NCBI RefSeq assembly: GCF_030053115.1
Contig: NZ_CP125619.1
Location: 5,913,001-5,977,000, forward strand
DNA: 64,000 bases
Origin: Pseudomonas svalbardensis
GTDB taxonomy: Bacteria > Pseudomonadota > Gammaproteobacteria > Pseudomonadales > Pseudomonadaceae
Direction: 5' to 3'
Made by a program: the position numbers and the translations under genes. Below the pieces are notes generated by a model. That model saw nothing but the letters and a program-made list of their open reading frames with translations, had not been told where the DNA came from and did no database searches. Shown here piece by piece: positions 1 to 64,000 of this stretch (position 1 is its first letter; every line of letters begins with the position of its first letter).

Positions 1-567
1 GATCTGCAGCGCACCTGGAAACCCTGGGATGAAATTTCCGATGACCTGAAAGTCGCAGTGATTGCCGGCGAAGATCAAAAATTCCCGGAGCATTGGGGCT
101 TTGACTTTGGCGCGATCCAGGCCGCACTGGCCCACAACGAACTCGGCGGAACGATTCGCGGCGCCAGCACCTTGAGCCAGCAGGTCTCGAAGAATCTGTT
201 TCTATGGTCCGGCCGCAGCTGGCTGCGCAAAGGCCTGGAAGCCTGGTTTACCGGGCTGATCGAAGTGTTCTGGCCCAAGCAGCGAATACTTGAGGTGTAC
301 CTCAACAGTGTCGAGTGGGATGACGGTGTGTTTGGCGCTGAAGCAGCAGCCAGGCATCACTTTGGTGTCGGCGCTCGCTCGCTGACCCGGCAGCAGGCCA
401 GTTTGCTGGCGGCGGTGCTGCCTAACCCGCGGGTGTGGAGCGCCAGTCATCCAACTAACTACGTCGCACGGCGAGCGGGATGGATTCGACAGCAGATGAG
501 TCAGCTCGGTGGCGATAGCTACCTTGTAGGAATCAATGATTCACGCCGCGTACCTTGGGCTCAGTGA
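1..567 (+). CDS. mtgA: Monofunctional biosynthetic peptidoglycan transglycosylase, 5' truncated by window edge
   Basis: Glycosyltransferase family 51 enzyme that polymerises lipid II into glycan strands at the inner membrane. The reading frame is open from base 1, so 188 C-terminal residues are present. About 45 N-terminal residues, including the membrane anchor, lie outside the window (estimated from the usual family length of about 235). Visible motifs are the catalytic [14 protein letters not shown] block (EDxxFxxHxG), the GASTLSQQ block and the [14 protein letters not shown] block. No transpeptidase domain follows, which separates it from class A penicillin-binding proteins. It is convergent with rpoH and they share a bidirectional terminator. 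Confidence 0.93.
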
Positions 568-588
568 CCTTTTGATCCACAAACAAAA

Positions 589-619
589 ACGCCCCGATCA
601 ATGATCGGGGCGTTTTTTT
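589..619. terminator. Bidirectional Rho-independent terminator between mtgA and rpoH
   Basis: An 11-bp perfect stem (ACGCCCCGATC at 589-599 with GATCGGGGCGT at 603-613) and a 3-base loop. It is flanked by an A-run on the left and a T-run on the right, so it can end both convergent transcripts. Confidence 0.9.
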
Positions 620-634
620 ATGCCGGAGCTGCGG

Positions 635-1489
635 TTAGGCGGCAATCGACATCTTGAGCTTGTTCATCGCGCTCTTCTCGAGCTGACGAATACGCTCGGC
701 CGACACGTTGTACTTCTGCGCCAGGTCATGCAGCGTGGCTTTTTCTTCCGCCAGCCAGCGCTGGTAGAGGATGTCGCGGCTGCGGTCGTCCAGCACTTCG
801 AGCGCTTCGTGCAGGTTGTGGTTGGAGTTGTCGCTCCAGTCGGCATCTTCCAGCTGACGGGCCGGGTCGTACCGGTGGTCTTCCAGATAGTTGGCCGGCG
901 ATTGGAAAGCACTGTCGTCGTCCGCTTCCGTGGCCGGGTCGAAGGCCATGTCATGGCCGGTCAGGCGACTTTCCATCTCACGCACTTCCCGAGGCTCTAC
1001 ACCGAGGCTTTCCGCCACACGATGGACTTCCTCGTTGTTCAGCCACGCCAGACGTTTCTTCTGGCTGCGCAGGTTGAAGAACAGCTTGCGCTGGGCCTTG
1101 GTGGTCGCGACTTTCACGATCCGCCAGTTGCGCAGGATGAACTCGTGGATTTCCGCCTTGATCCAGTGCACGGCAAAGGACACCAGGCGCACACCCATTT
1201 CCGGGTTGAAACGCTTCACGGCCTTCATCAGGCCGACATTGCCTTCCTGGATCAGGTCAGCCTGAGCCAGACCGTAGCCTGAATAGCTACGGGCGATATG
1301 TACAACAAAACGCAGGTGGGCGAGCACCATCTGCCGAGCCGCCCCCAAATCCTGCTCATAATAGAGACTCTCGGCCAGTTCACGCTCCTGCTCCGGCGTC
1401 AGCAATGGAATGCTGTTCACGGTGTGCACATAGGCCTCCAGGTTCGCACCCGGGACCAGAGCATATGCAGGTTGCAAAGAATTGGTCAT
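635..1489 (-). CDS. rpoH: RNA polymerase heat-shock sigma factor sigma-32
   Basis: Alternative sigma factor directing core RNA polymerase to heat-shock promoters. The start chosen gives 284 residues beginning [14 protein letters not shown]. It has a GGAGG ribosome site 9 bases upstream, so the 24-residue upstream in-frame extension is rejected. Visible: region 2 core motif ([18 protein letters not shown], then [17 protein letters not shown]), the RpoH box QRKLFFNLR, which is specific to sigma-32 proteins, and the region 4 helix-turn-helix near the C-terminus ([20 protein letters not shown]). It lies downstream of ftsX on the same strand with a gap of 113 bases, the order known in Pseudomonas and E. 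coli. Confidence 0.97.
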
Positions 1490-1602
1490 ACGAAAAAACC
1501 TCCGACTTACATAACTCGTGCAGTTCAGCACTGCGAAAATTGACCGGAAACCGAAAGACAAGTTCCCATAAACGCTGAAAGGTCAATACGAGCAAAATGA
1601 TA

Positions 1603-2625
1603 TTACTTTGGCGCAAGCTCCCGCAGGTGGCGTGCGACTGCAATCCATGCACCGATATACCCCAACAGCACCGCGCCAAGCAAGAGCGACAGACCGTCGG
1701 CAGCTGGCACTCCGGCCAGCGCAAAATCACTGCCATACAGACCGGCCAGCCCAACTACCGCGTCGTTCAGCCAGTCAAGGCCGAACGCCAATACGCCCCA
1801 GGAAAGAATCCCCGCACCGAAGCCATAAAGCGCACCCATATACAGAAAGGGCCTGCGCACATAGCTGTCAGTGCCGCCGACGAGTTTAATCACTTCTATC
1901 TCTGTGCGGCGGTTTTCAATATGAAGACGAATGGTATTGCCTATCACCAAAAGTAATGCAGAAACCAGAAGCACGGTCAGACCGAAGACAAAACGGTCAC
2001 CCAACTTGAGGATCGCTGCCAGACGCTCGACCCAGACTAGATCAAGTTGCGCCTGTTGTACCTTGGGCAGCTCGGAAAGTTTTTGTCGTAATGCTTCAAG
2101 CGCGGGCTTGTCGACTTCGTTCGGGGTGACCAGCACCACGCCCGGCAGCGGGTTTTCCGGCAGTTCCTTGAGCGCCTCACCCAGACCTGACTGCTGCTGG
2201 AACTCTTCCAGCGCCTGATCGCGGCCGACATATTCAGCATCAGCTACGCCAGGCATGCCTTTGATCTGCTCGCGCAACGACTCGCCTTCAGCGGGGCTGG
2301 CCTCGATTTGCAAATACAGGGAAATCTGCGCCGCACGCTGCCAGGAACCGCCGAGACGCTCGACGTTACTTAGCAAAAGTGACAGGCCCATCGGCAAACT
2401 CAGGGCAACCGCCATTACCATGCAGGTGAAGAAGCTACCGATTGGCTGCTTGCCCAAACGACGCAAGCTATCGAGCAGGCTGGCGCGATGACTCTCGACC
2501 CAGGCACGGAACAGTGTGGCGAAATCCGGACCGTCATCATCGTCGCGTTTTTTCTTCTGCGGTTGCTGATCGGCGGCCTTCGGGGCCACGCGCTCGGAAA
2601 CCTTGGGGCTGCGTGTCGCACTCAT
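1603..2625 (-). CDS. ftsX: Cell division protein FtsX (ABC-type membrane subunit)
   Basis: Membrane partner of FtsE. The FtsEX complex sits at the divisome and activates septal peptidoglycan hydrolases. The 340-residue product has a charged, Lys/Asp-rich cytoplasmic N-terminus (about residues 1-60), a first membrane segment at about 70-90, a large periplasmic domain, and three more hydrophobic segments in the C-terminal half (FVFGLTVLLVSALLLVIGN; the GALYGFGAGILSWGVLAF region; the LLLGAVLLGYIGAWIAV end). It overlaps ftsE by 4 bases (ATGA), implying translational coupling. It is the last gene of the ftsY-ftsE-ftsX operon. Confidence 0.95.
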   Translation of the reverse strand: MSATRSPKVSERVAPKAADQQPQKKKRDDDDGPDFATLFRAWVESHRASLLDSLRRLGKQPIGSFFTCMVMAVALSLPMGLSLLLSNVERLGGSWQRAAQISLYLQIEASPAEGESLREQIKGMPGVADAEYVGRDQALEEFQQQSGLGEALKELPENPLPGVVLVTPNEVDKPALEALRQKLSELPKVQQAQLDLVWVERLAAILKLGDRFVFGLTVLLVSALLLVIGNTIRLHIENRRTEIEVIKLVGGTDSYVRRPFLYMGALYGFGAGILSWGVLAFGLDWLNDAVVGLAGLYGSDFALAGVPAADGLSLLLGAVLLGYIGAWIAVARHLRELAPK

Positions 2626-3293
2626 ACGCCGGCCTCCCCGTCGCCGATCAACCGGCCGCGTTGCAGGGTCAGCATGCGGTGTCGCATGCGGGCGATCAGT
2701 GCCAGGTCGTGACTGGCAATCAGCACGCTGGTGCCCAGACGGTTGATGTCTTCGAACACGCCCATGATTTCGGCCGCCAGACGCGGATCGAGGTTACCGG
2801 TCGGTTCGTCCGCCAGCAGCAAGGCCGGGCGGTGAACGATGGCGCGGGCGATGCCGACGCGCTGCTGCTGACCGGTGGACAGGTCGCCAGGGTACAAGTC
2901 GGTCTTGTCCGACAGCGCCACGCGCTCCAGCGCCGAATCCACGCGTTTGGCGATCTCGGCCTTGGACAACCCAAGGATCTGCAAGGGCAGCGCGATGTTG
3001 TTGAACACCGTGCGATCGAACAACAGCTGGTGATTCTGGAACACCACGCCGATCTGGCGCCGCAGGTAAGGAATCTGCGCGTTGCTGATGGTGCCAAGGT
3101 CTTGCCCCGCCAGCAGCAACTTGCCAGTGGTCGGACGCTCCATCGCCAGCAGCAGGCGCAACAAAGTGCTTTTACCTGCGCCAGAGTGCCCGGTCACAAA
3201 CAAAAACTCGCCCCGACGGACTCGAAAGCTCAGCTCATGCAAGCCGACGTGGCCGTTCGGGTAGCGTTTACCGACCTGTTCGAAACGAATCAT
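2622..3293 (-). CDS. ftsE: Cell division ATP-binding protein FtsE
   Basis: ABC ATPase of the FtsEX divisome complex, 223 residues, the normal family length. Walker A is GHSGAGKST (about residues 36-44). The signature motif is LSTGQQQRVGIARAI, with Thr where LSGG is more usual. Walker B is LLLADEPTGNLD, and the H-loop histidine is in LIASHDLALI. It overlaps ftsY by 4 bases at its start and ftsX by 4 bases at its end. Confidence 0.96.
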   Translation of the reverse strand: MIRFEQVGKRYPNGHVGLHELSFRVRRGEFLFVTGHSGAGKSTLLRLLLAMERPTTGKLLLAGQDLGTISNAQIPYLRRQIGVVFQNHQLLFDRTVFNNIALPLQILGLSKAEIAKRVDSALERVALSDKTDLYPGDLSTGQQQRVGIARAIVHRPALLLADEPTGNLDPRLAAEIMGVFEDINRLGTSVLIASHDLALIARMRHRMLTLQRGRLIGDGEAGV

Positions 3294-4831
3294 GAACGCT
3301 CCCGCTCGGCAAACAATGCCTGGACAAAGGGTTCTGCTTCAAAAGTACGCAAATCATCGATGCCTTCACCGACGCCGATGTAGCGAATCGGCAGGCCAAA
3401 CTGCTTGGCGAGGGCGAAAATCACCCCGCCTTTGGCGGTGCCATCGAGCTTGGTCAGCGCCAGGCCTGTCAGTTCGACGGTCTGGTTGAATTGTTTGGCC
3501 TGGCTGATCGCGTTCTGTCCTGTACCGGCATCAAGCACCAACAGCACCTCGTGAGGCGCGTCGGCGTCGAGCTTGCTGATCACCCGGCGAACCTTCTTCA
3601 GCTCTTCCATCAAGTTGTCTTTGGTGTGCAAACGACCGGCGGTGTCGGCGATCAGCACGTCAATGCCACGGGCCTTGGCGGCTTGCACGGCATCGAAGAT
3701 AACCGAAGCCGAGTCAGCGCCGGTGTGCTGGGCGATGACCGGGATCTTGTTGCGCTCGCCCCAGACCTGCAATTGTTCGACGGCGGCGGCGCGGAAGGTA
3801 TCGCCGGCCGCGAGCATGACTTTCTTGCCTTCGAGCTGCAGCTTCTTCGCCAGTTTGCCGATGGTGGTGGTCTTGCCGGCACCGTTGACGCCGACGACCA
3901 GGATGACGAACGGCTGGGTCTGCGAAGTGATTTTCAGCGGTTGCTCGACGGGCTTGAGCATCGCCGCCAATTCCGCTTGCAGGGATTTGTACAGTGCGTC
4001 GGCATCGGCCAATTCTTTACGGGCGACCTTCTGGGTCAGACGCTGAATGATCACCGAAGTCGCCTCGACGCCCACATCGGCGGTCAGCAGACGGGTTTCG
4101 ATGTCCTCGAGCAGCTCGTCATCGATGATCTTCTTGCCCAGGAACAGGCTGGCCATGCCTTCGCCGATGCTGGCGCTGGTCTTGGACAAGCCTTGTTTCA
4201 GGCGGGCGAAGAAACCGGCTTTGGTTTCTTCGGTACGCACAGGCTCGGCAGGCGCTTCGATGGGAACGACAGGTGCGGCGGCAACGGGAGCGACGGGAGC
4301 GACGGGAGCGATGGCCGGAGCCGGCGCTTGGACAACCGGAGCAGCCGGAGCAACCGGAGCAACGAATGCGGGCACCACAGGTTCTGGAACAACCGGTTCA
4401 GGCTCGGCCACCACCACTGGCGTGACAACCGACTCAACCACTGGCGCTTGAACGGGCTCAGGAGCAAACGCAGTCGGCGCTGGAATCGGCGGCGTAACGT
4501 GCGGCGCCAGCTCATCTTCGACCAATGCCACCGGCTCTTCCGCCACGGGCAACGTCAGCCATGGCTCGGCAACGGGCGTGAGCGGCACCTGGGCCACGAC
4601 TTCAGCGACAACATCAGGCTCAGGCTCGATGGCCGTTTGCAGCACCGGTTCGGCGATCGGCAGGACAACCGGCGCGGGTTCTTCTTCTATTACCGGCGCA
4701 GGCGTGGGCTCAGGAAGTGGCTGTGGCTGTTCGACGACGGGTTCCTGCGGCTTTTTGCGCAGCCATCCGAACAGGCTTTTCTTCTCACCAGCCGCAGCTG
4801 GGGCTTTCTTGTCGTCGTTGGAACCAAACAT
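3290..4831 (-). CDS. ftsY: Signal recognition particle receptor FtsY
   Basis: SRP-receptor GTPase for co-translational membrane targeting. The 513-residue product has two parts. Residues 1 to about 200 are a low-complexity acidic, Pro/Ala/Val/Glu-rich segment with short repeated PVAP-type units, encoded partly by tandem copies of a 9-base unit near 4280-4315. The rest is the NG domain: Walker A VGVNGAGKTTTIGKLAKK, DTAGRLHTKDNLMEEL, the TKLDGTAKGG specificity motif and the C-terminal GVGEGIDDLRTF. The acidic N-domain is poorly conserved across FtsY proteins, and its length here is near the long end. First gene of the ftsY-E-X operon. Confidence 0.96.
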   Translation of the reverse strand: MFGSNDDKKAPAAAGEKKSLFGWLRKKPQEPVVEQPQPLPEPTPAPVIEEEPAPVVLPIAEPVLQTAIEPEPDVVAEVVAQVPLTPVAEPWLTLPVAEEPVALVEDELAPHVTPPIPAPTAFAPEPVQAPVVESVVTPVVVAEPEPVVPEPVVPAFVAPVAPAAPVVQAPAPAIAPVAPVAPVAAAPVVPIEAPAEPVRTEETKAGFFARLKQGLSKTSASIGEGMASLFLGKKIIDDELLEDIETRLLTADVGVEATSVIIQRLTQKVARKELADADALYKSLQAELAAMLKPVEQPLKITSQTQPFVILVVGVNGAGKTTTIGKLAKKLQLEGKKVMLAAGDTFRAAAVEQLQVWGERNKIPVIAQHTGADSASVIFDAVQAAKARGIDVLIADTAGRLHTKDNLMEELKKVRRVISKLDADAPHEVLLVLDAGTGQNAISQAKQFNQTVELTGLALTKLDGTAKGGVIFALAKQFGLPIRYIGVGEGIDDLRTFEAEPFVQALFAERERS

Positions 4832-5175
4832 GGAGGACGGCTATCTCACGGTAGCGACGCGCCAAAGGGCGCCTCGGCAAATAAATATTCGATGCAGAAC
4901 AGACTGCGATTGACCCAGCTTGTTCACGCGCAACATTTTGTCGAGGTGCAAACAGCACCTCAAAGGTCGACTAATACGAAGGACTGGAACGGCATCGTCG
5001 GCGAAAACGCAGAGTTTAGCTGACAAACTCAAAGCTTTAGCCGTAAACCCAAACAACCTGCTGACCGATCAAAGGCCTGATAGGCGTGGCCGCCAGTAAA
5101 ACGGATCAGTATCCTAGCACCCTCTCGCCCGCCGACGCTAAGACCAAGCGGGCAGCCCCAAAGGTTTAAAAACGA
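4832..5175. other. Divergent intergenic region between ftsY and the M16 peptidase gene
   Basis: 344 bases that must hold the promoters of two divergent operons. I see no convincing sigma-70 pair, hairpin terminator or repeat, and the short open frames inside have no ribosome site or recognisable product. Confidence 0.6.
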
Positions 5176-6531
5176 ATGAATGCTCTAGCCCGCCGCGCTG
5201 CAGGCCTGCTGCTCAGCACAGTTTGTCTGCCCCTCTCGGCCCTGGCTGCCGATCCACAACCCACCCACGAATTCACCCTCGATAACGGCCTGAAGGTCGT
5301 CGTGCGCGAAGACCATCGTGCGCCAGTGGTGGTTTCCCAAGTCTGGTACAAGGTCGGCTCAAGCTACGAGACGCCGGGTCAGACCGGTTTGTCCCACGCC
5401 CTGGAACATATGATGTTCAAGGGCAGCGAAAAAGTCGGCCCCGGCGAAGCGTCGCTGATCCTGCGCGACCTCGGCGCCGAAGAGAACGCGTTCACCAGCG
5501 ATGACTTCACGGCGTATTACCAGGTGCTGGCCCGCGACCGCCTCGGTGTGGCCTTCGAGCTGGAAGCCGACCGCATGGCCAGCCTGCGTCTGCCGGCCGA
5601 CGAGTTCGCCCGCGAGATCGAAGTCATTAAAGAAGAACGTCGCCTGCGCACCGACGACAAACCGATGTCCAAGGCCTACGAACGCTTCAAGGCCATGGCC
5701 TACCCGGCCAGCGGTTACCACACGCCGACCATCGGCTGGATGGCTGACCTGGACCGCATGAAAGTCGAAGAGCTGCGCCACTGGTACCAATCCTGGTACG
5801 TGCCGAACAACGCCACGTTGGTGGTGGTCGGTGACGTGACCCCGGACGAGGTCAAAACCCTGGCCCAACGCTATTTCGGCCCGATCGCCAAACGTGATGT
5901 GCCATCGGCGAAAATCCCGCTGGAACTGGCCGAACCCGGCGAACGGCAGATCACCCTGCATGTGCAGACCCAACTGCCAAGCCTGATGCTGGGTTTCAAC
6001 GTGCCAAGCATCGCCACCGCTGAAGACAAACGCTCGGTCAACGCCTTGCGCCTGATCTCCGCCCTGCTCGACGGCGGCTACAGCGGACGTATCCCGACAC
6101 AACTGGAGCGTGGCGAAGAGCTGGTGTCCGGCGGTTCGTCGAGTTACGACGCCTATACCCGTGGCGACAGCCTGTTCACCTTGTCCGCAACGCCCAACAC
6201 CCAGAAAAAGAAAACCATGGCCCAGGCCGAAGCGGGCCTGTGGAAGCTGCTCGAACAGCTGAAAACCACCGCGCCGTCCGCTGAAGAACTGGAACGCGTC
6301 CGTGCGCAGGTCATCGCCGGCCTGGTTTACGAGCGTGACTCGATCACCAGCCAGGCGACCGCCATTGGCCAATTGGAAACCGTTGGCCTGTCGTGGAAGC
6401 TGATGGACACCGAACTCGCCGAGCTGGAAAGCGTGACCCCGGAAGACATCCAGAAAGCCGCCAAGCTGTATTTCACCCGCGAACGTCTCAGCGTCGCCCA
6501 TGTACTGCCAGAGGAGACGACTCATGAGTGA
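5176..6531 (+). CDS. M16 family zinc metallopeptidase, catalytic subunit, exported
   Basis: Pitrilysin-type (M16) peptidase of 451 residues. The inverted zinc motif HxxEH is present as HALEH at residues 74-78 (GLSHALEHMMFKG). The downstream acidic cluster with the third zinc ligand is in EVIKEERRLR near residue 155. Residues 1-25 form a signal peptide ending SALAA, so the enzyme should act in the periplasm. The second M16 domain carries the usual FGP and GY-GRIP elements. It overlaps the next gene, a paralogue without the zinc motif, by 8 bases. This paired arrangement is typical of M16B heterodimers such as PqqF/PqqG-like and mitochondrial-type processing peptidases. The substrate is unknown. 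Confidence 0.9.
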   Translation: MNALARRAAGLLLSTVCLPLSALAADPQPTHEFTLDNGLKVVVREDHRAPVVVSQVWYKVGSSYETPGQTGLSHALEHMMFKGSEKVGPGEASLILRDLGAEENAFTSDDFTAYYQVLARDRLGVAFELEADRMASLRLPADEFAREIEVIKEERRLRTDDKPMSKAYERFKAMAYPASGYHTPTIGWMADLDRMKVEELRHWYQSWYVPNNATLVVVGDVTPDEVKTLAQRYFGPIAKRDVPSAKIPLELAEPGERQITLHVQTQLPSLMLGFNVPSIATAEDKRSVNALRLISALLDGGYSGRIPTQLERGEELVSGGSSSYDAYTRGDSLFTLSATPNTQKKKTMAQAEAGLWKLLEQLKTTAPSAEELERVRAQVIAGLVYERDSITSQATAIGQLETVGLSWKLMDTELAELESVTPEDIQKAAKLYFTRERLSVAHVLPEETTHE

Positions 6532-8014
6532 GCGTAAAAAACCGCGCCTGGCCCTGATGGGCCTGATCGCTGTCGCATTGATCGGGTCTGCCGCGTTTTA
6601 CTTCTCAAAGACCGACGAGTCCAAGGCCAGCGAAGCCCTCGACAAGGCCAAGGCCAGCCAGAAACTGCAATCGCTGGCCGAACTCGACGGCAAGGCGCCA
6701 AGCCACCGCACCCTGGACGTGCAGACCTGGAAAACCGCCGAGGGCGCCAAGGTGCTGTTCGTTGAAGCCCGGGAGCTGCCGATGTTCGACATGCGCCTGA
6801 TCTTCGCCGCCGGCAGCAGCCAGGACGGCGACGCACCTGGCCTCTCCGTGCTGACCAACGCCATGCTCAACGAAGGTGTGGCCGGCAAAGATGTCGGCGC
6901 CATTGCTCAGGGCTTCGAAGGCCTGGGCGCAGACTTTGGCAACGGCGCATTTAAAGACATGGCACTGGCTTCCCTGCGCAGCCTCAGCGCCGCGGATAAA
7001 CGCGAACCGGCCCTGAAATTGTTCTCTGAAGTCGTCGGCAAACCGACCTTCCCGGCCGATTCCTTTGCGCGCATCAAGAACCAGATGCTCGCCGGTTTCG
7101 AGTACCAGAAGCAGAACCCCGGCAAACTCGCGAGCCTGGAGCTGATGAACCGTCTGTACGGCGATCACCCGTACGCACACTCCAGCGACGGCACGGCGAA
7201 AACCGTTCCAGCGATTACCGCGGCACAGATGCGCGCGTTCCATGAGAAGGCCTATGCGGCTGGCAACGTGGTGATTGCGCTGGTGGGCGACCTGTCTCGT
7301 GCCGAGGCGGAGGCGATTGCTGCGCAAGTCTCCAGCGCGCTGCCAAAAGGCCCGGAGCTGGCGAAAATCCCGCAACCGGAGGAACCGAAAGCCAGCATCG
7401 GTCACATCGAGTTCCCGTCCAAGCAGACCAACCTGATGCTCGCGCAATTGGGCATCGACCGTGACGACCCGGACTACGCGGCACTGTCCATGGGTAACCA
7501 GATTCTTGGCGGCGGTGGCTTCGGCACCCGATTGATGAGCGAAGTGCGCGAGAAGCGCGGCCTGGCTTACGGCGTCTATTCGGGCTTTTCCCCGATGCAG
7601 GCTCGCGGTCCGTTCATGATCAATCTGCAAACCCGCGCCGAGATGAGCGAAGGCACGCTGAAACTGGTGCAGGACGTGCTCGCTGACTACCTTAAAACCG
7701 GCCCGACCCAGAAAGAACTCGACGACGCCAAGCGTGAACTGGCCGGCAGCTTCCCGCTGTCCACCGCCAGCAACGCCGATATCGTCGGCCAGCTTGGCGC
7801 CATGGGTTTCTACAACTTGCCGCTGAGCTATCTGGATGACTTTATGCGCGAGTCCCAGAGCCTGACGGTCGAGCAGGTCAAAACCGCACTGAACAAACAC
7901 TTGAGCACGGACAAAATGGTCATCGTCAGCGCTGGCCCGACCGTGCCGCAAAAGCCGTTACCGGCCCCAACTGATAAACCTGCCGAGCAACCGCTCGGGG
8001 TTCCGGAGCATTAA
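6524..8014 (+). CDS. M16 family peptidase-like protein, non-catalytic partner subunit
   Basis: Second M16 protein, 496 residues. The start (MSERKKPRLALMG) is set by GAGGAG just upstream, inside the end of the previous gene. A single hydrophobic segment at about residues 8-26 is a signal anchor or uncleaved signal. Where the catalytic partner has HALEH, this protein reads GLSVLTNAML, so both zinc histidines and the glutamate are absent. The C-terminal R/Y-type motif seen in M16 partner subunits is present (REKRGLAYGVYSGF). With the overlap to the preceding gene, this supports an obligate heterodimer in which this chain contributes substrate binding. A Pro-rich tail ends the protein. Confidence 0.88.
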   Translation: MSERKKPRLALMGLIAVALIGSAAFYFSKTDESKASEALDKAKASQKLQSLAELDGKAPSHRTLDVQTWKTAEGAKVLFVEARELPMFDMRLIFAAGSSQDGDAPGLSVLTNAMLNEGVAGKDVGAIAQGFEGLGADFGNGAFKDMALASLRSLSAADKREPALKLFSEVVGKPTFPADSFARIKNQMLAGFEYQKQNPGKLASLELMNRLYGDHPYAHSSDGTAKTVPAITAAQMRAFHEKAYAAGNVVIALVGDLSRAEAEAIAAQVSSALPKGPELAKIPQPEEPKASIGHIEFPSKQTNLMLAQLGIDRDDPDYAALSMGNQILGGGGFGTRLMSEVREKRGLAYGVYSGFSPMQARGPFMINLQTRAEMSEGTLKLVQDVLADYLKTGPTQKELDDAKRELAGSFPLSTASNADIVGQLGAMGFYNLPLSYLDDFMRESQSLTVEQVKTALNKHLSTDKMVIVSAGPTVPQKPLPAPTDKPAEQPLGVPEH

Positions 8015-8625
8015 TGGCCACTCGTCCCAAAAAACCCGTACACAACGTCCATAACGGCGTGAACCAACTGCGCATCATCGGCGGTGAATGGGGCAGCAGA
8101 AAGCTGAGTTTCCCGGATGCACCGGGCCTGCGTCCGACCCCGGACCGGGTGCGTGAAACCCTGTTCAACTGGCTCGCGCCTTATGTCGCTGGCGCCAAGG
8201 TTCTGGACCCGTTCGCCGGCAGCGGCGCGTTGTTCCTCGAAGCCTTGTCCCGTGGCGCGGCCATGGGTCAGGCGCTGGACGCCAGTAACATCGCGGTCGC
8301 CAGCATCAAGGAACATCTGGGCACACTGCGCTGCACCACCGGCCAGATTCAGACCGCCGATGCCCTGCGCTATCTGGAAACACAAACAGCGACCGCTTAC
8401 GACCTGGTGTTCCTCGATCCGCCCTTCAACCAGAACCTGTTGCCAGGCGTTTGCGCATTGCTTGAAGAACGTCAGTGGCTGGCCGATGAAGCCTGGATCT
8501 ACACTGAAAGCGAGAATGCGCCATCGAGCCTTGGCTTACCAGGCAACTGGCGCCTGCACCGGGAGCAAAAATCCGGGCGGGTGTATTACGCGTTGTGGCA
8601 ACGTATGGCAGAGATTGCCGGTTAA
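8014..8625 (+). CDS. rsmD: 16S rRNA (guanine(966)-N(2))-methyltransferase RsmD
   Basis: SAM-dependent methyltransferase that modifies G966 of 16S rRNA in the assembled 30S subunit. Of 203 residues. SAM motif I is VLDPFAGSGALFLEALSRGA, and the catalytic NPPY-type motif is LDPPFN. The N-terminal segment RIIGGEWGSRKLSFPDAPG followed by RPTPDRVRETLFNWL is characteristic of RsmD. The start codon shares one base with the stop of the peptidase gene, so the three genes are likely co-transcribed. Confidence 0.94.
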   Translation: MATRPKKPVHNVHNGVNQLRIIGGEWGSRKLSFPDAPGLRPTPDRVRETLFNWLAPYVAGAKVLDPFAGSGALFLEALSRGAAMGQALDASNIAVASIKEHLGTLRCTTGQIQTADALRYLETQTATAYDLVFLDPPFNQNLLPGVCALLEERQWLADEAWIYTESENAPSSLGLPGNWRLHREQKSGRVYYALWQRMAEIAG

Positions 8626-8688
8626 TCAACCGGCCTGAAAAAGGTGCGCGCCTCAAGCGAGGCTCGCACCGCTGCATCGAGAACCATC

Positions 8689-9687
8689 GTGTCCCATTCG
8701 CCAGAACGTTTCACCCCCGCCTTCGGCCTCGGCAACCCGCACTTGCAAACCTTGTGGGGACCGCTGTGGCGCAAAACCACGCACATAGAACGCCAGCGCG
8801 AACGCTTGTGGCTTGAGGATGGCGACTTTCTCGATCTCGACTGGCACGGCCCGCACAGCGCCGATGCACCACTGGTGCTGGTGTTGCACGGTCTGACCGG
8901 CTCTTCCAATTCGCCTTACGTGGCCGGGGTGCAGAAAGCACTGGGCGCCCAAGGCTGGGCCAGCGTCGCGCTGAACTGGCGCGGCTGTTCGGGTGAGCCG
9001 AATCTGTTGCCACGCAGCTACCATTCCGGCGCCAGTGAAGACCTGGCCGAAACCATCAAACACCTGAAGGCTCAACGACCGCTCGCGCCGTTGTATGCGG
9101 TCGGCTATTCCCTGGGTGGCAATGTGTTGCTTAAGCACTTGGGCGAATCCGGCAGCCATAGTGGCGTGGTCGGTGCGGTGGCGGTGTCGGTCCCGTTTCG
9201 TCTCGATCAATGCGCCGACCGTATCGGCCAGGGTTTCTCGAAGGTCTATCAGGCGCATTTCATGCGGGAGATGGTGGCCTACATCAAGAACAAACAACGC
9301 CAGTTCCAGCATGACGGACGCGAGGATGGACTGGCGGCATTGGCCGCGCTGGGCTCGCTGGAGAACATGCGCACGTTCTGGGATTTCGATGGCCGGGTCA
9401 CCGCGCCGCTGAACGGTTTCGTCGACGCCAAGGATTACTATCAACGCGCCTCAAGTCGCTATTTCCTTGGCGAGATTCGTACGCCGACCCTGATCATTCA
9501 AGCGGCCGATGACCCGTTTGTCTTTCCTCATAGCCTGCCGCAAGCCGACGAATTGTCCGCCTGCACTCAATTCGAGTTACAGACCAAGGGTGGGCATGTC
9601 GGCTTCGTCGATGGTTCGGTCAAGCAACCGGGTTACTACCTGGAACGCCGCATCCCACAGTGGTTGACCGCCGTGGGTCGTCAGTAA
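8689..9687 (+). CDS. Alpha/beta hydrolase, YheT family
   Basis: A 332-residue hydrolase of the YheT/ABHD1-3 type. Visible: the N-terminal FGLGNPHLQTLWGPL block characteristic of YheT, the oxyanion region LVLHGLTGSSNSPYV, the nucleophile elbow GYSLGGN (Ser nucleophile), an acid residue in QAADDPFVFP and the catalytic His in TKGGHVGFVDG. The GTG at 8689 is preferred because homologues begin close to SPERFTPAFG. A GTG at 8644 would add 15 residues but has its ribosome site only one base away. The substrate in bacteria is not established; short-chain esterase activity is the family expectation. Confidence 0.83.
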   Translation: MSHSPERFTPAFGLGNPHLQTLWGPLWRKTTHIERQRERLWLEDGDFLDLDWHGPHSADAPLVLVLHGLTGSSNSPYVAGVQKALGAQGWASVALNWRGCSGEPNLLPRSYHSGASEDLAETIKHLKAQRPLAPLYAVGYSLGGNVLLKHLGESGSHSGVVGAVAVSVPFRLDQCADRIGQGFSKVYQAHFMREMVAYIKNKQRQFQHDGREDGLAALAALGSLENMRTFWDFDGRVTAPLNGFVDAKDYYQRASSRYFLGEIRTPTLIIQAADDPFVFPHSLPQADELSACTQFELQTKGGHVGFVDGSVKQPGYYLERRIPQWLTAVGRQ

Positions 9688-9691
9688 GGCC

Positions 9692-10531
9692 ATGGACGTC
9701 GATCAGGGCGAGTCGATCCGATTCTGGCAAACAGCGCCGTTGGCCGGCGTCGAGTTATTGTCCGCGCGCTACATCGAACACCGTTTCGCCCCCCATGTGC
9801 ATGACGGTTACGTGATCGGCATGATCATGGCGGGCGCCCAGCGCTATCGCTATCGCGGTGCCGAACACCTGGCGGGCAGCGGCACGCTGGTGCTGATCAA
9901 TCCAGACGAACTGCACACCGGCCATAAAGGCACGGAGGACGGTTGGTTGTATCGGGCGTTCTATCCGGACAGCGGTCAGATTCTGTCGCTACTCGATGAA
10001 CTGGAACTGCCGACCAACAACTTACCGGCGTTCGGCGCGACGCTGTATCGCGATCCGGATCTGGTGAAGGGTTTCTGCCAACTGCATCGTCTACTGGAAA
10101 GTCCGTCCACTGCCTTGCAACAACAAACGGTCTGGCGGGAAATGATGCCGTTGCTGCTGCAACGGCACGCGGCCGTGCTGATTGCCGGCAAGCCGGGCAA
10201 GGAACATCGGGCGGTGACGCGGGCCAAGGATCTGCTGCAAGCACAACTGGCGACGCCGCCTTCGCTGGAAGAACTGGCAGCGGCGGTCAACCTTTCGCCC
10301 TTCCACTTCGCCCGGATGTTCCGCCGCGCCACGGGCATGCCGCCGCACACCTGGCTGATGCAGCAGCGCATCGCTCGGGCGCGGGCGCTGTTACAGAGCG
10401 GTTGCTTGCCGCTGGAAGTGGCGACGCAATTGGGGTTTGCTGACCAGAGTCATCTGAGTCGGCAATTCAAGCAGGTTTACGGCGTGGGACCGGGCGCGTA
10501 TCGCAGCGCCCGGCAACTCCCCGGAAGTTGA
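9692..10531 (+). CDS. AraC family transcriptional regulator
   Basis: A 279-residue regulator with an N-terminal cupin ligand domain (HVHDGYVIGMIMAGAQRYRY, about residues 32-52; LINPDELHTGH near 70-80) and a C-terminal AraC/XylS double helix-turn-helix (about 180-275). The signature is LATPPSLEELAAAVNLSPFH and the second HTH LEVATQLGFADQSHLSRQFK. This cupin-plus-HTH layout is common in regulators of amino acid or export genes, but the effector cannot be told from sequence. It starts 4 bases after the hydrolase gene and may be co-transcribed with it. A REP pair follows its stop. Confidence 0.87.
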   Translation: MDVDQGESIRFWQTAPLAGVELLSARYIEHRFAPHVHDGYVIGMIMAGAQRYRYRGAEHLAGSGTLVLINPDELHTGHKGTEDGWLYRAFYPDSGQILSLLDELELPTNNLPAFGATLYRDPDLVKGFCQLHRLLESPSTALQQQTVWREMMPLLLQRHAAVLIAGKPGKEHRAVTRAKDLLQAQLATPPSLEELAAAVNLSPFHFARMFRRATGMPPHTWLMQQRIARARALLQSGCLPLEVATQLGFADQSHLSRQFKQVYGVGPGAYRSARQLPGS

Positions 10532-10550
10532 GGTCGACACAGGTCCAAAT

Positions 10551-10638
10551 GTGGGAGCGAGCCTGCTCGCGAAGGCGGTGGGTCAGTAGGCATCAATGTT
10601 GATTGACACTCCGCTTTCGCGAGCAGGCTCGCTCCCAC
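10551..10638. repeat. REP pair in inverted orientation (REPIN)
   Basis: Two copies of GTGGGAGCGAGCCTGCTCGC, the second inverted, separated by a spacer that can itself pair. It lies between the convergent AraC and sulfurtransferase genes. Confidence 0.9.
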
Positions 10639-10650
10639 ATTGGATCGGGA

Positions 10651-11505
10651 TTACTCGCCGATGGCGATGCCGTGCGCAGGATCATTGATCCACTCGCTCC
10701 ATGAACCGGCATACAACGATCCCAGCGGATAGCCGGCCAGACACAACGCGAACAGGTTGTGACAGGCCGTCACGCCAGAACCGCAGTACGCCACCAGATC
10801 GGTCGGCGAACGATTACCGAGTTTTGCGGCAAAACGCTGCTTGAGCTGATCCGCCGGCAGAAAACGCCCGTCGCTGCCCAGGTTGTCGGTGAACGCCGCA
10901 CATTGCGCGCCGGGGATGTGCCCGGCAATCGGATCGATCGGCTCTACTTCGCCTTTGAAACGCGGCAAGCCGCGGGCATCGAGCAGGGTCAGCGCGGGCT
11001 GGCCGAGACGTTGCTGGAGCTGTTCGGCGCTCAAGATCAGCGCGTTGTCCGGCGACCCCGTGAAGGTGCCACGCTCAATCTGCGGCGCATCAAGACTCAG
11101 GGGCAAACCGGCCGCGTGCCAGGCCTTGAGCCCGCCATCCAGAATGAACACGCCGTCACGTTTGCCCAGCCAGGCCAGCAACCACCAGGCCCGCGCCGCG
11201 TAGGCACCCGGACCGTCGTCGTACAAAATCACATCGCTGTCGGCGTTGACGCCCCAGGCTTGCAGACGTTCGATCAAGTCTTCAGGTTCAGGCAACGGAT
11301 GGCGCCCGGTCACACCCTTGATTACTGTCCCGCTCAAATCACGCTCAAGATCGGCAAAGCTCGACCCGGCAATATGCCCTTCGGCATAGCTGCGCTGACC
11401 GTAATCCGGGTCTTCGAGGGCAAAACGACAATCCAGAATCACCAGCCCCGGCTGCTCCTTTTTCAGGTCCAACGCTTGCGGGCTGATCAGTTGCGCAATG
11501 GCCAT
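10651..11505 (-). CDS. 3-mercaptopyruvate/thiosulfate sulfurtransferase (two-domain rhodanese)
   Basis: A 284-residue protein with two rhodanese modules. The N-terminal inactive one begins ISPQALDLKKEQPGLVILDC, and the C-terminal one carries the active-site cysteine in VAYCGSGVTACHN. The CGSGVT loop, rather than CRKG-type, is the 3-mercaptopyruvate sulfurtransferase signature (SseA group). That suggests sulfur transfer from mercaptopyruvate to thiols or cyanide in the cytoplasm. No signal peptide is visible. Monocistronic and convergent with the AraC gene. Confidence 0.87.
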   Translation of the reverse strand: MAIAQLISPQALDLKKEQPGLVILDCRFALEDPDYGQRSYAEGHIAGSSFADLERDLSGTVIKGVTGRHPLPEPEDLIERLQAWGVNADSDVILYDDGPGAYAARAWWLLAWLGKRDGVFILDGGLKAWHAAGLPLSLDAPQIERGTFTGSPDNALILSAEQLQQRLGQPALTLLDARGLPRFKGEVEPIDPIAGHIPGAQCAAFTDNLGSDGRFLPADQLKQRFAAKLGNRSPTDLVAYCGSGVTACHNLFALCLAGYPLGSLYAGSWSEWINDPAHGIAIGE

Positions 11506-11549
11506 GACGGGCTCCTGTGATTGGGCGATGTTTGATCCTACTGCACTTT

Positions 11550-12221
11550 CTATCCCACTTCTTCCAGCGCTTTGGCCAGCGGCACGTAAAACTCCTCGAA
11601 CAGCGCATTCACTGCGTCGCGGGACTGATCCGTGACAAAACCGGCCTCCAGCACCAGCACCTGATACACGCCACGTTTAATGGCCTGTTCACTCAGGTGA
11701 TTGGAATTTTCACGGGTGGTGCACAGAAAACGCACCCAGGACGTCAGGATGATCCAGGCGTTTAGCGTCAGGGATTCGATCTGAACCTTGTCCATTTGCA
11801 GGATGCCGGCCTCGACGAAGCCCGCGTAGATGTGCGTGCCATGGATCAGACAGCGTTGGGAAAAGCGCCGATAACGGGCGGCCAGCTCCGGATCACTGTC
11901 GAGCAGGTGCTCCAGATCGCGGTGCAAAAACCGGTAGCGCCACATGGCGGCCAGCAGTTCCTGAAGGTAGAAGCGCTTGTCTTCGACCGTGGCGGCACGC
12001 CCCTGGGGCGGGCGCAGGAAGCTGTCCACCAGGTTTTCGTACTCACTGAACAGCACGGCGATGATCGCCTGCTTGTTGGGGAAGTGGTAGTACAGGTTGC
12101 CCGGGGAAATTTCCATATGGGCAGCAATGTGGTTGGTGCTGATGCTGCGCTCACCCTGCTGATTGAACAGCTCCAGGCTGTTCTGCACGATGCGCTCGCT
12201 GGTTTTGATCCGAGGGGCCAT
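11550..12221 (-). CDS. TetR family transcriptional regulator
   Basis: A 223-residue repressor-type protein. The TetR N-terminal helix-turn-helix is clear (TSERIVQNSLELFNQQGERS, then ISPGNLYYHFPNKQAIIAVL, about residues 7-62), followed by an all-helical ligand domain. It is divergent from the aldehyde dehydrogenase gene, with a palindrome in that promoter that may be its operator. In remembered P. aeruginosa gene order the same regulator sits beside the same dehydrogenase, suggesting local control. The ligand is unknown. Confidence 0.87.
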   Translation of the reverse strand: MAPRIKTSERIVQNSLELFNQQGERSISTNHIAAHMEISPGNLYYHFPNKQAIIAVLFSEYENLVDSFLRPPQGRAATVEDKRFYLQELLAAMWRYRFLHRDLEHLLDSDPELAARYRRFSQRCLIHGTHIYAGFVEAGILQMDKVQIESLTLNAWIILTSWVRFLCTTRENSNHLSEQAIKRGVYQVLVLEAGFVTDQSRDAVNALFEEFYVPLAKALEEVG

Positions 12222-12307
12222 GGCTTGGGCTTTAATTCAAAGTGCGTTGACCGGCATCTTACGACCTATCCGCGGGTGGATAAAACAAAGCTGCGCCAGG
12301 ATGTCAT

Positions 12308-12336
12308 TTGACTTTATAGAGCATAGACTCTAAAAC
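12308..12336 (+). promoter_or_regulatory. Candidate promoter with TetR-type palindrome for the aldehyde dehydrogenase gene
   Basis: TTGACT at 12308-12313 and TAAAAC at 12331-12336 with a 17-base spacer. The spacer holds the palindrome TAGAG-N6-CTCTA (12317-12332). An operator between the -35 and -10 elements would allow direct repression by the divergent TetR protein. This is inferred from position and symmetry only. Confidence 0.45.
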
Positions 12337-12367
12337 GTCCCTCATTACAATAAATCCGGAGCCGACC

Positions 12368-13798
12368 ATGACTGCTGACATCGCCTACCTGCAAAACCTT
12401 CAGCAGCCCCTGGAAGAGCTCCAGACCCTGTTCGACGCTCAACGCGCGGCGTATGCCGCCAACCCGATGCCGCCCGCCGCCCAGCGCCAGCAATGGCTAA
12501 AAGCCCTGCGCGATCTGTTGAGCAATGAGCGCCAGGCTCTGATCGATGCCATCAGCCAGGATTTCAGCCATCGCAGCGCCGATGAAACCCTGCTCGCCGA
12601 ACTGATGCCCAGCCTGCACGGCATTCACTACGCCAGTCAGCACCTCAAAGGCTGGATGAAGGCGTCGAAGCGCAAGGTCGGAGTTGCCTTTCAACCCGCA
12701 GCGGCCAAAGTCATTTATCAACCGTTGGGTGTGGTCGGGGTGATCGTGCCGTGGAACTACCCGCTGTATCTGGCCATCGGCCCGTTGGTAGGCGCGTTGT
12801 CGGCAGGCAATCGGGTGATGCTCAAGCTCAGCGAATCGACCCCCGTCACCGGTTTGTTGCTCAAGGAACTGCTGGGCCGAATCTTCCCGCAAGACCTGGT
12901 CTGCGTGGTACTGGGCGAAGCTGATTTCGGTGTGGCGTTCTCCAGATTGCGTTTCGATCACCTGCTGTTCACCGGCGCCACCAGCATCGGCAAACACGTG
13001 ATGCGTGCGGCGGCCGAGAACCTGACCCCGGTGACCCTCGAACTCGGCGGCAAATCCCCCGCCATCGTGTCGCGCGACGTGCCACTCAAGGACGCCGCCG
13101 AACGCATCGCCTTCGGCAAGACACTCAATGCCGGGCAGACCTGCGTGGCCCCGGACTATGTGCTGGTGCCGGAAGATCGCGTCGGCGCTTTCGTCGAAGC
13201 CTATCGTCAGGCGGTTCGCGGGTTTTATCCGACCTTGACCGACAACCCGGACTACACCGCGATCATCAATGACCGGCAATTGGCGCGCCTCAACGGCTAC
13301 ATCAGCGACGCCACCAGCAAGGGCGCGCTGCTGATTCCGTTGTTCGACAAGGGCCAGGGACGCCGCATGAGTCACAGCCTGCTGCTCAACGTCAGCAACG
13401 ACATGATGGTGATGCAGGACGAAATCTTTGGCCCGCTGTTGCCGATCGTTCCCTACAAGGATCTGGATCAGGCCTTTGCCTATATCAATGAACGACCCCG
13501 GCCGCTGGCCCTTTATTACTTTGGCTACGACAAGCGTGAGCAACACCGCGTACTTCACGAAACCCATTCCGGCGGCGTGTGCCTGAACGACACCCTGCTG
13601 CACGTCGCTCAGGACGATATGCCATTCGGCGGGATCGGTGCCTCGGGCATGGGCCATTACCACGGCCACGAAGGTTTTCTGACGTTCAGCAAAGCCAAAG
13701 GCGTGCTGATCAAACAGCGGTTCAATGCGGCGAAATTGATCTATCCGCCGTACGGAAAATCCATTCAGAAGCTGATTCAGAAGCTGTTTATCCGCTAA
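12368..13798 (+). CDS. calB: Coniferyl-aldehyde-dehydrogenase-like NAD(P)-dependent aldehyde dehydrogenase
   Basis: Class 3-type aldehyde dehydrogenase of 476 residues. The catalytic Glu is in VTLELGGKSPAIV, the catalytic Cys in NAGQTCVAPDYV, and the cofactor segment is FTGATSIGKHVMRAAAENL. The C-terminus has the long hydrophobic and basic tail common to this subgroup (KQRFNAAKLIYPPYGKSIQK). The nearest named relatives I recognise are coniferyl aldehyde dehydrogenases (CalB), but broad aldehydes are possible and no lignin-monomer genes are adjacent. GGAG sits 7-8 bases before the ATG. Divergent from the TetR gene and followed by the Tat-signal protein and GMC oxidoreductase. Confidence 0.8.
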   Translation: MTADIAYLQNLQQPLEELQTLFDAQRAAYAANPMPPAAQRQQWLKALRDLLSNERQALIDAISQDFSHRSADETLLAELMPSLHGIHYASQHLKGWMKASKRKVGVAFQPAAAKVIYQPLGVVGVIVPWNYPLYLAIGPLVGALSAGNRVMLKLSESTPVTGLLLKELLGRIFPQDLVCVVLGEADFGVAFSRLRFDHLLFTGATSIGKHVMRAAAENLTPVTLELGGKSPAIVSRDVPLKDAAERIAFGKTLNAGQTCVAPDYVLVPEDRVGAFVEAYRQAVRGFYPTLTDNPDYTAIINDRQLARLNGYISDATSKGALLIPLFDKGQGRRMSHSLLLNVSNDMMVMQDEIFGPLLPIVPYKDLDQAFAYINERPRPLALYYFGYDKREQHRVLHETHSGGVCLNDTLLHVAQDDMPFGGIGASGMGHYHGHEGFLTFSKAKGVLIKQRFNAAKLIYPPYGKSIQKLIQKLFIR

Positions 13799-13826
13799 CG
13801 ACCATCCCCTTCGGGTAATAACAAGA

Positions 13827-14372
13827 ATGAGCCCAAGCCTGTCCGATACACCCGCGTTGTCACGGCGCGGCTTGCTTAAATTCAGCCTGGGCGCCAGCGC
13901 TTTTCTCGCCACCGCCGGTTTGGGAGCGAGCCTCAGCGGCTGCTCATCGAGCCTGCCGGCCAGCGGTTTCGCGATTCTGCGCAGCGGTGACTTACTGTTT
14001 CTGCGAGCACTGATTCCGGTGATGCTCGACGGCGCTGTGGCCGTCGAGAAAATGCCGGCGGCCGTCGGTGAAACCCTGCACTGCCTGGATAACGGTCTGA
14101 ATCATCTGTCGCCGGAAATGCTCAAGCTGACCCGGCAGTTATTTGATGTGCTGGGAATGGCCGTGACTCGCGGCCCCCTGACCGGGATCTGGGGCAGTTG
14201 GGAAAACGCCAGTGCTGACGAGATTCGGCACTTTTTGGATCGCTGGGAAAACAGCTGGTTAAGTTTGCTGCGCATGGGCCACAGCTCGCTGCAGCAGCTG
14301 GTGATGATGGCGTGGTACAGCCGGGCGGAGTCGTGGGCGCATTGCGGGTATCCCGGGCCACCAACAGTTTAA
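13827..14372 (+). CDS. Tat-signal small protein, probable partner subunit of the GMC oxidoreductase
   Basis: A 181-residue protein with an N-terminal twin-arginine motif SRRGLLKFSLG (about residues 12-22), a hydrophobic stretch and then LSGCSSS, which could be a lipobox. The remainder is helical with no known catalytic motif. The gene lies just before a GMC-type oxidoreductase that lacks any signal peptide. In several membrane-linked GMC dehydrogenases (gluconate and sorbitol type) a small Tat-signal subunit carries the flavoprotein out of the cell by co-translocation. That role is inferred here from context only. Confidence 0.7.
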   Translation: MSPSLSDTPALSRRGLLKFSLGASAFLATAGLGASLSGCSSSLPASGFAILRSGDLLFLRALIPVMLDGAVAVEKMPAAVGETLHCLDNGLNHLSPEMLKLTRQLFDVLGMAVTRGPLTGIWGSWENASADEIRHFLDRWENSWLSLLRMGHSSLQQLVMMAWYSRAESWAHCGYPGPPTV

Positions 14373-14388
14373 AACCGAGTCGACCCAT

Positions 14389-14455
14389 TCGCGAGCAGGC
14401 TCGCTCCCACAGGGGGCTCGCGATCCATGTGGGAGCGAGCCTGCTCGCGAAGGCG
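14389..14455. repeat. REP pair in inverted orientation
   Basis: CGCGAGCAGGCTCGCTCCCAC, then an 18-base spacer, then the inverted copy GTGGGAGCGAGCCTGCTCGC. It lies inside a probable two-gene unit, between the Tat-signal gene and the GMC oxidoreductase gene. Confidence 0.88.
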
Positions 14456-14505
14456 TCAGCCGCCTCACCAATGCGTCCAAACCATAACAACAAGAGAACC
14501 TGAAG

Positions 14506-16101
14506 ATGCCCGTACCCGATCCGTTCCGCGAAGGCCTGGCCCGTGGCTGGAAAACCTATAACGGTTCACAACTGACCCAGGACCTGACCGTCGAAGTGGA
14601 CGTGGCGATTATCGGCAGCGGCGCAGGCGGTGGCACCACCGCAGAAATCCTCAGCGCAGCGGGCTACAAGGTATTGCTGATCGAGGAAGGCCCGCTCAAG
14701 ACCAGCAGCGACTTCAAGATGCTCGAAGACCAGGCCTACACCAACCTCTATCAGGAAGGTATCGGCCGCATGAGTAAGGACGGCGCGATCACCATCCTTC
14801 AGGGCCGGGCGGTGGGCGGCACCACGCTGATCAACTGGACCTCCAGTTTTCGCACGCCGGACCTGACCCTCGACCACTGGGCTAAGGAACACGGCGTCAA
14901 AGGCCATACTCCAGCCGAGATGGCGCCGTGGTTCGAGACAATGGAACAACGCCTGGGCGTCGCCCCCTGGATGATCCCGCCCAACGCCAACAACGACGTG
15001 ATCCGCAAAGGCTGCGAAAAACTCGGCTACGCCTGGCATGTGATCCCGCGCAACGTGCGTGGCTGTTGGAACCTGGGCTACTGCGGCATGGGTTGCCCGA
15101 CCAACGCCAAGCAATCGATGCTGGTCACGACCATCCCGGCGACCCTGGAAAAAGGTGGGGAGTTGCTCTATCTGGCTCGCGCCGAAAAGCTCTTGATCAG
15201 CGGCGACAAGGTCACTGGCTTGCATTGCGTAGCGATGGACGACCGCTGCGTCGCACCTACCGGACACACGATCACGGTCAAGGCCCGGCATTACGTGCTA
15301 GCCGGCGGCGGGATCAACAGCCCGGCGCTGCTCATGCGCTCCGAGGCACCGGATCCGCACAAACGGCTGGGTAAACGGACTTTTCTACACCTGGTAAACA
15401 TGTCGGCTGGGCTGTTCGACGAGGTGATCAACCCGTTTTATGGCGCACCACAGTCGATCTATTCCGACCATTTCCAATGGCAGGACGGCACCACCGGGAA
15501 AATGTCTTACAAACTCGAAGTGCCGCCGCTGCACCCGGCACTGGCCACGACCCTGCTCGGCGGTTTCGGCAAGGAAAACGCCCAACACATGGAAAACCTG
15601 CCCCACACCCACGCCATGTTGGCGTTGCTGCGGGACGGCTTTCACCCGGACAGCCCCGGCGGCAGCGTCGAGTTGCGCGGTGACGGCACGCCGGTGCTCG
15701 ACTATCAGGTTTCACCTTATGCCTGGGACGGATTGCGTCGGGCGTTCCACAGCATGGCCGAGATCCAGTTCGCGGGCGGTGCCAATGCGGTAATGCCAAT
15801 GCACACCGACGCTCGCTACGTGAAAACCCTCGCCGAAGCGCGCACGCTGATCGACAGCCTGAGCCTTGAGCTGTATCGCACACGCCTGGGCAGCGCCCAT
15901 GTGATGGGCGGTTGTGCCATGGGTGAAGACCCGAAAAACGCAGTGACCGACAGCCTCGGCCGGCATCATCAGTTAGGCAACCTGTCAATTCATGATGGCT
16001 CGCTGTTCCCCACCAGCATTGGCGCAAACCCGCAATTGTCGGTCTACGGGCTGACAGCGCAGTTGGCAACTTCTTTGGCCGAACGTTTGAAAAACCCATG
16101 A
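14506..16101 (+). CDS. GMC family FAD-dependent oxidoreductase
   Basis: A 531-residue flavoprotein. The FAD-binding Rossmann motif is VAIIGSGAGGGTTAEILSAA (about residues 30-49) and the GMC substrate/FAD loop is GRAVGGTTLINWTSSFRTP. The C-terminal GMC region has the catalytic histidine neighbourhood (GSAHVMGGCAMGEDP) and SIHDGSLFPTSIGANPQLS. A cysteine-rich stretch (GCWNLGYCGMGCPTNAKQS) is typical of the alcohol/gluconate dehydrogenase subgroup. No own signal peptide is present; the preceding Tat-signal protein may supply export. The preceding aldehyde dehydrogenase suggests an alcohol-to-acid oxidation unit, but the substrate is not identifiable. Confidence 0.85.
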   Translation: MPVPDPFREGLARGWKTYNGSQLTQDLTVEVDVAIIGSGAGGGTTAEILSAAGYKVLLIEEGPLKTSSDFKMLEDQAYTNLYQEGIGRMSKDGAITILQGRAVGGTTLINWTSSFRTPDLTLDHWAKEHGVKGHTPAEMAPWFETMEQRLGVAPWMIPPNANNDVIRKGCEKLGYAWHVIPRNVRGCWNLGYCGMGCPTNAKQSMLVTTIPATLEKGGELLYLARAEKLLISGDKVTGLHCVAMDDRCVAPTGHTITVKARHYVLAGGGINSPALLMRSEAPDPHKRLGKRTFLHLVNMSAGLFDEVINPFYGAPQSIYSDHFQWQDGTTGKMSYKLEVPPLHPALATTLLGGFGKENAQHMENLPHTHAMLALLRDGFHPDSPGGSVELRGDGTPVLDYQVSPYAWDGLRRAFHSMAEIQFAGGANAVMPMHTDARYVKTLAEARTLIDSLSLELYRTRLGSAHVMGGCAMGEDPKNAVTDSLGRHHQLGNLSIHDGSLFPTSIGANPQLSVYGLTAQLATSLAERLKNP

Positions 16102-16129
16102 AAATGGAGAATATTCCAATCGTCTATAG

Positions 16130-17050
<921 letters not shown>

Positions 17051-17070
17051 GTCATTTGGCGCCTGTGAGG

Positions 17071-17157
17071 GCGCCTTCGCGGGCAAGCCTCGCTCCTACA
17101 GGATCTTGCACAAGATTCGCGTATCACCTGTAGGAGCGAGGCTTGCCCGCGAAGCGC
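17071..17157. repeat. REP pair in inverted orientation, variant core
   Basis: CTTCGCGGGCAAGCCTCGCTCCTAC and its inverted copy, a variant of the REP core found elsewhere in the window (CCTAC instead of CCCAC). It lies between the convergent ferredoxin gene and the small membrane protein gene. Confidence 0.87.
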
Positions 17158-17165
17158 TTAAGGCT

Positions 17166-17489
17166 TCACTCCCGCTGCTCAAACCCTTCTCCGATACACC
17201 CCAAGCACCGCACAAACGCCGCTTTCGCCGGGTCGACCACCAACGCCTGCCCCGCATCGCCGACGCCGCCACCCAATGCGGTAAACGGCAACGACACCAC
17301 AAACACTCCTGCACCAATCACCGTCGCCACGACCAGCAAAGGTCGGGCAATCAGCATATCGCCGATCATGGCGTACGCCGGGGGATTCTGGATGGTGTAA
17401 CGCGGGTCGCCGCTGCCCGTGTTTGCTGCCAACGCTGGCGCACCGACGCTCAGCAGCAAAACGACGACAACGGTTCGAAACAGGTTCAT
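17166..17489 (-). CDS. Small exported/membrane protein of unknown function
   Basis: A 107-residue protein with a signal peptide (about residues 1-21, ending APALA), a Gly/Pro-rich stretch and one strong hydrophobic segment ([19 protein letters not shown], about residues 50-69). After it come a Gly-rich turn and two cysteines ([10 protein letters not shown]) near the C-terminus. Homologues are often labelled multidrug transporter, but one membrane segment cannot support that. I do not recognise a function. It is upstream of mutM in coordinates but transcribed in the same direction, 53 bases after the mutM stop. Confidence 0.72.
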
Positions 17490-17542
17490 GGCGCGGTCCT
17501 TGGGCTAGGCAGTCAGAACACTGACTATAGACCCTGGGCGTA

Positions 17543-18355
17543 TCAGCTCTGACAACGCGGGCAAAAGACGCTGGCGCGCTGCCCCAGCTTCACTTCCCGC
17601 AACTCCGTGCCGCAGATCTTGCAGGGTGCACCGCCACGGCCATACACGAACAGTTCCTGCTGGAAATAACCCGGCTGACCGTCACCGCCGATAAAGTCTC
17701 GCAATGTGGTGCCGCCGCGCTCGATAGCGGCCGCCAGGATGCGTTTGATCTCGATCGCCAGTTTCAGATAACGCCCCCGAGAGATGCTCTTGGCCTCACG
17801 ACGCGGGTCGATACCGGCCGCGAACAATGCTTCGGTTGCGTAGATATTGCCCACGCCCACCACCACCGCGTTGTCCATGATGAACGGTTTGACCGCCATG
17901 GATCGCCCGCGGGACTGCTGGAACAAGCGCTCGCCGTCAAACAGGTCGGTCAACGGCTCCGGCCCGAGGCGAATCAGCAACTCGTGGTTGAGCGGATCGA
18001 GACTCCAGAGCATCGCGCCAAACCGTCGCGGGTCGGTGTAACGCAGGGCCAGACCGGATTCCAGTTCGATGTCCACATGCTCATGCTTGGCCACCGGCGT
18101 GCCGACTTCCACCAGACGCAGATTTCCCGACATCCCCAAATGGCTGATCAGCGTGCCGACTTCGGCATTGATCAGCAGGTACTTCGCGCGTCGCTCCACC
18201 AGCACGATGCGCTGGCCAGACAGTCGCACATCCAGGTCTTCGGGAATCGGCCAGCGCAAGCGCCGCTCACGCACGATCACCCGGCTGACACGCTGGCCTT
18301 CCAGGTGTGGCGCAATTCCGCGGCGAGTGGTTTCGACTTCAGGCAGTTCCGGCAT
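17543..18355 (-). CDS. mutM: Formamidopyrimidine-DNA glycosylase
   Basis: Base-excision repair enzyme removing 8-oxoguanine and FapyG, with AP-lyase activity. 270 residues. The N-terminus [13 protein letters not shown] gives the catalytic Pro2/Glu3 pair. A helix-two-turn-helix is present, and the C-terminal zinc finger reads [13 protein letters not shown] then FCPRCQ. It starts 28 bases after the HDOD gene's stop on the same strand. Confidence 0.96.
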
Positions 18356-18383
18356 GGTGCTCTCGAATCAGGCTGTGCAACGC

Positions 18384-19253
18384 TCAGCGGTGAGCGCCAA
18401 GGTCACGAATCGTTTGTTTGAGGGTCTCGAAGTCGTAGTCCGAGAGCCCGACATAATCGAGAACCAGCGGTGCGATGCTGTTCCACTCGTGGTCATCACG
18501 CTGGTTGCCCAGCACCCGGAAGGACGCACAAATGTGCTCGGCCATTTTCAGGATCGCCAGCAGGTTTTTCACCTGACTGTTGCGCGACGACTCATCGCTG
18601 AAGATCGCCAATGCATTGTGGTGATTGGCGATGGCGGCGGTCACATGCTCCGGCAGGCGCCAGGATTTGGCGGTGTAATAACCCACCACCGCATGATTGG
18701 TATTGAACACCCGATTCTCGGTATCCACCACTCGGCATTCGGCGCTGGCGCTGGCATAGGCCTCTTCCAGAATGGTCATGTAGTTGGGGAAGCGCTGGAG
18801 CATCAGCGGCACGCCGCAGTCATGGAACAGGCCCAACGCGTACGCTTCATCGCCGGCCTGGGTGCCAATGCGCTTGGCCAGGGTCAGGCAAGTCATCGCC
18901 ACGTCCTGAGCGGTATCCCAGAAACGATTCAAGGTAACAATGGTGTCGTCGTTCATCTCGCCCTTGATCGACTGCGCGTTGATCAGGTTGATGATCGAGC
19001 GGCTGCCCAGCAGATTCACCGCACGCTGAATCGAGGCGATCTTGTTGCTCAAGCCGTAATACGGCGAGTTGACGATTTTCAACAAGGCGCCAGAGAGGCC
19101 CGGGTCCTGGGAGATCAGCTTCGCGATCACCTCCAGATCCGGATCGGGCATGTACTGTTCCATCTGCAAATCCACCATGATTTGCGGTTGGGCCGGCACG
19201 CTGATGCCTTGCAGGGACTGTTGAATCTGTTCGGTAGTCAGCTCTTGGGACAT
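18384..19253 (-). CDS. HDOD domain protein
   Basis: A 289-residue protein consisting of one HDOD domain, a relative of HD phosphohydrolases usually without metal ligands. Characteristic pieces are LISQDPGLSGALLKIVNSPYYG near residues 45-66, the SIQRAVNLLGSRSIINLI block and FHDCGVPLMLQRFPNYM. No GGDEF, EAL or receiver domain is attached. HDOD proteins act as signalling scaffolds, often linked to cyclic-di-GMP or stress pathways. The specific role is unknown. It is upstream of mutM on the same strand. Confidence 0.85.
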   Translation of the reverse strand: MSQELTTEQIQQSLQGISVPAQPQIMVDLQMEQYMPDPDLEVIAKLISQDPGLSGALLKIVNSPYYGLSNKIASIQRAVNLLGSRSIINLINAQSIKGEMNDDTIVTLNRFWDTAQDVAMTCLTLAKRIGTQAGDEAYALGLFHDCGVPLMLQRFPNYMTILEEAYASASAECRVVDTENRVFNTNHAVVGYYTAKSWRLPEHVTAAIANHHNALAIFSDESSRNSQVKNLLAILKMAEHICASFRVLGNQRDDHEWNSIAPLVLDYVGLSDYDFETLKQTIRDLGAHR

Positions 19254-19433
19254 AAGTACACACTCTGGGACAGGCGGCGATTCTAACCCTTATAAAGTTG
19301 GATCCGACACCTTGGCCGGTCCATCGTCTGAAGTTTCATCAAATGCCTTGCCCTTCCTCACCGCATGTCCATCCGCCAAACCGTGGCCGTGCGCAACACG
19401 CTATACTCCCGCTCTTTTTTCCGGAGCGACGTC

Positions 19434-20630
19434 ATGTCCCTGCCTAGCCTGCGCCTCAAAGCCAACGCCGACCGTCGCCTGCGAAACGGCCATTTGTGGG
19501 TCTATAGCAACGAAATCGATGTAGCCGCTACTCCTTTGCACGGCTTCAAGGCCGGCGACCAGGCGATCCTCGAAGCAGCCAGCGGCAAGCCGCTGGGCAT
19601 CGTTGCCATGAGCCCGAACAACCTGATCTGCGCCCGCCTCTTGTCGCGCGACATCAAGTTGCCGCTGGACAAGTCGCTGCTGGTGCATCGCCTGAACGTC
19701 GCGCTGTCCCTGCGCGATCGCCTGTTCGACAAGCCGTTCTATCGCCTGGTCTACGGCGATTCCGACCTGCTGCCAGGTCTGGTGGTCGACCGTTTCGGCG
19801 ACATCCTGGTGGTACAGATCGCTTCGGCGACCATGGAAGCCCATAAAGAAGACGTGATCGCAGCGCTGACCCAAGTGATCAAGCCTAGCGGCATTCTGTT
19901 CAAGAACGACTCCGCTGCCCGTGATGCCGAAGGCCTCAACCGCTACGTCGAAACCGTGTTCGGCCTGGTGCCGGAGTGGGTTGCCCTGGAAGAGAACGGC
20001 GTGAAATTCGAAGCGCCCGTCATCCAGGGACAGAAAACCGGCTGGTTCTACGACCACCGCATGAACCGCGCGCGTCTGGCACCTTATGCCAAAGGCAAAC
20101 GCGTGCTGGACCTGTACAGCTACATCGGTGGCTGGGGCGTGCAAGCGGCTGCGTTCGGCGCCAGTGAAGTGTTCTGCGTCGACGCGTCGGCCTTCGCCCT
20201 CGACGGCGTCGAGCGCAACGCCGCGCTGAACGGTTTCGCAGACAAGATGACCTGCATTGAAGGTGACGTGTTCGAAGCCCTGAAAGAGCTGAAAGCCAGC
20301 GAAGAGCGTTTCGACGTGATCGTTGCCGATCCTCCGGCGTTCATCAAACGCAAGAAAGACATGAAGAACGGTGAAGGTGCCTACCGTCGCCTGAACGAGC
20401 AAGCCATGCGTCTGCTCAGCAAAGACGGCATCCTGGTCAGCGCTTCGTGCTCGATGCACCTGCCGGAAGACGATCTGCAGAACATCCTGCTGACCAGCGC
20501 CCGTCACCTGGACCGCAACATCCAGATCCTGGAGCGCGGCGGTCAGGGCCCGGATCACCCGGTTCACCCAGCCATCGCCGAAACCCGCTACATCAAGAGC
20601 ATCACCTGCCGTCTGCTGCCAAACAGCTGA
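19434..20630 (+). CDS. rlmI: 23S rRNA (cytosine)-C5-methyltransferase, RlmI-like
   Basis: Class I SAM-dependent RNA methyltransferase of 398 residues. An N-terminal PUA domain (LRLKANADRRLRNGHLWVYS, residues 5-24) is followed by an EEHEE-like linker and a Rossmann domain. SAM motif VLDLYSYIGGWGVQAAAFGA, acidic ribose-binding FCVDAS, and the catalytic VADPPAFIKRKKDMKNGEGA and SCSMHLPEDD (catalytic Cys). E. coli RlmI (396 residues, C1962 of 23S rRNA) has this architecture; exact site specificity here is inferred. The ATG at 19434 follows GGAG and gives the family length. Confidence 0.83.
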   Translation: MSLPSLRLKANADRRLRNGHLWVYSNEIDVAATPLHGFKAGDQAILEAASGKPLGIVAMSPNNLICARLLSRDIKLPLDKSLLVHRLNVALSLRDRLFDKPFYRLVYGDSDLLPGLVVDRFGDILVVQIASATMEAHKEDVIAALTQVIKPSGILFKNDSAARDAEGLNRYVETVFGLVPEWVALEENGVKFEAPVIQGQKTGWFYDHRMNRARLAPYAKGKRVLDLYSYIGGWGVQAAAFGASEVFCVDASAFALDGVERNAALNGFADKMTCIEGDVFEALKELKASEERFDVIVADPPAFIKRKKDMKNGEGAYRRLNEQAMRLLSKDGILVSASCSMHLPEDDLQNILLTSARHLDRNIQILERGGQGPDHPVHPAIAETRYIKSITCRLLPNS

Positions 20631-20643
20631 TTACGCTGGTTTG

Positions 20644-20667
20644 ACGGGGAGCCAGCCGGCTCCCCGT
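20644..20667 (+). terminator. Terminator hairpin after the rlmI-like gene
   Basis: A 10-bp perfect stem ACGGGGAGCC/GGCTCCCCGT with a 4-base loop, followed by a modest T-rich tail. It should isolate the methyltransferase gene from the accessory operon that follows. Confidence 0.8.
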
Positions 20668-20831
20668 TCTGTTATCTGTTATTGAATCCTCCAACTTCCT
20701 ACTCCAGCGGTCTTAATGACTTGCAGGACGTTTCGCTTTGTCTTTTATTTTAGCGGACAGAACTTACAAGACTCATCCAACCCTCAGATCAATCCGACAA
20801 AATTACTGGAATATTCCTACCCAATCCCCCC

Positions 20832-20859
20832 TTGATAAGAACTCATTACAAACTATGAT
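20832..20859 (+). promoter_or_regulatory. Sigma-70-type promoter of the peptide/SagB/AurF operon
   Basis: TTGATA at 20832-20837 and TATGAT at 20854-20859, 16-base spacer. Each hexamer matches 5 of 6 consensus bases. It sits in an AT-rich stretch unlike the flanks, and expected transcription would begin about 20866, leaving a leader of roughly 45 bases before the peptide ORF. Confidence 0.7.
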
Positions 20860-20911
20860 TAAGTCGTCACAAAGGAGTGACACTCACTATCAATTACAAG
20901 GAGTTCAAAAC

Positions 20912-20983
20912 ATGAAAGCAATTACTCTGGAAACCAACAAAATCGCTAACCTGGCTTTTCTGGTTGCGCCAAAAGCCCGCTAA
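20912..20983 (+). CDS. 23-residue peptide ORF, candidate RiPP precursor or leader peptide
   Basis: A very short ORF with the strongest ribosome site in the area (AAGGAG at 20898-20903, 8 bases before ATG). The product begins MKAITLETNK and ends LVAPKAR; it has a basic/acidic N-terminal half, a hydrophobic middle (residues 11-19) and net charge about +3. It contains no Cys or Ser and only two Thr (5 and 8), so azoline formation or lanthionine chemistry is unlikely. It is followed by an attenuator-like hairpin and then SagB-type dehydrogenase, AurF-type oxygenase and exporter genes. A precursor peptide for these enzymes is my preferred reading; a regulatory leader peptide is the alternative. 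I recognise no named peptide family. Confidence 0.6.
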   Translation: MKAITLETNKIANLAFLVAPKAR

Positions 20984-20990
20984 GTAAATG

Positions 20991-21024
20991 AAACGCTGGG
21001 GAGTGCCGGCTACCCAGCGTTTTC
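20991..21024 (+). terminator. Attenuator-like hairpin between the peptide ORF and the dehydrogenase gene
   Basis: A 10-bp perfect stem AAACGCTGGG (20991-21000) / CCCAGCGTTT (21013-21022), a 12-base loop and a short T tract (TTTTCT). It begins 7 bases after the peptide stop codon. Partial termination here would give much more peptide message than enzyme message, as is common in RiPP operons. It could also act with translation of the peptide in classical attenuation. Confidence 0.7.
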
Positions 21025-21054
21025 TATGGCAAAGACCAGAGTGAGTCGCCAATC

Positions 21055-22134
21055 ATGCAGATAAACCCTTATATATTCATACTTCCCCGCACGCCCGACC
21101 AAATAGTCTGGGATTACAAGAACCACAAACAGTTCGAATTGAATCTTGAATATTCAACCCGTCTCGCACACCTTATCGAAAACCCTGAAAAGTTTGATAA
21201 CAACAACATAATAGACACGCAACTCCTGAACGCGGGAATACTCACAACCTCAATACAAGACACCCTTGAATGGGGCTGGGATGAACTGTCGAAGATATTT
21301 CATATCGGCACCAAGAACATTCCTTGTGAATATATCCCCCAAGATATTAATGAATGGTCGAGACACTATCTGAACCATTGCGCCGAAGTACTGGCCACTC
21401 CTGCCCCGGAGGCCAGACTCACAGAGCACCCGACAACCGAACGGATTGCATTGCCTCAACCTTCCTGCTTCCCGGTAAAAGCGCTTGTAAAGACGTTGAT
21501 CGAGCGAAAGACCTGTCGCACCTTCACGGGTGAAAGAGTTTCCCTCGATGATGTGAGCACTCTTCTGTATTTGTCCCTTGGTTATCTGCGTGAGCGCGAC
21601 AACGACATCGACGAAACCATCGCTGAAGGTCTTGGCGCCCGGCGCAGCAGTCCATCCGGTGGCGGGCTGAATGCCTGCGAAGGTTTTCTGCATGTTCAGA
21701 ACGTCAGCGGCCTGAATCCCGGGCTCTACGCCTACCACCCCGACGAACATGCGTTGAGCTTCGTCAATCCGGTACCTGACTTGCCCTTGGGCCAGTTGTT
21801 GTGTGGGCAGCATTTCATCAACAACCTGCCAGTCGGCCTGTTCATCACCGCTCGCTTCGACAAACTGTGGTGGAAATATGAACACTCGCGGGCCTACCGA
21901 ATGGCTTACGTCGAGGCAGGTCATATTTCCCAGACCTTTCAACTGGTGGCCACCGCACTTGGGTTAAGCACCTGGCTGACCGGTGCGTTGGCCGACGATC
22001 AGGTCGAAACGTTGCTGGGGATCGAGGACAGCGCCGAACAACCGTTGTTTTTTGTGGGCTGCGGCCAGAGTGACGGACAAGTGATGTGCAAGGAATTGAA
22101 AGCGCTGCTGCGCAACCGAGGCCCACAACAATGA
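21055..22134 (+). CDS. SagB-type FMN-dependent peptide dehydrogenase
   Basis: A 359-residue protein of the SagB/ThcOx oxidoreductase family, flavin enzymes that oxidise residues in ribosomal peptides. Residues 1 to about 130 form the N-terminal helical/winged region, with the conserved-type WGWDELSKIFHIGTKN (73-88). The nitroreductase-fold FMN domain follows: RKTCRTFTGE (151-160), SSPSGGGLNACEGF (198-211) and AYRMAYVEAGHISQTFQLVA (280-299). No YcaO or E1-like cyclodehydratase is nearby, so the usual azoline substrate is not expected. The first ten codons include three ATA codons, rare in Pseudomonas, and the 5' third is AT-rich. The ribosome site is weak. It ends in an ATGA overlap with the next gene. 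Confidence 0.82.
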   Translation: MQINPYIFILPRTPDQIVWDYKNHKQFELNLEYSTRLAHLIENPEKFDNNNIIDTQLLNAGILTTSIQDTLEWGWDELSKIFHIGTKNIPCEYIPQDINEWSRHYLNHCAEVLATPAPEARLTEHPTTERIALPQPSCFPVKALVKTLIERKTCRTFTGERVSLDDVSTLLYLSLGYLRERDNDIDETIAEGLGARRSSPSGGGLNACEGFLHVQNVSGLNPGLYAYHPDEHALSFVNPVPDLPLGQLLCGQHFINNLPVGLFITARFDKLWWKYEHSRAYRMAYVEAGHISQTFQLVATALGLSTWLTGALADDQVETLLGIEDSAEQPLFFVGCGQSDGQVMCKELKALLRNRGPQQ

Positions 22135-23108
22135 CCGAGCCCCGCACAGACGACCTGTCACTGCCCGACGCCTGGGCACAGCGCTTCACCCTCGGCGACT
22201 GGAACACCCGGGCCTCGGTACGAACCAGCGAGCACACCTATCAATTGCCATCAGATCTGGAACGGCAACTGGAAACACGACACTGGTTCCCGCCCGCCTT
22301 CCTGCCCTACCTGAATCACCCGGAAATCGATGCAGCCGGCAGTGCGATCACCCATCGTTTATCGGCCAACCATCTGGTGTATTTCCTCGACTACACCACC
22401 CAGCTCGAACATCGAATCGTCAACCGCTCCGTGGAAACCATCGTCCACGATGAGCTCGGTGTATCTATCCCCCGACGGATGAAAACAGCTGCCCTCCAGC
22501 TTTATACCGATGAGGGTTATCACGCTCTGTTCTCCAATAGTCTCGCCGAGCAGATAGCCGACCTTTACGGCATGAGCCAACGCCCGGTGATGCCGCACCG
22601 CATTACCCGACTGAACGCCCTGCTTGACCACGCGCCTGACAGGCATAAGGCGCTGGCCTGGTTTCTCGTCGGCTTCGTGTCCGAGACCATCATCGCCAGG
22701 GAACTGCTCGAGGTTTGCCGCAACGAGTTGGTGTCCAGCGTCCAGGAAATGCTCAGGGACCACCTCACCGACGAGGCCCGACACAGTCGTTATTTTTGCG
22801 AAGTGTTCCATTATCTGTGGCTGACCCTGAACAGCAGCCAACGCACGTTCGCGGCGAAGCTGCTGGTGGACATCATCCTGATGTTCTTTGAGGTCGATGA
22901 GCGATGGCTGAAGGAAAGCCTGAACAGCGTGGGCCTCAGGGAGAATTGCGTCGCAGAAATCCTCAGTGCCCTGACCAGCCCGCAAGCCTGCCTTCAGCGC
23001 GCCCGATCAGGTGCAGGCGCGACGCTACAGGCGATGGAAAAGGCAGGTTTTTTCGACCTGCCTTTTAACCAGCAGCTCTTCGCACAGGCAGGACTTGTCG
23101 ATGGATGA
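22131..23108 (+). CDS. AurF-type non-heme diiron oxygenase
   Basis: A 325-residue protein I assign to the p-aminobenzoate N-oxygenase (AurF) family. All seven diiron ligands of AurF can be placed with matching spacing: E93 (YTTQLEHRIVN), E128 and H131 (YTDEGYHALF), E185 (FVSETIIARE), H211, E215 and H218 (DHLTDEARHS). AurF relatives oxidise amines to hydroxylamine, nitroso or nitro groups, and some act in small-molecule signal pathways (MgoC/PvfB-like in Pseudomonas). Here the partner is a SagB-type dehydrogenase and a short peptide gene, so an N-oxidised peptide-derived product is an inference. Start codon overlaps the stop of the dehydrogenase gene (ATGA) and its end overlaps the exporter gene by 8 bases. 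Confidence 0.83.
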   Translation: MTEPRTDDLSLPDAWAQRFTLGDWNTRASVRTSEHTYQLPSDLERQLETRHWFPPAFLPYLNHPEIDAAGSAITHRLSANHLVYFLDYTTQLEHRIVNRSVETIVHDELGVSIPRRMKTAALQLYTDEGYHALFSNSLAEQIADLYGMSQRPVMPHRITRLNALLDHAPDRHKALAWFLVGFVSETIIARELLEVCRNELVSSVQEMLRDHLTDEARHSRYFCEVFHYLWLTLNSSQRTFAAKLLVDIILMFFEVDERWLKESLNSVGLRENCVAEILSALTSPQACLQRARSGAGATLQAMEKAGFFDLPFNQQLFAQAGLVDG

Positions 23109-24306
23109 AGGAATATCTGCGGTCAGTGTCAAACACCGCCGCTCTGCGATCACCCTGTTAATGACCATGGTGATGCTCGGGGTCTTCCCTCTGGATGTTC
23201 TGCTGCCATCGTTCCCGGCGCTGGCCGAACACTTCCGGACCACGCCAGGCGACATCGCGTTTTCCATCAGCCTGTTTGCCATCGGGATCGCACTTTCCCA
23301 ACTACTGGTCGGGCCGCTCTCGGATGTCATCGGGCGCAAAAGTCTGCTGCTGGCGGGAATGGCGGTCTCGATTGTCGGTGCGACTGGTTGCGTGCTGTCC
23401 ACCGACTACGCCTGGTTCCTGATGTTCCGGGTGGTGCAAGCCATCGGCTGCGGTTGCTTCGTGCTCTCGCAGGCGCTGGTCCAGGACCTGTTCGACGGCA
23501 AGGAGCGGGATCAACTGCGGATTCTGATGGTCACCGCCAGCGGGATCTTCATTTCCGTCTCGCCACTGGCTGGCACCCTGTTGCAACAGGCACTGGACTG
23601 GCCCGCAAGCTTCATTGTCTTTATTGCCATCGCCGCCGCCGTGTTCCTTAAGGCCTGCTTCTTTCTTGAAAACCGGCACACTGCCACAACCCAGCGCCGA
23701 AGTATTCTTCAGTCCTACCGGCGTGTCTGTCGCGATGCGGGTTTCCTCGGCTATTGGCTGATCGCCGCAATCGCCTTCACCTGCCACTTTTCCTTCATTG
23801 TCATCTCGCCCCTGATCTTCATGGAGCAGTTGCAGCTTTCGGCCTACGAGTTTTCCCTGACACTGCTGCTGTATGGCGTGGCCTACATCATCGGCGGCAT
23901 TCTCGCTCGAGTCCTCGCTGGGCGAATCGCCCCCAATACACAGATCATCGTCGGTCTAAGCCTGATCTTCTTTTCGGGGCTGGTAATGCTCATGCTCTCA
24001 AACGCGATGGGGCTGTCGACCCTGACGGTGCTGATCCCGATGATCATCTGCACCGCCGGCACCACCATCGCTCGCCCTATCGCCACCTCGAAGGCGATGG
24101 AGGTTTTTCCGGACATGGCCGGTACCTCGGCGTCCGCCGGGAACACGCTGGTATTCATCTTCGGTGGCCTGATCAGCGCCCTGATCAACCTGAGTCCCTT
24201 CGAACTGCAACTGACGCTGGCCCTCAGCTTCATCGCCTTGAGCAGCGTCGGGCTGGTCATGATCTGTCACATCCGCCTGCGCAATCCGGCCTTGCGCGAA
24301 GCCTGA
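23101..24306 (+). CDS. Bcr/CflA-type MFS exporter
   Basis: A 401-residue, about 12-segment major facilitator transporter. The N-terminal pattern LDVLLPSFPALAEHF followed by LLVGPLSDVIGRKSLLLAG (MFS motif A between segments 2 and 3) is that of the Bcr/CflA drug-efflux subgroup. It is translationally coupled to the AurF-type gene (8-base overlap), so it most likely exports the pathway product or protects the producer. The substrate is not predictable. The next gene is convergent and starts outside the operon. Confidence 0.86.
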   Translation: MDEGISAVSVKHRRSAITLLMTMVMLGVFPLDVLLPSFPALAEHFRTTPGDIAFSISLFAIGIALSQLLVGPLSDVIGRKSLLLAGMAVSIVGATGCVLSTDYAWFLMFRVVQAIGCGCFVLSQALVQDLFDGKERDQLRILMVTASGIFISVSPLAGTLLQQALDWPASFIVFIAIAAAVFLKACFFLENRHTATTQRRSILQSYRRVCRDAGFLGYWLIAAIAFTCHFSFIVISPLIFMEQLQLSAYEFSLTLLLYGVAYIIGGILARVLAGRIAPNTQIIVGLSLIFFSGLVMLMLSNAMGLSTLTVLIPMIICTAGTTIARPIATSKAMEVFPDMAGTSASAGNTLVFIFGGLISALINLSPFELQLTLALSFIALSSVGLVMICHIRLRNPALREA

Positions 24307-24322
24307 GACAGTGGGTGCGGTG

Positions 24323-26020
24323 TCATTGCTCCTCAGGTTCGGGGACCAGCGAGAGCGTACCTAGTTGAACGTTCTTGAAGCGCGGCTCGATGAGTTTGAC
24401 CTCTCCCGCACGCAGCTGGTCAAGGTTTTGCGGCGTGACATTCGCGCCCTGGAGCACGGTGACATATTGCCACTCACCGTCGGCGGCGCGTTTATAGAGG
24501 AACGCCCTGTGATCCCACGGCTGCTGATTGAATTGCACCACTTCGGCTTGGCCATCGCCATCCAGGTCGGCCGCCCACATCACGCACCCCGCATCCTGGC
24601 ACTGACGTTTTTTGCTGTTGAGGCTGACAAACTGCTCGCTGCCGTCCACCTTCGGCCCCACCCATTCAATGTTCACGGGTGTCGACTCCGTCGGCGGGTA
24701 CGTAAAGGTGGTTTCACCGGGCGTTTGTTTCATCTGGATGCGCAGCACCTCTCGCGAGGGCGCATCGAGAATTTCATTGCGTTCAAGCCGCTCGGACAAC
24801 GCCTCGAATTGCTGCCGTCCAGACACGCCGAGCCCGTTGCGCAAGTAGTTGGAATCGAACGTCAACACCGACGTGCGGCCATCGAGCAAACGTCGCACCT
24901 GATCCCGTGCGCTGAACGATTGCGCATTGAGCCAAGGTGTATTGATCAGCACCAACACCACGCACACTGCCAGGGCAAGGGCCGGGTTACTGCGCCGCAG
25001 ACTGTCCAGCCATGGGGTCTTGCGTTGCGCCACGGCCCACGCCGCGGCCAGGCTATACGCCGCGATGACCGCGACCAGCAACAGGCTGACAAACCGCCGG
25101 GGCGACAGGCCGTACTGCTCAACACGCAGCCAGCTTGAGTACCCGGCCACCACCATCAGCACCGGCAAGCAAAGCAAACCCGCCTCGACACAACGCATCA
25201 GCCACACCGGATAAGGCTGAGCCTGACGCCCATCCTGAAACACCCCCATGAGCAAAAACAGATACGTCCCCACCAGACACAACAATATCGGGGTCGAGTA
25301 GCCGGTGGCCCAGATCTGTTGCAGGCCGGTAAAGGGGAGCGTCACGGTAAACAGAACGGTAATGAGCGTGATCAGCGGCAACAGAAAATGACACGCCGCC
25401 AGGAAGACGCCCCGCAGCATGCCGATGACTTTTTCGTTGTTCAGCCCCAGGCGCATGGTCAGGGAAAACACCACCGGCCCACTCAGGCAAATAAACAGCG
25501 GGGAACCGAATAGCTCGGCAAAGAACCCGATGCCCAGCATGACAAACAGCATGCTCCAGAGCAGAAGCAGCAAACCGAATACACCGGTCAGCGTCAGAGC
25601 AAAAAACACCACGAACACATGGCTCCAGGCGTACTGGAACAGATCGTCGTAGCGCCAGTTGCGGCCTTCGCCGGAAGGCCAACTGGCCAGAAACGCACAC
25701 ACCACGTAACACAGCGGCACGCTGGTCAACAGCCAAGTGTTCGTCAGCCAGCGATTGCCATACTCCATCCCGGACACCAGGACCCAGCTGCTGATTGACA
25801 TCGTCAACACGCAAAACACCACCGTCAGCGCCAGAACCCGCGTGTTTCTGAGCTTAGGGCCGAGCAATTGCAGAAACAGGCCACCCACCAACACCAGCGT
25901 CAAGCTTGCCGCCAGCACCCCCGCGCCAAAAGTCTTGAGTGTTTCGAACTGCCAGAACACTAACCCTTGGCACAGGCCGGTCAGCAGGTAAAACCACAAC
26001 GAACGATTCAACAGCGACAT
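24323..26020 (-). CDS. DUF4153-type polytopic membrane protein
   Basis: A 565-residue protein with about 11-12 hydrophobic segments in residues 1-360, the DUF4153 pattern, then a soluble C-terminal domain of about 200 residues. That domain includes VMWAADLDGDGQAEVVQFN, a FG-GAP/EF-hand-like Asp-rich loop that could bind calcium. It is convergent with the exporter gene (16 bases between stops). The function of DUF4153 proteins is unknown; nothing in the context assigns one. ilvD lies divergently behind it. Confidence 0.75.
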   Translation of the reverse strand: MSLLNRSLWFYLLTGLCQGLVFWQFETLKTFGAGVLAASLTLVLVGGLFLQLLGPKLRNTRVLALTVVFCVLTMSISSWVLVSGMEYGNRWLTNTWLLTSVPLCYVVCAFLASWPSGEGRNWRYDDLFQYAWSHVFVVFFALTLTGVFGLLLLLWSMLFVMLGIGFFAELFGSPLFICLSGPVVFSLTMRLGLNNEKVIGMLRGVFLAACHFLLPLITLITVLFTVTLPFTGLQQIWATGYSTPILLCLVGTYLFLLMGVFQDGRQAQPYPVWLMRCVEAGLLCLPVLMVVAGYSSWLRVEQYGLSPRRFVSLLLVAVIAAYSLAAAWAVAQRKTPWLDSLRRSNPALALAVCVVLVLINTPWLNAQSFSARDQVRRLLDGRTSVLTFDSNYLRNGLGVSGRQQFEALSERLERNEILDAPSREVLRIQMKQTPGETTFTYPPTESTPVNIEWVGPKVDGSEQFVSLNSKKRQCQDAGCVMWAADLDGDGQAEVVQFNQQPWDHRAFLYKRAADGEWQYVTVLQGANVTPQNLDQLRAGEVKLIEPRFKNVQLGTLSLVPEPEEQ

Positions 26021-26362
26021 TCCAATTCCTTTTGGTGGGGTTGCGCGAGGCCGGGCAGTTTAGCCAAGCGTCCCGTGCGGTGATATCCCCACAAAGCGAT
26101 TGCTCACCTACCGATGGTCATCCCACACGTTCCGTCAGCGCTGGATCCCCATTTTCCGGCATTCCCTCCTGACGCCAGCCGTGTAGAATCGCGACATTCA
26201 TCGCCAGTCATCCCCCGGCGGGTTTATGAGCTCAAGCTGAAGCGCGCGGCGATCCCGCAAAGTTATCGGCAACTTCCGGACACACGGCCATTTCTGAGTG
26301 TTCCAGACGTCAATAGAAGCTCACTTCCCTTTTGATACCTGATTAGCCGCCCGGAGTGCTTC
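26021..26362. other. Divergent intergenic region upstream of ilvD
   Basis: 342 bases. I see a TAGAAT hexamer at 26184-26189 on the plus strand that could be a -10 element for ilvD, but no clear -35. No repeat, leader peptide with branched-chain codons, or terminator hairpin typical of an ilv attenuator is visible. Confidence 0.4.
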
Positions 26363-28204
26363 ATGCCTGATTACCGCTCGAAAACATCCACCCATGGCCG
26401 CAACATGGCCGGCGCCCGCGCACTGTGGCGCGCCACGGGGATGAAAGATGACGACTTCAAAAAGCCGATCATCGCCATTGCCAACTCCTTCACCCAGTTC
26501 GTACCGGGCCACGTCCACCTCAAGGACCTGGGCCAACTGGTCGCCCGCGAAATCGAACGCGCCGGCGGTGTAGCCAAAGAATTCAACACCATCGCCGTGG
26601 ATGACGGCATCGCCATGGGCCACGACGGCATGCTGTATTCGCTGCCGAGCCGCGAGATCATCGCCGACTCCGTCGAGTACATGGTCAACGCCCACTGCGC
26701 CGACGCCATCGTCTGCATCTCCAACTGCGACAAGATCACCCCTGGCATGCTGATGGCTGCTTTGCGCCTGAACATCCCGGTGATCTTCGTTTCCGGCGGT
26801 CCGATGGAAGCCGGCAAGACCAAACTGGCCAGCCACGGTCTCGACCTCGTCGACGCCATGGTGATCGCCGCCGACTCCAGCGCTTCTGACGAGAAAGTCG
26901 CTGAGTACGAGCGCAGCGCCTGCCCGACCTGCGGCTCGTGCTCCGGCATGTTCACCGCCAACTCGATGAACTGCCTGGTTGAAGCCCTGGGTCTGGCATT
27001 GCCGGGCAACGGTTCGACCCTGGCCACCCACAGCGACCGCGAACAGCTGTTCCTGCAGGCCGGCCGCACCATCGTCGAGCTGTGCAAGCGTTACTACGGC
27101 GACAACGATGAGTCGGTATTGCCGCGCAACATCGCCAACTTCAAGGCATTCGAAAACGCCATGACGCTGGACATCGCGATGGGCGGTTCCACCAACACCA
27201 TCCTGCACTTGCTGGCCGCGGCCCAGGAAGCCGAGATCGATTTCGACCTGCGCGACATCGACCGTCTCTCCCGTCACGTGCCGCAACTGTGCAAGGTCGC
27301 GCCGAACATCCAGAAGTACCACATGGAAGACGTGCACCGCGCCGGCGGGATCTTCAGCATCCTCGGCTCGCTGGCCCGTGGCGGTCTGCTGCACACCGAC
27401 CTGCCGACCGTGCACAGCAACACACTGGCTGAAGGCATCGCCAAGTGGGACATCACCCAGACCAACGACGAAGCGGTGCATCACTTCTTCAAGGCCGGTC
27501 CTGGGGGCATCCCGACGCAAACCGCGTTCAGCCAGTCGACCCGCTGGGAAACCCTGGACGACGACCGTGAAAACGGCTGCATCCGTAGCGTCGAACACGC
27601 GTACTCGAAAGAAGGCGGCCTGGCCGTTCTGTACGGCAACATTGCACTGAACGGCTGCGTGGTGAAAACCGCCGGTGTCGACGAGTCGATTCATGTCTTC
27701 GAAGGCAACGCGAAGATCTTCGAAAGCCAGGACAGCGCCGTACGCGGCATTCTCGCGGACGAAGTGAAAGCCGGTGACATCGTGATCATTCGTTACGAAG
27801 GCCCGAAAGGCGGCCCGGGCATGCAGGAAATGCTGTACCCGACGTCGTACCTGAAATCCAAAGGCCTGGGCAAAGCTTGCGCCCTGCTCACCGATGGCCG
27901 TTTCTCCGGCGGCACCTCGGGCCTGTCCATCGGCCACGCTTCGCCAGAAGCGGCGGCGGGCGGCGCGATTGGTCTGGTACAGGATGGCGACAAAGTGCTG
28001 ATCGACATTCCGAACCGCTCGATCAACCTGTTGATCAGCGACGAAGAAATGGCCGGCCGTCGTGCCGAGCAGGATCAGAAAGGCTGGAAGCCTGTGGAAA
28101 AACGTCCACGCAAGGTGACCACCGCACTGAAGGCCTACGCCCTGTTGGCAACCAGCGCCGACAAGGGTGCCGTGCGTAACAAGGCAATGCTCGACGGGCT
28201 GTAA
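26363..28204 (+). CDS. ilvD: Dihydroxy-acid dehydratase
   Basis: Fe-S dehydratase of valine, isoleucine and pantothenate synthesis, converting 2,3-dihydroxy acids to 2-keto acids. 613 residues. Visible: [19 protein letters not shown] start region, cluster cysteines in [12 protein letters not shown] and [17 protein letters not shown], Mg-site and nucleotide-like region [20 protein letters not shown]. It has its own terminator and is monocistronic. Confidence 0.97.
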
Positions 28205-28226
28205 GGCTTAACCGTCGAACAAAAAA

Positions 28227-28256
28227 ATGCCCCGCCAAGTGCGGGGCATTTTTTTG
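28227..28256 (+). terminator. Rho-independent terminator of ilvD
   Basis: A 9-bp stem ATGCCCCGC/GCGGGGCAT with a 5-base loop and seven Ts after it, starting 23 bases after the ilvD stop. Confidence 0.92.
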
Positions 28257-28274
28257 CGGCCAACTCGGTCAAGT

Positions 28275-28362
28275 GTGGGAGCGAGCCTGCTCGCGAAGGC
28301 GGTGTGTCACGCAGCATTGATGTTGAATGGCCCGACGCTTTCGCGAGCAGGCTCACTCCCAC
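28275..28362. repeat. REP pair in inverted orientation (REPIN)
   Basis: GTGGGAGCGAGCCTGCTCGC and an inverted, one-base-variant copy (CTCACTCCCAC), lying between ilvD and the broken phosphatase gene. Confidence 0.88.
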
Positions 28363-28379
28363 ATTTGGATTTTTGGTGC

Positions 28380-29419
28380 TTACTGGATTTCTTCTGGCTT
28401 CACAATCACCCAGTTCTTGTCCGCCGTAACCTGCAACCCTTCCTTGGCCTGAGCCGCGGCGTGCTTGGCCATCATGCCGTTAATCTGGGTCATGTATTTG
28501 TCTTTGCGGTTGACCCACAAGTGGATGCCGCCCTTGGCCACGTCGACATCGTGGAACAGCATGTAACCGTCGCTGGTCGGCGTATCGCCGCCAACCAGTA
28601 CTGGTTTTTTCCACTCGTCGATGTAGGTCAGGATCGCGGAGTGCTTGCCGGCCATCCAGGTCGCCGGAGTCCAAAGGTACGGGGTCAGTTCGAGGCCGAG
28701 GTTAGCCTTTTCGTCATACTTGCCCGCGGTGATCTGCTTGCGCGCCGTGGTCAGCTCGCCGGTCTTCGGATCCTTGAGCAACAAGCTCACGCCGATCACG
28801 TTTTGCGGTTTCACGTTGTAGCCGTACTTCGGATCGGCGGCGACCATGCGCACCAGTTCTTCGGAGGCGGCGGTCATCACGTAGACCTCGATGCCGTTCT
28901 CCATCAGCTTGTTGTACAGCTCTTTCTGACCAGTGAAGATTTTCGGCGGATTGACGTCGAGGTTCTTGACCACGTCGCCTTCGTAGTAAGTCGCCGGAAC
29001 CGGTTTACCGGACGCCATCAACTCATCGACGTAGCCTTTGAGAACACTTGCGCGACCCATGGATAGCAGACCATATCGTCGAGTTCGCAGAGGCGATAGT
29101 AGTAACTGAACAGACTTTCCTTGTGGTCGGCGGTGTCTTTGAACGGCATCAGTTTCAGGGAGGGGTCGAGTTTCTCGCGGGTGATCAGGCCCTTGTTTTC
29201 CATGAACGGCAGCAACGACTCTTCGAGGTCGTAGCGGTAACTGGTGTTGTCCATGTCGAACACCGCGTAGTTACCTTTGTTGGCGTTGGCGGCAATCATT
29301 GCGTCCAGCGCCTTGGCCTGATCGGCTGGCCAATGCTTCAAATCCGTAGCGAAGGCTTGGCCGGCGAGGCCCAAGCAGAGTGCAGCGACCAGAAATTTCG
29401 GTGCGAGCTTCATCGGCAT
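28380..29419 (-). pseudogene. Phosphorylcholine-phosphatase-like (PchP) HAD phosphatase, frameshifted
   Basis: Two overlapping frames encode the two parts of one exported HAD phosphatase. The 5' part (29419 down to 29018) has a signal peptide (about residues 1-24) and motif I, FDMDNT. The 3' part (29060 down to 28380) has motif II (VMTAASEE) and the acidic motif GGDTPTSDGY. DMDNT, (S/T)AA and GDTPxSD are the motifs I recall for P. aeruginosa PchP. At the join, YPWVAQVFS in frame 1 should run into LKGYVDELM in frame 2, but the linking residues are missing. This looks like a short deletion that also shifted the frame, not a homopolymer miscount. As read, the protein stops soon after the join and cannot be active. 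Confidence 0.8.
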
Positions 29420-29668
29420 GCTTTCCTTATTAAAAGACCCTGAATTAAAGACATCGAAGCTAACAAATAAGTGTGACAGCCCTCGTCTGCCCGCGACCGC
29501 CTGCGTCCCTATTGCGCCAGCTGCATCTCTGTCAGCGACACTCGCTTATTCCAAAAACGACAGCATCCAGATGTTTTTGATATTAATTCATTAGATATCA
29601 AGCTGTTAGGCTTGCCGGTTCGCGGCTGCCCCGGAAGGTAGCTGGCACAAGTCTTTATCGGAGTTCCA

Positions 29669-31060
29669 ATGAATCTGCCGCTGATCCTCAATCTGCTGGT
29701 GTTCCTCGCCCTGCTCTTTGGCCTGGCGCAAACCCGTCACACCACATGGAGCCTGGCGAAAAAAGTCCTGCTCGCGTTGGTGCTGGGCGTGGTCTTCGGT
29801 GTGGCTCTGCACACCGTTTACGGTGCCGGCAACCCGGTACTGAAAGCCTCGATCGGCTGGTTCGATCTGGTAGGCAACGGTTACGTGCAGTTGCTGCAAA
29901 TGATCGTGATCCCGCTGGTGTTCGCCTCGATCCTCAGTGCCGTGGCCCGTCTGCACAACGCCTCGTCGCTGGGCAAGATCAGCTTCCTGACCATCGGCAC
30001 GCTGTTGTTTACCACGGCCCTCGCGGCGCTGATCGGTATCGGTTTGACCAACCTGTTTGGTTTGACCGCCGAAGGCCTGGTGGCCGGCACTCAGGAAATG
30101 GCCCGTCTGCAAACCATCCAGACCGACTACGCGGGCAAGGTTGCCGACCTGAATGTGCCGCAGCTGTTGCTGTCGTTCATTCCGCAAAACCCGTTCGCCG
30201 ACCTCGCTCGCGCGAAGCCGACCTCGATCATCAGCGTGGTGATTTTTGCTGCGTTCCTTGGCGTCGCAGCGCTGCAACTGCTGAAAGATGACGTCGAAAA
30301 AGGTCAGAAAGTGATCAACGCCATCGACACCCTGCAAGCCTGGGTGATGCGTCTGGTGCGTCTGGTGATGAAGCTGACCCCGTACGGTGTATTGGCTCTG
30401 ATGACCAAAGTGGTCGCCGGCTCCAACCTGCAGGACATCATCAAACTTGGCAGTTTCGTGGTGGTTTCCTACATCGGACTGGGCCTGATGTTCGTGGTCC
30501 ATGGCTTGCTGGTGTCGGCCGCCGGGATCAATCCGCTGCGCTTTTTCCGCAAGATCTGGCCGGTGCTGACGTTTGCTTTCACCAGCCGCTCCAGCGCCGC
30601 GACCATTCCGCTGAGCATCGAAGCCCAGACCAGCCGTTTGGGTATTCCACAATCCATCGCCAGTTTCGCCGCCTCGTTCGGCGCGACCATTGGCCAGAAT
30701 GGTTGTGCCGGTCTGTACCCGGCGATGTTGGCGGTGATGGTTGCGCCAACCGTGGGCATCAACCCGCTGGACCCGCTGTGGATCGCGACGCTGGTGGCGA
30801 TTGTGACGCTGAGCTCGGCCGGTGTGGCCGGCGTGGGCGGTGGCGCGACGTTTGCCGCGTTGATCGTGCTGCCCGCGATGGGCTTGCCGGTGTCACTGGT
30901 GGCGTTGCTGATTTCGGTTGAGCCGCTGATTGACATGGGCCGTACGGCGTTGAACGTCAGCGGTTCGATAACGGCCGGTGCGATTACCAGCCAGATCATG
31001 CAGCAGACCGATAAAGAACTGCTACATGCGGATGAGCATTCGGAGTTGGCTCACGCTTAA
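29669..31060 (+). CDS. tcyP: L-cystine transporter, sodium:dicarboxylate symporter family (TcyP type)
   Basis: A 463-residue symporter with 8-9 membrane segments plus re-entrant loops. The DAACS-family signature is visible in [18 protein letters not shown], and the preceding serine-rich re-entrant loop reads [19 protein letters not shown]. The N-terminal region ([20 protein letters not shown]) and the overall length match the YdjN/TcyP cystine-uptake subgroup rather than DctA. GGAG lies 5-6 bases before the ATG. Monocistronic. Substrate is inferred from the subgroup resemblance. Confidence 0.82.
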
Positions 31061-31078
31061 GTAGCGCCTGATAGTCCG

Positions 31079-31157
31079 CCTTCGCGAGCAAGCCCGCTCC
31101 CACAGTTGATCTTCGGTGTTCATAAGTTCTATGTACACCGCAGGACCAATGTGGGAG
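31079..31157. repeat. Left part of a REP pair interrupted by the IS110-family element
   Basis: CTTCGCGAGCAAGCCCGCTCCCAC at 31080 onward and, after a spacer, the beginning of the inverted copy (AATGTGGGAG, ending 31157). The rest of that second copy (CGGGCTTGCTCGCGAAG) resumes at 32401, after the insertion element. Confidence 0.88.
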
Positions 31158-31257
31158 CAACTGTCTTGATGATCTTTATTCTGAAGGCATATTGATAGAC
31201 AGCTGAATTCCCACAGCTTTACGCCATGCGATGCCCTACAGGAACACCGCGACCCGT

Positions 31258-32187
31258 TTAGGCCAAGGGTTCTTTCCACTCGGTTCGGTCTCGGATCATG
31301 GCGTTCAGCCGTATCAACAACACACGCATACAGGCGATGAGCGCTACTTTTGCGCATTTACCCTTATGACGCAGTGCGTCATACCGCGCTTTGAACTCAG
31401 GCTGTCGCTGAATCACCACCCAGCACGCCATGTACATTGCCCGACGCGCAGCAAACCTGCCGCCGCTAATGTGGCGGGGGCCTTCATGCTTGCCACTGTC
31501 GTCGTTGTAGGGGGCTATGCCTGCCAGCGCTGCAATCTCGTGCCGTCCAACCTCGCCCAGCTCGGGTAAGTAGGCCATCAAGCTGGCTGCCGTCACGAGC
31601 CCTATACCCTTGACCGAGCACAAACGGGCCGTTTTATCACTGTCCAGGTCTTTAGCAGTTTGACGGATCAGCTTTTCTATCGACTTTATGGCTTGGCATA
31701 AATAGTCGATATGACTTCGCAGACAGGGTTTTACCGTGTCAGCAGAGGCTGTTTTAAGGCGCCGTATATCGTCGCCTTGCTGCTGAACAAAATTTTCGCG
31801 CTGCTGTACCAGCGCACGCAAATTGTCCTGTTCAGGGCTGGTGATTCGGTTGCTTGGCGACTTTATGACTTCGGCAAACTGCGCGAGCAGCCGCGCATCT
31901 ATCGGGTCGGTTTTAGCGCGCTGCCCCATGGCCTTGGCAAAATCCCTGGCTCGGCGAGGGTTGATCCGCAAGACTTCGAAGCCGGCAGCCTGAAGCGCTT
32001 TCATGACCTCTCGCTCATAGCCGCCGGTGGCTTCCAGCAATACGCGGCTGACCTGATAGCGCTTTAACCAGTCAATCAGCGCAAGGAAATCACTGGCGGT
32101 ATTGAGGTGACTCGCGCCAACGTCTTGCGGGTTAATCCGAACTTCAAGGGTATCTTTGGAAACATCGATGCCTGCGCAGGAAAACAT
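31258..32187 (-). CDS. IS110-family transposase (DEDD/serine recombinase)
   Basis: A 309-residue bridge-RNA-guided recombinase-type transposase. The RuvC-like DEDD domain shows GIDVSKDTLEV (Asp), LLEATGGYE (Glu) and AKTDPIDARLLAQF (Asp, Asp). The C-terminal Tnp domain shows IPxL-type GLVTAASLMAYLPELG and ISGGRFAARRAMYMACW, where the catalytic serine of this family is located. The length and both domains look intact, so the element may be active. Confidence 0.94.
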   Translation of the reverse strand: MFSCAGIDVSKDTLEVRINPQDVGASHLNTASDFLALIDWLKRYQVSRVLLEATGGYEREVMKALQAAGFEVLRINPRRARDFAKAMGQRAKTDPIDARLLAQFAEVIKSPSNRITSPEQDNLRALVQQRENFVQQQGDDIRRLKTASADTVKPCLRSHIDYLCQAIKSIEKLIRQTAKDLDSDKTARLCSVKGIGLVTAASLMAYLPELGEVGRHEIAALAGIAPYNDDSGKHEGPRHISGGRFAARRAMYMACWVVIQRQPEFKARYDALRHKGKCAKVALIACMRVLLIRLNAMIRDRTEWKEPLA

Positions 32188-32210
32188 AGCCGATCCCTCT
32201 TACACTCAAA

Positions 32211-32371
32211 GGTGAGAGCGCTCTGGCTGGGCACCACGCTTGTAATGTTCGAGGTCGGCTCGTTCAACTGTTCGGGCTCAATAACCAGAGCGGAGAGGTG
32301 AATGGCAGCATGGGCTCCCACACGTGCTTTAAGCACTCCGGGCATTCAGCTTGCCACTCACCGCTCTCACC
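32211..32371 (-). ncRNA. Candidate IS110 bridge RNA in the element's 5' end
   Basis: Between the element end and the transposase start, an outer stem (GGTGAGAGCG/CGCTCTCACC, 32362-32371 with 32211-32220 on the plus strand) encloses two stem-loops. One, closed by TGAATG/CATTCA, holds GCCCG (plus 32339-32343) and TGTGGGAG (plus 32315-32322), matching the two sides of the REP target. The other, closed by CGCTCTGG/CCAGAGCG (32219-32226 with 32285-32292), holds ACAGTTG (plus 32265-32271) and ACAAG (plus 32239-32243), matching the element's own right and left ends. The target loop precedes the donor loop and the transposase, as in IS621. The exact transcript ends are not determinable. Confidence 0.65.
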
Positions 32372-32400
32372 CTCAGTCTAATTCCTGCCCAAGACACAAG

Positions 32401-32420
32401 CGGGCTTGCTCGCGAAGCTT
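32401..32420. repeat. Right remnant of the REP copy interrupted by the IS110-family element
   Basis: CGGGCTTGCTCGCGAAG continues the REP copy that ends at 31157. Removing the element restores one ordinary inverted REP pair. Confidence 0.85.
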
Positions 32421-32933
32421 TTAAGACTTTTCCCACACTTCGAAGTTGTACGCCGGCTTGTCATCCACAGCCGGATTCTCGGTGTTCGACACCAGTTTCC
32501 ACTCTTTCAAATCAAACTCCGGAAACCACGCATCCCCTTCCGGGCTCAGCGCCACGCGCGTCAAATACAACCGATCAGCCCGAGCCATCCCCTGCGCATA
32601 CAATTGCGCGCCGCCAATCAGCATCAGCTCATCGACACCCTGTTCCCGAGCCCACTCTTCAGCGCGAACCACTGCAGCCTCCAGCGACGGATAAACCTCC
32701 GCGCCTTCCAGCAGCAGATCCGCCTGACGACTGACCACGATGTTCAACCGGCCCGGCAACGGACGACCGAGGGAATCCCAGGTCTTGCGACCCATGATGA
32801 TCGGCTTGCCCAGGGTGGTGGCCTTGAAGTATTTGAAGTCCCCCGGCAAGTGCCAGGGCATGCTGTTGTCGACGCCGATCACACGGTTTTCACCGAGGGC
32901 TGCAATCAGGCTGAGGGGGAGTGATTTAGTCAT
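32421..32933 (-). CDS. folA: Dihydrofolate reductase
   Basis: Reduces dihydrofolate to tetrahydrofolate with NADPH, supplying one-carbon metabolism. 170 residues. Visible: LIAALGENRVIGVDNSMPWH (substrate and cofactor loop), MGRKTWDSLGRPLPGRLN, and LMLIGGAQLYAQGM with the conserved GG pair. The target of trimethoprim. thyA, which produces its substrate, is about 14 kb away. Confidence 0.96.
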   Translation of the reverse strand: MTKSLPLSLIAALGENRVIGVDNSMPWHLPGDFKYFKATTLGKPIIMGRKTWDSLGRPLPGRLNIVVSRQADLLLEGAEVYPSLEAAVVRAEEWAREQGVDELMLIGGAQLYAQGMARADRLYLTRVALSPEGDAWFPEFDLKEWKLVSNTENPAVDDKPAYNFEVWEKS

Positions 32934-33018
32934 GCCGGCGAGGATACCAGAGCCTCCCGTACCCCGATAAGCGCCACAGCGGTTATGCTCACCACTGAAC
33001 TAAGCGACGGGATGCCGC

Positions 33019-34389
33019 GTGACTGAACTGAATAACCTCTGGTTGACGGAAACCATTCGCCTGCGCGAAGAACACGCCGGCCCCCTGGATGATCTGGAAG
33101 CCAACCGACTGGCCCGCAGCGCGGGCGGTGATTTGCCGTCACGCATTCAACGCCGCGCCCTGTGGCTGGCGGACCGCGACGGGCTGACCAGCGCCCTCAA
33201 ACATTGGCTGCAAGGTGCGCGGCTGGCACTGTTGGTATTGGCTGTTCTCGCCGTTGCCAGCGGCGCCGGCCTGGCGCTTGCCGCGCTGGGCGACGGACAA
33301 CCCCCGGTCAATGTGTTCTGGGCCTTGGGCAGTTTGCTTGGGCTGAACCTGATTCTGTTGCTGAGCTGGGCGTTGGGCCTTGCCTTCGCCGGCGAACACG
33401 GCGCCACCCTCGGCCGCTTGTGGTTATGGCTCAGCGAAAAACTCGCTCGCGATGCCAAAGCGGCGCAACTGGCGCCGGCCCTGCTGCTATTGCTGCAACG
33501 ACAAAAACTCAATCGCTGGGCGGTCGGCGTACTGGTCAACGGTTTGTGGTTGCTGGCGATGCTCAGCGCTCTGGTGATGCTGTTGATGCTGATGGCGACC
33601 CGGCGTTACGGCTTCGTCTGGGAAACCACCCTCCTCAGCGGCGACACCTTCGTCGCCATGACTCAGGCTCTCGGAGCCCTTCCGGCCATGCTTGGTTTCA
33701 ACGTTCCGACCGTAGAAATGATCCGCGCCAGCGACGATGCCGCGCTGAACATCGAAAGCGCCCGTCAGGCCTGGGCAACATGGCTGGTCGGTGTGTTGGT
33801 GGTCTACGGTGTTTTGCCGCGTCTGTTGTTGGCGCTGTTTTGCCTGTGGCGCTGGAAAACCGGCCAAGCGACATTACATCTGGATTTGAACCTGCCCGGT
33901 TATGCCCAACTGCGCGAACGGCTGATGCCGACCAGTGAACGCCTGGGCATCAGCGACGCTGCGCCAGAGCAATTGCATCGTATTGAAAGCGGCGTCAACG
34001 ACCTGCCAAGCGATGGCGCACTGTTGGTGGCCATCGAGCTGGACGATCAACGCCCCTGGCCGCCGCCACTGCCGAAAACCGTGGGCAACGCCGGGATTCT
34101 CGACAGTCGCGAATCGCGCAACAAACTTCTCGAACAGCTGAGCCGTTTCCCTCCGGCCCGATTGGCCATCGCTTGCGATCCGCGACGTTCGCCAGACCGC
34201 GGCAGTCTGGCACTGATCGCCGAACTGGCGCGCAACGCCAGCGCCACCCGCGTCTGGCTGCTGCAAGCACCACCGGGCGAAGCGCTGGATGCCGAAAGGC
34301 TGGGCGACTGGCACGTGGCGTTGCAGCAGTTGGACTTGCCGTTCGCCGATTGCGCGCCGTTGAACTGGCTGGAGAGCGGTCATGACTAA
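33019..34389 (+). CDS. DUF2868 family membrane protein
   Basis: A 456-residue protein with GTG start. The N-terminus (LRLREEHAGPLDDLEANRLA-type region) is soluble. About five hydrophobic segments lie between residues 65 and 290. The C-terminal soluble domain includes LLVAIELDDQRPWPPPLP and ARLAIACDPRRSPDRGSL. It overlaps the next gene, a GTPase, by 8 bases. The pairing of DUF2868 with a DUF3482 GTPase recurs in Pseudomonas in my recollection, suggesting a membrane protein with a cytoplasmic switch, but no function is established. Confidence 0.82.
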   Translation: MTELNNLWLTETIRLREEHAGPLDDLEANRLARSAGGDLPSRIQRRALWLADRDGLTSALKHWLQGARLALLVLAVLAVASGAGLALAALGDGQPPVNVFWALGSLLGLNLILLLSWALGLAFAGEHGATLGRLWLWLSEKLARDAKAAQLAPALLLLLQRQKLNRWAVGVLVNGLWLLAMLSALVMLLMLMATRRYGFVWETTLLSGDTFVAMTQALGALPAMLGFNVPTVEMIRASDDAALNIESARQAWATWLVGVLVVYGVLPRLLLALFCLWRWKTGQATLHLDLNLPGYAQLRERLMPTSERLGISDAAPEQLHRIESGVNDLPSDGALLVAIELDDQRPWPPPLPKTVGNAGILDSRESRNKLLEQLSRFPPARLAIACDPRRSPDRGSLALIAELARNASATRVWLLQAPPGEALDAERLGDWHVALQQLDLPFADCAPLNWLESGHD

Positions 34390-35758
34390 TCCATGGAAAG
34401 CGCCCTTGAAGCTCGCGGTAGTCGGCCACACCAACGTCGGCAAAACCTCGTTGCTGCGCACCCTGACCCGCGATGTCGGTTTCGGTGAGGTGTCTCATCG
34501 CCCCAGCACCACACGACACGTCGAGGGCGCACGATTGTCGGTGGACGGCGAGCCGTTGCTCGATCTCTTCGACACGCCGGGCCTGGAAGACGCCATCGCC
34601 CTGCTCGACTACCTCGAACGTCTGGAACGACCGGGTGAACGCCTGGACGGCCCGGCACGTCTTGCGCGTTTCCTTGAAGGCAGCGAAGCCCGGCAGCGTT
34701 TCGAACAGGAAGCCAAGGTGCTGCGGCAACTGCTGACCTGCGACGCCGGTCTCTACGTGATCGATGCCCGGGAACCGGTGCTGGCCAAATACCGTGATGA
34801 GCTGGAAGTGTTGGCCAGCTGCGGAAAACCGTTGCTGCCGGTGCTGAATTTTGTCAGCAGCGCCAACCATCGCGAGCCGGATTGGCGCGAAGCGTTGGCA
34901 CGTCTGGGCTTGCACGCCTTGGTGCGTTTCGACAGCGTCGCACCGCCGGAGGATGGCGAACGTCGACTGTATGAAAGCCTCGCACTGCTGCTGGAAAACG
35001 CCCGCCCGCAACTGGAACGCCTGATCGCCGATCAGCAAGCCCAACGCCAGGCCCGGCAACAGAGTGCGGCGCGGCTGATTGCCGAATTATTGATCGACTG
35101 CGCCGCGTGCCGTCGCAGCGTGGTCAGCGAAGCCGAGCAAGAACAGCAGGCCATCAACGAACTGCGCAAAGCGGTTCGACAACGGGAACAACGCTGCGTC
35201 GAAGCGCTGCTCAAGCTCTACGCCTTCCGTCCACAGGACGCGGCGGCCAGTGATCTGCCACTGCTCGATGGCCGCTGGGGTGACGACCTGTTCAACCCGG
35301 AAACCCTGAAACAACTGGGCGTGCGAGTCGGTGGCGGTATCGCGGCCGGCGCGGCAGCCGGCGCCGGGGTCGACTTGCTGGTGGGCGGCCTGACCCTCGG
35401 CGCGGCGGCACTGGCCGGCGCGATTGCCGGCGGCGCCCTGCAAACCGCGCGCAGTTATGGCAGCCGGTTAATGGGCAAGATCAAAGGCCAGCGAGAGCTG
35501 ACCGTCGATGACGGCGTGCTGCGGCTATTAGCATTGCGTCAGCGGCAACTGCTGCAAGCGCTCAATGCGCGTGGGCATGCGGCGATGGACAGCATTCAGG
35601 TGGCCACGCCCCAGGACAAATCCTGGCGCGAAGGCAAACTGCCCGAGGCACTGAACAAGGCGCGGGCGCATCCGCAGTGGTCGCCGCTTAATGCGCATCC
35701 GAAGTTGAATCAGGCGCAAAGGCAGGAACAGATCGAAGTGCTGGCGCAGCAGCTCTGA
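34382..35758 (+). CDS. DUF3482 family GTPase
   Basis: A 458-residue GTP-binding protein of the Era/TrmE-like superfamily. G1 is VVGHTNVGKTSLL (about residues 14-26), G2 Thr lies in HRPSTTRHV, G3 is DLFDTPGLED and G4-like LNFVSSANH (the usual NKxD is not obvious). After a charged helical middle, a Gly/Ala-rich hydrophobic stretch (GGGIAAGAAAGAGVDLLVGG and following, about residues 318-355) looks like a membrane hairpin of the kind found in dynamin-like or YcjX/DUF697-like proteins. It overlaps the DUF2868 gene by 8 bases. Confidence 0.84.
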   Translation: MTNPWKAPLKLAVVGHTNVGKTSLLRTLTRDVGFGEVSHRPSTTRHVEGARLSVDGEPLLDLFDTPGLEDAIALLDYLERLERPGERLDGPARLARFLEGSEARQRFEQEAKVLRQLLTCDAGLYVIDAREPVLAKYRDELEVLASCGKPLLPVLNFVSSANHREPDWREALARLGLHALVRFDSVAPPEDGERRLYESLALLLENARPQLERLIADQQAQRQARQQSAARLIAELLIDCAACRRSVVSEAEQEQQAINELRKAVRQREQRCVEALLKLYAFRPQDAAASDLPLLDGRWGDDLFNPETLKQLGVRVGGGIAAGAAAGAGVDLLVGGLTLGAAALAGAIAGGALQTARSYGSRLMGKIKGQRELTVDDGVLRLLALRQRQLLQALNARGHAAMDSIQVATPQDKSWREGKLPEALNKARAHPQWSPLNAHPKLNQAQRQEQIEVLAQQL

Positions 35759-35762
35759 ACCT

Positions 35763-35794
35763 GATCGTTCCCACGCTCCCGCGTGGGAACGATC
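35763..35794. terminator. Palindromic hairpin, probable bidirectional terminator and dispersed repeat
   Basis: A long stem GATCGTTCCCACGC/GCGTGGGAACGATC with loop TCCC. It lies between convergent genes and overlaps the stop codon of the minus-strand gene. The T tract is weak, and the same palindrome is a known dispersed intergenic repeat in Pseudomonas. Confidence 0.7.
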
Positions 35795-36233
35795 AAAAGC
35801 CGAGCTTCAAAAATTCTCGCACCAGCGACGCGACTCGTCGCCGATCCGTGCGATCAGCACGCCCGTCGTTGTCCACATCCGAACTCAATATCAGCTCGAA
35901 ATCCCCATCATTATCAAGATCACGGGCAGCTGCTTTATAGGCAATCGTCTGCCCTTCATGAAAATGCAGTCGCACCGTTTCCGGCGTGCCATCACCGCCT
36001 GGATTTTCCGAGAAGATCCGTAAGTGGTGCTCCTCGCCTTGCCCCTCGTTGTACCAGGCACACTTCAAATACGTCTTGCCGAAGGTCTTGAGCCACCGAA
36101 GTTCAGCGTCCGTAGCCTCACGCTGTAAATGATCACTTTCAGAAAACCGGTAACGCACGATTCCGTCCTGCCCTTGACCGATCGGCGCTTGGGCGATCAC
36201 TTTCAAGTAGCGCGTCCTCGCGCTCACTTCCAT
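35793..36233 (-). CDS. EF-hand/dockerin-like Asp-rich repeat protein (second of a tandem pair)
   Basis: A 146-residue protein of unknown function, paralogous to the gene upstream. Shared blocks: RYLKVIAQAPIGQGQDG near the N-terminus, LKTFGKTYLKCAWYNEG, DGTPETVRLHFHEGQ and the C-terminal Asp-rich loops DLDNDGDFE and DVDNDGRADRTDRR. These have the DxDxDG spacing of EF-hand or FG-GAP calcium loops. No signal peptide is visible. Its start overlaps the end of the upstream paralogue by 10 bases, so the pair should be translated together. Confidence 0.72.
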   Translation of the reverse strand: MEVSARTRYLKVIAQAPIGQGQDGIVRYRFSESDHLQREATDAELRWLKTFGKTYLKCAWYNEGQGEEHHLRIFSENPGGDGTPETVRLHFHEGQTIAYKAAARDLDNDGDFELILSSDVDNDGRADRTDRRRVASLVREFLKLGF

Positions 36234-36757
36234 TTGAACTTCAGGTAAGTGGCGCTCAGCAACGACACCAAACCACGGTCCAGTGCATCAATATCGCCAT
36301 CGTTATCCACATCAAAGTGGATCGACCAGTCCAGTGTGCCGTTGTTATCCGTGTCGTAGGCAGACGCGGTGTAAGTCAGCGTCTTGTCAGTCGGTTTCCC
36401 GTTGCCTTCGTGAAAATGCAAACGCACGGTATCCGGGCTGCCATCTTCGGCAAAATCCTCGGCGAAGATCTTCAGATAGCGTTTTGTGGAAGCACCGGGA
36501 TTGAACCAGTTGAGTTTGAGACAGGCATTGGCGAAGGTTTTCAGCAGACGCTGGTCAACACTGTTTTCCCTGCCGTTGTTAGTGACGTCGCCCATTTTGT
36601 AATCGACGTTGCCATCAGCATCGAAATCCAGTGCAAAGGCTTTGTTGGCCAGGACATCTTCGCCTGGCGTACAAGCAGGTTCATAGAACTGCAGCAAAAC
36701 AGAATCCGGTCGACCATTGCCGATTCGATCCTGAACGGTGACTTTCAAATAGCGCAT
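36224..36757 (-). CDS. EF-hand/dockerin-like Asp-rich repeat protein (first of a tandem pair)
   Basis: A 177-residue protein of unknown function. The start at MRYLKVTVQD is chosen because AAGGA lies 6 bases upstream; the preceding in-frame ATGs overlap or precede that site. It carries three Asp-rich loops: DFDADGNVDYKMGD, DTDNNGTLDWSIH and DVDNDGDIDALD, with calcium-loop spacing. Its middle and C-terminal blocks (FANACLKLNWFNPG; DGSPDTVRLHFHEGNG) repeat in the downstream gene. No signal peptide or membrane segment is seen, so the location is uncertain. Confidence 0.72.
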   Translation of the reverse strand: MRYLKVTVQDRIGNGRPDSVLLQFYEPACTPGEDVLANKAFALDFDADGNVDYKMGDVTNNGRENSVDQRLLKTFANACLKLNWFNPGASTKRYLKIFAEDFAEDGSPDTVRLHFHEGNGKPTDKTLTYTASAYDTDNNGTLDWSIHFDVDNDGDIDALDRGLVSLLSATYLKFKWK

Positions 36758-36851
36758 GAGCATTCCTTGGCAATTAAAGAAGCTCAAACACTAGCGGCTC
36801 GAAAACCTCGTAGCCATGGCTCGACTTCGCCGTGACAAGTAAGGAGTTTCG

Positions 36852-37454
36852 CTAAGCATCCGTCGCAAAAGACGTCTCCGTTGCAGGAGACTTGCTCTTG
36901 GCCAGCAACGCTGATGCTTTCGCCTTCAATATTTTGAGGTCGATCACCGGCACCCACATGTCCTTCGCCTGCTCATCCCACTGGCGCATCCGCAAACTGA
37001 CCTCGCACAACGGATCCTTCTCGAAGGCTTCAGCCTCGGCAGCGGTCATCACCCCGCCCTGATACTCCAGAGTGCGGCGACTGGCTTCACTCAAGCGCTC
37101 GTAGTACCCAGGCTCTTTCAGCGTCAGGTAGCGCTTGGCCTGAACGTGGTATTCCACAAGCCGCGCCATGCGCTCGCTGAAACCTGCACGACGCAAGTAT
37201 TCGGCGCCCAGACGCTCGTGACTGACCACGCCGAAGCCGCCCATGTTCTCGGCACTCTCGGCGCAGATATGCCCGATGTCATGGAAGAATGCCGCCAGCA
37301 CCACTTCGTCATCGAAGCCCTCGGCCAGGGCCAGTTCGGCGGCCTGGGACATGTGCTCGATCTGCGAGACCGGCTCGCCGATATAATCGCGGTCACCAAA
37401 GCGCTCATACAGACCGAACACCTCGGCGATCACTTGCTCATTGCGGTCCATCAA
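36852..37454 (-). CDS. PhnZ-type HD-domain diiron oxygenase for phosphonate degradation
   Basis: A 200-residue HD protein of the phosphonate-associated type. Residues recalled as metal or substrate ligands in PhnZ align nearly number for number: Y24 and E27 (DRDYIGEP), H34 (IEHM), H58, D59, H62 (FFHDIGH), H79 (VSHE), H103 and K107 (EYHVQAK), R157 and D160 (RMRQWD). PhnZ uses a mixed-valence diiron site to cleave 2-amino-1-hydroxyethylphosphonate to glycine and phosphate. Start overlaps the stop of the FAD oxidoreductase gene by 4 bases. The PhnY hydroxylase that makes the PhnZ substrate is not seen in this window. Confidence 0.85.
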   Translation of the reverse strand: MMDRNEQVIAEVFGLYERFGDRDYIGEPVSQIEHMSQAAELALAEGFDDEVVLAAFFHDIGHICAESAENMGGFGVVSHERLGAEYLRRAGFSERMARLVEYHVQAKRYLTLKEPGYYERLSEASRRTLEYQGGVMTAAEAEAFEKDPLCEVSLRMRQWDEQAKDMWVPVIDLKILKAKASALLAKSKSPATETSFATDA

Positions 37455-38584
37455 CGCTCTCCCAACACAGTCGCTACGTTGCGTTCAGCCATCGCCGGCC
37501 CGACGCTCATGCCGACACCACTGTGCATCAGTGCCACGCTCACGCCCGGCATCGGACGCAGGAACGAGAACGGCCCCGGCCCACGAGAACCATAGACACC
37601 CTGCCAGCGTTCCACCACTTGCACCTTGCAACCCAACGTCTGCTCGGCCAGTTCAATCATCCAGTTGTCCACTTGCTCGGCGTTGAACGGCGACGGGTCG
37701 CTGCCGTAATGGTGGGAGTCGCCGATGATCAATTCACCGTGAGGCGTCGGGCTGATCAGCAGGTGAATGCCGTTTTCATGCAGATGCGGTTCCTCTCGCA
37801 TGATTTGCGCGTGCACCGCCGCCGCTTCCGGCAGATCGGCGAAGGCGCCGTAGTGCACGCAGCTCAAACCGGTGAGCAAGGCGTGTTGCAGGTTGAGGTT
37901 GATTTGCGACCGAGCGCGGAGCATTTGCAAACGACAAATTTGCGGGTTGAGTTCGGCGATCGGCTCGGCCAGCAACGTCTGATAATCGTGGCCGGAACAG
38001 ACGATGATCTGTTCGGCAGTGAAGGCCCCGGCGGTGCTGTGCAAGCGGCCAGGCTCGATATCGCGCACGAGTGTGGAGAAGTGAAACGCGACGCCGAGTT
38101 CGCGGCGCAGATAGTCGATCAGCGCTGGAATGGCTTCACGGGAATACAGTTGCTGATCGTCCATGCCGTGCAACGCGGCGCGGTGATGGCTGAATTGGCC
38201 GCCATACAAGTCACGCAACGCAGCGCCATGCAGCAGGTCGACGCGGTAACCGTGTTCCACGGCGCGGCCGGCGCAGAAGGCTTCCAGCAGGTGTTCTTCG
38301 GCTTCGGTGCGGGCAAACAGGTACGAGCCGTTGCGCTTGAGCTGCAGACCGGCGAGCTGTGCCAATTGGCCCCATATTTCGCGACTGGCTTTGGCCAGTT
38401 CGAGCATCGGGCCCGGTGGTTGGCCGGTTACCAATGCCTGACCGAAGTTGCGTACCGATGCGCCTAAGGGCGTTTCGCTGCGCTCGAAAACGGTGACTTT
38501 CAGACCGCGCTTGGCGGCGGCGTAGGCGTGGGACAGGCCGAGGATGCCGGCGCCGACGATCAGCATGTCGTTGTGTTGTGTCAT
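37451..38584 (-). CDS. FAD-dependent oxidoreductase of the phosphonate-associated (DadA-like) family
   Basis: A 377-residue flavoprotein starting MTQHNDML, with FAD motif IVGAGILGLSHAYAAAKRG (about residues 9-27). It belongs to the amine/amino-acid oxidase fold (DAO) and to the subgroup that accompanies aminoethylphosphonate genes. An in-frame extension to 38623 runs into REP sequence and is rejected. In this context it likely oxidises an aminophosphonate amine, perhaps N-methylated 2-aminoethylphosphonate, to an aldehyde. The substrate is inferred from cluster context and from my recollection of related enzymes. Confidence 0.82.
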   Translation of the reverse strand: MTQHNDMLIVGAGILGLSHAYAAAKRGLKVTVFERSETPLGASVRNFGQALVTGQPPGPMLELAKASREIWGQLAQLAGLQLKRNGSYLFARTEAEEHLLEAFCAGRAVEHGYRVDLLHGAALRDLYGGQFSHHRAALHGMDDQQLYSREAIPALIDYLRRELGVAFHFSTLVRDIEPGRLHSTAGAFTAEQIIVCSGHDYQTLLAEPIAELNPQICRLQMLRARSQINLNLQHALLTGLSCVHYGAFADLPEAAAVHAQIMREEPHLHENGIHLLISPTPHGELIIGDSHHYGSDPSPFNAEQVDNWMIELAEQTLGCKVQVVERWQGVYGSRGPGPFSFLRPMPGVSVALMHSGVGMSVGPAMAERNVATVLGER

Positions 38585-38610
38585 GGAGTTTTGTCCTGAA
38601 CTCGAAGCCG

Positions 38611-38694
38611 CCTTCGCGGGCAAGCCTCGCTCCTACAGGGGAACCCGTATCCCTGTAGGAGCGAGCGGTGCGGCGATCCGACTTGCCCGCGAAA
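38611..38694. repeat. REP-like inverted pair within the phosphonate cluster
   Basis: CTTCGCGGGCAAGCCTCGCTCCTAC and a partly inverted second element (TGTAGGAGCGAG then ACTTGCCCGCGAA with an interruption). It lies between the FAD oxidoreductase and substrate-binding protein genes, which may separate their transcripts or stabilise the upstream message. Confidence 0.8.
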
Positions 38695-38718
38695 GAGCCC
38701 TCACAGCCGATGAAGATC

Positions 38719-39744
38719 TTACTTGGCAGCCACTTTCTCGGACTTGCCGTCATAGCGCTTGCGCCACTCGGTGAGGATTTCATCGCGATTCTTCGACGCC
38801 CAGGCAAAGTCGTTTTTGATCAAACGCTGCTCATAATCCGCCGGCAATTCGGTCTGCGGTTTGGCAATACCCGGTTGCGCGAGCACGGCGAAGTTCTCTT
38901 TATAAAGCTCCATCGCAGCCGGGCTAGCAGAGAAGTCAGCCAGTTTCTTCGCCGCCTCTTCATGCGGTGTGCCCTTGATCACGGCGGTGGCTTCGATCTC
39001 CCAGCCCAGGCCTTCTTTCGGCAGGATGATGTCCAGCGGTGCGCCTTGGCGTTTCAGTTGAACGGCCGGATATTCAAAGGAAATACCAATCGGGAATTCA
39101 CCCGCAGCCGCCAGTTTGCAAGGCTTGGAACCGGAGTGAACGTACTGGCCAATGTTCTGGTGCAGGTCGTCCATGTACTGCCAGCCCTGCTTCTCGCCGA
39201 AGGTTTGCAGCCAGGCGCTGACGTCGAGGAAACCGGTGCCAGACGAGGCCGGGTTGGGCATGACGATCTTGCCTTTGTACTCAGGCTTGGTCAGGTCCTG
39301 CCAGCTCACGGGTTTGCTCAAACCCTGTTTCTCGGCTTCGACAGTGTTGAAGCAAATGGTCGCGGCCCAGACGTCCATGCCGACCCAGGCCGGCGGGTTG
39401 GCGGCGTCGCGGTAGTTGCCGCCGATCTTGCCCAGGTCCTTTGGTGCGTAGCTGTGCAGCATGCCTTGCTGATCGAGGATCGCCAGGCTTGAAGCCGCCA
39501 GGCCCCACACCGCGTCAGCCTGCGGGCGGGCTTTTTCGGCCAGCAGCTTGGCGGTGATGATGCCGGTGGAGTCGCGCACCCACTTGATCTCGACGTCCGG
39601 ATTGGCCTTTTCGAAGGCTTGCTTGTAGGTCTTCAGTTGTTCGGCTTCGAGGGCGGTGTACACCGTCAACTCGGTTTTCGCCGCGAAGGCGTTCAGGCTG
39701 AAAGCGGTGAGGACAGCAGCGGCCAGGGCCAGGGGCTTGAACAT
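38719..39744 (-). CDS. 2-aminoethylphosphonate ABC transporter substrate-binding protein
   Basis: A 341-residue periplasmic solute-binding protein with a signal peptide (about residues 1-22, ending LNAFAA). It is of the extracellular solute-binding family 1 / Fbp-like fold: TVYTALEAEQLKTYKQAFE, DSTGIITAKLLAEK, and AVWGLAASSLAILDQQGM. The neighbouring permease, ATPase, PhnZ-type and oxidoreductase genes identify the AEP (PhnS-type) system rather than iron. First gene downstream of a spacing from the permease gene of 50 bases. Confidence 0.84.
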   Translation of the reverse strand: MFKPLALAAAVLTAFSLNAFAAKTELTVYTALEAEQLKTYKQAFEKANPDVEIKWVRDSTGIITAKLLAEKARPQADAVWGLAASSLAILDQQGMLHSYAPKDLGKIGGNYRDAANPPAWVGMDVWAATICFNTVEAEKQGLSKPVSWQDLTKPEYKGKIVMPNPASSGTGFLDVSAWLQTFGEKQGWQYMDDLHQNIGQYVHSGSKPCKLAAAGEFPIGISFEYPAVQLKRQGAPLDIILPKEGLGWEIEATAVIKGTPHEEAAKKLADFSASPAAMELYKENFAVLAQPGIAKPQTELPADYEQRLIKNDFAWASKNRDEILTEWRKRYDGKSEKVAAK

Positions 39745-39794
39745 GATCTTTTCCTGTTTTGAGTTGAGGGGTTTTCGGTTTTAGGAGCAGCGAA

Positions 39795-41519
39795 TCAATT
39801 GCCAGGCGCGGTCTGCCGCCAGGCCTGGGAACGGCGCAGCAAACCGCGCGAGGCCCAGGCCAGCAGCAGCGACACGCCCGCCGAGGTGAACAGAATCAGG
39901 GTCGACATCGCTGCCGCGCCGCCGACGTTGCCGGCGTCGTCCATGTTCAGCACCGCCACGGCCGCAAGGATGGTGTCGGGGCTGTAGAGGAAGATCGCCG
40001 CCGAGACGGTGGTCATGGCCGAGACGAACAGGTAGCGCACGATGTCCAGCAGCGCCGGCAGGCAGATCGGCACGGTGACGCGCAGGTAATGCCGATACAG
40101 CGGCGCCTTGAGCGACAGCGCGGCGGCTTCGAACTCGGCATCGAGTTGGCGCAGCGCGGTGGTGGCGGTCATTTGCGCAGTGGTCAAATAGTGAGCAATG
40201 GTGCAGACCACCAGCAGGGTCATGGTCCCGTAGAACACATGCAGCGGGTTGCCGGTGAGGTTGAAGAAGAAGACGTAACCCAGGCCCAGCACCAGACCCG
40301 GCACCGCCATCGGTACGAAACTGAGCATGCGCAGGGTCAGATTCAACCCGCGCTGGCCCTTGGTTTTTTCCATCAGGTACGCGCCGGTAAAGATCAGCAC
40401 GCTGCCGATCAACGCCGTGCACAAGGCCATCTTCACGCTGTTGCCGTAGGCCAGCCAGCCACCGCCCGCCGTGTCGTTGAACTGGTAATGGTTGAGCGAC
40501 AGCGACAGGTTGTACGGCCAGAATTTCACCAGCGACGAATACACCGCCATGCCGAACACCAGCAGCAACACCGCGCAGATCAGCAGCACGATGGCCAGGT
40601 AGCAACCGTCCCGCAGTTTCGACGGCGCCGGTTGAAAGACTTGCGCCCGACCGCTCATGGAGTCGCCGTGACGCCGACGCAGCCAGGCGTCGACACCAAA
40701 GCTGAACAGCGCTGGCAGCAGCAGGACCATGCCGATCAACGCGCCGCGGCCGAACTGTTGTTGGCCAACCACGGCTTTGTAGGCTTCCAGCGCCAGTACT
40801 TGATAATCGCCACCGACCACCACGGGCACGCCGAAGTCGGTGATGGTCAGGGTGAACACCAGACAGAACGCCGCGAACACCGCCTGACGAGTCGCCGGCC
40901 AAGTGATGCTACGGAAAGCTTTCGCCGGGCTGGCGCCCATGCTGGAGGCAGCATCGAACAGTCGCGCATCCGCCAGGGACAGCGCCGACAGCAGAATCAT
41001 CAGCGCGTGTGGGAAGGTGTAGATGACCTCGCCCAGAACAATGCCCCAGAAGCCGTAGATATTGTCCGAGAGCAAACCGCGCAGCATGCCCTGGTTGCCG
41101 AACAGATAAACCAGCGCAATGCCCGGCAGCATCGACGGCGCCATCAGTGGCAACAGTGACATGCCACGCCAGATGCCTTTGCCCGGTATCAATGTGCGTT
41201 GCAGGGCGTAGGCAAACAGGTAAGCCAGCGGTACGACAATCGCAGCGACACTGAGAGACACTTTCAGGCTGTTGCCGAGCAACCAGTGGAAATTGGCACT
41301 GGTCACCAATTCACGGGCGGCGACCAGACCACCGCCCTGCCCCGCCTCAGAACTGAAACCGCGCCAGAAGATCGCCAGCAACGGCATCAATACCGCGACG
41401 CCGAGCAACACCAGCAAAAGGACTTTGCCGCCGACCACGAACACCCGGTCGCCGATTTCGGCACGGGAGGTCTGCCGAACCTGCTTGTGCGGTATCGGCA
41501 GCGCGAGGTTCGCGCTCAT
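39795..41519 (-). CDS. 2-aminoethylphosphonate ABC transporter permease, fused two-domain
   Basis: A 574-residue permease with two BPD-type modules of about six membrane segments each, so it serves as both halves of the channel. Each half shows an EAA-type loop (AASSMGASPAKAFRSITWPA in the first; EAAALSLKAPLYRHYLRVTV in the second). Long fused permeases are typical of the phosphonate PhnU-like and ferric-type subfamily. It shares one base with the ATPase gene's stop and is followed by the binding protein gene. Confidence 0.87.
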   Translation of the reverse strand: MSANLALPIPHKQVRQTSRAEIGDRVFVVGGKVLLLVLLGVAVLMPLLAIFWRGFSSEAGQGGGLVAARELVTSANFHWLLGNSLKVSLSVAAIVVPLAYLFAYALQRTLIPGKGIWRGMSLLPLMAPSMLPGIALVYLFGNQGMLRGLLSDNIYGFWGIVLGEVIYTFPHALMILLSALSLADARLFDAASSMGASPAKAFRSITWPATRQAVFAAFCLVFTLTITDFGVPVVVGGDYQVLALEAYKAVVGQQQFGRGALIGMVLLLPALFSFGVDAWLRRRHGDSMSGRAQVFQPAPSKLRDGCYLAIVLLICAVLLLVFGMAVYSSLVKFWPYNLSLSLNHYQFNDTAGGGWLAYGNSVKMALCTALIGSVLIFTGAYLMEKTKGQRGLNLTLRMLSFVPMAVPGLVLGLGYVFFFNLTGNPLHVFYGTMTLLVVCTIAHYLTTAQMTATTALRQLDAEFEAAALSLKAPLYRHYLRVTVPICLPALLDIVRYLFVSAMTTVSAAIFLYSPDTILAAVAVLNMDDAGNVGGAAAMSTLILFTSAGVSLLLAWASRGLLRRSQAWRQTAPGN

Positions 41520-42595
41520 CAGGCAAACACCTGCAGGCTGCGTGGTGGCAAGGCGACCATGATCTGCTGGGCGCCGAGGCGTGGCATGGCTTCCGGCGCG
41601 AGCTCGGCCAGCAATGCGTGGCCTGGCAGTTGATCGAGTTCGAAGCTCATGCGGCAGCGGTTGCCGAGGAAGGTGATCTCGCGAACCTTGGCCGGGAACA
41701 GGTTTTCTTCATGCACGGGCGGGTTGACGTTGATCGCTTCCGGGCGGCAAAACAGACGACCCGATGCGGCGTTGCCCGAACCGGCGGCCAGGCGCATGTT
41801 CATACCGCCGACCTGAGCGTGGCTGTCGCTGCTGCGCTGGAATGGCAGCCAGTTACCCTGGCCGACGAACTCCGCCACAAACGGCGTCGCCGGGCGGTCG
41901 TAGATTTCCTGCGGCGTGGCGTATTGCTCGACCTTGCCGTTGTTCATCACGGCGATGCGGTCGGCCATCAGCATGGCTTCGTCCTGATTGTGCGTGACCA
42001 TCAGGGTGGTGATGCCGAGGTTGCGCTGCAATTGGCGCAGTTCGGTGCACAGATGCTCGCGTACCCTGGCGTCGAGGGCCGACATCGGTTCGTCCAGCAG
42101 CAGCAACGAAGGTGCCGGCGCCAAGGCCCGAGCCAGTGCGACGCGCTGCTGTTGGCCGCCGGACAATTGGCCGGGGTACTTTTTCTCACTGCCGATCAGG
42201 CCGACCAGCTCCAGCATCTGAGCGACACGCTTGCGCACTTCATCGCGACCACTGCCGGCGAGGCCGTAGGCGATGTTCGCTTCGACGGTGAGATTGGGAA
42301 ACAGCGCGTAGGACTGAAACAGAATGCCGTAGTCCCGAGCCTGAGGCGCCAGGTGGGAAACGTCGCGATCGCCGAGGTACAACTCGCCGCTGTCCTGCTT
42401 CTCAAGACCGGCGATGCAGCGCAGCAAAGTGGTTTTGCCACAGCCCGACGGGCCGAGCAGGCATACCAACTCGCCGGCCGCCACGTCGAGGGACACGTTA
42501 TCCAGCGCGGTGAAAGCGCCGAAGCGTTTCTGCACGCCGCGCACTTTCATCGGGGCGCCGGGATTGGTCAGGGCAGTTGCGATCGAGTGGTTCAT
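41519..42595 (-). CDS. 2-aminoethylphosphonate ABC transporter ATP-binding protein
   Basis: A 358-residue importer ATPase. Walker A GPSGCGKTTLLRCIAG, signature LSGGQQQRVALARAL, Walker B LLLLDEPMSALD and switch His in MVTHNQDEAML. A C-terminal TOBE-like regulatory domain of about 110 residues follows. First gene of the transport operon after the LysR gene; a REP pair separates it from LysR. Confidence 0.88.
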   Translation of the reverse strand: MNHSIATALTNPGAPMKVRGVQKRFGAFTALDNVSLDVAAGELVCLLGPSGCGKTTLLRCIAGLEKQDSGELYLGDRDVSHLAPQARDYGILFQSYALFPNLTVEANIAYGLAGSGRDEVRKRVAQMLELVGLIGSEKKYPGQLSGGQQQRVALARALAPAPSLLLLDEPMSALDARVREHLCTELRQLQRNLGITTLMVTHNQDEAMLMADRIAVMNNGKVEQYATPQEIYDRPATPFVAEFVGQGNWLPFQRSSDSHAQVGGMNMRLAAGSGNAASGRLFCRPEAINVNPPVHEENLFPAKVREITFLGNRCRMSFELDQLPGHALLAELAPEAMPRLGAQQIMVALPPRSLQVFA

Positions 42596-42710
42596 GGACA
42601 GGCCTCATCAAGCAGATGAAGGCCATCCTAGATTTGTAATGCGTCCGTCATGTGGCAGTGAGGCAAAAACGGCTGATAGTGGTATTCAAGGATTTGGGTT
42701 GCCCCGTCTG

Positions 42711-42785
42711 ACGCCATCGCGAGCAGGCTCGCTCCCACAGGGGAATGCGGTCACCTGTGGGAGCGAGCCTGCTCGCGAAGGCGTC
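42711..42785. repeat. REP pair in inverted orientation
   Basis: CGCGAGCAGGCTCGCTCCCAC and its inverted copy with a short spacer, between the AEP transporter ATPase gene and the LysR regulator gene. Confidence 0.88.
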
Positions 42786-42805
42786 AGCTCAGTCAGCACA
42801 AGACT

Positions 42806-43669
42806 TCAGGCCGGAGCCATTTCCTGCGCCAACCCGAGAAACGCCGCCGGCAGTCGCGCGCTTTTTCGCTCTTTGAGGCAGTACAAATACTCGGGAATCT
42901 GCGGCGCATTCTCGATGGTCAGCACGCGCAATTGCGGATCGTGCGGCACTTCCTGCCGGGCAATGATGCTGATGCCGATATTGCGCAACACCGCCTCACG
43001 GATCGACTCGCGGCTGCCAATCTCCAGCAAAGGCCCGAAACTCACCCCGGCGCTGGCCAGCAATTCCTCGGTCAGACGTCGAGTGGTCGAGCCCGACTCG
43101 CGCATCAATAAGGTATGCCCGGCTAATGCACTCAGAGGAACATGGTCGTGGACCGCCAACGGATGATTGCGATGCACCGCCAGCACCAGCGGATCGCTGC
43201 CGAGCACCCGGCGAATCAGCCGCGCATCCTCCAGTAACTGCGAAGACGCAGCGATATCAACCCGGTAATCCTCCAGCGCTTCAAGCACCTGCTGGGAGTT
43301 GCCGATTTCCACCGACACTTCCACCTGCGGCAAACGCTCGCGAAAGGTCTTCACCAGATCAAGGATGTAGTAAGGCGCCGTGGCCGCAATGCGCAACGTG
43401 CCTTGGACCTGCCCGCTGTTACGCAGGAAAAACTCGATGTCGGCTTCCTGCTGCAACAGCGCCTTGACCATCGGCAGCAGCCGCGCACCTTCATCGCTGA
43501 CGCTGAGGCGGCGGCCGCCACGGTAGAACAATTCAACCGAGTAGTGACTTTCCAGATTGCGAATCTGCGTCGTCACCGTGGGTTGGCTCAGGCCGAGTTT
43601 TTTCGCCGCCAGGGTAATGCTGCCCAGGCGGGCAACCATGTAAAACGCCTTCAGCTCGGCACTCAGCAC
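42806..43669 (-). CDS. LysR family regulator of the phosphonate cluster
   Basis: A 287-residue LysR regulator. The N-terminal helix-turn-helix is LKAFYMVARLGSITLAAKKL, then LSQPTVTTQIRNLESHYSVE (residues 5-44). A periplasmic-binding-like effector domain follows. Position at the head of the AEP uptake genes, same strand, suggests local control; the phosphonate-associated LysR group has this N-terminus in my recollection. Its start lies only 16 bases after the cadA stop, so its promoter is likely within the 3' end of cadA. Confidence 0.85.
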   Translation of the reverse strand: MLSAELKAFYMVARLGSITLAAKKLGLSQPTVTTQIRNLESHYSVELFYRGGRRLSVSDEGARLLPMVKALLQQEADIEFFLRNSGQVQGTLRIAATAPYYILDLVKTFRERLPQVEVSVEIGNSQQVLEALEDYRVDIAASSQLLEDARLIRRVLGSDPLVLAVHRNHPLAVHDHVPLSALAGHTLLMRESGSTTRRLTEELLASAGVSFGPLLEIGSRESIREAVLRNIGISIIARQEVPHDPQLRVLTIENAPQIPEYLYCLKERKSARLPAAFLGLAQEMAPA

Positions 43670-43685
43670 ACCCGTCCCTCATCGC

Positions 43686-45989
43686 TTATTTGCGCAACAG
43701 GCGCAAACCGTTAAACACCACCAACAGGCTGACGCCCATGTCGGCGAACACCGCCATCCACATGGTGGCGATCCCGGCGAAGGTTACCCCAAGAAAGATC
43801 GCTTTGATGACCAATGCCAGGGCGATGTTCTGTTTGAGGATGCTTGAGGTTTGCCGTGACAGCCGGATGAAGGTCGGAATCTTGCGCAGATCGTCGTCCA
43901 TCAGGGCGACATCGGCGGTCTCGATGGCGGTATCGGTGCCCGCCGCAGCCATGGCAAAACCGATCTCGGCTCGCGCCAGCGCCGGAGCGTCGTTGATGCC
44001 GTCGCCGACCATGCCGACGCTATGGCCCCGTGCATAAAGGGCTTCGATGGCTTGCAGCTTGTCGGTCGGCAGCAGATCGCCCTTGGCCTCGTCGATGCCG
44101 ACTTGCGCGGCAATCGCCTGAGCGGTGTGGACGTTGTCGCCGGTGAGCATCAGGGTTTTGATGCCCAGGTCGTGCAGTTGCTGGATTGCTTCGCGGCTGG
44201 ACTCTTTCACGGTGTCGGCCACGGCGAACAGTGCCAGCGGGCCGGATTTGTCGAGCAGCAGCACCACTGACTTGCCCTGTTTCTCCAGCGCAAACAGCTT
44301 TTCCTCCAGTGCAGGCGAGCACAGGTTCAGTTCTTCCACCAAGCGGTGGTTGCCCAAGTGGTAAACCTGACCATTGATTTCGCCGCGTACACCGCGACCG
44401 GCCAGCGCCTCAAAGTTATCCACAGTCAGCGGTGCGAGTTGTTTATCCACAGCCGCGTTGGCAATGGCCAAGGACACCGGGTGATCGGAGCGTCCGGCCA
44501 GCGCTGCTGCAATCGCCGGGGCTGATTCGTCCGCGGTCGGATCAAGCGACAGGTAATCGGTCTGCACCGGTTTGCCGTGCGTGATGGTGCCGGTCTTGTC
44601 CAAAGCCAGGTAATCGAGCTTGTAACCGCCCTCCAGATAAACGCCGCCCTTCACCAGAATGCCTTTGCGCGCCGCCGCCGCAAGGCCGCTGACGATGGTT
44701 ACGGGGGTCGAAATCACCAAGGCGCATGGGCAGGCGACCACCAACAAAACCAGCGCCCGGTAGATCCAGTCGAACCACAGCGCGCCCATAAACAGTGGCG
44801 GAATCACCGCCACCGCGAGCGCCAGGATAAACACTGCTGGCGTATAGATTTTCGAGAAGCTGTCGACGAAACGCTGGGTCGGTGCCCGCGCGCCCTGGGC
44901 CTGTTCCACGGCGTGGATGATTCGCGCCAGGGTCGAGTTGTTGGCCGCCGCGGTTACCGAGTACTCCAGGGAACCGGCCTGATTGATGGTACCGGCGAAG
45001 ACTTTGTCGCCGAGAGTTTTCTCAACGGGCAGGCTTTCACCGGTGATCGGCGCCTGATCGATGGTTGAACTGCCCGACACCACTTCACCGTCAAGACCGA
45101 TTCGCTCGCCGGGGCGCACCCGCACCCGCGCGCCCAGCTCGATCACTTTGACGTCCCGCTCGACCCAACTACCGTCGGCCTGCTGCACCGTGGCCTGTTC
45201 CGGGGTCATCTGCATCAGACCACCGATGGCGTTGCGTGCCCGGTCCAAAGACTTGGCCTCAATCAACTCGGCCACGGTGAACAAGAACATCACCATCGCC
45301 GCTTCCGGCCACTGACCGATCAGGATCGCGCCAGTCACCGCGATGCTCATCAGCGCGTTGATGTTCAGGTTGAGGTTTTTAAGTGCGATCCAGCCCTTTT
45401 TATAGGTACTGAGGCCGCCGCTGAGGATCGAGATCAGCGCGATGACGGCCACAACCCAGTTCGGCGCAGCGTTGGTGAAGTGGATAACTTCGGCGGCCAA
45501 CGCACCAATACCCGACAGCGCCAAGGGCCACCAAGGCTTTTTCTCGGGAGCCGGCGCTGGCGGTTCGGCGCCCTGCTCCAGCGGCTCGGCCTGCATGCCG
45601 AGGGACTTGATCGCGTCGATGATCGGCGCGGTGCTCGGCAGGTCATGGGTGACGCCCAACACGCGATTGATCAGGTTGAATTCCAGTTGCTGCACACCCA
45701 CGAGCTTGCCGAGTTTGTTCTCGATCAGCGTCTGCTCGGTCGGACAGTCCATGGCGTCGATGCGGAAGCTGCTCAGGCGCGCGCCAGCCGTTGGAGTTTC
45801 GCTGAGTTTGATCAGCGACGGTGCCGCCACTTTGGACGAACAGCAAGAATCCCCGTGACTGCCATGCTCATGTTTCTGTACAGGCTGCAGCTTGTGGCTG
45901 TGATCATGATCATGATCGTGATCGTGATCGTGATCGTGATCGTGATCGTGATCAGCCTCGGGTTTGTGCGTGTGAAGGGAATCGCTCAT
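43686..45989 (-). CDS. cadA: Zn/Cd/Pb-translocating P-type ATPase
   Basis: A 767-residue P1B-type exporter for Zn2+, Cd2+ and Pb2+. A run of Asp-His dipeptides (residues 14-31) is coded by a hexanucleotide repeat. Then come a heavy-metal-associated domain with MDCPTEQTLIENKLG, eight membrane segments, the translocation motif CPCALVISTPV, the phosphorylation site LDKTGTITHGKP, the HP dipeptide (GRSDHPVSLA) and the hinge GDGINDAPALA. The ATG at 45989 (MSDSLHTHKPEAD) is preferred; upstream in-frame codons would cross the CadR operator. Divergent from cadR. Confidence 0.9.
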   Translation of the reverse strand: MSDSLHTHKPEADHDHDHDHDHDHDHDHDHSHKLQPVQKHEHGSHGDSCCSSKVAAPSLIKLSETPTAGARLSSFRIDAMDCPTEQTLIENKLGKLVGVQQLEFNLINRVLGVTHDLPSTAPIIDAIKSLGMQAEPLEQGAEPPAPAPEKKPWWPLALSGIGALAAEVIHFTNAAPNWVVAVIALISILSGGLSTYKKGWIALKNLNLNINALMSIAVTGAILIGQWPEAAMVMFLFTVAELIEAKSLDRARNAIGGLMQMTPEQATVQQADGSWVERDVKVIELGARVRVRPGERIGLDGEVVSGSSTIDQAPITGESLPVEKTLGDKVFAGTINQAGSLEYSVTAAANNSTLARIIHAVEQAQGARAPTQRFVDSFSKIYTPAVFILALAVAVIPPLFMGALWFDWIYRALVLLVVACPCALVISTPVTIVSGLAAAARKGILVKGGVYLEGGYKLDYLALDKTGTITHGKPVQTDYLSLDPTADESAPAIAAALAGRSDHPVSLAIANAAVDKQLAPLTVDNFEALAGRGVRGEINGQVYHLGNHRLVEELNLCSPALEEKLFALEKQGKSVVLLLDKSGPLALFAVADTVKESSREAIQQLHDLGIKTLMLTGDNVHTAQAIAAQVGIDEAKGDLLPTDKLQAIEALYARGHSVGMVGDGINDAPALARAEIGFAMAAAGTDTAIETADVALMDDDLRKIPTFIRLSRQTSSILKQNIALALVIKAIFLGVTFAGIATMWMAVFADMGVSLLVVFNGLRLLRK
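45902..45955 (-). repeat. In-frame hexanucleotide repeat encoding (Asp-His)n in CadA
   Basis: About nine tandem copies of a 6-base unit (GATCAT, then GATCGT on the plus strand) in the 5' end of cadA. Slippage by whole units changes only the length of the metal-binding Asp-His tract, not the reading frame. Confidence 0.85.
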
Positions 45990-46020
45990 TGGGTCGCGTC
46001 CGGAAAGGTGCCTGTTGCCA

Positions 46021-46051
46021 AGTAAAGACCCTGTAGCCACTATAGGGTCAA
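46021..46051. promoter_or_regulatory. CadR (MerR-type) operator and cadA promoter
   Basis: A 21-base imperfect palindrome at 46028-46048 (arms ACCCTGTAG and CTATAGGGT with a short centre), identical on the minus strand to the CadR operator I recall for P. putida. For cadA it lies between TTGACC (plus 46046-46051 reversed) and TTTACT (plus 46021-46026 reversed) with a 19-base spacer, the long spacing needed for MerR-type unwinding activation. cadR starts 26 bases to the right and is probably autorepressed. Confidence 0.85.
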
Positions 46052-46074
46052 GCACCCTTTTGGAGATTGCCGTC

Positions 46075-46524
46075 ATGAAGATCGGAGAACTGGCCAAACT
46101 CACCGACTGCGCCGTGGAAACCATCCGCTACTACGAGCGCGAAAACCTCCTGCCGGAACCGGCCCGCAGCGACGGCAACTACCGCGTCTACACCCAGGCC
46201 CATGCCGAGCGTCTGACTTTCATCCGCAACTGCCGCACGCTCGACATGACGCTGGAAGAAATCCGCAGCCTGCTGGCCCTGCGCGACAGCCCGCAGGATC
46301 AATGTGAAAGCGTGAATGCGTTGATCGACGAACACATTCATCACGTCAAAGCGCGGATCGATGGGTTGCTGGCGTTGCAGACACAACTGCTCGACCTGCG
46401 CCAACGTTGCAGCGAAGGGCCGGATATTGATCAGTGCGGGATTTTGCAGCGGTTGGAGGTGAGTGGTGGAGTTGTGGCGACGGAGGTTGAGCATTCCCAT
46501 GTTGGCCGCAGTCACGGCCATTAA
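46075..46524 (+). CDS. cadR: Cd(II)/Pb(II)-responsive MerR family regulator
   Basis: A 149-residue MerR regulator starting MKIGELAKL, with TGGAGA upstream of the ATG. HTH is IGELAKLTDCAVETIRYYER (residues 3-22). The metal-binding cysteines include the conserved one in DQCESVNALID near residue 80 and CSEGPDIDQCGIL near 115-125. A His-rich C-terminus (EHSHVGRSHGH) is a hallmark of CadR proteins. Divergent from cadA with a recognisable operator. An upstream in-frame start at 46015 is rejected because it precedes the operator. Confidence 0.92.
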   Translation: MKIGELAKLTDCAVETIRYYERENLLPEPARSDGNYRVYTQAHAERLTFIRNCRTLDMTLEEIRSLLALRDSPQDQCESVNALIDEHIHHVKARIDGLLALQTQLLDLRQRCSEGPDIDQCGILQRLEVSGGVVATEVEHSHVGRSHGH

Positions 46525-46542
46525 GAACACCACAAAACCAAT

Positions 46543-46626
46543 GTGTGGGCTTGCTCGCGAATGCTGTGTGTCAGACAACACTTCTGTCGACTGTCACACC
46601 GCATTCGCGAGCAAGCCCGCTCCCAC
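46543..46626. repeat. REP pair in inverted orientation
   Basis: GTGGGCTTGCTCGCGAATGC and the inverted copy GCATTCGCGAGCAAGCCCGC followed by TCCCAC. It lies between the convergent cadR and thyA genes. Confidence 0.87.
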
Positions 46627-46646
46627 AGTTGGTAGGCGGTGAGGCT

Positions 46647-47618
46647 TTAGACCGCCATCGGCGCAGTCATCGGCGCGTGGTGCTCGTAGCCTTCCAGCGA
46701 GAAATCGCTCGGCTCGATCAACTCCAGCCACTCCGGCTGATACACACCGGTCTTGGCAAACTCAGGCACACGATCACTAATCACCAGTTTCGGCATCGGG
46801 AACGGCTCGCGCTTGAGCTGTTCATTCAGCATGTCCAAGTGGTTTTCGTAGACGTGGGCATCACCGATGAAATAGGTGAACCAGCGCGGCGTGTAACCGG
46901 TCAGGCGACCGATCAGGCTCAGCAGCGCGGCGCCTTCGGTGAGGTTGAACGGCGTGCCCAGGCCCAAATCATTGGAGCGGATGTACAGCGTCAAAGAGAT
47001 CTCTTTGGTCTCTACATTCGGGTGGAACTGGTACAGCAAGTGGCACGGGGGTAGGGCCATTTCATCAAGTTGGGCGACGTTCCAGCCGTGGAACAGAATG
47101 CGGCGGCTGCCCGGGTCTTTGATGATGGTGTCGACGCATTGGCGGATCTGGTCGATCGCCTTGTACAGCACCACATAAGCTTGGCCGTCTTCTTCGCCTT
47201 CGGCGATTTGGCGGTAGCCCTGACTCAGGGTCTGCTCGATGGCGGCTTGGTTGCTGACCGGAATCTGCTTGTACGCCGGCCATTTGCGCCATTGCACGCC
47301 GTAGATCTCGCCAAGGTCGTCCTCGCCCTGACGGAACGGGTTGGCCAGCCACTGGGCGTTTTCGTTGGCGTTCTGATCCCAGACCTTGCAGCCCAGCGCA
47401 CGGAATTCGGCGGCGTTGTTCACCCCGCGCAGAAAACCACACATCTCGCCGATGGCCGATTTGAAGGCCATCTTGCGCGTGGTGATGGCCGGGAAACCTT
47501 CCTTAAGGTCATAACGCAGCATCGCGCCAGGGAAGCTGATGGTGTTTACGCCAGTGCGGTTGGCCTGTTTGGTGCCGTTCTTGATGACGTGGGCGACCAG
47601 TTCGAGATATTGCTTCAT
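46647..47618 (-). CDS. thyA: Thymidylate synthase
   Basis: Methylates dUMP to dTMP using methylenetetrahydrofolate. 323 residues, longer than the 264-residue E. coli enzyme and like the long forms of some bacteria. Active-site cysteine in [14 protein letters not shown]; dUMP contacts in [16 protein letters not shown] and the [14 protein letters not shown] block; [12 protein letters not shown] near the C-terminal third. Begins 48 bases after the lgt stop and is on the same strand, likely one unit as in P. aeruginosa. Confidence 0.95.
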
Positions 47619-47666
47619 GAGTTACCTGTGTCCTTGAACCCGGGACCGTCGCCCCGGGGTTCGAAT

Positions 47667-48473
47667 TTATACAGCCGCCGCTGGAGCCGCCGGTGCACGG
47701 TGATACGCCAGCCAGATCAGGAACAGACCGCCGACGATCATCGGTACGCACAGTACCTGACCCATGGTCAGCCAGTTCCAGGCCAGATAGCCCAGTTGCG
47801 CGTCCGGCACCCGGACGAATTCGACGATGAAACGGAAAATGCCATAGAACAGCGCGAACATTCCGGACACCGCCATGGTCGGCCGCGGCTTGCGCGAGAA
47901 CAGCCAGAGAATGGCGAACAGCGCTACGCCTTCGAGCGCGAACTGATACAGCTGCGACGGGTGGCGCGCCAGCTGCGCCGGATCGGTCGGGAAGATCATC
48001 GCCCACGGCACATCGGTTGCCTTACCCCACAACTCGGCGTTGATGAAGTTGCCGATGCGCCCGGCACCCAGGCCGATCGGCACCATCGGTGCGATGAAAT
48101 CCATCAGTTGGAAGAACGACTTGCCGTTCTTTTTACCGAACCACAACGCGGCCAACATCACGCCGATGAACCCGCCGTGGAACGACATGCCGCCCTTCCA
48201 CACTTCAAAGATCAACAGCGGGTTGGCGAGGTAAGCACTCAGATCATAGAACAGCACATAGCCCAAGCGGCCGCCGACAATGACCCCCATCGACATCCAG
48301 AACACCATGTCGGAGAGCTTCTCTTTACTCCAGGTTGGGTCAAAGCGGTTCAACCGGCGCGACGCCAGTAGCCAGGCGCCGCCGATGCCGATCAGGTACA
48401 TCAAGCCGTACCAGTGGATTTTCAGCGGACCGATGGCCAATGCCACCGGGTCGATCTGCGGGTAAGGCAGCAT
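47667..48473 (-). CDS. lgt: Prolipoprotein diacylglyceryl transferase
   Basis: Inner-membrane enzyme that transfers diacylglyceryl from phosphatidylglycerol to the lipobox cysteine. 268 residues with seven hydrophobic segments. Signature [17 protein letters not shown] at about residues 140-156 (with the essential Arg and Asn), and the HGGFIGV stretch. Upstream of thyA on the same strand. Confidence 0.95.
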
Positions 48474-48553
48474 TGCGACTCCTTGTTAGAGTTAAAACCA
48501 AAATTCCTGGGCGACGCTGCCACGCCAGGATTAAGCCAGGATTGCGGTACGCG

Positions 48554-49336
48554 TCAGAGCAAAAAGCTCAGGCCGACGCAGAACAGCAAAGCGGCGAACA
48601 GTCTTTTCAGCAACTTCGGCGACAGGCTGTGGGCCAGTCGTGCGCCGAGTCGGGCGAAGACCATGCTAGTCAGGGCGATCCCCAGCAGCGCCGGCAAATA
48701 AACAAAACCGAGACTATGGGCCGGCAGCAACGGGTCGTGCCAGCCCAGAATCATGAAAAATAGTGCACTGGACAACGCAATCGGCAGACCGCAGGCGGAT
48801 GAAGTCGCCACGGCTTGCTGCATCGGTACGCTGCGCCAGGTCAGGAACGGTACCGTCAGCGAGCCGCCGCCAATCCCGAAAATCGCCGAGGCCCAGCCAA
48901 TCACACTGCCGGCGACGGTCAGACCGACTTTACCGGGCACCGTTCGGCTGGCCTTTGGTTTGAAGTCCAAGGCGAGCTGAACTGCGATGATCAGTGCAAA
49001 TACGCCAATGATTTTCTGCAAGTTAGGCCCGGAGATCGCCTCTGCCGTCAGCGCGCCAAAACCGGCACCGATGAGAATACCGAGGGTCATCCAGGCAAAA
49101 ATCGGCCAACGCACGGCACCGCGACGGTGATGTTCGCGGATCGCATTGACCGAGGTAAATATGATTGTCGCCAGGGACGTACCGACCGCCAGGTGCGTGA
49201 GGATCGACGCATCGAAACCCTGCAAGGTGAAACTGTACACCAGCACCGGAACGATAATGATCCCGCCGCCGACCCCGAACAGCCCGGCCAGCACACCTGC
49301 ACAGGCGCCGAGCGCCAGATAGAGCAGAAATTCCAT
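48554..49336 (-). CDS. TauE/SafE family membrane protein
   Basis: A 260-residue sulfite-exporter-type permease with about eight hydrophobic segments. Internal repeats typical of the family: GLFGVGGGIIIVPVLVYSF near the N-terminus and AIFGIGGGSLTVPFLTWRSV in the second half. The ATG at 49336 has GGGGA five bases upstream. Family members move sulfite or other C2 sulfonates, but the substrate here is unknown. Likely in one operon with lgt and thyA. Confidence 0.85.
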   Translation of the reverse strand: MEFLLYLALGACAGVLAGLFGVGGGIIIVPVLVYSFTLQGFDASILTHLAVGTSLATIIFTSVNAIREHHRRGAVRWPIFAWMTLGILIGAGFGALTAEAISGPNLQKIIGVFALIIAVQLALDFKPKASRTVPGKVGLTVAGSVIGWASAIFGIGGGSLTVPFLTWRSVPMQQAVATSSACGLPIALSSALFFMILGWHDPLLPAHSLGFVYLPALLGIALTSMVFARLGARLAHSLSPKLLKRLFAALLFCVGLSFLL

Positions 49337-49456
49337 GCGCATCCCCAAATGAGAGCGGCATGGTAACGGATGCATGGCCTCAAGCTCCACTGGATGGCGA
49401 TGGATACCCACACGATGACTGAGTAGAGTGGGCAGAAAACACACAAGGACTACCTT

Positions 49457-50203
49457 ATGTGCCTGATTGTTTTCGCCTGGCGACCGGGTCACGCCCAGCC
49501 GCTGATCGTGGCGGCCAACCGCGACGAATTCTATGCCCGGCCCAGCCTGCCCCTGGCGCAATGGCCCGAAGCACCGCACGTGCATGCCGGTCGCGATCTG
49601 GAGGCAGGGGGCACCTGGCTCGGTGTTGGCGCCAATGGACGCTTCGCCGCACTGACCAATATCCGCGATCCGCATCAGCCGCCCGCACGCAAGTCGCGAG
49701 GGGAGCTGGTGGCGCGATTTCTTAGCGGGGATATGCCGATAGATGACTATTTGAGCGACGTTGTTGCACGTTCGCTGGAATATTCCGGATTTAATCTGCT
49801 GATCGGTAACGCTAACGAGCTGTGGCACTTCAATGCCCGGGAGACTGAGGCGGTGATGCTGCCACCGGGGGTTTATGGGTTGTCGAACGCGGGGCTGGAT
49901 ACGCCGTGGCCGAAACTGCTCAAGGCCCGGGCAGCGCTGGAGGAAGTGCTGGAAAATCCGCAGCCCCAGGCGCTACTGGCGTTGCTGAATGATCCGCAGA
50001 CGGCGACGTTTGCCGAACTGCCGGATACTGGGGTCGGGTTGGCCACCGAGACGTTGCTGTCGAGTGTGTTTATTGCCAGTCCGACTTATGGGACGCGAGC
50101 GAGTACGGCACTGATTGTTCAGGAGGATGGGACGCGGTGGATGGTTGAGCGGAGTTTTGGGCCGTATGGGGGGCATTTGGGGGAGGTAGAGGTGCGGGTT
50201 TAG
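49457..50203 (+). CDS. NRDE family protein (TANGO2-like)
   Basis: A 248-residue protein of the NRDE family, named for the motif in the segment QPLIVAANRDEFYARP (residues 15-30), with an N-terminal MCLIVFAWRPG. Cys2 behind the initiator Met resembles an N-terminal nucleophile arrangement. The TANGO2 group is linked to haem trafficking and acyl-CoA metabolism in other organisms; function in Pseudomonas is not established. Divergent from the TauE gene; the intergenic sequence after it contains an IS481-family element. Confidence 0.8.
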   Translation: MCLIVFAWRPGHAQPLIVAANRDEFYARPSLPLAQWPEAPHVHAGRDLEAGGTWLGVGANGRFAALTNIRDPHQPPARKSRGELVARFLSGDMPIDDYLSDVVARSLEYSGFNLLIGNANELWHFNARETEAVMLPPGVYGLSNAGLDTPWPKLLKARAALEEVLENPQPQALLALLNDPQTATFAELPDTGVGLATETLLSSVFIASPTYGTRASTALIVQEDGTRWMVERSFGPYGGHLGEVEVRV

Positions 50204-50251
50204 ATTGTGAGGTGTCAGTTAGAACCACCCCTCACCCTAACCCTCTCCCCA

Positions 50252-51536
50252 TGTTTGTACCGGACACATGGTGGACAGGTGTTCGGAGACATGGTGGACA
50301 CTTTTAAATAGACACATTGCTCATCTGAAAGGAGATGGTTTGTGTCTTGGGAAGAGGTGTCCACCATGCAGCTTCGTTCCGAATTTGTACTGTTAGCTCG
50401 GCAAGAAGGGGCCAATATCCGACAACTCTGCCGACGCTTTCATATCAGCCCAAGCACCGGATACAAATGGCTTGGCCGGTTCGAAACCTCTGGTGCAGAC
50501 GGCTTGCACGACCAGTCTCGGCGCCCAAAACATTCACCCAAACGCTGCGCTGATACGGTTGAAAAGCAGATTCTGGCCTTGGGGGTGGAGCACACGGCCT
50601 GGGGCGCCCGCAAGCTCAAACGCAATCTGGAGGATGAGGGGTATTTGATGCCCGCCGTCAGCACGGTGCATGCGATTTTGCAGCGTAATTCGCGAATCGA
50701 CCCGCAGGCGGCAAATACCAAACCCTTTATCCGATTTGAGCATGAAGCCCCCAACGATCTTTGGCAGATGGACTTCAAGGGACATGTCGGCATGCGCCAT
50801 GGTCGCTGCCATCCCTTGACGGTATTGGACGACCATTCGCGGTTCTCGCTGTGCATCGCGGCCTGTGGCAACGAGCAGCGTCAGACCGTGCAGGAGCAGC
50901 TTATCCACGTGTTTCGGCGCTACGGCTTGCCGATGCGCATGACCATGGATAACGGTGCACCGTGGGGCGATCAGAGCGGGGTTTATACCGCGTTAGAGGT
51001 CTGGCTGATGAGCCAGGGCATCCGAGTGGGCCACTCCAGGCCTTATCACCCGCAGACTCAGGGCAAGCTTGAGCGTTTTCACCGCAGCCTCAAGGCTGAA
51101 GTTTTGCAAGGTCAGTGCTTCATCGACCTGCTTGGGGCACAGAACGCCTTCGATATCTGGCGCGATATCTACAACCAGAAACGCCCCCATCAAGCATTGG
51201 AAATGGAGGTTCCAGCGACTCGCTACAGCTGTAGTCCTCGTGAATACCAGGAGCATCGGCAAGCACTGGAGTACGCCGAAGGGGATTTGATCAGAAAGGT
51301 TCAGGCCAATGGCGAGATGTACTGGAAAAGCCGCAAGTATGCGATTGGAAAGGCCTTCATCGGCGAGCACATAGCCATCAGAGAAACGACCGAGGATGGC
51401 ATCTACGACATCTATTGGAGCAGACATCGCATTGCCAAAATTGACTTGAGCTTGCAGACCGTTGTATCAGGAAAGCGGCTTTGAAGACGTCCACCATGTC
51501 CCCGAACATGTGTCCACCATGTGTCCGGTACAAACA
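50252..51536 (+). mobile_element. IS481-family insertion sequence with 5-bp target duplication
   Basis: A 1285-base element with terminal inverted repeats: 26 perfect bases beginning TGTTTGTACCGGACACATGG at both ends, extending imperfectly to 48 bases (45 matches). It is bounded by the direct repeat CCCCA at 50247-50251 and 51537-51541. Both ends contain tandem ACATGGTGGAC units, likely transposase binding sites. The transposase is intact. Confidence 0.92.
50342..51484 (+). CDS. IS481-family DDE transposase
   Basis: A 380-residue transposase. The N-terminal helix-turn-helix is GANIRQLCRRFHISPSTGYK, followed by an HTH_29/32-type second motif. The DDE integrase core shows DLWQMDFKGH (D), MTMDNGAPWGD (D) and QGKLERFHRSLKAEV (E). 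GTG start at 50342 with AGGAG 7-8 bases upstream; an ATG at 50366 is the alternative. It covers nearly the whole element between the inverted repeats. Confidence 0.92.
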   Translation: MSWEEVSTMQLRSEFVLLARQEGANIRQLCRRFHISPSTGYKWLGRFETSGADGLHDQSRRPKHSPKRCADTVEKQILALGVEHTAWGARKLKRNLEDEGYLMPAVSTVHAILQRNSRIDPQAANTKPFIRFEHEAPNDLWQMDFKGHVGMRHGRCHPLTVLDDHSRFSLCIAACGNEQRQTVQEQLIHVFRRYGLPMRMTMDNGAPWGDQSGVYTALEVWLMSQGIRVGHSRPYHPQTQGKLERFHRSLKAEVLQGQCFIDLLGAQNAFDIWRDIYNQKRPHQALEMEVPATRYSCSPREYQEHRQALEYAEGDLIRKVQANGEMYWKSRKYAIGKAFIGEHIAIRETTEDGIYDIYWSRHRIAKIDLSLQTVVSGKRL

Positions 51537-51702
51537 CCCCAAAGGGGCGAGGGGACTGACCGAGGTGTTTTTTTGATATTTTGCGACCGAGAAAATCGAG
51601 TCGAGCTCAGAGTTTGAACAGCATGGAGATCGGCTCCCTTTCCCCCTCTCCCCCTTGGGGAGAGGGCTGGGGTGAGGGGTGGCTTCTGAATCCGCCGCAG
51701 AT

Positions 51703-53982
51703 CTACAGCGTCTTCGCCGAAGCCGGATTAATCATCCGCGCCAACCCAAGGTTCTTCAGCGCCAGTTGCAGCGAGCTGTGGATAACTTGCGGATTGTCGA
51801 TGGTCATCAGTTCGGCGAGCAATTCCTTGGCCTTGCTCAGGTTGATCTGACGCAACATCCACTTCACTTTTGGCAAGTTGGTGGCGTTCATCGACAGGCT
51901 GTCGAAACCCATCGCCATCAACAGCACCGCCGCCGCCGGGTCACCGGCCATCTCACCGCAGATACTCACTGGCTTGCCTTCGGCATGAGCGTCACGCACC
52001 ACGCTCTGAAGCGCTTGCAGCACCGCTGGGTGCAGGTAGTCGTAGAGGTCGGCTACCCGCGGGTTGTTTCGGTCCACGGCCAGCAGGTACTGGGTCAGGT
52101 CGTTGGAGCCGACCGACAGGAAGTCCACTTGCCGCGCCAGTTCCTTGGTCTGATAAACCGCCGCCGGAATTTCGATCATCACGCCGATCGGCGGCATAGG
52201 CACGTCGCAGCCTTCGTCGCGGACTTCGCCCCAGGCCCGGTGAATCAGGTGCAGGGCTTCTTCCAGCTCGTGGGTGCCGGAGATCATCGGCAGCAGAATC
52301 CGCAGATTGTTCAAGCCTTCGCTGGCCTTGAGCATGGCGCGGGTCTGCACCAGGAAAATTTCCGGGTGGTCGAGCGTGACGCGAATACCGCGCCAGCCGA
52401 GGAACGGGTTGTCTTCCTTGATCGGGAAGTATGACAGCGACTTGTCGCCACCGATGTCCAGGCTGCGCATCGTCACCGGTTGCGGGTGGAACGCGGCGAG
52501 TTGCTCGCGATAGATCGCCAACTGCTCTTTTTCACTCGGGAAGCGCTGGTTGATCATGAACGGCACTTCGGTGCGGTACAGACCGACGCCTTCAGCACCC
52601 CGCTTCTGAGCCCGCGCCACGTCCGCCAGCAGGCCGGTGTTGACCCACAGCGGCATGCGGTGGCCATCGAGGGTCACGCATGGCAAGTCACGCAAAGCGT
52701 CCAGCCCGAGGGCCAGTTGCTTCTCTTCCTCGACCACTTCGGCGAACTGCTTGCGCAACACTTCGCTGGGGTTGGTGTAGACCTCGCCGTGGTAGCCGTC
52801 GACGATCATCTGGATGCCGTCGACTTTCGAATACGGCAGGTCGACCAGGCCCATCACCGTCGGGATACCCATGGCTCGCGCCAGGATCGCCACGTGGGAG
52901 TTGCCGGAACCGAGTACCGACACCAGACCGACCAGCTTGCCTTCCGGCACTTCGCCGAGCATTGCCGGCGTCAGTTCTTCGCTGATCAGGATGGTGTTGT
53001 CGGGGTAGACCAGGGTCTGTTGACGCTCTTCCTGCAAGTAAGCCAGCAAGCGCCGGCCGAGGTCTTTGACGTCGGAGGCGCGCTCACGCAGGTAGGCGTC
53101 GTCCATCAATTCGAAACGGTTGACGTGTTCGGTGACCACCTGACGCAACGCGCCCTGGGCCCACTGCCCAGTCTTGATCACGGTGGTGATTTCGCTGCCG
53201 AGCGAGGCATCGTCGAGCATCATCAGGTAGACGTCGAACAGCGCCCGCTCTTCCGGGCGTAACTGGTTCGCGAGCTTGGCGGACAAGGCGCGCATGTCGG
53301 CGCGCACGCCTTCGATGGCGGTCTTGAACAGCCCGAGTTCGGCGGCGATATCGATGATGGTCTTGTCGGGCACCACATCCAGATCGGCCGGCGGCAGCAT
53401 GACCACCGCGGTACCGACCGCCGCACCCGGCGAACCCGGTACGCCGATGAACTTGGCTTCCTGAATGCCCTTGCCCTGACGGCCCAGGCCCCGGATCGAA
53501 CCGGTGGCTTCGGCGTGGGCGATAACGCCGGCAAGCTGCGCGCTCATGGTCACGAGGAAGGCTTCTTCACCTTCATCGAACTGGCGACGTTCTTTTTGCT
53601 GAATGACCAACACGCCGACGACGCGGCGGTGGTGAATGATCGGCGCCCCGAGGAATGAGGCGTAGCGCTCTTCACCGGTCTCGGCGAAGTAGCGGTAGCG
53701 CGGGTGATCCGCGGCGTTTTCGAGGTTCAGGGGTTCTTCACGCGTGCCGACCAGGCCAACCAGACCTTCGTTGGGTGCCATGCTGACTTTGCCGATCGAG
53801 CGCTTGTTCAAGCCCTCGGTGGCCATCAGCACGAAGCGGTTGGTCTCAGGGTCAAGCAGGTAGACCGAGCAGACCTGGCTGCCCATGGCCTCTTTGACGC
53901 GCAACACAATAATCCCCAACGCCGCCTTGAGATCCTTGGCGGAGTTAACTTCCTGGACGATCTTGCGCAGCGTATTGAGCAT
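51703..53982 (-). CDS. ptsP: Phosphoenolpyruvate-protein phosphotransferase of the nitrogen PTS (EI-Ntr)
   Basis: A 759-residue EI-Ntr, first enzyme of the nitrogen-related PTS, phosphorylating NPr. N-terminal GAF domain (about residues 1-165), HPr-binding domain, phosphohistidine domain with GSGNSHVAILARAMGIPTV (active His), and the C-terminal PEP-binding barrel (VGLYRTEVPFMINQRFPSE; ISICGEMAGDP-type VSICGEMAGDP). The start MLNTLRKIVQE is selected for length; an upstream frame start overlaps rppH. It is downstream of rppH, the usual Pseudomonas order. Confidence 0.94.
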   Translation of the reverse strand: MLNTLRKIVQEVNSAKDLKAALGIIVLRVKEAMGSQVCSVYLLDPETNRFVLMATEGLNKRSIGKVSMAPNEGLVGLVGTREEPLNLENAADHPRYRYFAETGEERYASFLGAPIIHHRRVVGVLVIQQKERRQFDEGEEAFLVTMSAQLAGVIAHAEATGSIRGLGRQGKGIQEAKFIGVPGSPGAAVGTAVVMLPPADLDVVPDKTIIDIAAELGLFKTAIEGVRADMRALSAKLANQLRPEERALFDVYLMMLDDASLGSEITTVIKTGQWAQGALRQVVTEHVNRFELMDDAYLRERASDVKDLGRRLLAYLQEERQQTLVYPDNTILISEELTPAMLGEVPEGKLVGLVSVLGSGNSHVAILARAMGIPTVMGLVDLPYSKVDGIQMIVDGYHGEVYTNPSEVLRKQFAEVVEEEKQLALGLDALRDLPCVTLDGHRMPLWVNTGLLADVARAQKRGAEGVGLYRTEVPFMINQRFPSEKEQLAIYREQLAAFHPQPVTMRSLDIGGDKSLSYFPIKEDNPFLGWRGIRVTLDHPEIFLVQTRAMLKASEGLNNLRILLPMISGTHELEEALHLIHRAWGEVRDEGCDVPMPPIGVMIEIPAAVYQTKELARQVDFLSVGSNDLTQYLLAVDRNNPRVADLYDYLHPAVLQALQSVVRDAHAEGKPVSICGEMAGDPAAAVLLMAMGFDSLSMNATNLPKVKWMLRQINLSKAKELLAELMTIDNPQVIHSSLQLALKNLGLARMINPASAKTL

Positions 53983-54004
53983 GGCTCGGGGTCGAACTCC
54001 GTCG

Positions 54005-54484
54005 TCAGTCGCGCGATAAAAGGCGCGGGGCAAGCTCTTTGAGAGCGCGTCGATACACTTCGCGCTTGAATGTCACCACCTGGCCCAACGGATACCAATA
54101 GCTGACCCAGCGCCAGCCATCGAATTCCGGTTTACCGGTCAAATCCATCCGCACCCGCTGCTCGTTGGAGACCAGGCGCAGGAGAAACCATTTCTGTTTC
54201 TGGCCGATACACAGCGGTTGGCTGTGCGTCCTGACCAGACGTTGCGGCAAACGATAGCGCAACCAGCCCCGGGTGCAGGCGAGAATTTCAACATCTTCGC
54301 GCTCAAGACCCACTTCTTCGTTCAACTCGCGGTACAAGGCGTCTTCCGGCGTCTCCTGGGGGTTGATCCCGCCCTGTGGAAACTGCCAGGCATCTTGATT
54401 GATACGGCGAGCCCATAGCACCTGTCCGGCATCATTCGTGAGAATGATCCCGACATTGGGGCGGAAACCATCGGGGTCGATCAC
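54005..54484 (-). CDS. rppH: RNA pyrophosphohydrolase
   Basis: Nudix hydrolase that removes pyrophosphate from 5' ends of mRNA to trigger decay. 159 residues from a GTG start at 54484 ([10 protein letters not shown]), with GAGG 9 bases upstream. Nudix box visible as [20 protein letters not shown] followed by VG. The WQFPQGG and RRINQDAW pieces are typical of RppH. The ptsP start is only 22 bases downstream, so they form one operon. Confidence 0.95.
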
Positions 54485-54627
54485 GGCAACAACCTCGCAA
54501 ACGCATGTCGCCGCATTGTTCCACAAAGGTTGTGATAGCAGCAACGAGCCGGTCTACCTTATGTGCACTCTTGTGAAAAGTCCGTATTCTGGACACCTTT
54601 CTACAGACTTTTCAGCGAGTAACTGCA

Positions 54628-55284
54628 ATGCGGCTGGCTTTATTCGACTTGGACAACACGCTCTTGGGCGGTGACAGTGACCACGCCTGGGGCGATTACC
54701 TGTGCGAACGCGGCTTCCTCGACGCCGTCGCCTACAAGGCACGCAACGACGAGTTCTACCAGGATTACCTGGCTGGCAAGCTGGATAACGATGCCTACCT
54801 GAACTTCTGCCTGGAAGTGCTCGGCCGCACCGAGATGGCCACGCTGGGTCAATGGCATCTGGATTACATGCGCGATTGCATTGAGCCGATTGTGTTGCCC
54901 AAGGGTCTCGAACTGCTGGCCAAGCACCGCGAGGCGGGTGACAAACTGGTGATCATCACCGCGACCAACCGTTTTGTTACCGGGCCGATTGCCCAGCGTC
55001 TGGGCGTCGAAACCCTGATCGCCACGGAATGTGAAATGGTTGATGGCCGCTACACCGGGCGCAGCACCGACGTCCCGTGCTTCCGCGAAGGCAAGGTGAC
55101 GCGGTTGAATCGTTGGCTGGAAGAGACCGGGTATTCGTTGGAGGACAGCTATTTCTACAGCGACTCGATGAATGATTTGGCGCTGCTTGAACAAGTGGCC
55201 AATCCGGTTGCGGTCGATCCTGATCCAAATCTGCGCGCTGAAGCCGAGAGGCGTGGCTGGCCGGTGATGTCTCTGCGCGACTGA
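54628..55284 (+). CDS. HAD-IB family hydrolase (SerB-like)
   Basis: A 218-residue HAD phosphatase of subfamily IB. Motif [14 protein letters not shown] (residues 5-17), motif [17 protein letters not shown], motif III Lys in FREGKVTRL and motif [15 protein letters not shown]. Overall similar to phosphoserine phosphatases but without clear serine-site residues; the TIGR01490-type hypothetical group is the likely family. Divergent from rppH. Confidence 0.85.
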
Positions 55285-55290
55285 AATTGC

Positions 55291-55393
55291 CTGTAGCAGC
55301 TGCCGAGGTACGAGGCTGCGTCGCGGTCTGCAGGACCGCCCATGGGGCCGCTTCGCAGCCCAACGCAGCCTCGTACCTCGGCAGCTGCTACAG
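55291..55393. repeat. Long inverted repeat of a second dispersed type
   Basis: CTGTAGCAGCTGCCGAGGTA at 55291 and its inverted copy TACCTCGGCAGCTGCTACAG ending at 55393, with a further pairing middle (GCTGCGTCGC...GCAGC). It differs from the GTGGGAGC REP type and is bounded by convergent genes, so it could also terminate transcription. Confidence 0.85.
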
Positions 55394-55401
55394 ATTCCGC
55401 G

Positions 55402-55830
55402 CTAAACCGGCTTGGCGCCCATCAACCCCGCAATGGCGATAAAGCAGACAAAACTGAACAACGCCAAGGCAAACGTAAACTTCCCATTGCTCCCCGCCGG
55501 CGCCTTGCGCAACTTGTTAAGCCGCACCAGCAACCAGAACCAGCCCAACGCCGCGACGGTGTAAAGCACACTGGAAGCCAACAACCAGATCTGCCCCAGC
55601 GGCCAGCCCACCAGATGCACCATCCACCAACCGGTAAATGGCATGCTCAGCAACGCCAGCCCCATCACCAGCCAGATGAACACGCGCGGGCGCTGCAACG
55701 TGCGCGCGTGAGCCGTTGCGTCACCGTTACGGCGTGTACGCCAGACCCAGATGGCCAGACCCAGCGCGCTGACCAGCAGCAACACCGTCGCCACCATATG
55801 AGCGACTTTCAGGGCGGTTAACGTTTCCAT
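55402..55830 (-). CDS. DUF2269 family membrane protein
   Basis: A 142-residue integral membrane protein with four hydrophobic segments, and an N-terminal METLTALKVAHMVATVLLLV typical of DUF2269. Histidine 11 and Trp/Met residues near helix ends recall CopD-like haem or copper membrane proteins, but no function is established. Transcribed on the same strand as ilvA, 39 bases after the ilvA stop. Confidence 0.8.
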   Translation of the reverse strand: METLTALKVAHMVATVLLLVSALGLAIWVWRTRRNGDATAHARTLQRPRVFIWLVMGLALLSMPFTGWWMVHLVGWPLGQIWLLASSVLYTVAALGWFWLLVRLNKLRKAPAGSNGKFTFALALFSFVCFIAIAGLMGAKPV

Positions 55831-55869
55831 TGTTCGATTTCCTTATGGCCTGGCCATCAGCGTAGCCGC

Positions 55870-57384
55870 TCAGCCGAGAAACAGCTGATAGGCCGGGTTG
55901 TCGCTTTCGTCCCAATATGGGTAGCCGATTTCTTCCAGCGCTGCGGGCACCAGGTGGCGTTCATCATGAGGTACTTGCAAGCCCGCGACCACACGACCAT
56001 CCGCCGCGCCATGGTTGCGGTAGTGGAACATCGAGATGTTCCAGCGCCCGCCGAGCTTGTTGAGGAAGTTGAACAGCGCACCCGGACGCTCCGGGAATTC
56101 GAAGCGCAGAATCACTTCATCCACCACATGAGCCGCACGGCCGCCGACCATGTGGCGGATGTGCAACTTGGCTAGTTCGTTGTCGGTCAGGTCGAGCACC
56201 GGGAAACCCTGCTCGGTCAGGCTGGCAATCAGCGCACTGCGCGGATCGTTTTCCGGATGCGTCTGCACACCAACAAAGATGTGCGCCTCGCTGCCGGTGT
56301 TGTAGCGGTAGTTGAATTCGGTGATCTGACGCTTGCCGATGGCTTCACAGAACGCCTTGAAGCTGCCCGGCTTCTCGGGGATCGTCACGGCGATAATCGC
56401 TTCGCGGCCCTCGCCCAGTTCAGCGCGCTCGGCGACGTGGCGCAGGCGGTCGAAGTTGACGTTGGCACCGGAATCGATGGCCACAAAGGTGTGACCGGTG
56501 ACGCCGCGTTGCTCGACGTATTTCTTGATCCCGGCCACGCCCAATGCGCCGGCAGGTTCAGTAATCGAGCGGGTATCGTCGTAGATGTCCTTGATCGCCG
56601 CGCAGATTTCATCGGTGCTGACGGTGATCACTTCATCGACATAGTCTTTGCAGATGTCGAAGGTGTGCTGACCAATCTGCGCCACAGCAACGCCGTCGGC
56701 GAAGAGGCCCACGGTCGGCAGGATCACGCGCTCGCCAGCCGCCATGGCGGCTTGCAGGCAGTTGGAGTCGTCCGGCTCGACGCCGATGATTTTGATCTCA
56801 GGTCGCAAGTACTTCACGTACGCCGCGATGCCGGCGATCAGCCCGCCGCCGCCCACCGGGACAAAAATCGCATCCAGACGGCCAGGGTGCTGGCGCAAAA
56901 TCTCCATCGCCACCGTGCCCTGCCCGGCAATGGTGTGGGGATCGTCGTAAGGGTGAATGTAGACGTAGCCTTTTTCGTCGACCAGTTTCAGCGAGTAGGC
57001 CAGGGCTTCCGGGAACGAATCCCCGTGCAACACCACTTTGCCGCCACGGGAACGCACGCCTTCGACTTTGATTTCCGGGGTGGTCTTGGGCATGACGATG
57101 GTCGCTTTCACGCCCAACACTTTCGCCGCCAGGGCCAGGCCTTGCGCGTGGTTGCCCGCGGAAGCAGTGACGACACCGCGAGCGCGCTCTTCGTCGGAAA
57201 GCTGCGTGAGCTTGTTGTAGGCGCCGCGAATCTTGAACGAGAACACCGGCTGCAAGTCTTCGCGCTTGAGCAAAATACTGTTGCCCAGCCGCTCGGAGAG
57301 CTGGCGGGCAGTCTGCAATGGGGTTTCTACGGCAACGTCATAAACGCGCGAGGTGAGGATCTTTTTGACGTACTGTTCGAGCAT
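55870..57384 (-). CDS. ilvA: Biosynthetic threonine ammonia-lyase
   Basis: PLP enzyme converting threonine to 2-oxobutanoate, first step of isoleucine synthesis. 504 residues, the biosynthetic (allosteric) length. PLP lysine in FSFKIRGAYNKL (about residues 47-58), glycine loop GNHAQGLALAAK region and SAGNHAQG, then two ACT-like regulatory domains in the last 170 residues (VTIPEKPGSFKAFCEAIGK; LRFEFPERPGALFNFLNKLG). Divergent from rpiA. Confidence 0.95.
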   Translation of the reverse strand: MLEQYVKKILTSRVYDVAVETPLQTARQLSERLGNSILLKREDLQPVFSFKIRGAYNKLTQLSDEERARGVVTASAGNHAQGLALAAKVLGVKATIVMPKTTPEIKVEGVRSRGGKVVLHGDSFPEALAYSLKLVDEKGYVYIHPYDDPHTIAGQGTVAMEILRQHPGRLDAIFVPVGGGGLIAGIAAYVKYLRPEIKIIGVEPDDSNCLQAAMAAGERVILPTVGLFADGVAVAQIGQHTFDICKDYVDEVITVSTDEICAAIKDIYDDTRSITEPAGALGVAGIKKYVEQRGVTGHTFVAIDSGANVNFDRLRHVAERAELGEGREAIIAVTIPEKPGSFKAFCEAIGKRQITEFNYRYNTGSEAHIFVGVQTHPENDPRSALIASLTEQGFPVLDLTDNELAKLHIRHMVGGRAAHVVDEVILRFEFPERPGALFNFLNKLGGRWNISMFHYRNHGAADGRVVAGLQVPHDERHLVPAALEEIGYPYWDESDNPAYQLFLG

Positions 57385-57484
57385 CGGAAAGCATCACTGA
57401 GCGGGTTGGGCAGGGCCAAGGAGTCTAACCCGGCTTTCGGCTGGGCGACCACACGAATCAAGAGGTTTTAGCCGGGCATGGGGC

Positions 57485-57490
57485 TATAAT
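57485..57490 (+). promoter_or_regulatory. Perfect -10 hexamer upstream of rpiA
   Basis: TATAAT, 41 bases before the rpiA ATG. The -35 at the right distance is weak (TTTTAG region near 57466), so this is a likely but not complete sigma-70 promoter. Confidence 0.5.
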
Positions 57491-57531
57491 GCCGGCCTTT
57501 CCGTTCTCCCCTTGCCCGCTTCGGAGCCCGC

Positions 57532-58206
57532 ATGACCCAGGATCAACTCAAACAGGCAGTGGCTCAGGCCGCCGTCGACTTCATCCTCCCGAAACTCGAC
57601 GACAAGAGCATCGTCGGGGTCGGCACCGGCTCCACCGCCAACTGCTTCATCGACGCACTGGCCAAGCACAAAGGCGCGTTCGACGGCGCGGTCGCCAGTT
57701 CCGAAGCCACCGCTGCCCGCCTCAAGGGCCACGGCATTCCGGTGTATGAGTTGAATACCGTCAGCGATCTGGAGTTCTACGTCGACGGCGCCGATGAAAG
57801 CGACGAACACCTGAACCTGATCAAGGGCGGCGGCGCAGCCCTGACCCGCGAGAAGATTGTGGCGGCTGTGGCCAAGACCTTCATCTGCATCGCCGACGCC
57901 AGCAAACTGGTGCCGGTGCTCGGTGCGTTCCCGCTGCCGGTGGAAGTGATCCCGATGGCCCGCAGCCACGTGGCCCGCGAGCTGGTGAAGCTCGGCGGCG
58001 ACCCGGTCTATCGTGAAGGCGTGCTGACCGACAACGGCAACATCATCCTCGACGTGTTTAACATGCAGATCACCAACCCGGTGGAGCTCGAGACGCAGAT
58101 CAACGCCATCGTCGGCGTGGTCACCAACGGTTTGTTCGCGGCGCGTCCGGCTGATTTGCTGCTGCTGGGCACCAGCGAAGGCGTGAAAACCCTGCGCGCA
58201 AAGTAA
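57532..58206 (+). CDS. rpiA: Ribose-5-phosphate isomerase A
   Basis: Interconverts ribose-5-phosphate and ribulose-5-phosphate in the pentose phosphate pathway. 224 residues. Phosphate loop [16 protein letters not shown] (about residues 27-42), active-site [20 protein letters not shown] and the catalytic lysine region [16 protein letters not shown]. Divergent from ilvA; a REP pair follows it. Confidence 0.96.
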
Positions 58207-58227
58207 ACCAAACACATAGCAAAACCT

Positions 58228-58315
58228 GTGGGAGCGAGCCTGCTCGCGAAGGCGGTCTGTCAGCCGACATTTCCATCGACTGACACGGCCTATTCGCGAG
58301 CAGCCTCGCTCCCAC
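58228..58315. repeat. REP pair in inverted orientation (REPIN)
   Basis: GTGGGAGCGAGCCTGCTCGC and its inverted copy, which differs by one base (AGCAGCCTCGCTCCCAC). It lies between the convergent rpiA and SdiA-regulated-type genes. Confidence 0.87.
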
Positions 58316-58334
58316 AGTTGTTTTGGGGTGATTG

Positions 58335-59252
58335 TTAGGGTTGTGGCGGTTTTTTGAAGACGTAGAACAGGTTCGGCTCGCTCACCAAATACATCGTACC
58401 GTCGTCATCCATGGCGATCCCTTCCGCTTGCGGCACTGTCTTCTGCAACCCCTGACGCCCCTTGCTCAGTGACATGGTGCTCAGCGGTCGTCCGTCCACA
58501 TCGAGTTCCAGAATCAACCGCGACTCATCCGACAACGCCAGCAGATGGCCGCTGCGCTCGTCGTATTGCAGGCTCGACAGGTCCGTCACGAACATCCCGG
58601 CATCGCGTTTGGGGTTGTTCACTACGTGCACCGCGTAGGACTTTTCCGGGTTGTAATGCGGAAAGCCGTGCACTTCGTAGATCAGCATCGGGTCGCGTTC
58701 CTTGGCGACAAACAACCGCTTGCCCACCGAGTCGTAAGCCAGGCCTTCGAAGCCCTTGTTGCCGCTCATGTGCACGCCAAGGGTCATCTGTTCGGCATCC
58801 GCTGCGTCGAGGAACGTTGTGTCGTTCTCCAGATGAATCTTGATCAGCCGCTGCTGACGTTCATCAGTGATCACGTAAGTGTCGGCACTAATGAATTCCA
58901 CGGCTTCAGGATCGCCAAACCCGACCAGCGCAATGCGTCGAATAATCTGGCCGTCCAGCGACAGTTCGATCAGCTCTGAGTTTTTGTTGGTGACGGTGAA
59001 CAGGCTTTTGCGCACTGGATCGAAGGTCAGCGCCGAGACATCGTCGTCCAGCCCAACAATGACTCGCGCCTCAACCGCTACCTGGTACTGATCCAGAGCG
59101 ATGGACTGACCGTTCACTGGCTGCCAAAGGGTGTGCAGGTTGAACCAGGCGCGCTCGAACAGGCGCAGGTACTGGCCGGCCGCAACCAGCGCGATCAACG
59201 CAATGACCGACAGGATCAGAATCAGGGGTTTGGGGCGGGCAAGTCGGCGCAT
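58335..59252 (-). CDS. SdiA-regulated-type beta-propeller protein (second of a tandem pair)
   Basis: A 305-residue protein of the SdiA-regulated (YjiK-like) family. It has a membrane anchor at about residues 12-30, then a predicted beta-propeller with repeated strands: VDDDVSALTFDPVRKSLF-type LDDDVSALTFDPVRKSLF, YDSVGKRLFVAKERDPMLIY, and a C-terminal GIAMDDDGTMYLVSEPNLFY. The last block recurs nearly unchanged in the upstream paralogue. Function unknown; calcium-dependent phosphodiesterase or lactonase-like folds have been proposed for propellers of this kind. Confidence 0.78.
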   Translation of the reverse strand: MRRLARPKPLILILSVIALIALVAAGQYLRLFERAWFNLHTLWQPVNGQSIALDQYQVAVEARVIVGLDDDVSALTFDPVRKSLFTVTNKNSELIELSLDGQIIRRIALVGFGDPEAVEFISADTYVITDERQQRLIKIHLENDTTFLDAADAEQMTLGVHMSGNKGFEGLAYDSVGKRLFVAKERDPMLIYEVHGFPHYNPEKSYAVHVVNNPKRDAGMFVTDLSSLQYDERSGHLLALSDESRLILELDVDGRPLSTMSLSKGRQGLQKTVPQAEGIAMDDDGTMYLVSEPNLFYVFKKPPQP

Positions 59253-59381
59253 TCGGGCAAGCTCGGAATCAGGACGGGCGGATGAAATACCACGGCAGTC
59301 TGAATTGAAGCTTAATGGCCAGTGGCCGCGGCCCCGAAGGTGTACGCCAACAGGCGACCGCGCGCCACCCTCACTGCGGGC

Positions 59382-60311
59382 TTATTTCTGTTTTTCGAAA
59401 CGGTAGAACAGGTTTGGTTCGCTCACCAGGTACAGCGTGCCCGCATCGTCCATGGTCACGCCTTCGGCGCGAGGAATGGTCTTCTTCAAACCATTGAAGC
59501 CACCCAGCAAGGTCATGAAGCTGACCTGCTCGCCCTTCTCGTCCAGCTCCAGCAACAAGTGGGAATCGGCAGACAGCACCAGGGTGTGCCCAGTGCGCGG
59601 GTCGATGGCCAGCGCCGAGAGGTTGCGGATGTCCAGTTCATCACTGAAGAGTTTTTGCTTGTCACCGGTGAGTGTCTGGCCATCGTTGCTTTTCCAGGTG
59701 AACAACGCCGGTGGACGCTCTTCACCCAGCAACATTTGCTGATTGCGCGAATCCCAGACGATGGCTTCGAACGCCTTGTTCTGGTCTTTCGAAGGACCGA
59801 GGTCGTATTTCGGGAAGTTGGCGATGTTCAGCTCGCGGGTATCGGCATCGACCTTGACGATGGAGAGCATGTGTTCGCGCTCATCGACGATGGCCAGCAG
59901 ACCGTTACCCATCGCGGTCACCCCTTCCGGATTGCTCCAGCCCACCAGCGGCATCTTGCGCAGCACGTCACCCTGCAGAGTCAGTTCGACCAGGAACGGA
60001 TTTTTGCCCATGACCGAAAACAGGGTTTTGGACTGCGGATCGTAGGCCAGGTCCGACGCTTCGTCCTTCTCCATGCCCGGCAGCACCTTGGCATCGATCA
60101 CTGCCCGGTAATTCGGCAGCCAGATGCTCTCCTGACGTTCGGCGGGGCTTTCGAAACGCTCCAGCACCCAGAGCACACCACGGTCATCCCAGTGCATCGC
60201 AAACGCGAGGCCATACACGGCGGCGGCCACTAGCAAAAGCCAGGAATACCAACGCATGACAAAGCGCGAGCGGCGGGCAGTTTTAAGCTTGGGCAGTGGT
60301 TGGGTGACCAT
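59382..60311 (-). CDS. SdiA-regulated-type beta-propeller protein (first of a tandem pair)
   Basis: A 309-residue paralogue of the next gene. Membrane anchor near residues 20-42 (WYSWLLLVAAAVYGLAFAMH) and propeller blocks LAYDPQSKTLFSVMGKNPF, VWDSRNQQMLLGEERPP, and GVTMDDAGTLYLVSEPNLFY at the C-terminus. The start at 60311 follows a short basic segment. The two genes are separated by 129 bases without a visible terminator, probably from a duplication. No enzyme motif is recognised. Confidence 0.78.
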   Translation of the reverse strand: MVTQPLPKLKTARRSRFVMRWYSWLLLVAAAVYGLAFAMHWDDRGVLWVLERFESPAERQESIWLPNYRAVIDAKVLPGMEKDEASDLAYDPQSKTLFSVMGKNPFLVELTLQGDVLRKMPLVGWSNPEGVTAMGNGLLAIVDEREHMLSIVKVDADTRELNIANFPKYDLGPSKDQNKAFEAIVWDSRNQQMLLGEERPPALFTWKSNDGQTLTGDKQKLFSDELDIRNLSALAIDPRTGHTLVLSADSHLLLELDEKGEQVSFMTLLGGFNGLKKTIPRAEGVTMDDAGTLYLVSEPNLFYRFEKQK

Positions 60312-60460
60312 CGAGGGATGCGTTCCAGAAATTCAGGCTAAGGGTAATAGCACAATTGGGACCGGCTCAGACGCCGCAAGTCCCGGAATTATCCGGACAA
60401 TATGTGAAAAAAACGGGAAATGGCGGGAAAGCCCTTTTGCGGCCGAGCACAAAAACCAAT

Positions 60461-60548
60461 GTGGGAGCGAGCCTGCTCGCGAAGGCGGTGCGTCAGTCGA
60501 CATTAAAGTTGACTGACACACCGCCTTCGCGAGCAGGCTCGCTCCCAC
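60461..60548. repeat. REP pair in inverted orientation (REPIN)
   Basis: GTGGGAGCGAGCCTGCTCGC and its inverted copy, with complementary sequence in the spacer. It lies downstream of the FAH-family gene and upstream of the SdiA-regulated-type pair. Confidence 0.88.
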
Positions 60549-60568
60549 AGGTTTTTGCGGTGTTGCGA

Positions 60569-61234
60569 CTAGCGGACGCTGCTGGTGAAGCTGCTGGCGC
60601 CTGGCAATTCAATCACCAGTTCGTCACCGACATTCAGCGGGCCAACGCCAACCGGCGTACCCGTCAGGATCACGTCACCGGCCTGCAGCGAGAAGCAGCC
60701 GGCCATGTGCTGGATCATCGGCACGATCGGGTTGAGCATTGCGCTGCTGTTGCCATCCTGGCGCACTTCGCCATTGATGGTCAGGCGGATGCCAATGTCG
60801 GTCAGGTCAGCGAACGTGCTGCCGGACACGAATGGCGCAATCACCGCCGCACCGTCGAAGGACTTGGCGATTTCCCACGGCAGGCCCTTGGCTTTCAGCT
60901 CGGCCTGCTTGTCGCGCAGGGTCAGGTCCAGGGCCGGGGCGAAGCCGGAGATAGCATCCAGCACTTCTTCACGGCTCGGTTTGGTCGACAATGGCTTGCC
61001 GATCAACACCGCGATTTCCGCTTCGTAATGCACCGAACCACGTTCGGCCGGAATGCTGAAACCACCTTCCAGCGGCACTACGCAACTGCCCGGTTTAATG
61101 AACAGCAGCGGTTCTGTAGGCACCGGGTTGTCCAGTTCCTTGGCGTGTTCGGCGTAGTTACGGCCGATGCACACCACTTTCCCCAGCGGAAAGTGAATAC
61201 GCGTACCGTCGACATACTGGTGCTGATAGCTCAT
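60569..61234 (-). CDS. Fumarylacetoacetate hydrolase family protein
   Basis: A 221-residue FAH-fold protein starting MSYQHQYVDG, with AGGAG 6-7 bases upstream. Visible: KVVCIGRNYAEHAKELDNPV, LFIKPGSCVVPLEGG, the metal-binding glutamate in HYEAEIAVLIGKPL and the C-terminal GDVILTGTPVGVGPLNVGD. Family members hydrolyse or decarboxylate acylpyruvates (oxaloacetate decarboxylase/acylpyruvase type). It is 36 bases downstream of the D-2-hydroxyglutarate dehydrogenase gene on the same strand and may process a related oxo-acid. Confidence 0.85.
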   Translation of the reverse strand: MSYQHQYVDGTRIHFPLGKVVCIGRNYAEHAKELDNPVPTEPLLFIKPGSCVVPLEGGFSIPAERGSVHYEAEIAVLIGKPLSTKPSREEVLDAISGFAPALDLTLRDKQAELKAKGLPWEIAKSFDGAAVIAPFVSGSTFADLTDIGIRLTINGEVRQDGNSSAMLNPIVPMIQHMAGCFSLQAGDVILTGTPVGVGPLNVGDELVIELPGASSFTSSVR

Positions 61235-61270
61235 TACCGACTCCTGTTTCGTAGCTCTTAAATTCAAAAG

Positions 61271-62665
61271 TCAAACAGCGAAAATTTTGCCCGGGTTCAT
61301 GATGCCGTTCGGGTCGAACACGGCTTTGACGGCTTTCATGTACTCGATCTCAACCGGCGAGCGGCTGTAGGTCAAGTAATCACGCTTGGTCATGCCCACG
61401 CCGTGTTCGGCGGAAATCGAACCGTTGTACTTCTCGACGGTTTCGAACACCCACTTGTTGACGGTCGCGCACTTGGCGAAGAACTCATCCTTGCTCAGGT
61501 TTTCGGGCTTAAGGATGTTCAAGTGCAGGTTGCCGTCGCCGATGTGGCCGAACCAGACGATTTCGAAATCCGGGTAGTGTTCGCCGACGATCGCGTCGAT
61601 TTCCTTCAGGAACGCCGGGACTTTCGACACAGTGACCGAAATGTCGTTCTTGTACGGCGTCCAGTGGGAGATGGTCTCGGAGATGTATTCGCGCAGCTTC
61701 CAGAGGTTCTGCAGCTGGGTTTCGCTCTGGCTCATCACGCCGTCCAGCACCCAACCCTGCTCGACGCAGTGCTCGAAGGTTTCCAGGGCGTGGTTGGCCA
61801 CTTCTTCGGTAGTCGCTTCGAATTCCAGCAGCGCGTAGAACGGGCAATCTGTTTCGAATGGCGCTGGTACGTCGCCGCGGGCCATCACCTTGGCCAACGC
61901 TTTGTCGGAGAAGAATTCGAAAGCGGTCAGGTCGAGCTTGCTCTGGAACGCGTGCAACACCGGCATGATCGAGTCGAAATCGGCCGTGCCGAGGACCATG
62001 GCGGTGAGGTTTTTCGGGGCTCGGTCCAGGCGCATGGTGGCTTCGACCACAAAACCGAGGGTGCCTTCAGCGCCAATGAACAGCTGACGCAGGTCGTAAC
62101 CTGTAGCGTTCTTGATCAGGTCTTTGTTCAGTTCCAGCAGATCGCCCTTGCCGGTGACCACTTTCATGCCCGCGACCCAGTTACGGGTCATGCCGTAACG
62201 AATCACTTTGATCCCGCCGGCATTGGTGCCGATATTGCCGCCAATCTGGCTCGAGCCTGCCGAGGCGAAATCCACCGGGTAGTACAGGCCTTTCTCTTCG
62301 GCGACGTTCTGCAAGTGTTCGGTGACCACGCCCGGCTGGCAGACCGCGGTGCGGTCGGTCATGTTCACGTCAAGGATCTGGTTCATGTAGTCGAAGGACA
62401 CAACGACTTCGCCATTGGCGGCCACGGCAGCGGCGGACAGCCCGGTGCGACCGCCGGACGGCACCAACGCAATTTTGTGCTCATTGGCCCAACGGACAAT
62501 GGCCTGGACCTGCTCGGTGGTCTTGGGGAACACGATGGCAGTCGGGGCCGGGGCGAAATGCTTGGTCCAATCCTTACCGTAAGCATTCAGGGAGTCGGCA
62601 TCGGTCAGCACCTTGCCAGGCTCAACCAGGGTCTTCAGCTCTTCAATCAAGGCAGGATTGGTCAT
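61271..62665 (-). CDS. FAD-linked D-2-hydroxyglutarate dehydrogenase
   Basis: A 464-residue FAD-binding (VAO/PCMH) oxidoreductase starting MTNPALIEEL. FAD segments PSGGRTGLSAAAVAANGEV and GSSQIGGNIGTNAGG-type SAGSSQIGGNIGTNAGGIKV; the C-terminal FAD-linked oxidase domain includes WFGHIGDGNLHLNIL and SAEHGVGMTKRDYL. In Pseudomonas this gene lies divergent from serA and removes the D-2-hydroxyglutarate made by SerA, which pulls serine synthesis forward. That role is inferred from the neighbour and family. Confidence 0.88.
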   Translation of the reverse strand: MTNPALIEELKTLVEPGKVLTDADSLNAYGKDWTKHFAPAPTAIVFPKTTEQVQAIVRWANEHKIALVPSGGRTGLSAAAVAANGEVVVSFDYMNQILDVNMTDRTAVCQPGVVTEHLQNVAEEKGLYYPVDFASAGSSQIGGNIGTNAGGIKVIRYGMTRNWVAGMKVVTGKGDLLELNKDLIKNATGYDLRQLFIGAEGTLGFVVEATMRLDRAPKNLTAMVLGTADFDSIMPVLHAFQSKLDLTAFEFFSDKALAKVMARGDVPAPFETDCPFYALLEFEATTEEVANHALETFEHCVEQGWVLDGVMSQSETQLQNLWKLREYISETISHWTPYKNDISVTVSKVPAFLKEIDAIVGEHYPDFEIVWFGHIGDGNLHLNILKPENLSKDEFFAKCATVNKWVFETVEKYNGSISAEHGVGMTKRDYLTYSRSPVEIEYMKAVKAVFDPNGIMNPGKIFAV

Positions 62666-62741
62666 CGACAGAACTCTCGAACAATTCATGGTCATCCTGA
62701 GAACGCTTCACGTCGCAGGAATGAGTGTTTAGCGGGGTGCA

Positions 62742-62753
62742 TATGCTAGCATA
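62742..62753. promoter_or_regulatory. Perfect 12-bp palindrome in the serA/D2HGDH divergent region
   Basis: TATGCTAGCATA with partly symmetric outer arms (GGT and ACC, 3 bases out). It lies between the divergent serA and dehydrogenase genes. It could be a regulator operator or overlapping -10 elements; no regulator gene is adjacent in the window. Confidence 0.4.
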
Positions 62754-62869
62754 CCGACCCCGCAGGATAGTGCCCAACGGCTATTCTGTGGCGACGGCTT
62801 TCTTGCCGTCCGGGTCAGCGTCTGCTGGCTATTTCCTGCCATTTTTCTCCGGGATACAGGTTTACGCAG

Positions 62870-64000
62870 ATGAGCAAGACTTCTCTCGATAAGAGCAAGA
62901 TCAAGTTCCTTCTTCTCGAAGGCGTCCACCAATCGGCTGTCGACGTCCTCAAGTCGGCGGGCTACACCAGCATCGAGTACCTCACAGGTTCTCTGCCGGA
63001 AGCCCAGCTGAAGGAAAAGATCGCTGATGCGCACTTCATCGGCATTCGCTCCCGCACTCAACTGACCGAAGAGATCTTCGATCAGGCGAAGAAACTGGTC
63101 GCTGTCGGCTGTTTCTGCATCGGCACCAACCAGGTTGACCTTAATGCTGCCCGCGAACGCGGCATCGCAGTGTTCAACGCTCCGTACTCCAACACTCGCT
63201 CCGTTGCCGAGCTGGTGCTGGCCGAAGCGATCCTGTTGCTGCGCGGCATCCCTGAGAAGAACGCTTCCTGCCACCGTGGCGGCTGGATCAAGAGCGCAGC
63301 CAACTCCTTCGAAATCCGTGGCAAGAAGTTGGGTATCGTCGGTTACGGCTCGATCGGTACTCAACTGTCGGTCCTGGCTGAAGGCCTGGGCATGCAGGTG
63401 TACTTCTACGACACCGTGACCAAGCTGCCATTGGGCAACGCCACTCAGGTCGGTAACCTGACCGAGCTGCTGGGCATGTCCGACATCGTCACCCTGCACG
63501 TTCCGGAAACCGCTGCGACCCAGTGGATGATCGGCGAGAAAGAAATCCGTGCGATCAAGAAGGGCGGCATTCTGATCAACGCGGCTCGCGGCACTGTAGT
63601 TGAACTGCAAGCGCTGGCGGACGCGATCAAGGACAAGCACCTGATCGGCGCGGCCATCGACGTATTCCCGGTGGAGCCTCGTTCCAACGACGAAGAGTTC
63701 GAAAGCCCGCTGCGTGGCCTGGACAACGTGATCCTGACCCCGCACATCGGCGGTTCCACCGCTGAAGCGCAAGCCAACATCGGTCTGGAAGTGGCAGAAA
63801 AACTGGTCAAGTACAGCGACAACGGTACGTCGGTATCGTCGGTGAACTTCCCGGAAGTGGCCCTGCCGGCTCACCCTGGCAAGCACCGTCTGCTGCACAT
63901 CCACGAGAACATTCCGGGTGTGATGAGCGAGATCAACAAGGTCTTCGCCGAAAACGGTATCAACATTTCCGGTCAGTTCCTGCAGACCAACGAGAAAGTC
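62870..64000 (+). CDS. serA: Phosphoglycerate dehydrogenase, 3' truncated by window edge
   Basis: First committed step of serine synthesis: 3-phosphoglycerate to 3-phosphohydroxypyruvate with NAD. 377 residues are present of about 409. Visible: NAPYSNTRSVAELVLAEAIL, NAD motif GKKLGIVGYGSIGTQLSVLA, the catalytic ARG region ILINAARGTVVELQALADAI, and the catalytic His in LTPHIGGSTAEAQ. The final part contains the start of the C-terminal ACT domain (HIHENIPGVMSEINKVFAEN). SerA can also reduce 2-oxoglutarate to D-2-hydroxyglutarate, which matches the divergent dehydrogenase. Confidence 0.96.
   Translation, partial: MSKTSLDKSKIKFLLLEGVHQSAVDVLKSAGYTSIEYLTGSLPEAQLKEKIADAHFIGIRSRTQLTEEIFDQAKKLVAVGCFCIGTNQVDLNAARERGIAVFNAPYSNTRSVAELVLAEAILLLRGIPEKNASCHRGGWIKSAANSFEIRGKKLGIVGYGSIGTQLSVLAEGLGMQVYFYDTVTKLPLGNATQVGNLTELLGMSDIVTLHVPETAATQWMIGEKEIRAIKKGGILINAARGTVVELQALADAIKDKHLIGAAIDVFPVEPRSNDEEFESPLRGLDNVILTPHIGGSTAEAQANIGLEVAEKLVKYSDNGTSVSSVNFPEVALPAHPGKHRLLHIHENIPGVMSEINKVFAENGINISGQFLQTNEKV

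Follow-up and report, generated by a model that had tools for sequence, protein, structure and literature searches.

Within the 64,000-nucleotide stretch of Pseudomonas svalbardensis DNA analysed here (the window), a compact unit was found which consists of a 23-residue ORF followed by the genes of a SagB-like flavoenzyme, an AurF-type diiron oxygenase and a Bcr/CflA-like exporter (Table 1). The overlaps described in the first-pass annotation were confirmed, whereby the AurF gene overlaps the SagB gene by 4 bases and the MFS gene overlaps the AurF gene by 8 bases. At one further locus (L027) the SagB frame continues into AurF.

Table 1. Features of the four-gene unit, in window positions
Feature	Position	Strand	Basis or remark
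Sigma-70-type promoter, TTGATA-16-TATGAT	20832..20859	+	10/12 match; recurrence across loci
Inverted repeat GTCAC-N6-GTGAC, just 3' of the -10 element	20866..20881		may be an operator or a hairpin of the 5' UTR
Shine-Dalgarno sequence AAGGAG of the peptide ORF	20898..20903	+	ends 8 bases 5' of ATG
Putative precursor-peptide ORF, MKAITLETNKIANLAFLVAPKAR, 23 residues	20912..20983	+	ATG 20912, TAA 20981-20983
Peptide sections: leader-like, residues 1-10; core-like, residues 11-23
Stem-loop between peptide ORF and SagB gene, 11-bp stem, 12-nt loop GAGTGCCGGCTA	20990..21023	+	terminator-like here
SagB-like gene (RRE-SagB fusion), 359 aa	21055..22134	+	profile models and predicted fold
SagB protein, RRE-like domain, residues ~1-74	21055-21276	+	predicted fold
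SagB protein, nitroreductase/SagB domain, residues ~150-337	21502-22065	+	domain models, structural comparison
AurF-type diiron oxygenase, 325 aa	22131..23108	+	PF11583; seven ligands
MFS exporter, Bcr/CflA-like, 401 aa	23101..24306	+	MFS_1 above cut-off

The first-pass annotation had placed a 23-residue ORF with its own ribosome site ahead of the enzyme genes, and this is borne out by the AAGGAG sequence and by a short ORF located 62-75 bases upstream of SagB in 81/81 AurF-bearing loci examined, the relatives being the best 80 of 125. No such ORF precedes SagB in L134 (28% identical, partial), in the remnants L142 and L143 or in the distant loci L198-L202. A longer reading in the same frame is also present (TTG start, 81 aa, 20738-20983); the 23-residue start is favoured because of its Shine-Dalgarno sequence and its conservation. 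Comparison of the peptide ORFs, from which a single 24-codon ORF was excluded, yielded a pN/pS of 0.05 for codons 12-18 (ANLAFLV) and of 0.25 for codons 19-23 (the VAPKAR end), the latter being less well conserved. Hence two of the checks proposed along with the initial reading, namely a short ORF upstream of the SagB/AurF pair in homologous clusters and purifying selection acting on it, both came out in its favour: the 23-residue ORF is a genuine gene under protein-level purifying selection. Found here is also what characterizes a RiPP at the gene level, i.e., a short encoded precursor with a conserved leader and a separable core.

The SagB protein scores above the cut-off of Nitroreductase PF00881 and, with 120.9 bits (cut-off 78.4), above that of TIGR03605, which describes the SagB/ThcOx flavin dehydrogenase family; 26 of the 81 sequences entered the SagB alignment. 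The oxidase domain is also related to the putative peptide maturation dehydrogenases of TIGR04511, but its 160.5 bits stay below the cut-off of 240. For the N-terminal domain a structure model (mfea45c389016, pLDDT 86) was compared with known folds, and the 19 best structural rows all were RiPP enzymes or RRE proteins, with weak Foldseek E values; according to this model, SagB carries a predicted leader-recognition (RRE-like) domain. ThcOx and CyaGox are cyanobactin oxidases which act on azolines made by a YcaO heterocyclase. That the SagB protein might likewise oxidise azolines, formed by a cyclodehydratase encoded elsewhere as in a LAP/TOMM-like pathway, is suggested by its family membership and by closest relatives that include solved azoline oxidases. 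The operon differs, however, from ThcOx/CyaGox (5lq4, 8pz5) in lacking a heterocyclase, and domain models identified no YcaO, protease, ligase or LanB-like domain among the four proteins, as the first-pass annotation had stated for YcaO and LanB. The sole YcaO match of the genome is a 736-aa frame approximately 330 kb off (G000:C1:5600798), presumably the housekeeping one. Residue counts across the relatives' peptides, taken without any class III peptide and without L197 and L204, showed none of Cys, Ser and Thr to be conserved in the core. The initial description of a peptide devoid of Cys and Ser holds for Cys in the window peptide and fails for part of the relatives, as Cys occupies position 16 in 10/68 distinct peptides. 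Since the operon has no YcaO and the core no conserved Cys, Ser or Thr, the azole pathway was set aside as extremely improbable.

The AurF-like protein passes the PF11583 cut-off (66.7 versus 29.6 bits), and the seven diiron ligands noticed at the outset (E93, E128, H131, E185, H211, E215 and H218) are all present, invariant in the 21 aligned AurF sequences (of 81) and aligned with those of AurF 3chh. AurF and CmlI, both of which oxidise arylamines, are matched at the level of sequence profiles with E values of 1.9e-15 (3chh) and 2.1e-8 (5hyg, which we take to be CmlI). The protein here differs from them in that its likely substrate would be a peptide and in that it reaches 54.9 bits on the 4-aminobenzoate N-oxygenase model NF045603, far under the cut-off of 620.

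Divergent loci combine SagB with different partners, yielding the sets SagB+AurF+MFS, SagB+MFS and SagB+carbamoyltransferase+MFS, and the C-terminus of the peptide varies with the enzyme set. Its N-terminus is MKxIxLE-like across the classes, looser in class III and in the Maritalea ORF. An [ILM][AE]N[LWMF] core was identified in 98/99 AurF-bearing loci by script, in the 99th by eye, and in 0/13 AurF-less loci. This count comprised 112 loci with near-complete SagB, 9/121 with partial SagB being omitted, and drew on L082-L151, L157-L194 and L205-L238; L122 and L114 missed only the Shine-Dalgarno filter of the script, and their peptides were read separately. As judged from these sequences, Asn13 tracks the presence of AurF, with few independent events behind the split of 99 versus 13. 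Position 14, numbered from the start without gaps, Glu7 being in register, is L, W, M or F in the presence of AurF and F or H in class II, which lacks it. N-oxidation of the Lys or Arg side chain in VAPKAR had been considered in the first reading and is now disfavoured, given the weaker conservation of this end and the Asn13 pattern. Lys21/Arg23, weighed against Asn13 as AurF target, was discarded for two reasons: the seven class II peptides, from clusters without AurF, all carry a C-terminal K, and one AurF-plus peptide ends in ..VIVS. It was further considered that the peptide stays unmodified and serves as carrier, activator or signal for SagB and AurF acting on another substrate, comparable to PEARL-type scaffolds carrying added residues. 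The shortness of the peptide, the almost invariant class I core and the lack of a protease and a ligase among the four proteins would fit this idea, which is nevertheless very unlikely, as the four proteins contain no ligase domain, LanB-like or otherwise, and the change of the core residue follows the loss of AurF. That the peptide is instead the substrate of the enzymes, as first proposed, is very probable; this earlier proposal of an undescribed pathway is partly supported overall, namely by the conserved ORF in place, its purifying selection and the RRE-like domain of SagB.

Upstream of the peptide, a strong promoter had been proposed. The regional scan returned 2 such sites versus 2.3 in shuffles and, showing no excess, was dropped as proof; recurrence was used instead, as the best site within the 110 bases before the peptide scores 10/12 in 72/81 loci, mostly at -80 to -85, a count taken without shuffle control. 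The GTCAC-N6-GTGAC repeat occurs once in the window versus 0.09 expected, and a repeat of the GTCRY...GNGRC type is found in 78/81 loci, with a weak result of the generic stem test (68/81 versus 228/810 shuffles). The hairpin noted after the short ORF is conserved between ORF and SagB: perfect stems of 7 bp or longer occur in 102/110 intercistronic gaps versus 156/1100 mononucleotide shuffles, a terminator-like hairpin with U-tract in 68/110 gaps versus 34/1100 shuffles, and both-side changes were seen in 6/10 stem pairs among 12 chosen gaps of the 110. These features might be explained by a regulatory leader peptide, whereby stalling or attenuation at ORF and stem-loop would control enzymes and exporter acting on an unrelated small molecule. 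The frequency of the stem-loop fits this explanation, as does the exporter (196.4 bits on TIGR00710, slightly short of the cut-off of 200.9), given that drug-efflux pumps occur among Bcr/CflA-type exporters. The U-tract, however, is missing from 42/110 hairpins, and codons 12-23 vary at synonymous sites (pS 0.34 and 0.47), so that little RNA-level constraint is visible there. Moreover, a stalling peptide is unlikely to keep its N-terminus steady while its C-terminus tracks a tailoring enzyme, and the RRE-like domain of SagB would be without a role. No Rfam family matched within 20600-21300, which also led to a known Rfam element being set aside as identity of the leader region. A regulatory leader is consequently regarded as unlikely, and the stem-loop, within a unit whose peptide is the substrate, on balance probably reduces expression of the enzymes as compared with that of the precursor.

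Taken as a whole, the unit reads as a leader/core RiPP pathway lacking a cyclodehydratase, a reading which is judged probable and for which no product has been seen as yet. In the proposed sequence of events, the N-terminal strand MKxIxLE would dock on the RRE, upon which the FMN domain would take two hydrogens from a beta-methylene-bearing residue of the core. For such an alpha,beta-desaturation by SagB the chances are put at about even; provided it occurs, position 14 is the best candidate, with a likelihood just short of even. The diiron enzyme would oxygenate at or next to Asn13, a placement which could equally well prove right or wrong. Leader and tail would be trimmed by peptidases encoded elsewhere, and the MFS protein would export the small product. 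Tentatively, an undescribed RiPP class is conceivable, defined by a cyclodehydratase-free RRE-SagB fusion and precursors of ~21-27 residues, in which the flavin domain would alpha,beta-desaturate Leu, Phe, Trp, Met or His, and in whose AurF branch a diiron enzyme of the arylamine N-oxygenase family would act on a peptide at or beside the invariant Asn; SagB would then form a modular platform, combined with AurF, nothing or a carbamoyltransferase before the exporter.

Among known systems, the pfl/pos RiPP clusters resemble the unit in that, as far as the accessible part of the report goes, they likewise come from Pseudomonas, employ a YcaO-free nitroreductase-type flavoenzyme (PflD, an MNIO-nitroreductase fusion) together with an iron oxygenase to modify a ribosomal precursor, and lack a protease (PMC12636437). 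According to the same part, they differ in their oxygenases, which are MNIO and HEXXH enzymes instead of AurF, and in a long NHLP-like leader as compared to ~10 residues here, and no RRE-SagB fusion appears in it (PMC12636437). Cyclodipeptide oxidases such as AlbAB and NdasCDO (8uc3, 9exv) are described as nitroreductase-fold enzymes that alpha,beta-dehydrogenate peptide residues, the chemistry proposed here for SagB (PMC11760959). They consist, however, of two subunits that form filaments, and their substrates are free cyclic dipeptides, no precursor being encoded by a gene; the fold of the SagB model is matched by them no more closely than by ordinary nitroreductases. A literature search, with most subscription papers outside its reach, located, among the entries listed, no published description of a pathway combining SagB, AurF and a precursor peptide.

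The SagB profile matches 123/398 sampled Pseudomonas species genomes, some of the matches being partial or distant, and 8/148 genomes of the family sample, one of them from another genus (G901). In the class sample, 5/369 genomes besides the window's own matched at 1e-30, weakly and over approximately the oxidase half only, and a Ralstonia SagB query on this sample returned the window's own genome alone at 1e-40; relatives also occur among proteins from Burkholderiales. With the class II profile, 36/194 relatives of a class II genome matched at 1e-100, yielding no additional class II genome. The four-gene unit, present in many Pseudomonas species, looks like an uncharacterised route to a modified-peptide product, and its 23-codon gene may easily be overlooked by routine annotation. 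If true, the AurF family would gain peptide substrates, a further case of RiPP dehydrogenation by a YcaO-free nitroreductase-type enzyme would be given, and a sizeable share of Pseudomonas species would possess a compact pathway of four genes with a 23-aa precursor.

The operon, whose elements are listed below, resides in a host genome of one contig (6.36 Mb) and is flanked on one side by an rRNA methyltransferase gene, which is RlmI-like with the best model scoring under its cut-off, and on the other side, past one opposite-strand gene, by ilvD. The arrangement described in the first-pass annotation, namely a promoter-like site, a ribosome site, a 23-codon ORF, a stem-loop and three overlapping genes, was borne out. 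Next to the promoter an inverted repeat (GTCAC-N6-GTGAC) was identified; a resembling repeat was found in 78 of 81 loci, and it is a candidate operator. No regulator gene is located within the operon.

Positions of features, in the window or in the related locus named
Feature	Locus	Positions	Remark
Inverted repeat	window	20866-20881	directly downstream of promoter
Peptide ORF	window	20912-20983	23 residues
Stem-loop	window	20990-21023	between peptide ORF and SagB gene
Loop	window	21001-21012
SagB gene	window	21055-22134	RRE-like domain at residues ~1-74, by predicted fold
AurF gene	window	22131-23108
MFS exporter gene	window	23101-24306
Run-on SagB frame	L027	4882-6930	683 codons
Carbamoyltransferase/MFS neighbourhood	L128	6046-8863	carbamoyltransferase: Carbam_trans_N and C (Pfam)
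25-aa ORF, stem-loop, SagB, MFS	L204	4693-7110	Maritalea plasmid
106-aa ORF	L198	5097-5417	opposite strand; coordinates in SagB orientation

Querying named genomes with AurF yielded 125 relatives, the best 80 of which, all from Pseudomonas, were kept; AurF identity to the window's copy reaches up to 98% among named Pseudomonas relatives. In all 80, as in the window, a peptide ORF lies upstream of SagB, comprising 23 codons in 80 of the 81 loci and 24 in one, and ending 62-75 bases before the SagB start. All 23-residue peptides (80) share E7, A12, N13 and L14; K21 occurs in 75 of them and R23 in 78. Computed from 600 random pairs over 73 distinct DNA versions of the ORF, pN/pS amounts to 0.37 for all codons and to 0.86, 0.05 and 0.25 for codons 2-11, 12-18 and 19-23, meaning that within class I (SagB, AurF and MFS) the leader-like half is less constrained than the core-like half, with the exception of K2, I4, L6 and E7. 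As variation in codons 12-23 falls mostly on third positions (entropy 0.28, 0.12 and 0.85 by codon position), selection acts on the amino acids of this part. Leader/core processing fits the similar N-terminus, the RRE-like domain and the enzyme-linked C-terminus; its main rival, which takes the short ORF for a regulatory leader peptide, is considered improbable.

Between ORF and SagB, 102 of 110 gaps contain a stem of 7 or more base pairs without mismatch as compared to 156 of 1100 mononucleotide shuffles, and a U-tract renders it terminator-like in 68 of 110 as compared to 34 of 1100 shuffles. Both-side changes affect 6 of 10 stem pairs in 12 chosen class I gaps, and Rfam gave zero matches across 20600-21300. 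A GUGCCGGC-like loop is retained in the window and in the gaps of L120, L121, L127 (as GGGCCGGC), L146 and L148 (as GACGCCGGC), being kept in divergent loci including some lacking the U-tract. This retention suggests that the stem-loop is more than a plain terminator.

Cassette types were drawn from 40 chosen, mostly divergent loci, and from the neighbourhoods of seven of them, with Pfam matches in addition. Types I, Ib and Ic combine SagB, AurF and MFS, their peptides carrying ..[ILM][AE]N[LWMF].., type II consists of SagB and MFS (example peptides MEKIKLEQAVSAGHHALLGTSK and MNAIVLESKALAAFALIGMPK), and type III joins SagB, a carbamoyltransferase and MFS to longer peptides containing SN[DN]AY, whose starts are looser (MKRVTIE, MRKANLQ, MKKIIMQ). 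In L113 and L117 the type II cassette is followed downstream by an ilvD-like ORF and, on visual inspection, occupies the site that the AurF cassette has in the window, as if AurF-less and AurF cassettes replaced one another at one site.

The core motif follows the presence of AurF. Counting covered 121 distinct SagB loci, 112 with a SagB match over more than 85% of the query, and the script identified the Asn motif in 98 of 99 AurF-bearing loci as compared to none of 13 AurF-less ones (seven type II, six type III); the sole miss, L122, possesses LANM and failed the ribosome-site filter only. All 68 distinct AurF-linked peptides have Asn at position 13, followed at position 14 by L (64), W (2), M (1) or F (1); the seven type II peptides carry F (4) or H (3) at position 14. 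Type II forms one clade (support 99/99), which joins I and Ib with a support of 87/97, too low for the program's star, and is nested among AurF-bearing lineages under midpoint rooting only, in a tree with long-branch warnings; the link between motif and AurF therefore represents a single independent event, or two to three at the most.

Each component by itself (RiPPs, SagB enzymes, RREs, AurF enzymes) is known; the combination of a fused RRE-SagB without cyclodehydratase, a 21-27-residue precursor and AurF was unmatched in the portions of the literature searched. Z-dehydroPhe is reported to be formed by a YcaO-free nitroreductase domain in a Pseudomonas RiPP (PMC12636437, preprint), and cyclodipeptide oxidases, which share the fold, desaturate cyclic dipeptides with Phe, Leu and His, and Trp poorly (PMC11760959). 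Based on these precedents it is proposed that SagB would desaturate a core residue, residue 14 being the best candidate, and that AurF would oxygenate at or beside Asn13.

Frames are unbroken for SagB and AurF in 79 of 81 loci each (exceptions L031 and L077, and L036 and L076, respectively) and for MFS in all 81. L027 lacks a stop between the SagB and AurF frames, owing either to a fusion that exists in nature or to a mistake in the sequencing. Frameshifted or truncated SagB or AurF copies are scattered over L031, L036, L076, L077 and L139-L146, whereby L139 kept peptide and exporter next to a SagB remnant, without AurF. In L004 and L006, SagB and AurF are 89-95% identical to those of the window and the exporter 59-60%, from which sequence identities the exporter seems to have been swapped independently.

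SagB matches at E <= 1e-10, partial and distant ones included, were obtained in 123 of 398 sampled Pseudomonas genomes. A comparable short ORF is absent at the distant locus L134 and at the SagB remnants L142 and L143. Beside a distant SagB in a genome of the same class (L198), an ORF was observed which presumably resembles a nitrile-hydratase-type leader. The carbamoyltransferase loci are a separate branch of the SagB platform, with Pfam evidence for L128 only and identification by eye downstream of SagB in L131 and L132, whose carbamoyltransferase/MFS neighbourhood holds an extra ORF of about 600 aa in between. Near-full-length relatives of class III SagB (P0156, P0158, P0177, P0204) stem from Ralstonia, Cupriavidus, Pandoraea and Xenorhabdus. 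Another genus of the same family (L197) combines the peptide MIKTIYESKQLANWTAISTPTKG with SagB, AurF and MFS, and with the alphaproteobacterial plasmid locus L204 (peptide MKKVTRTFPNKEKLASFVLDVNGVC) the layout is also present beyond gammaproteobacteria.
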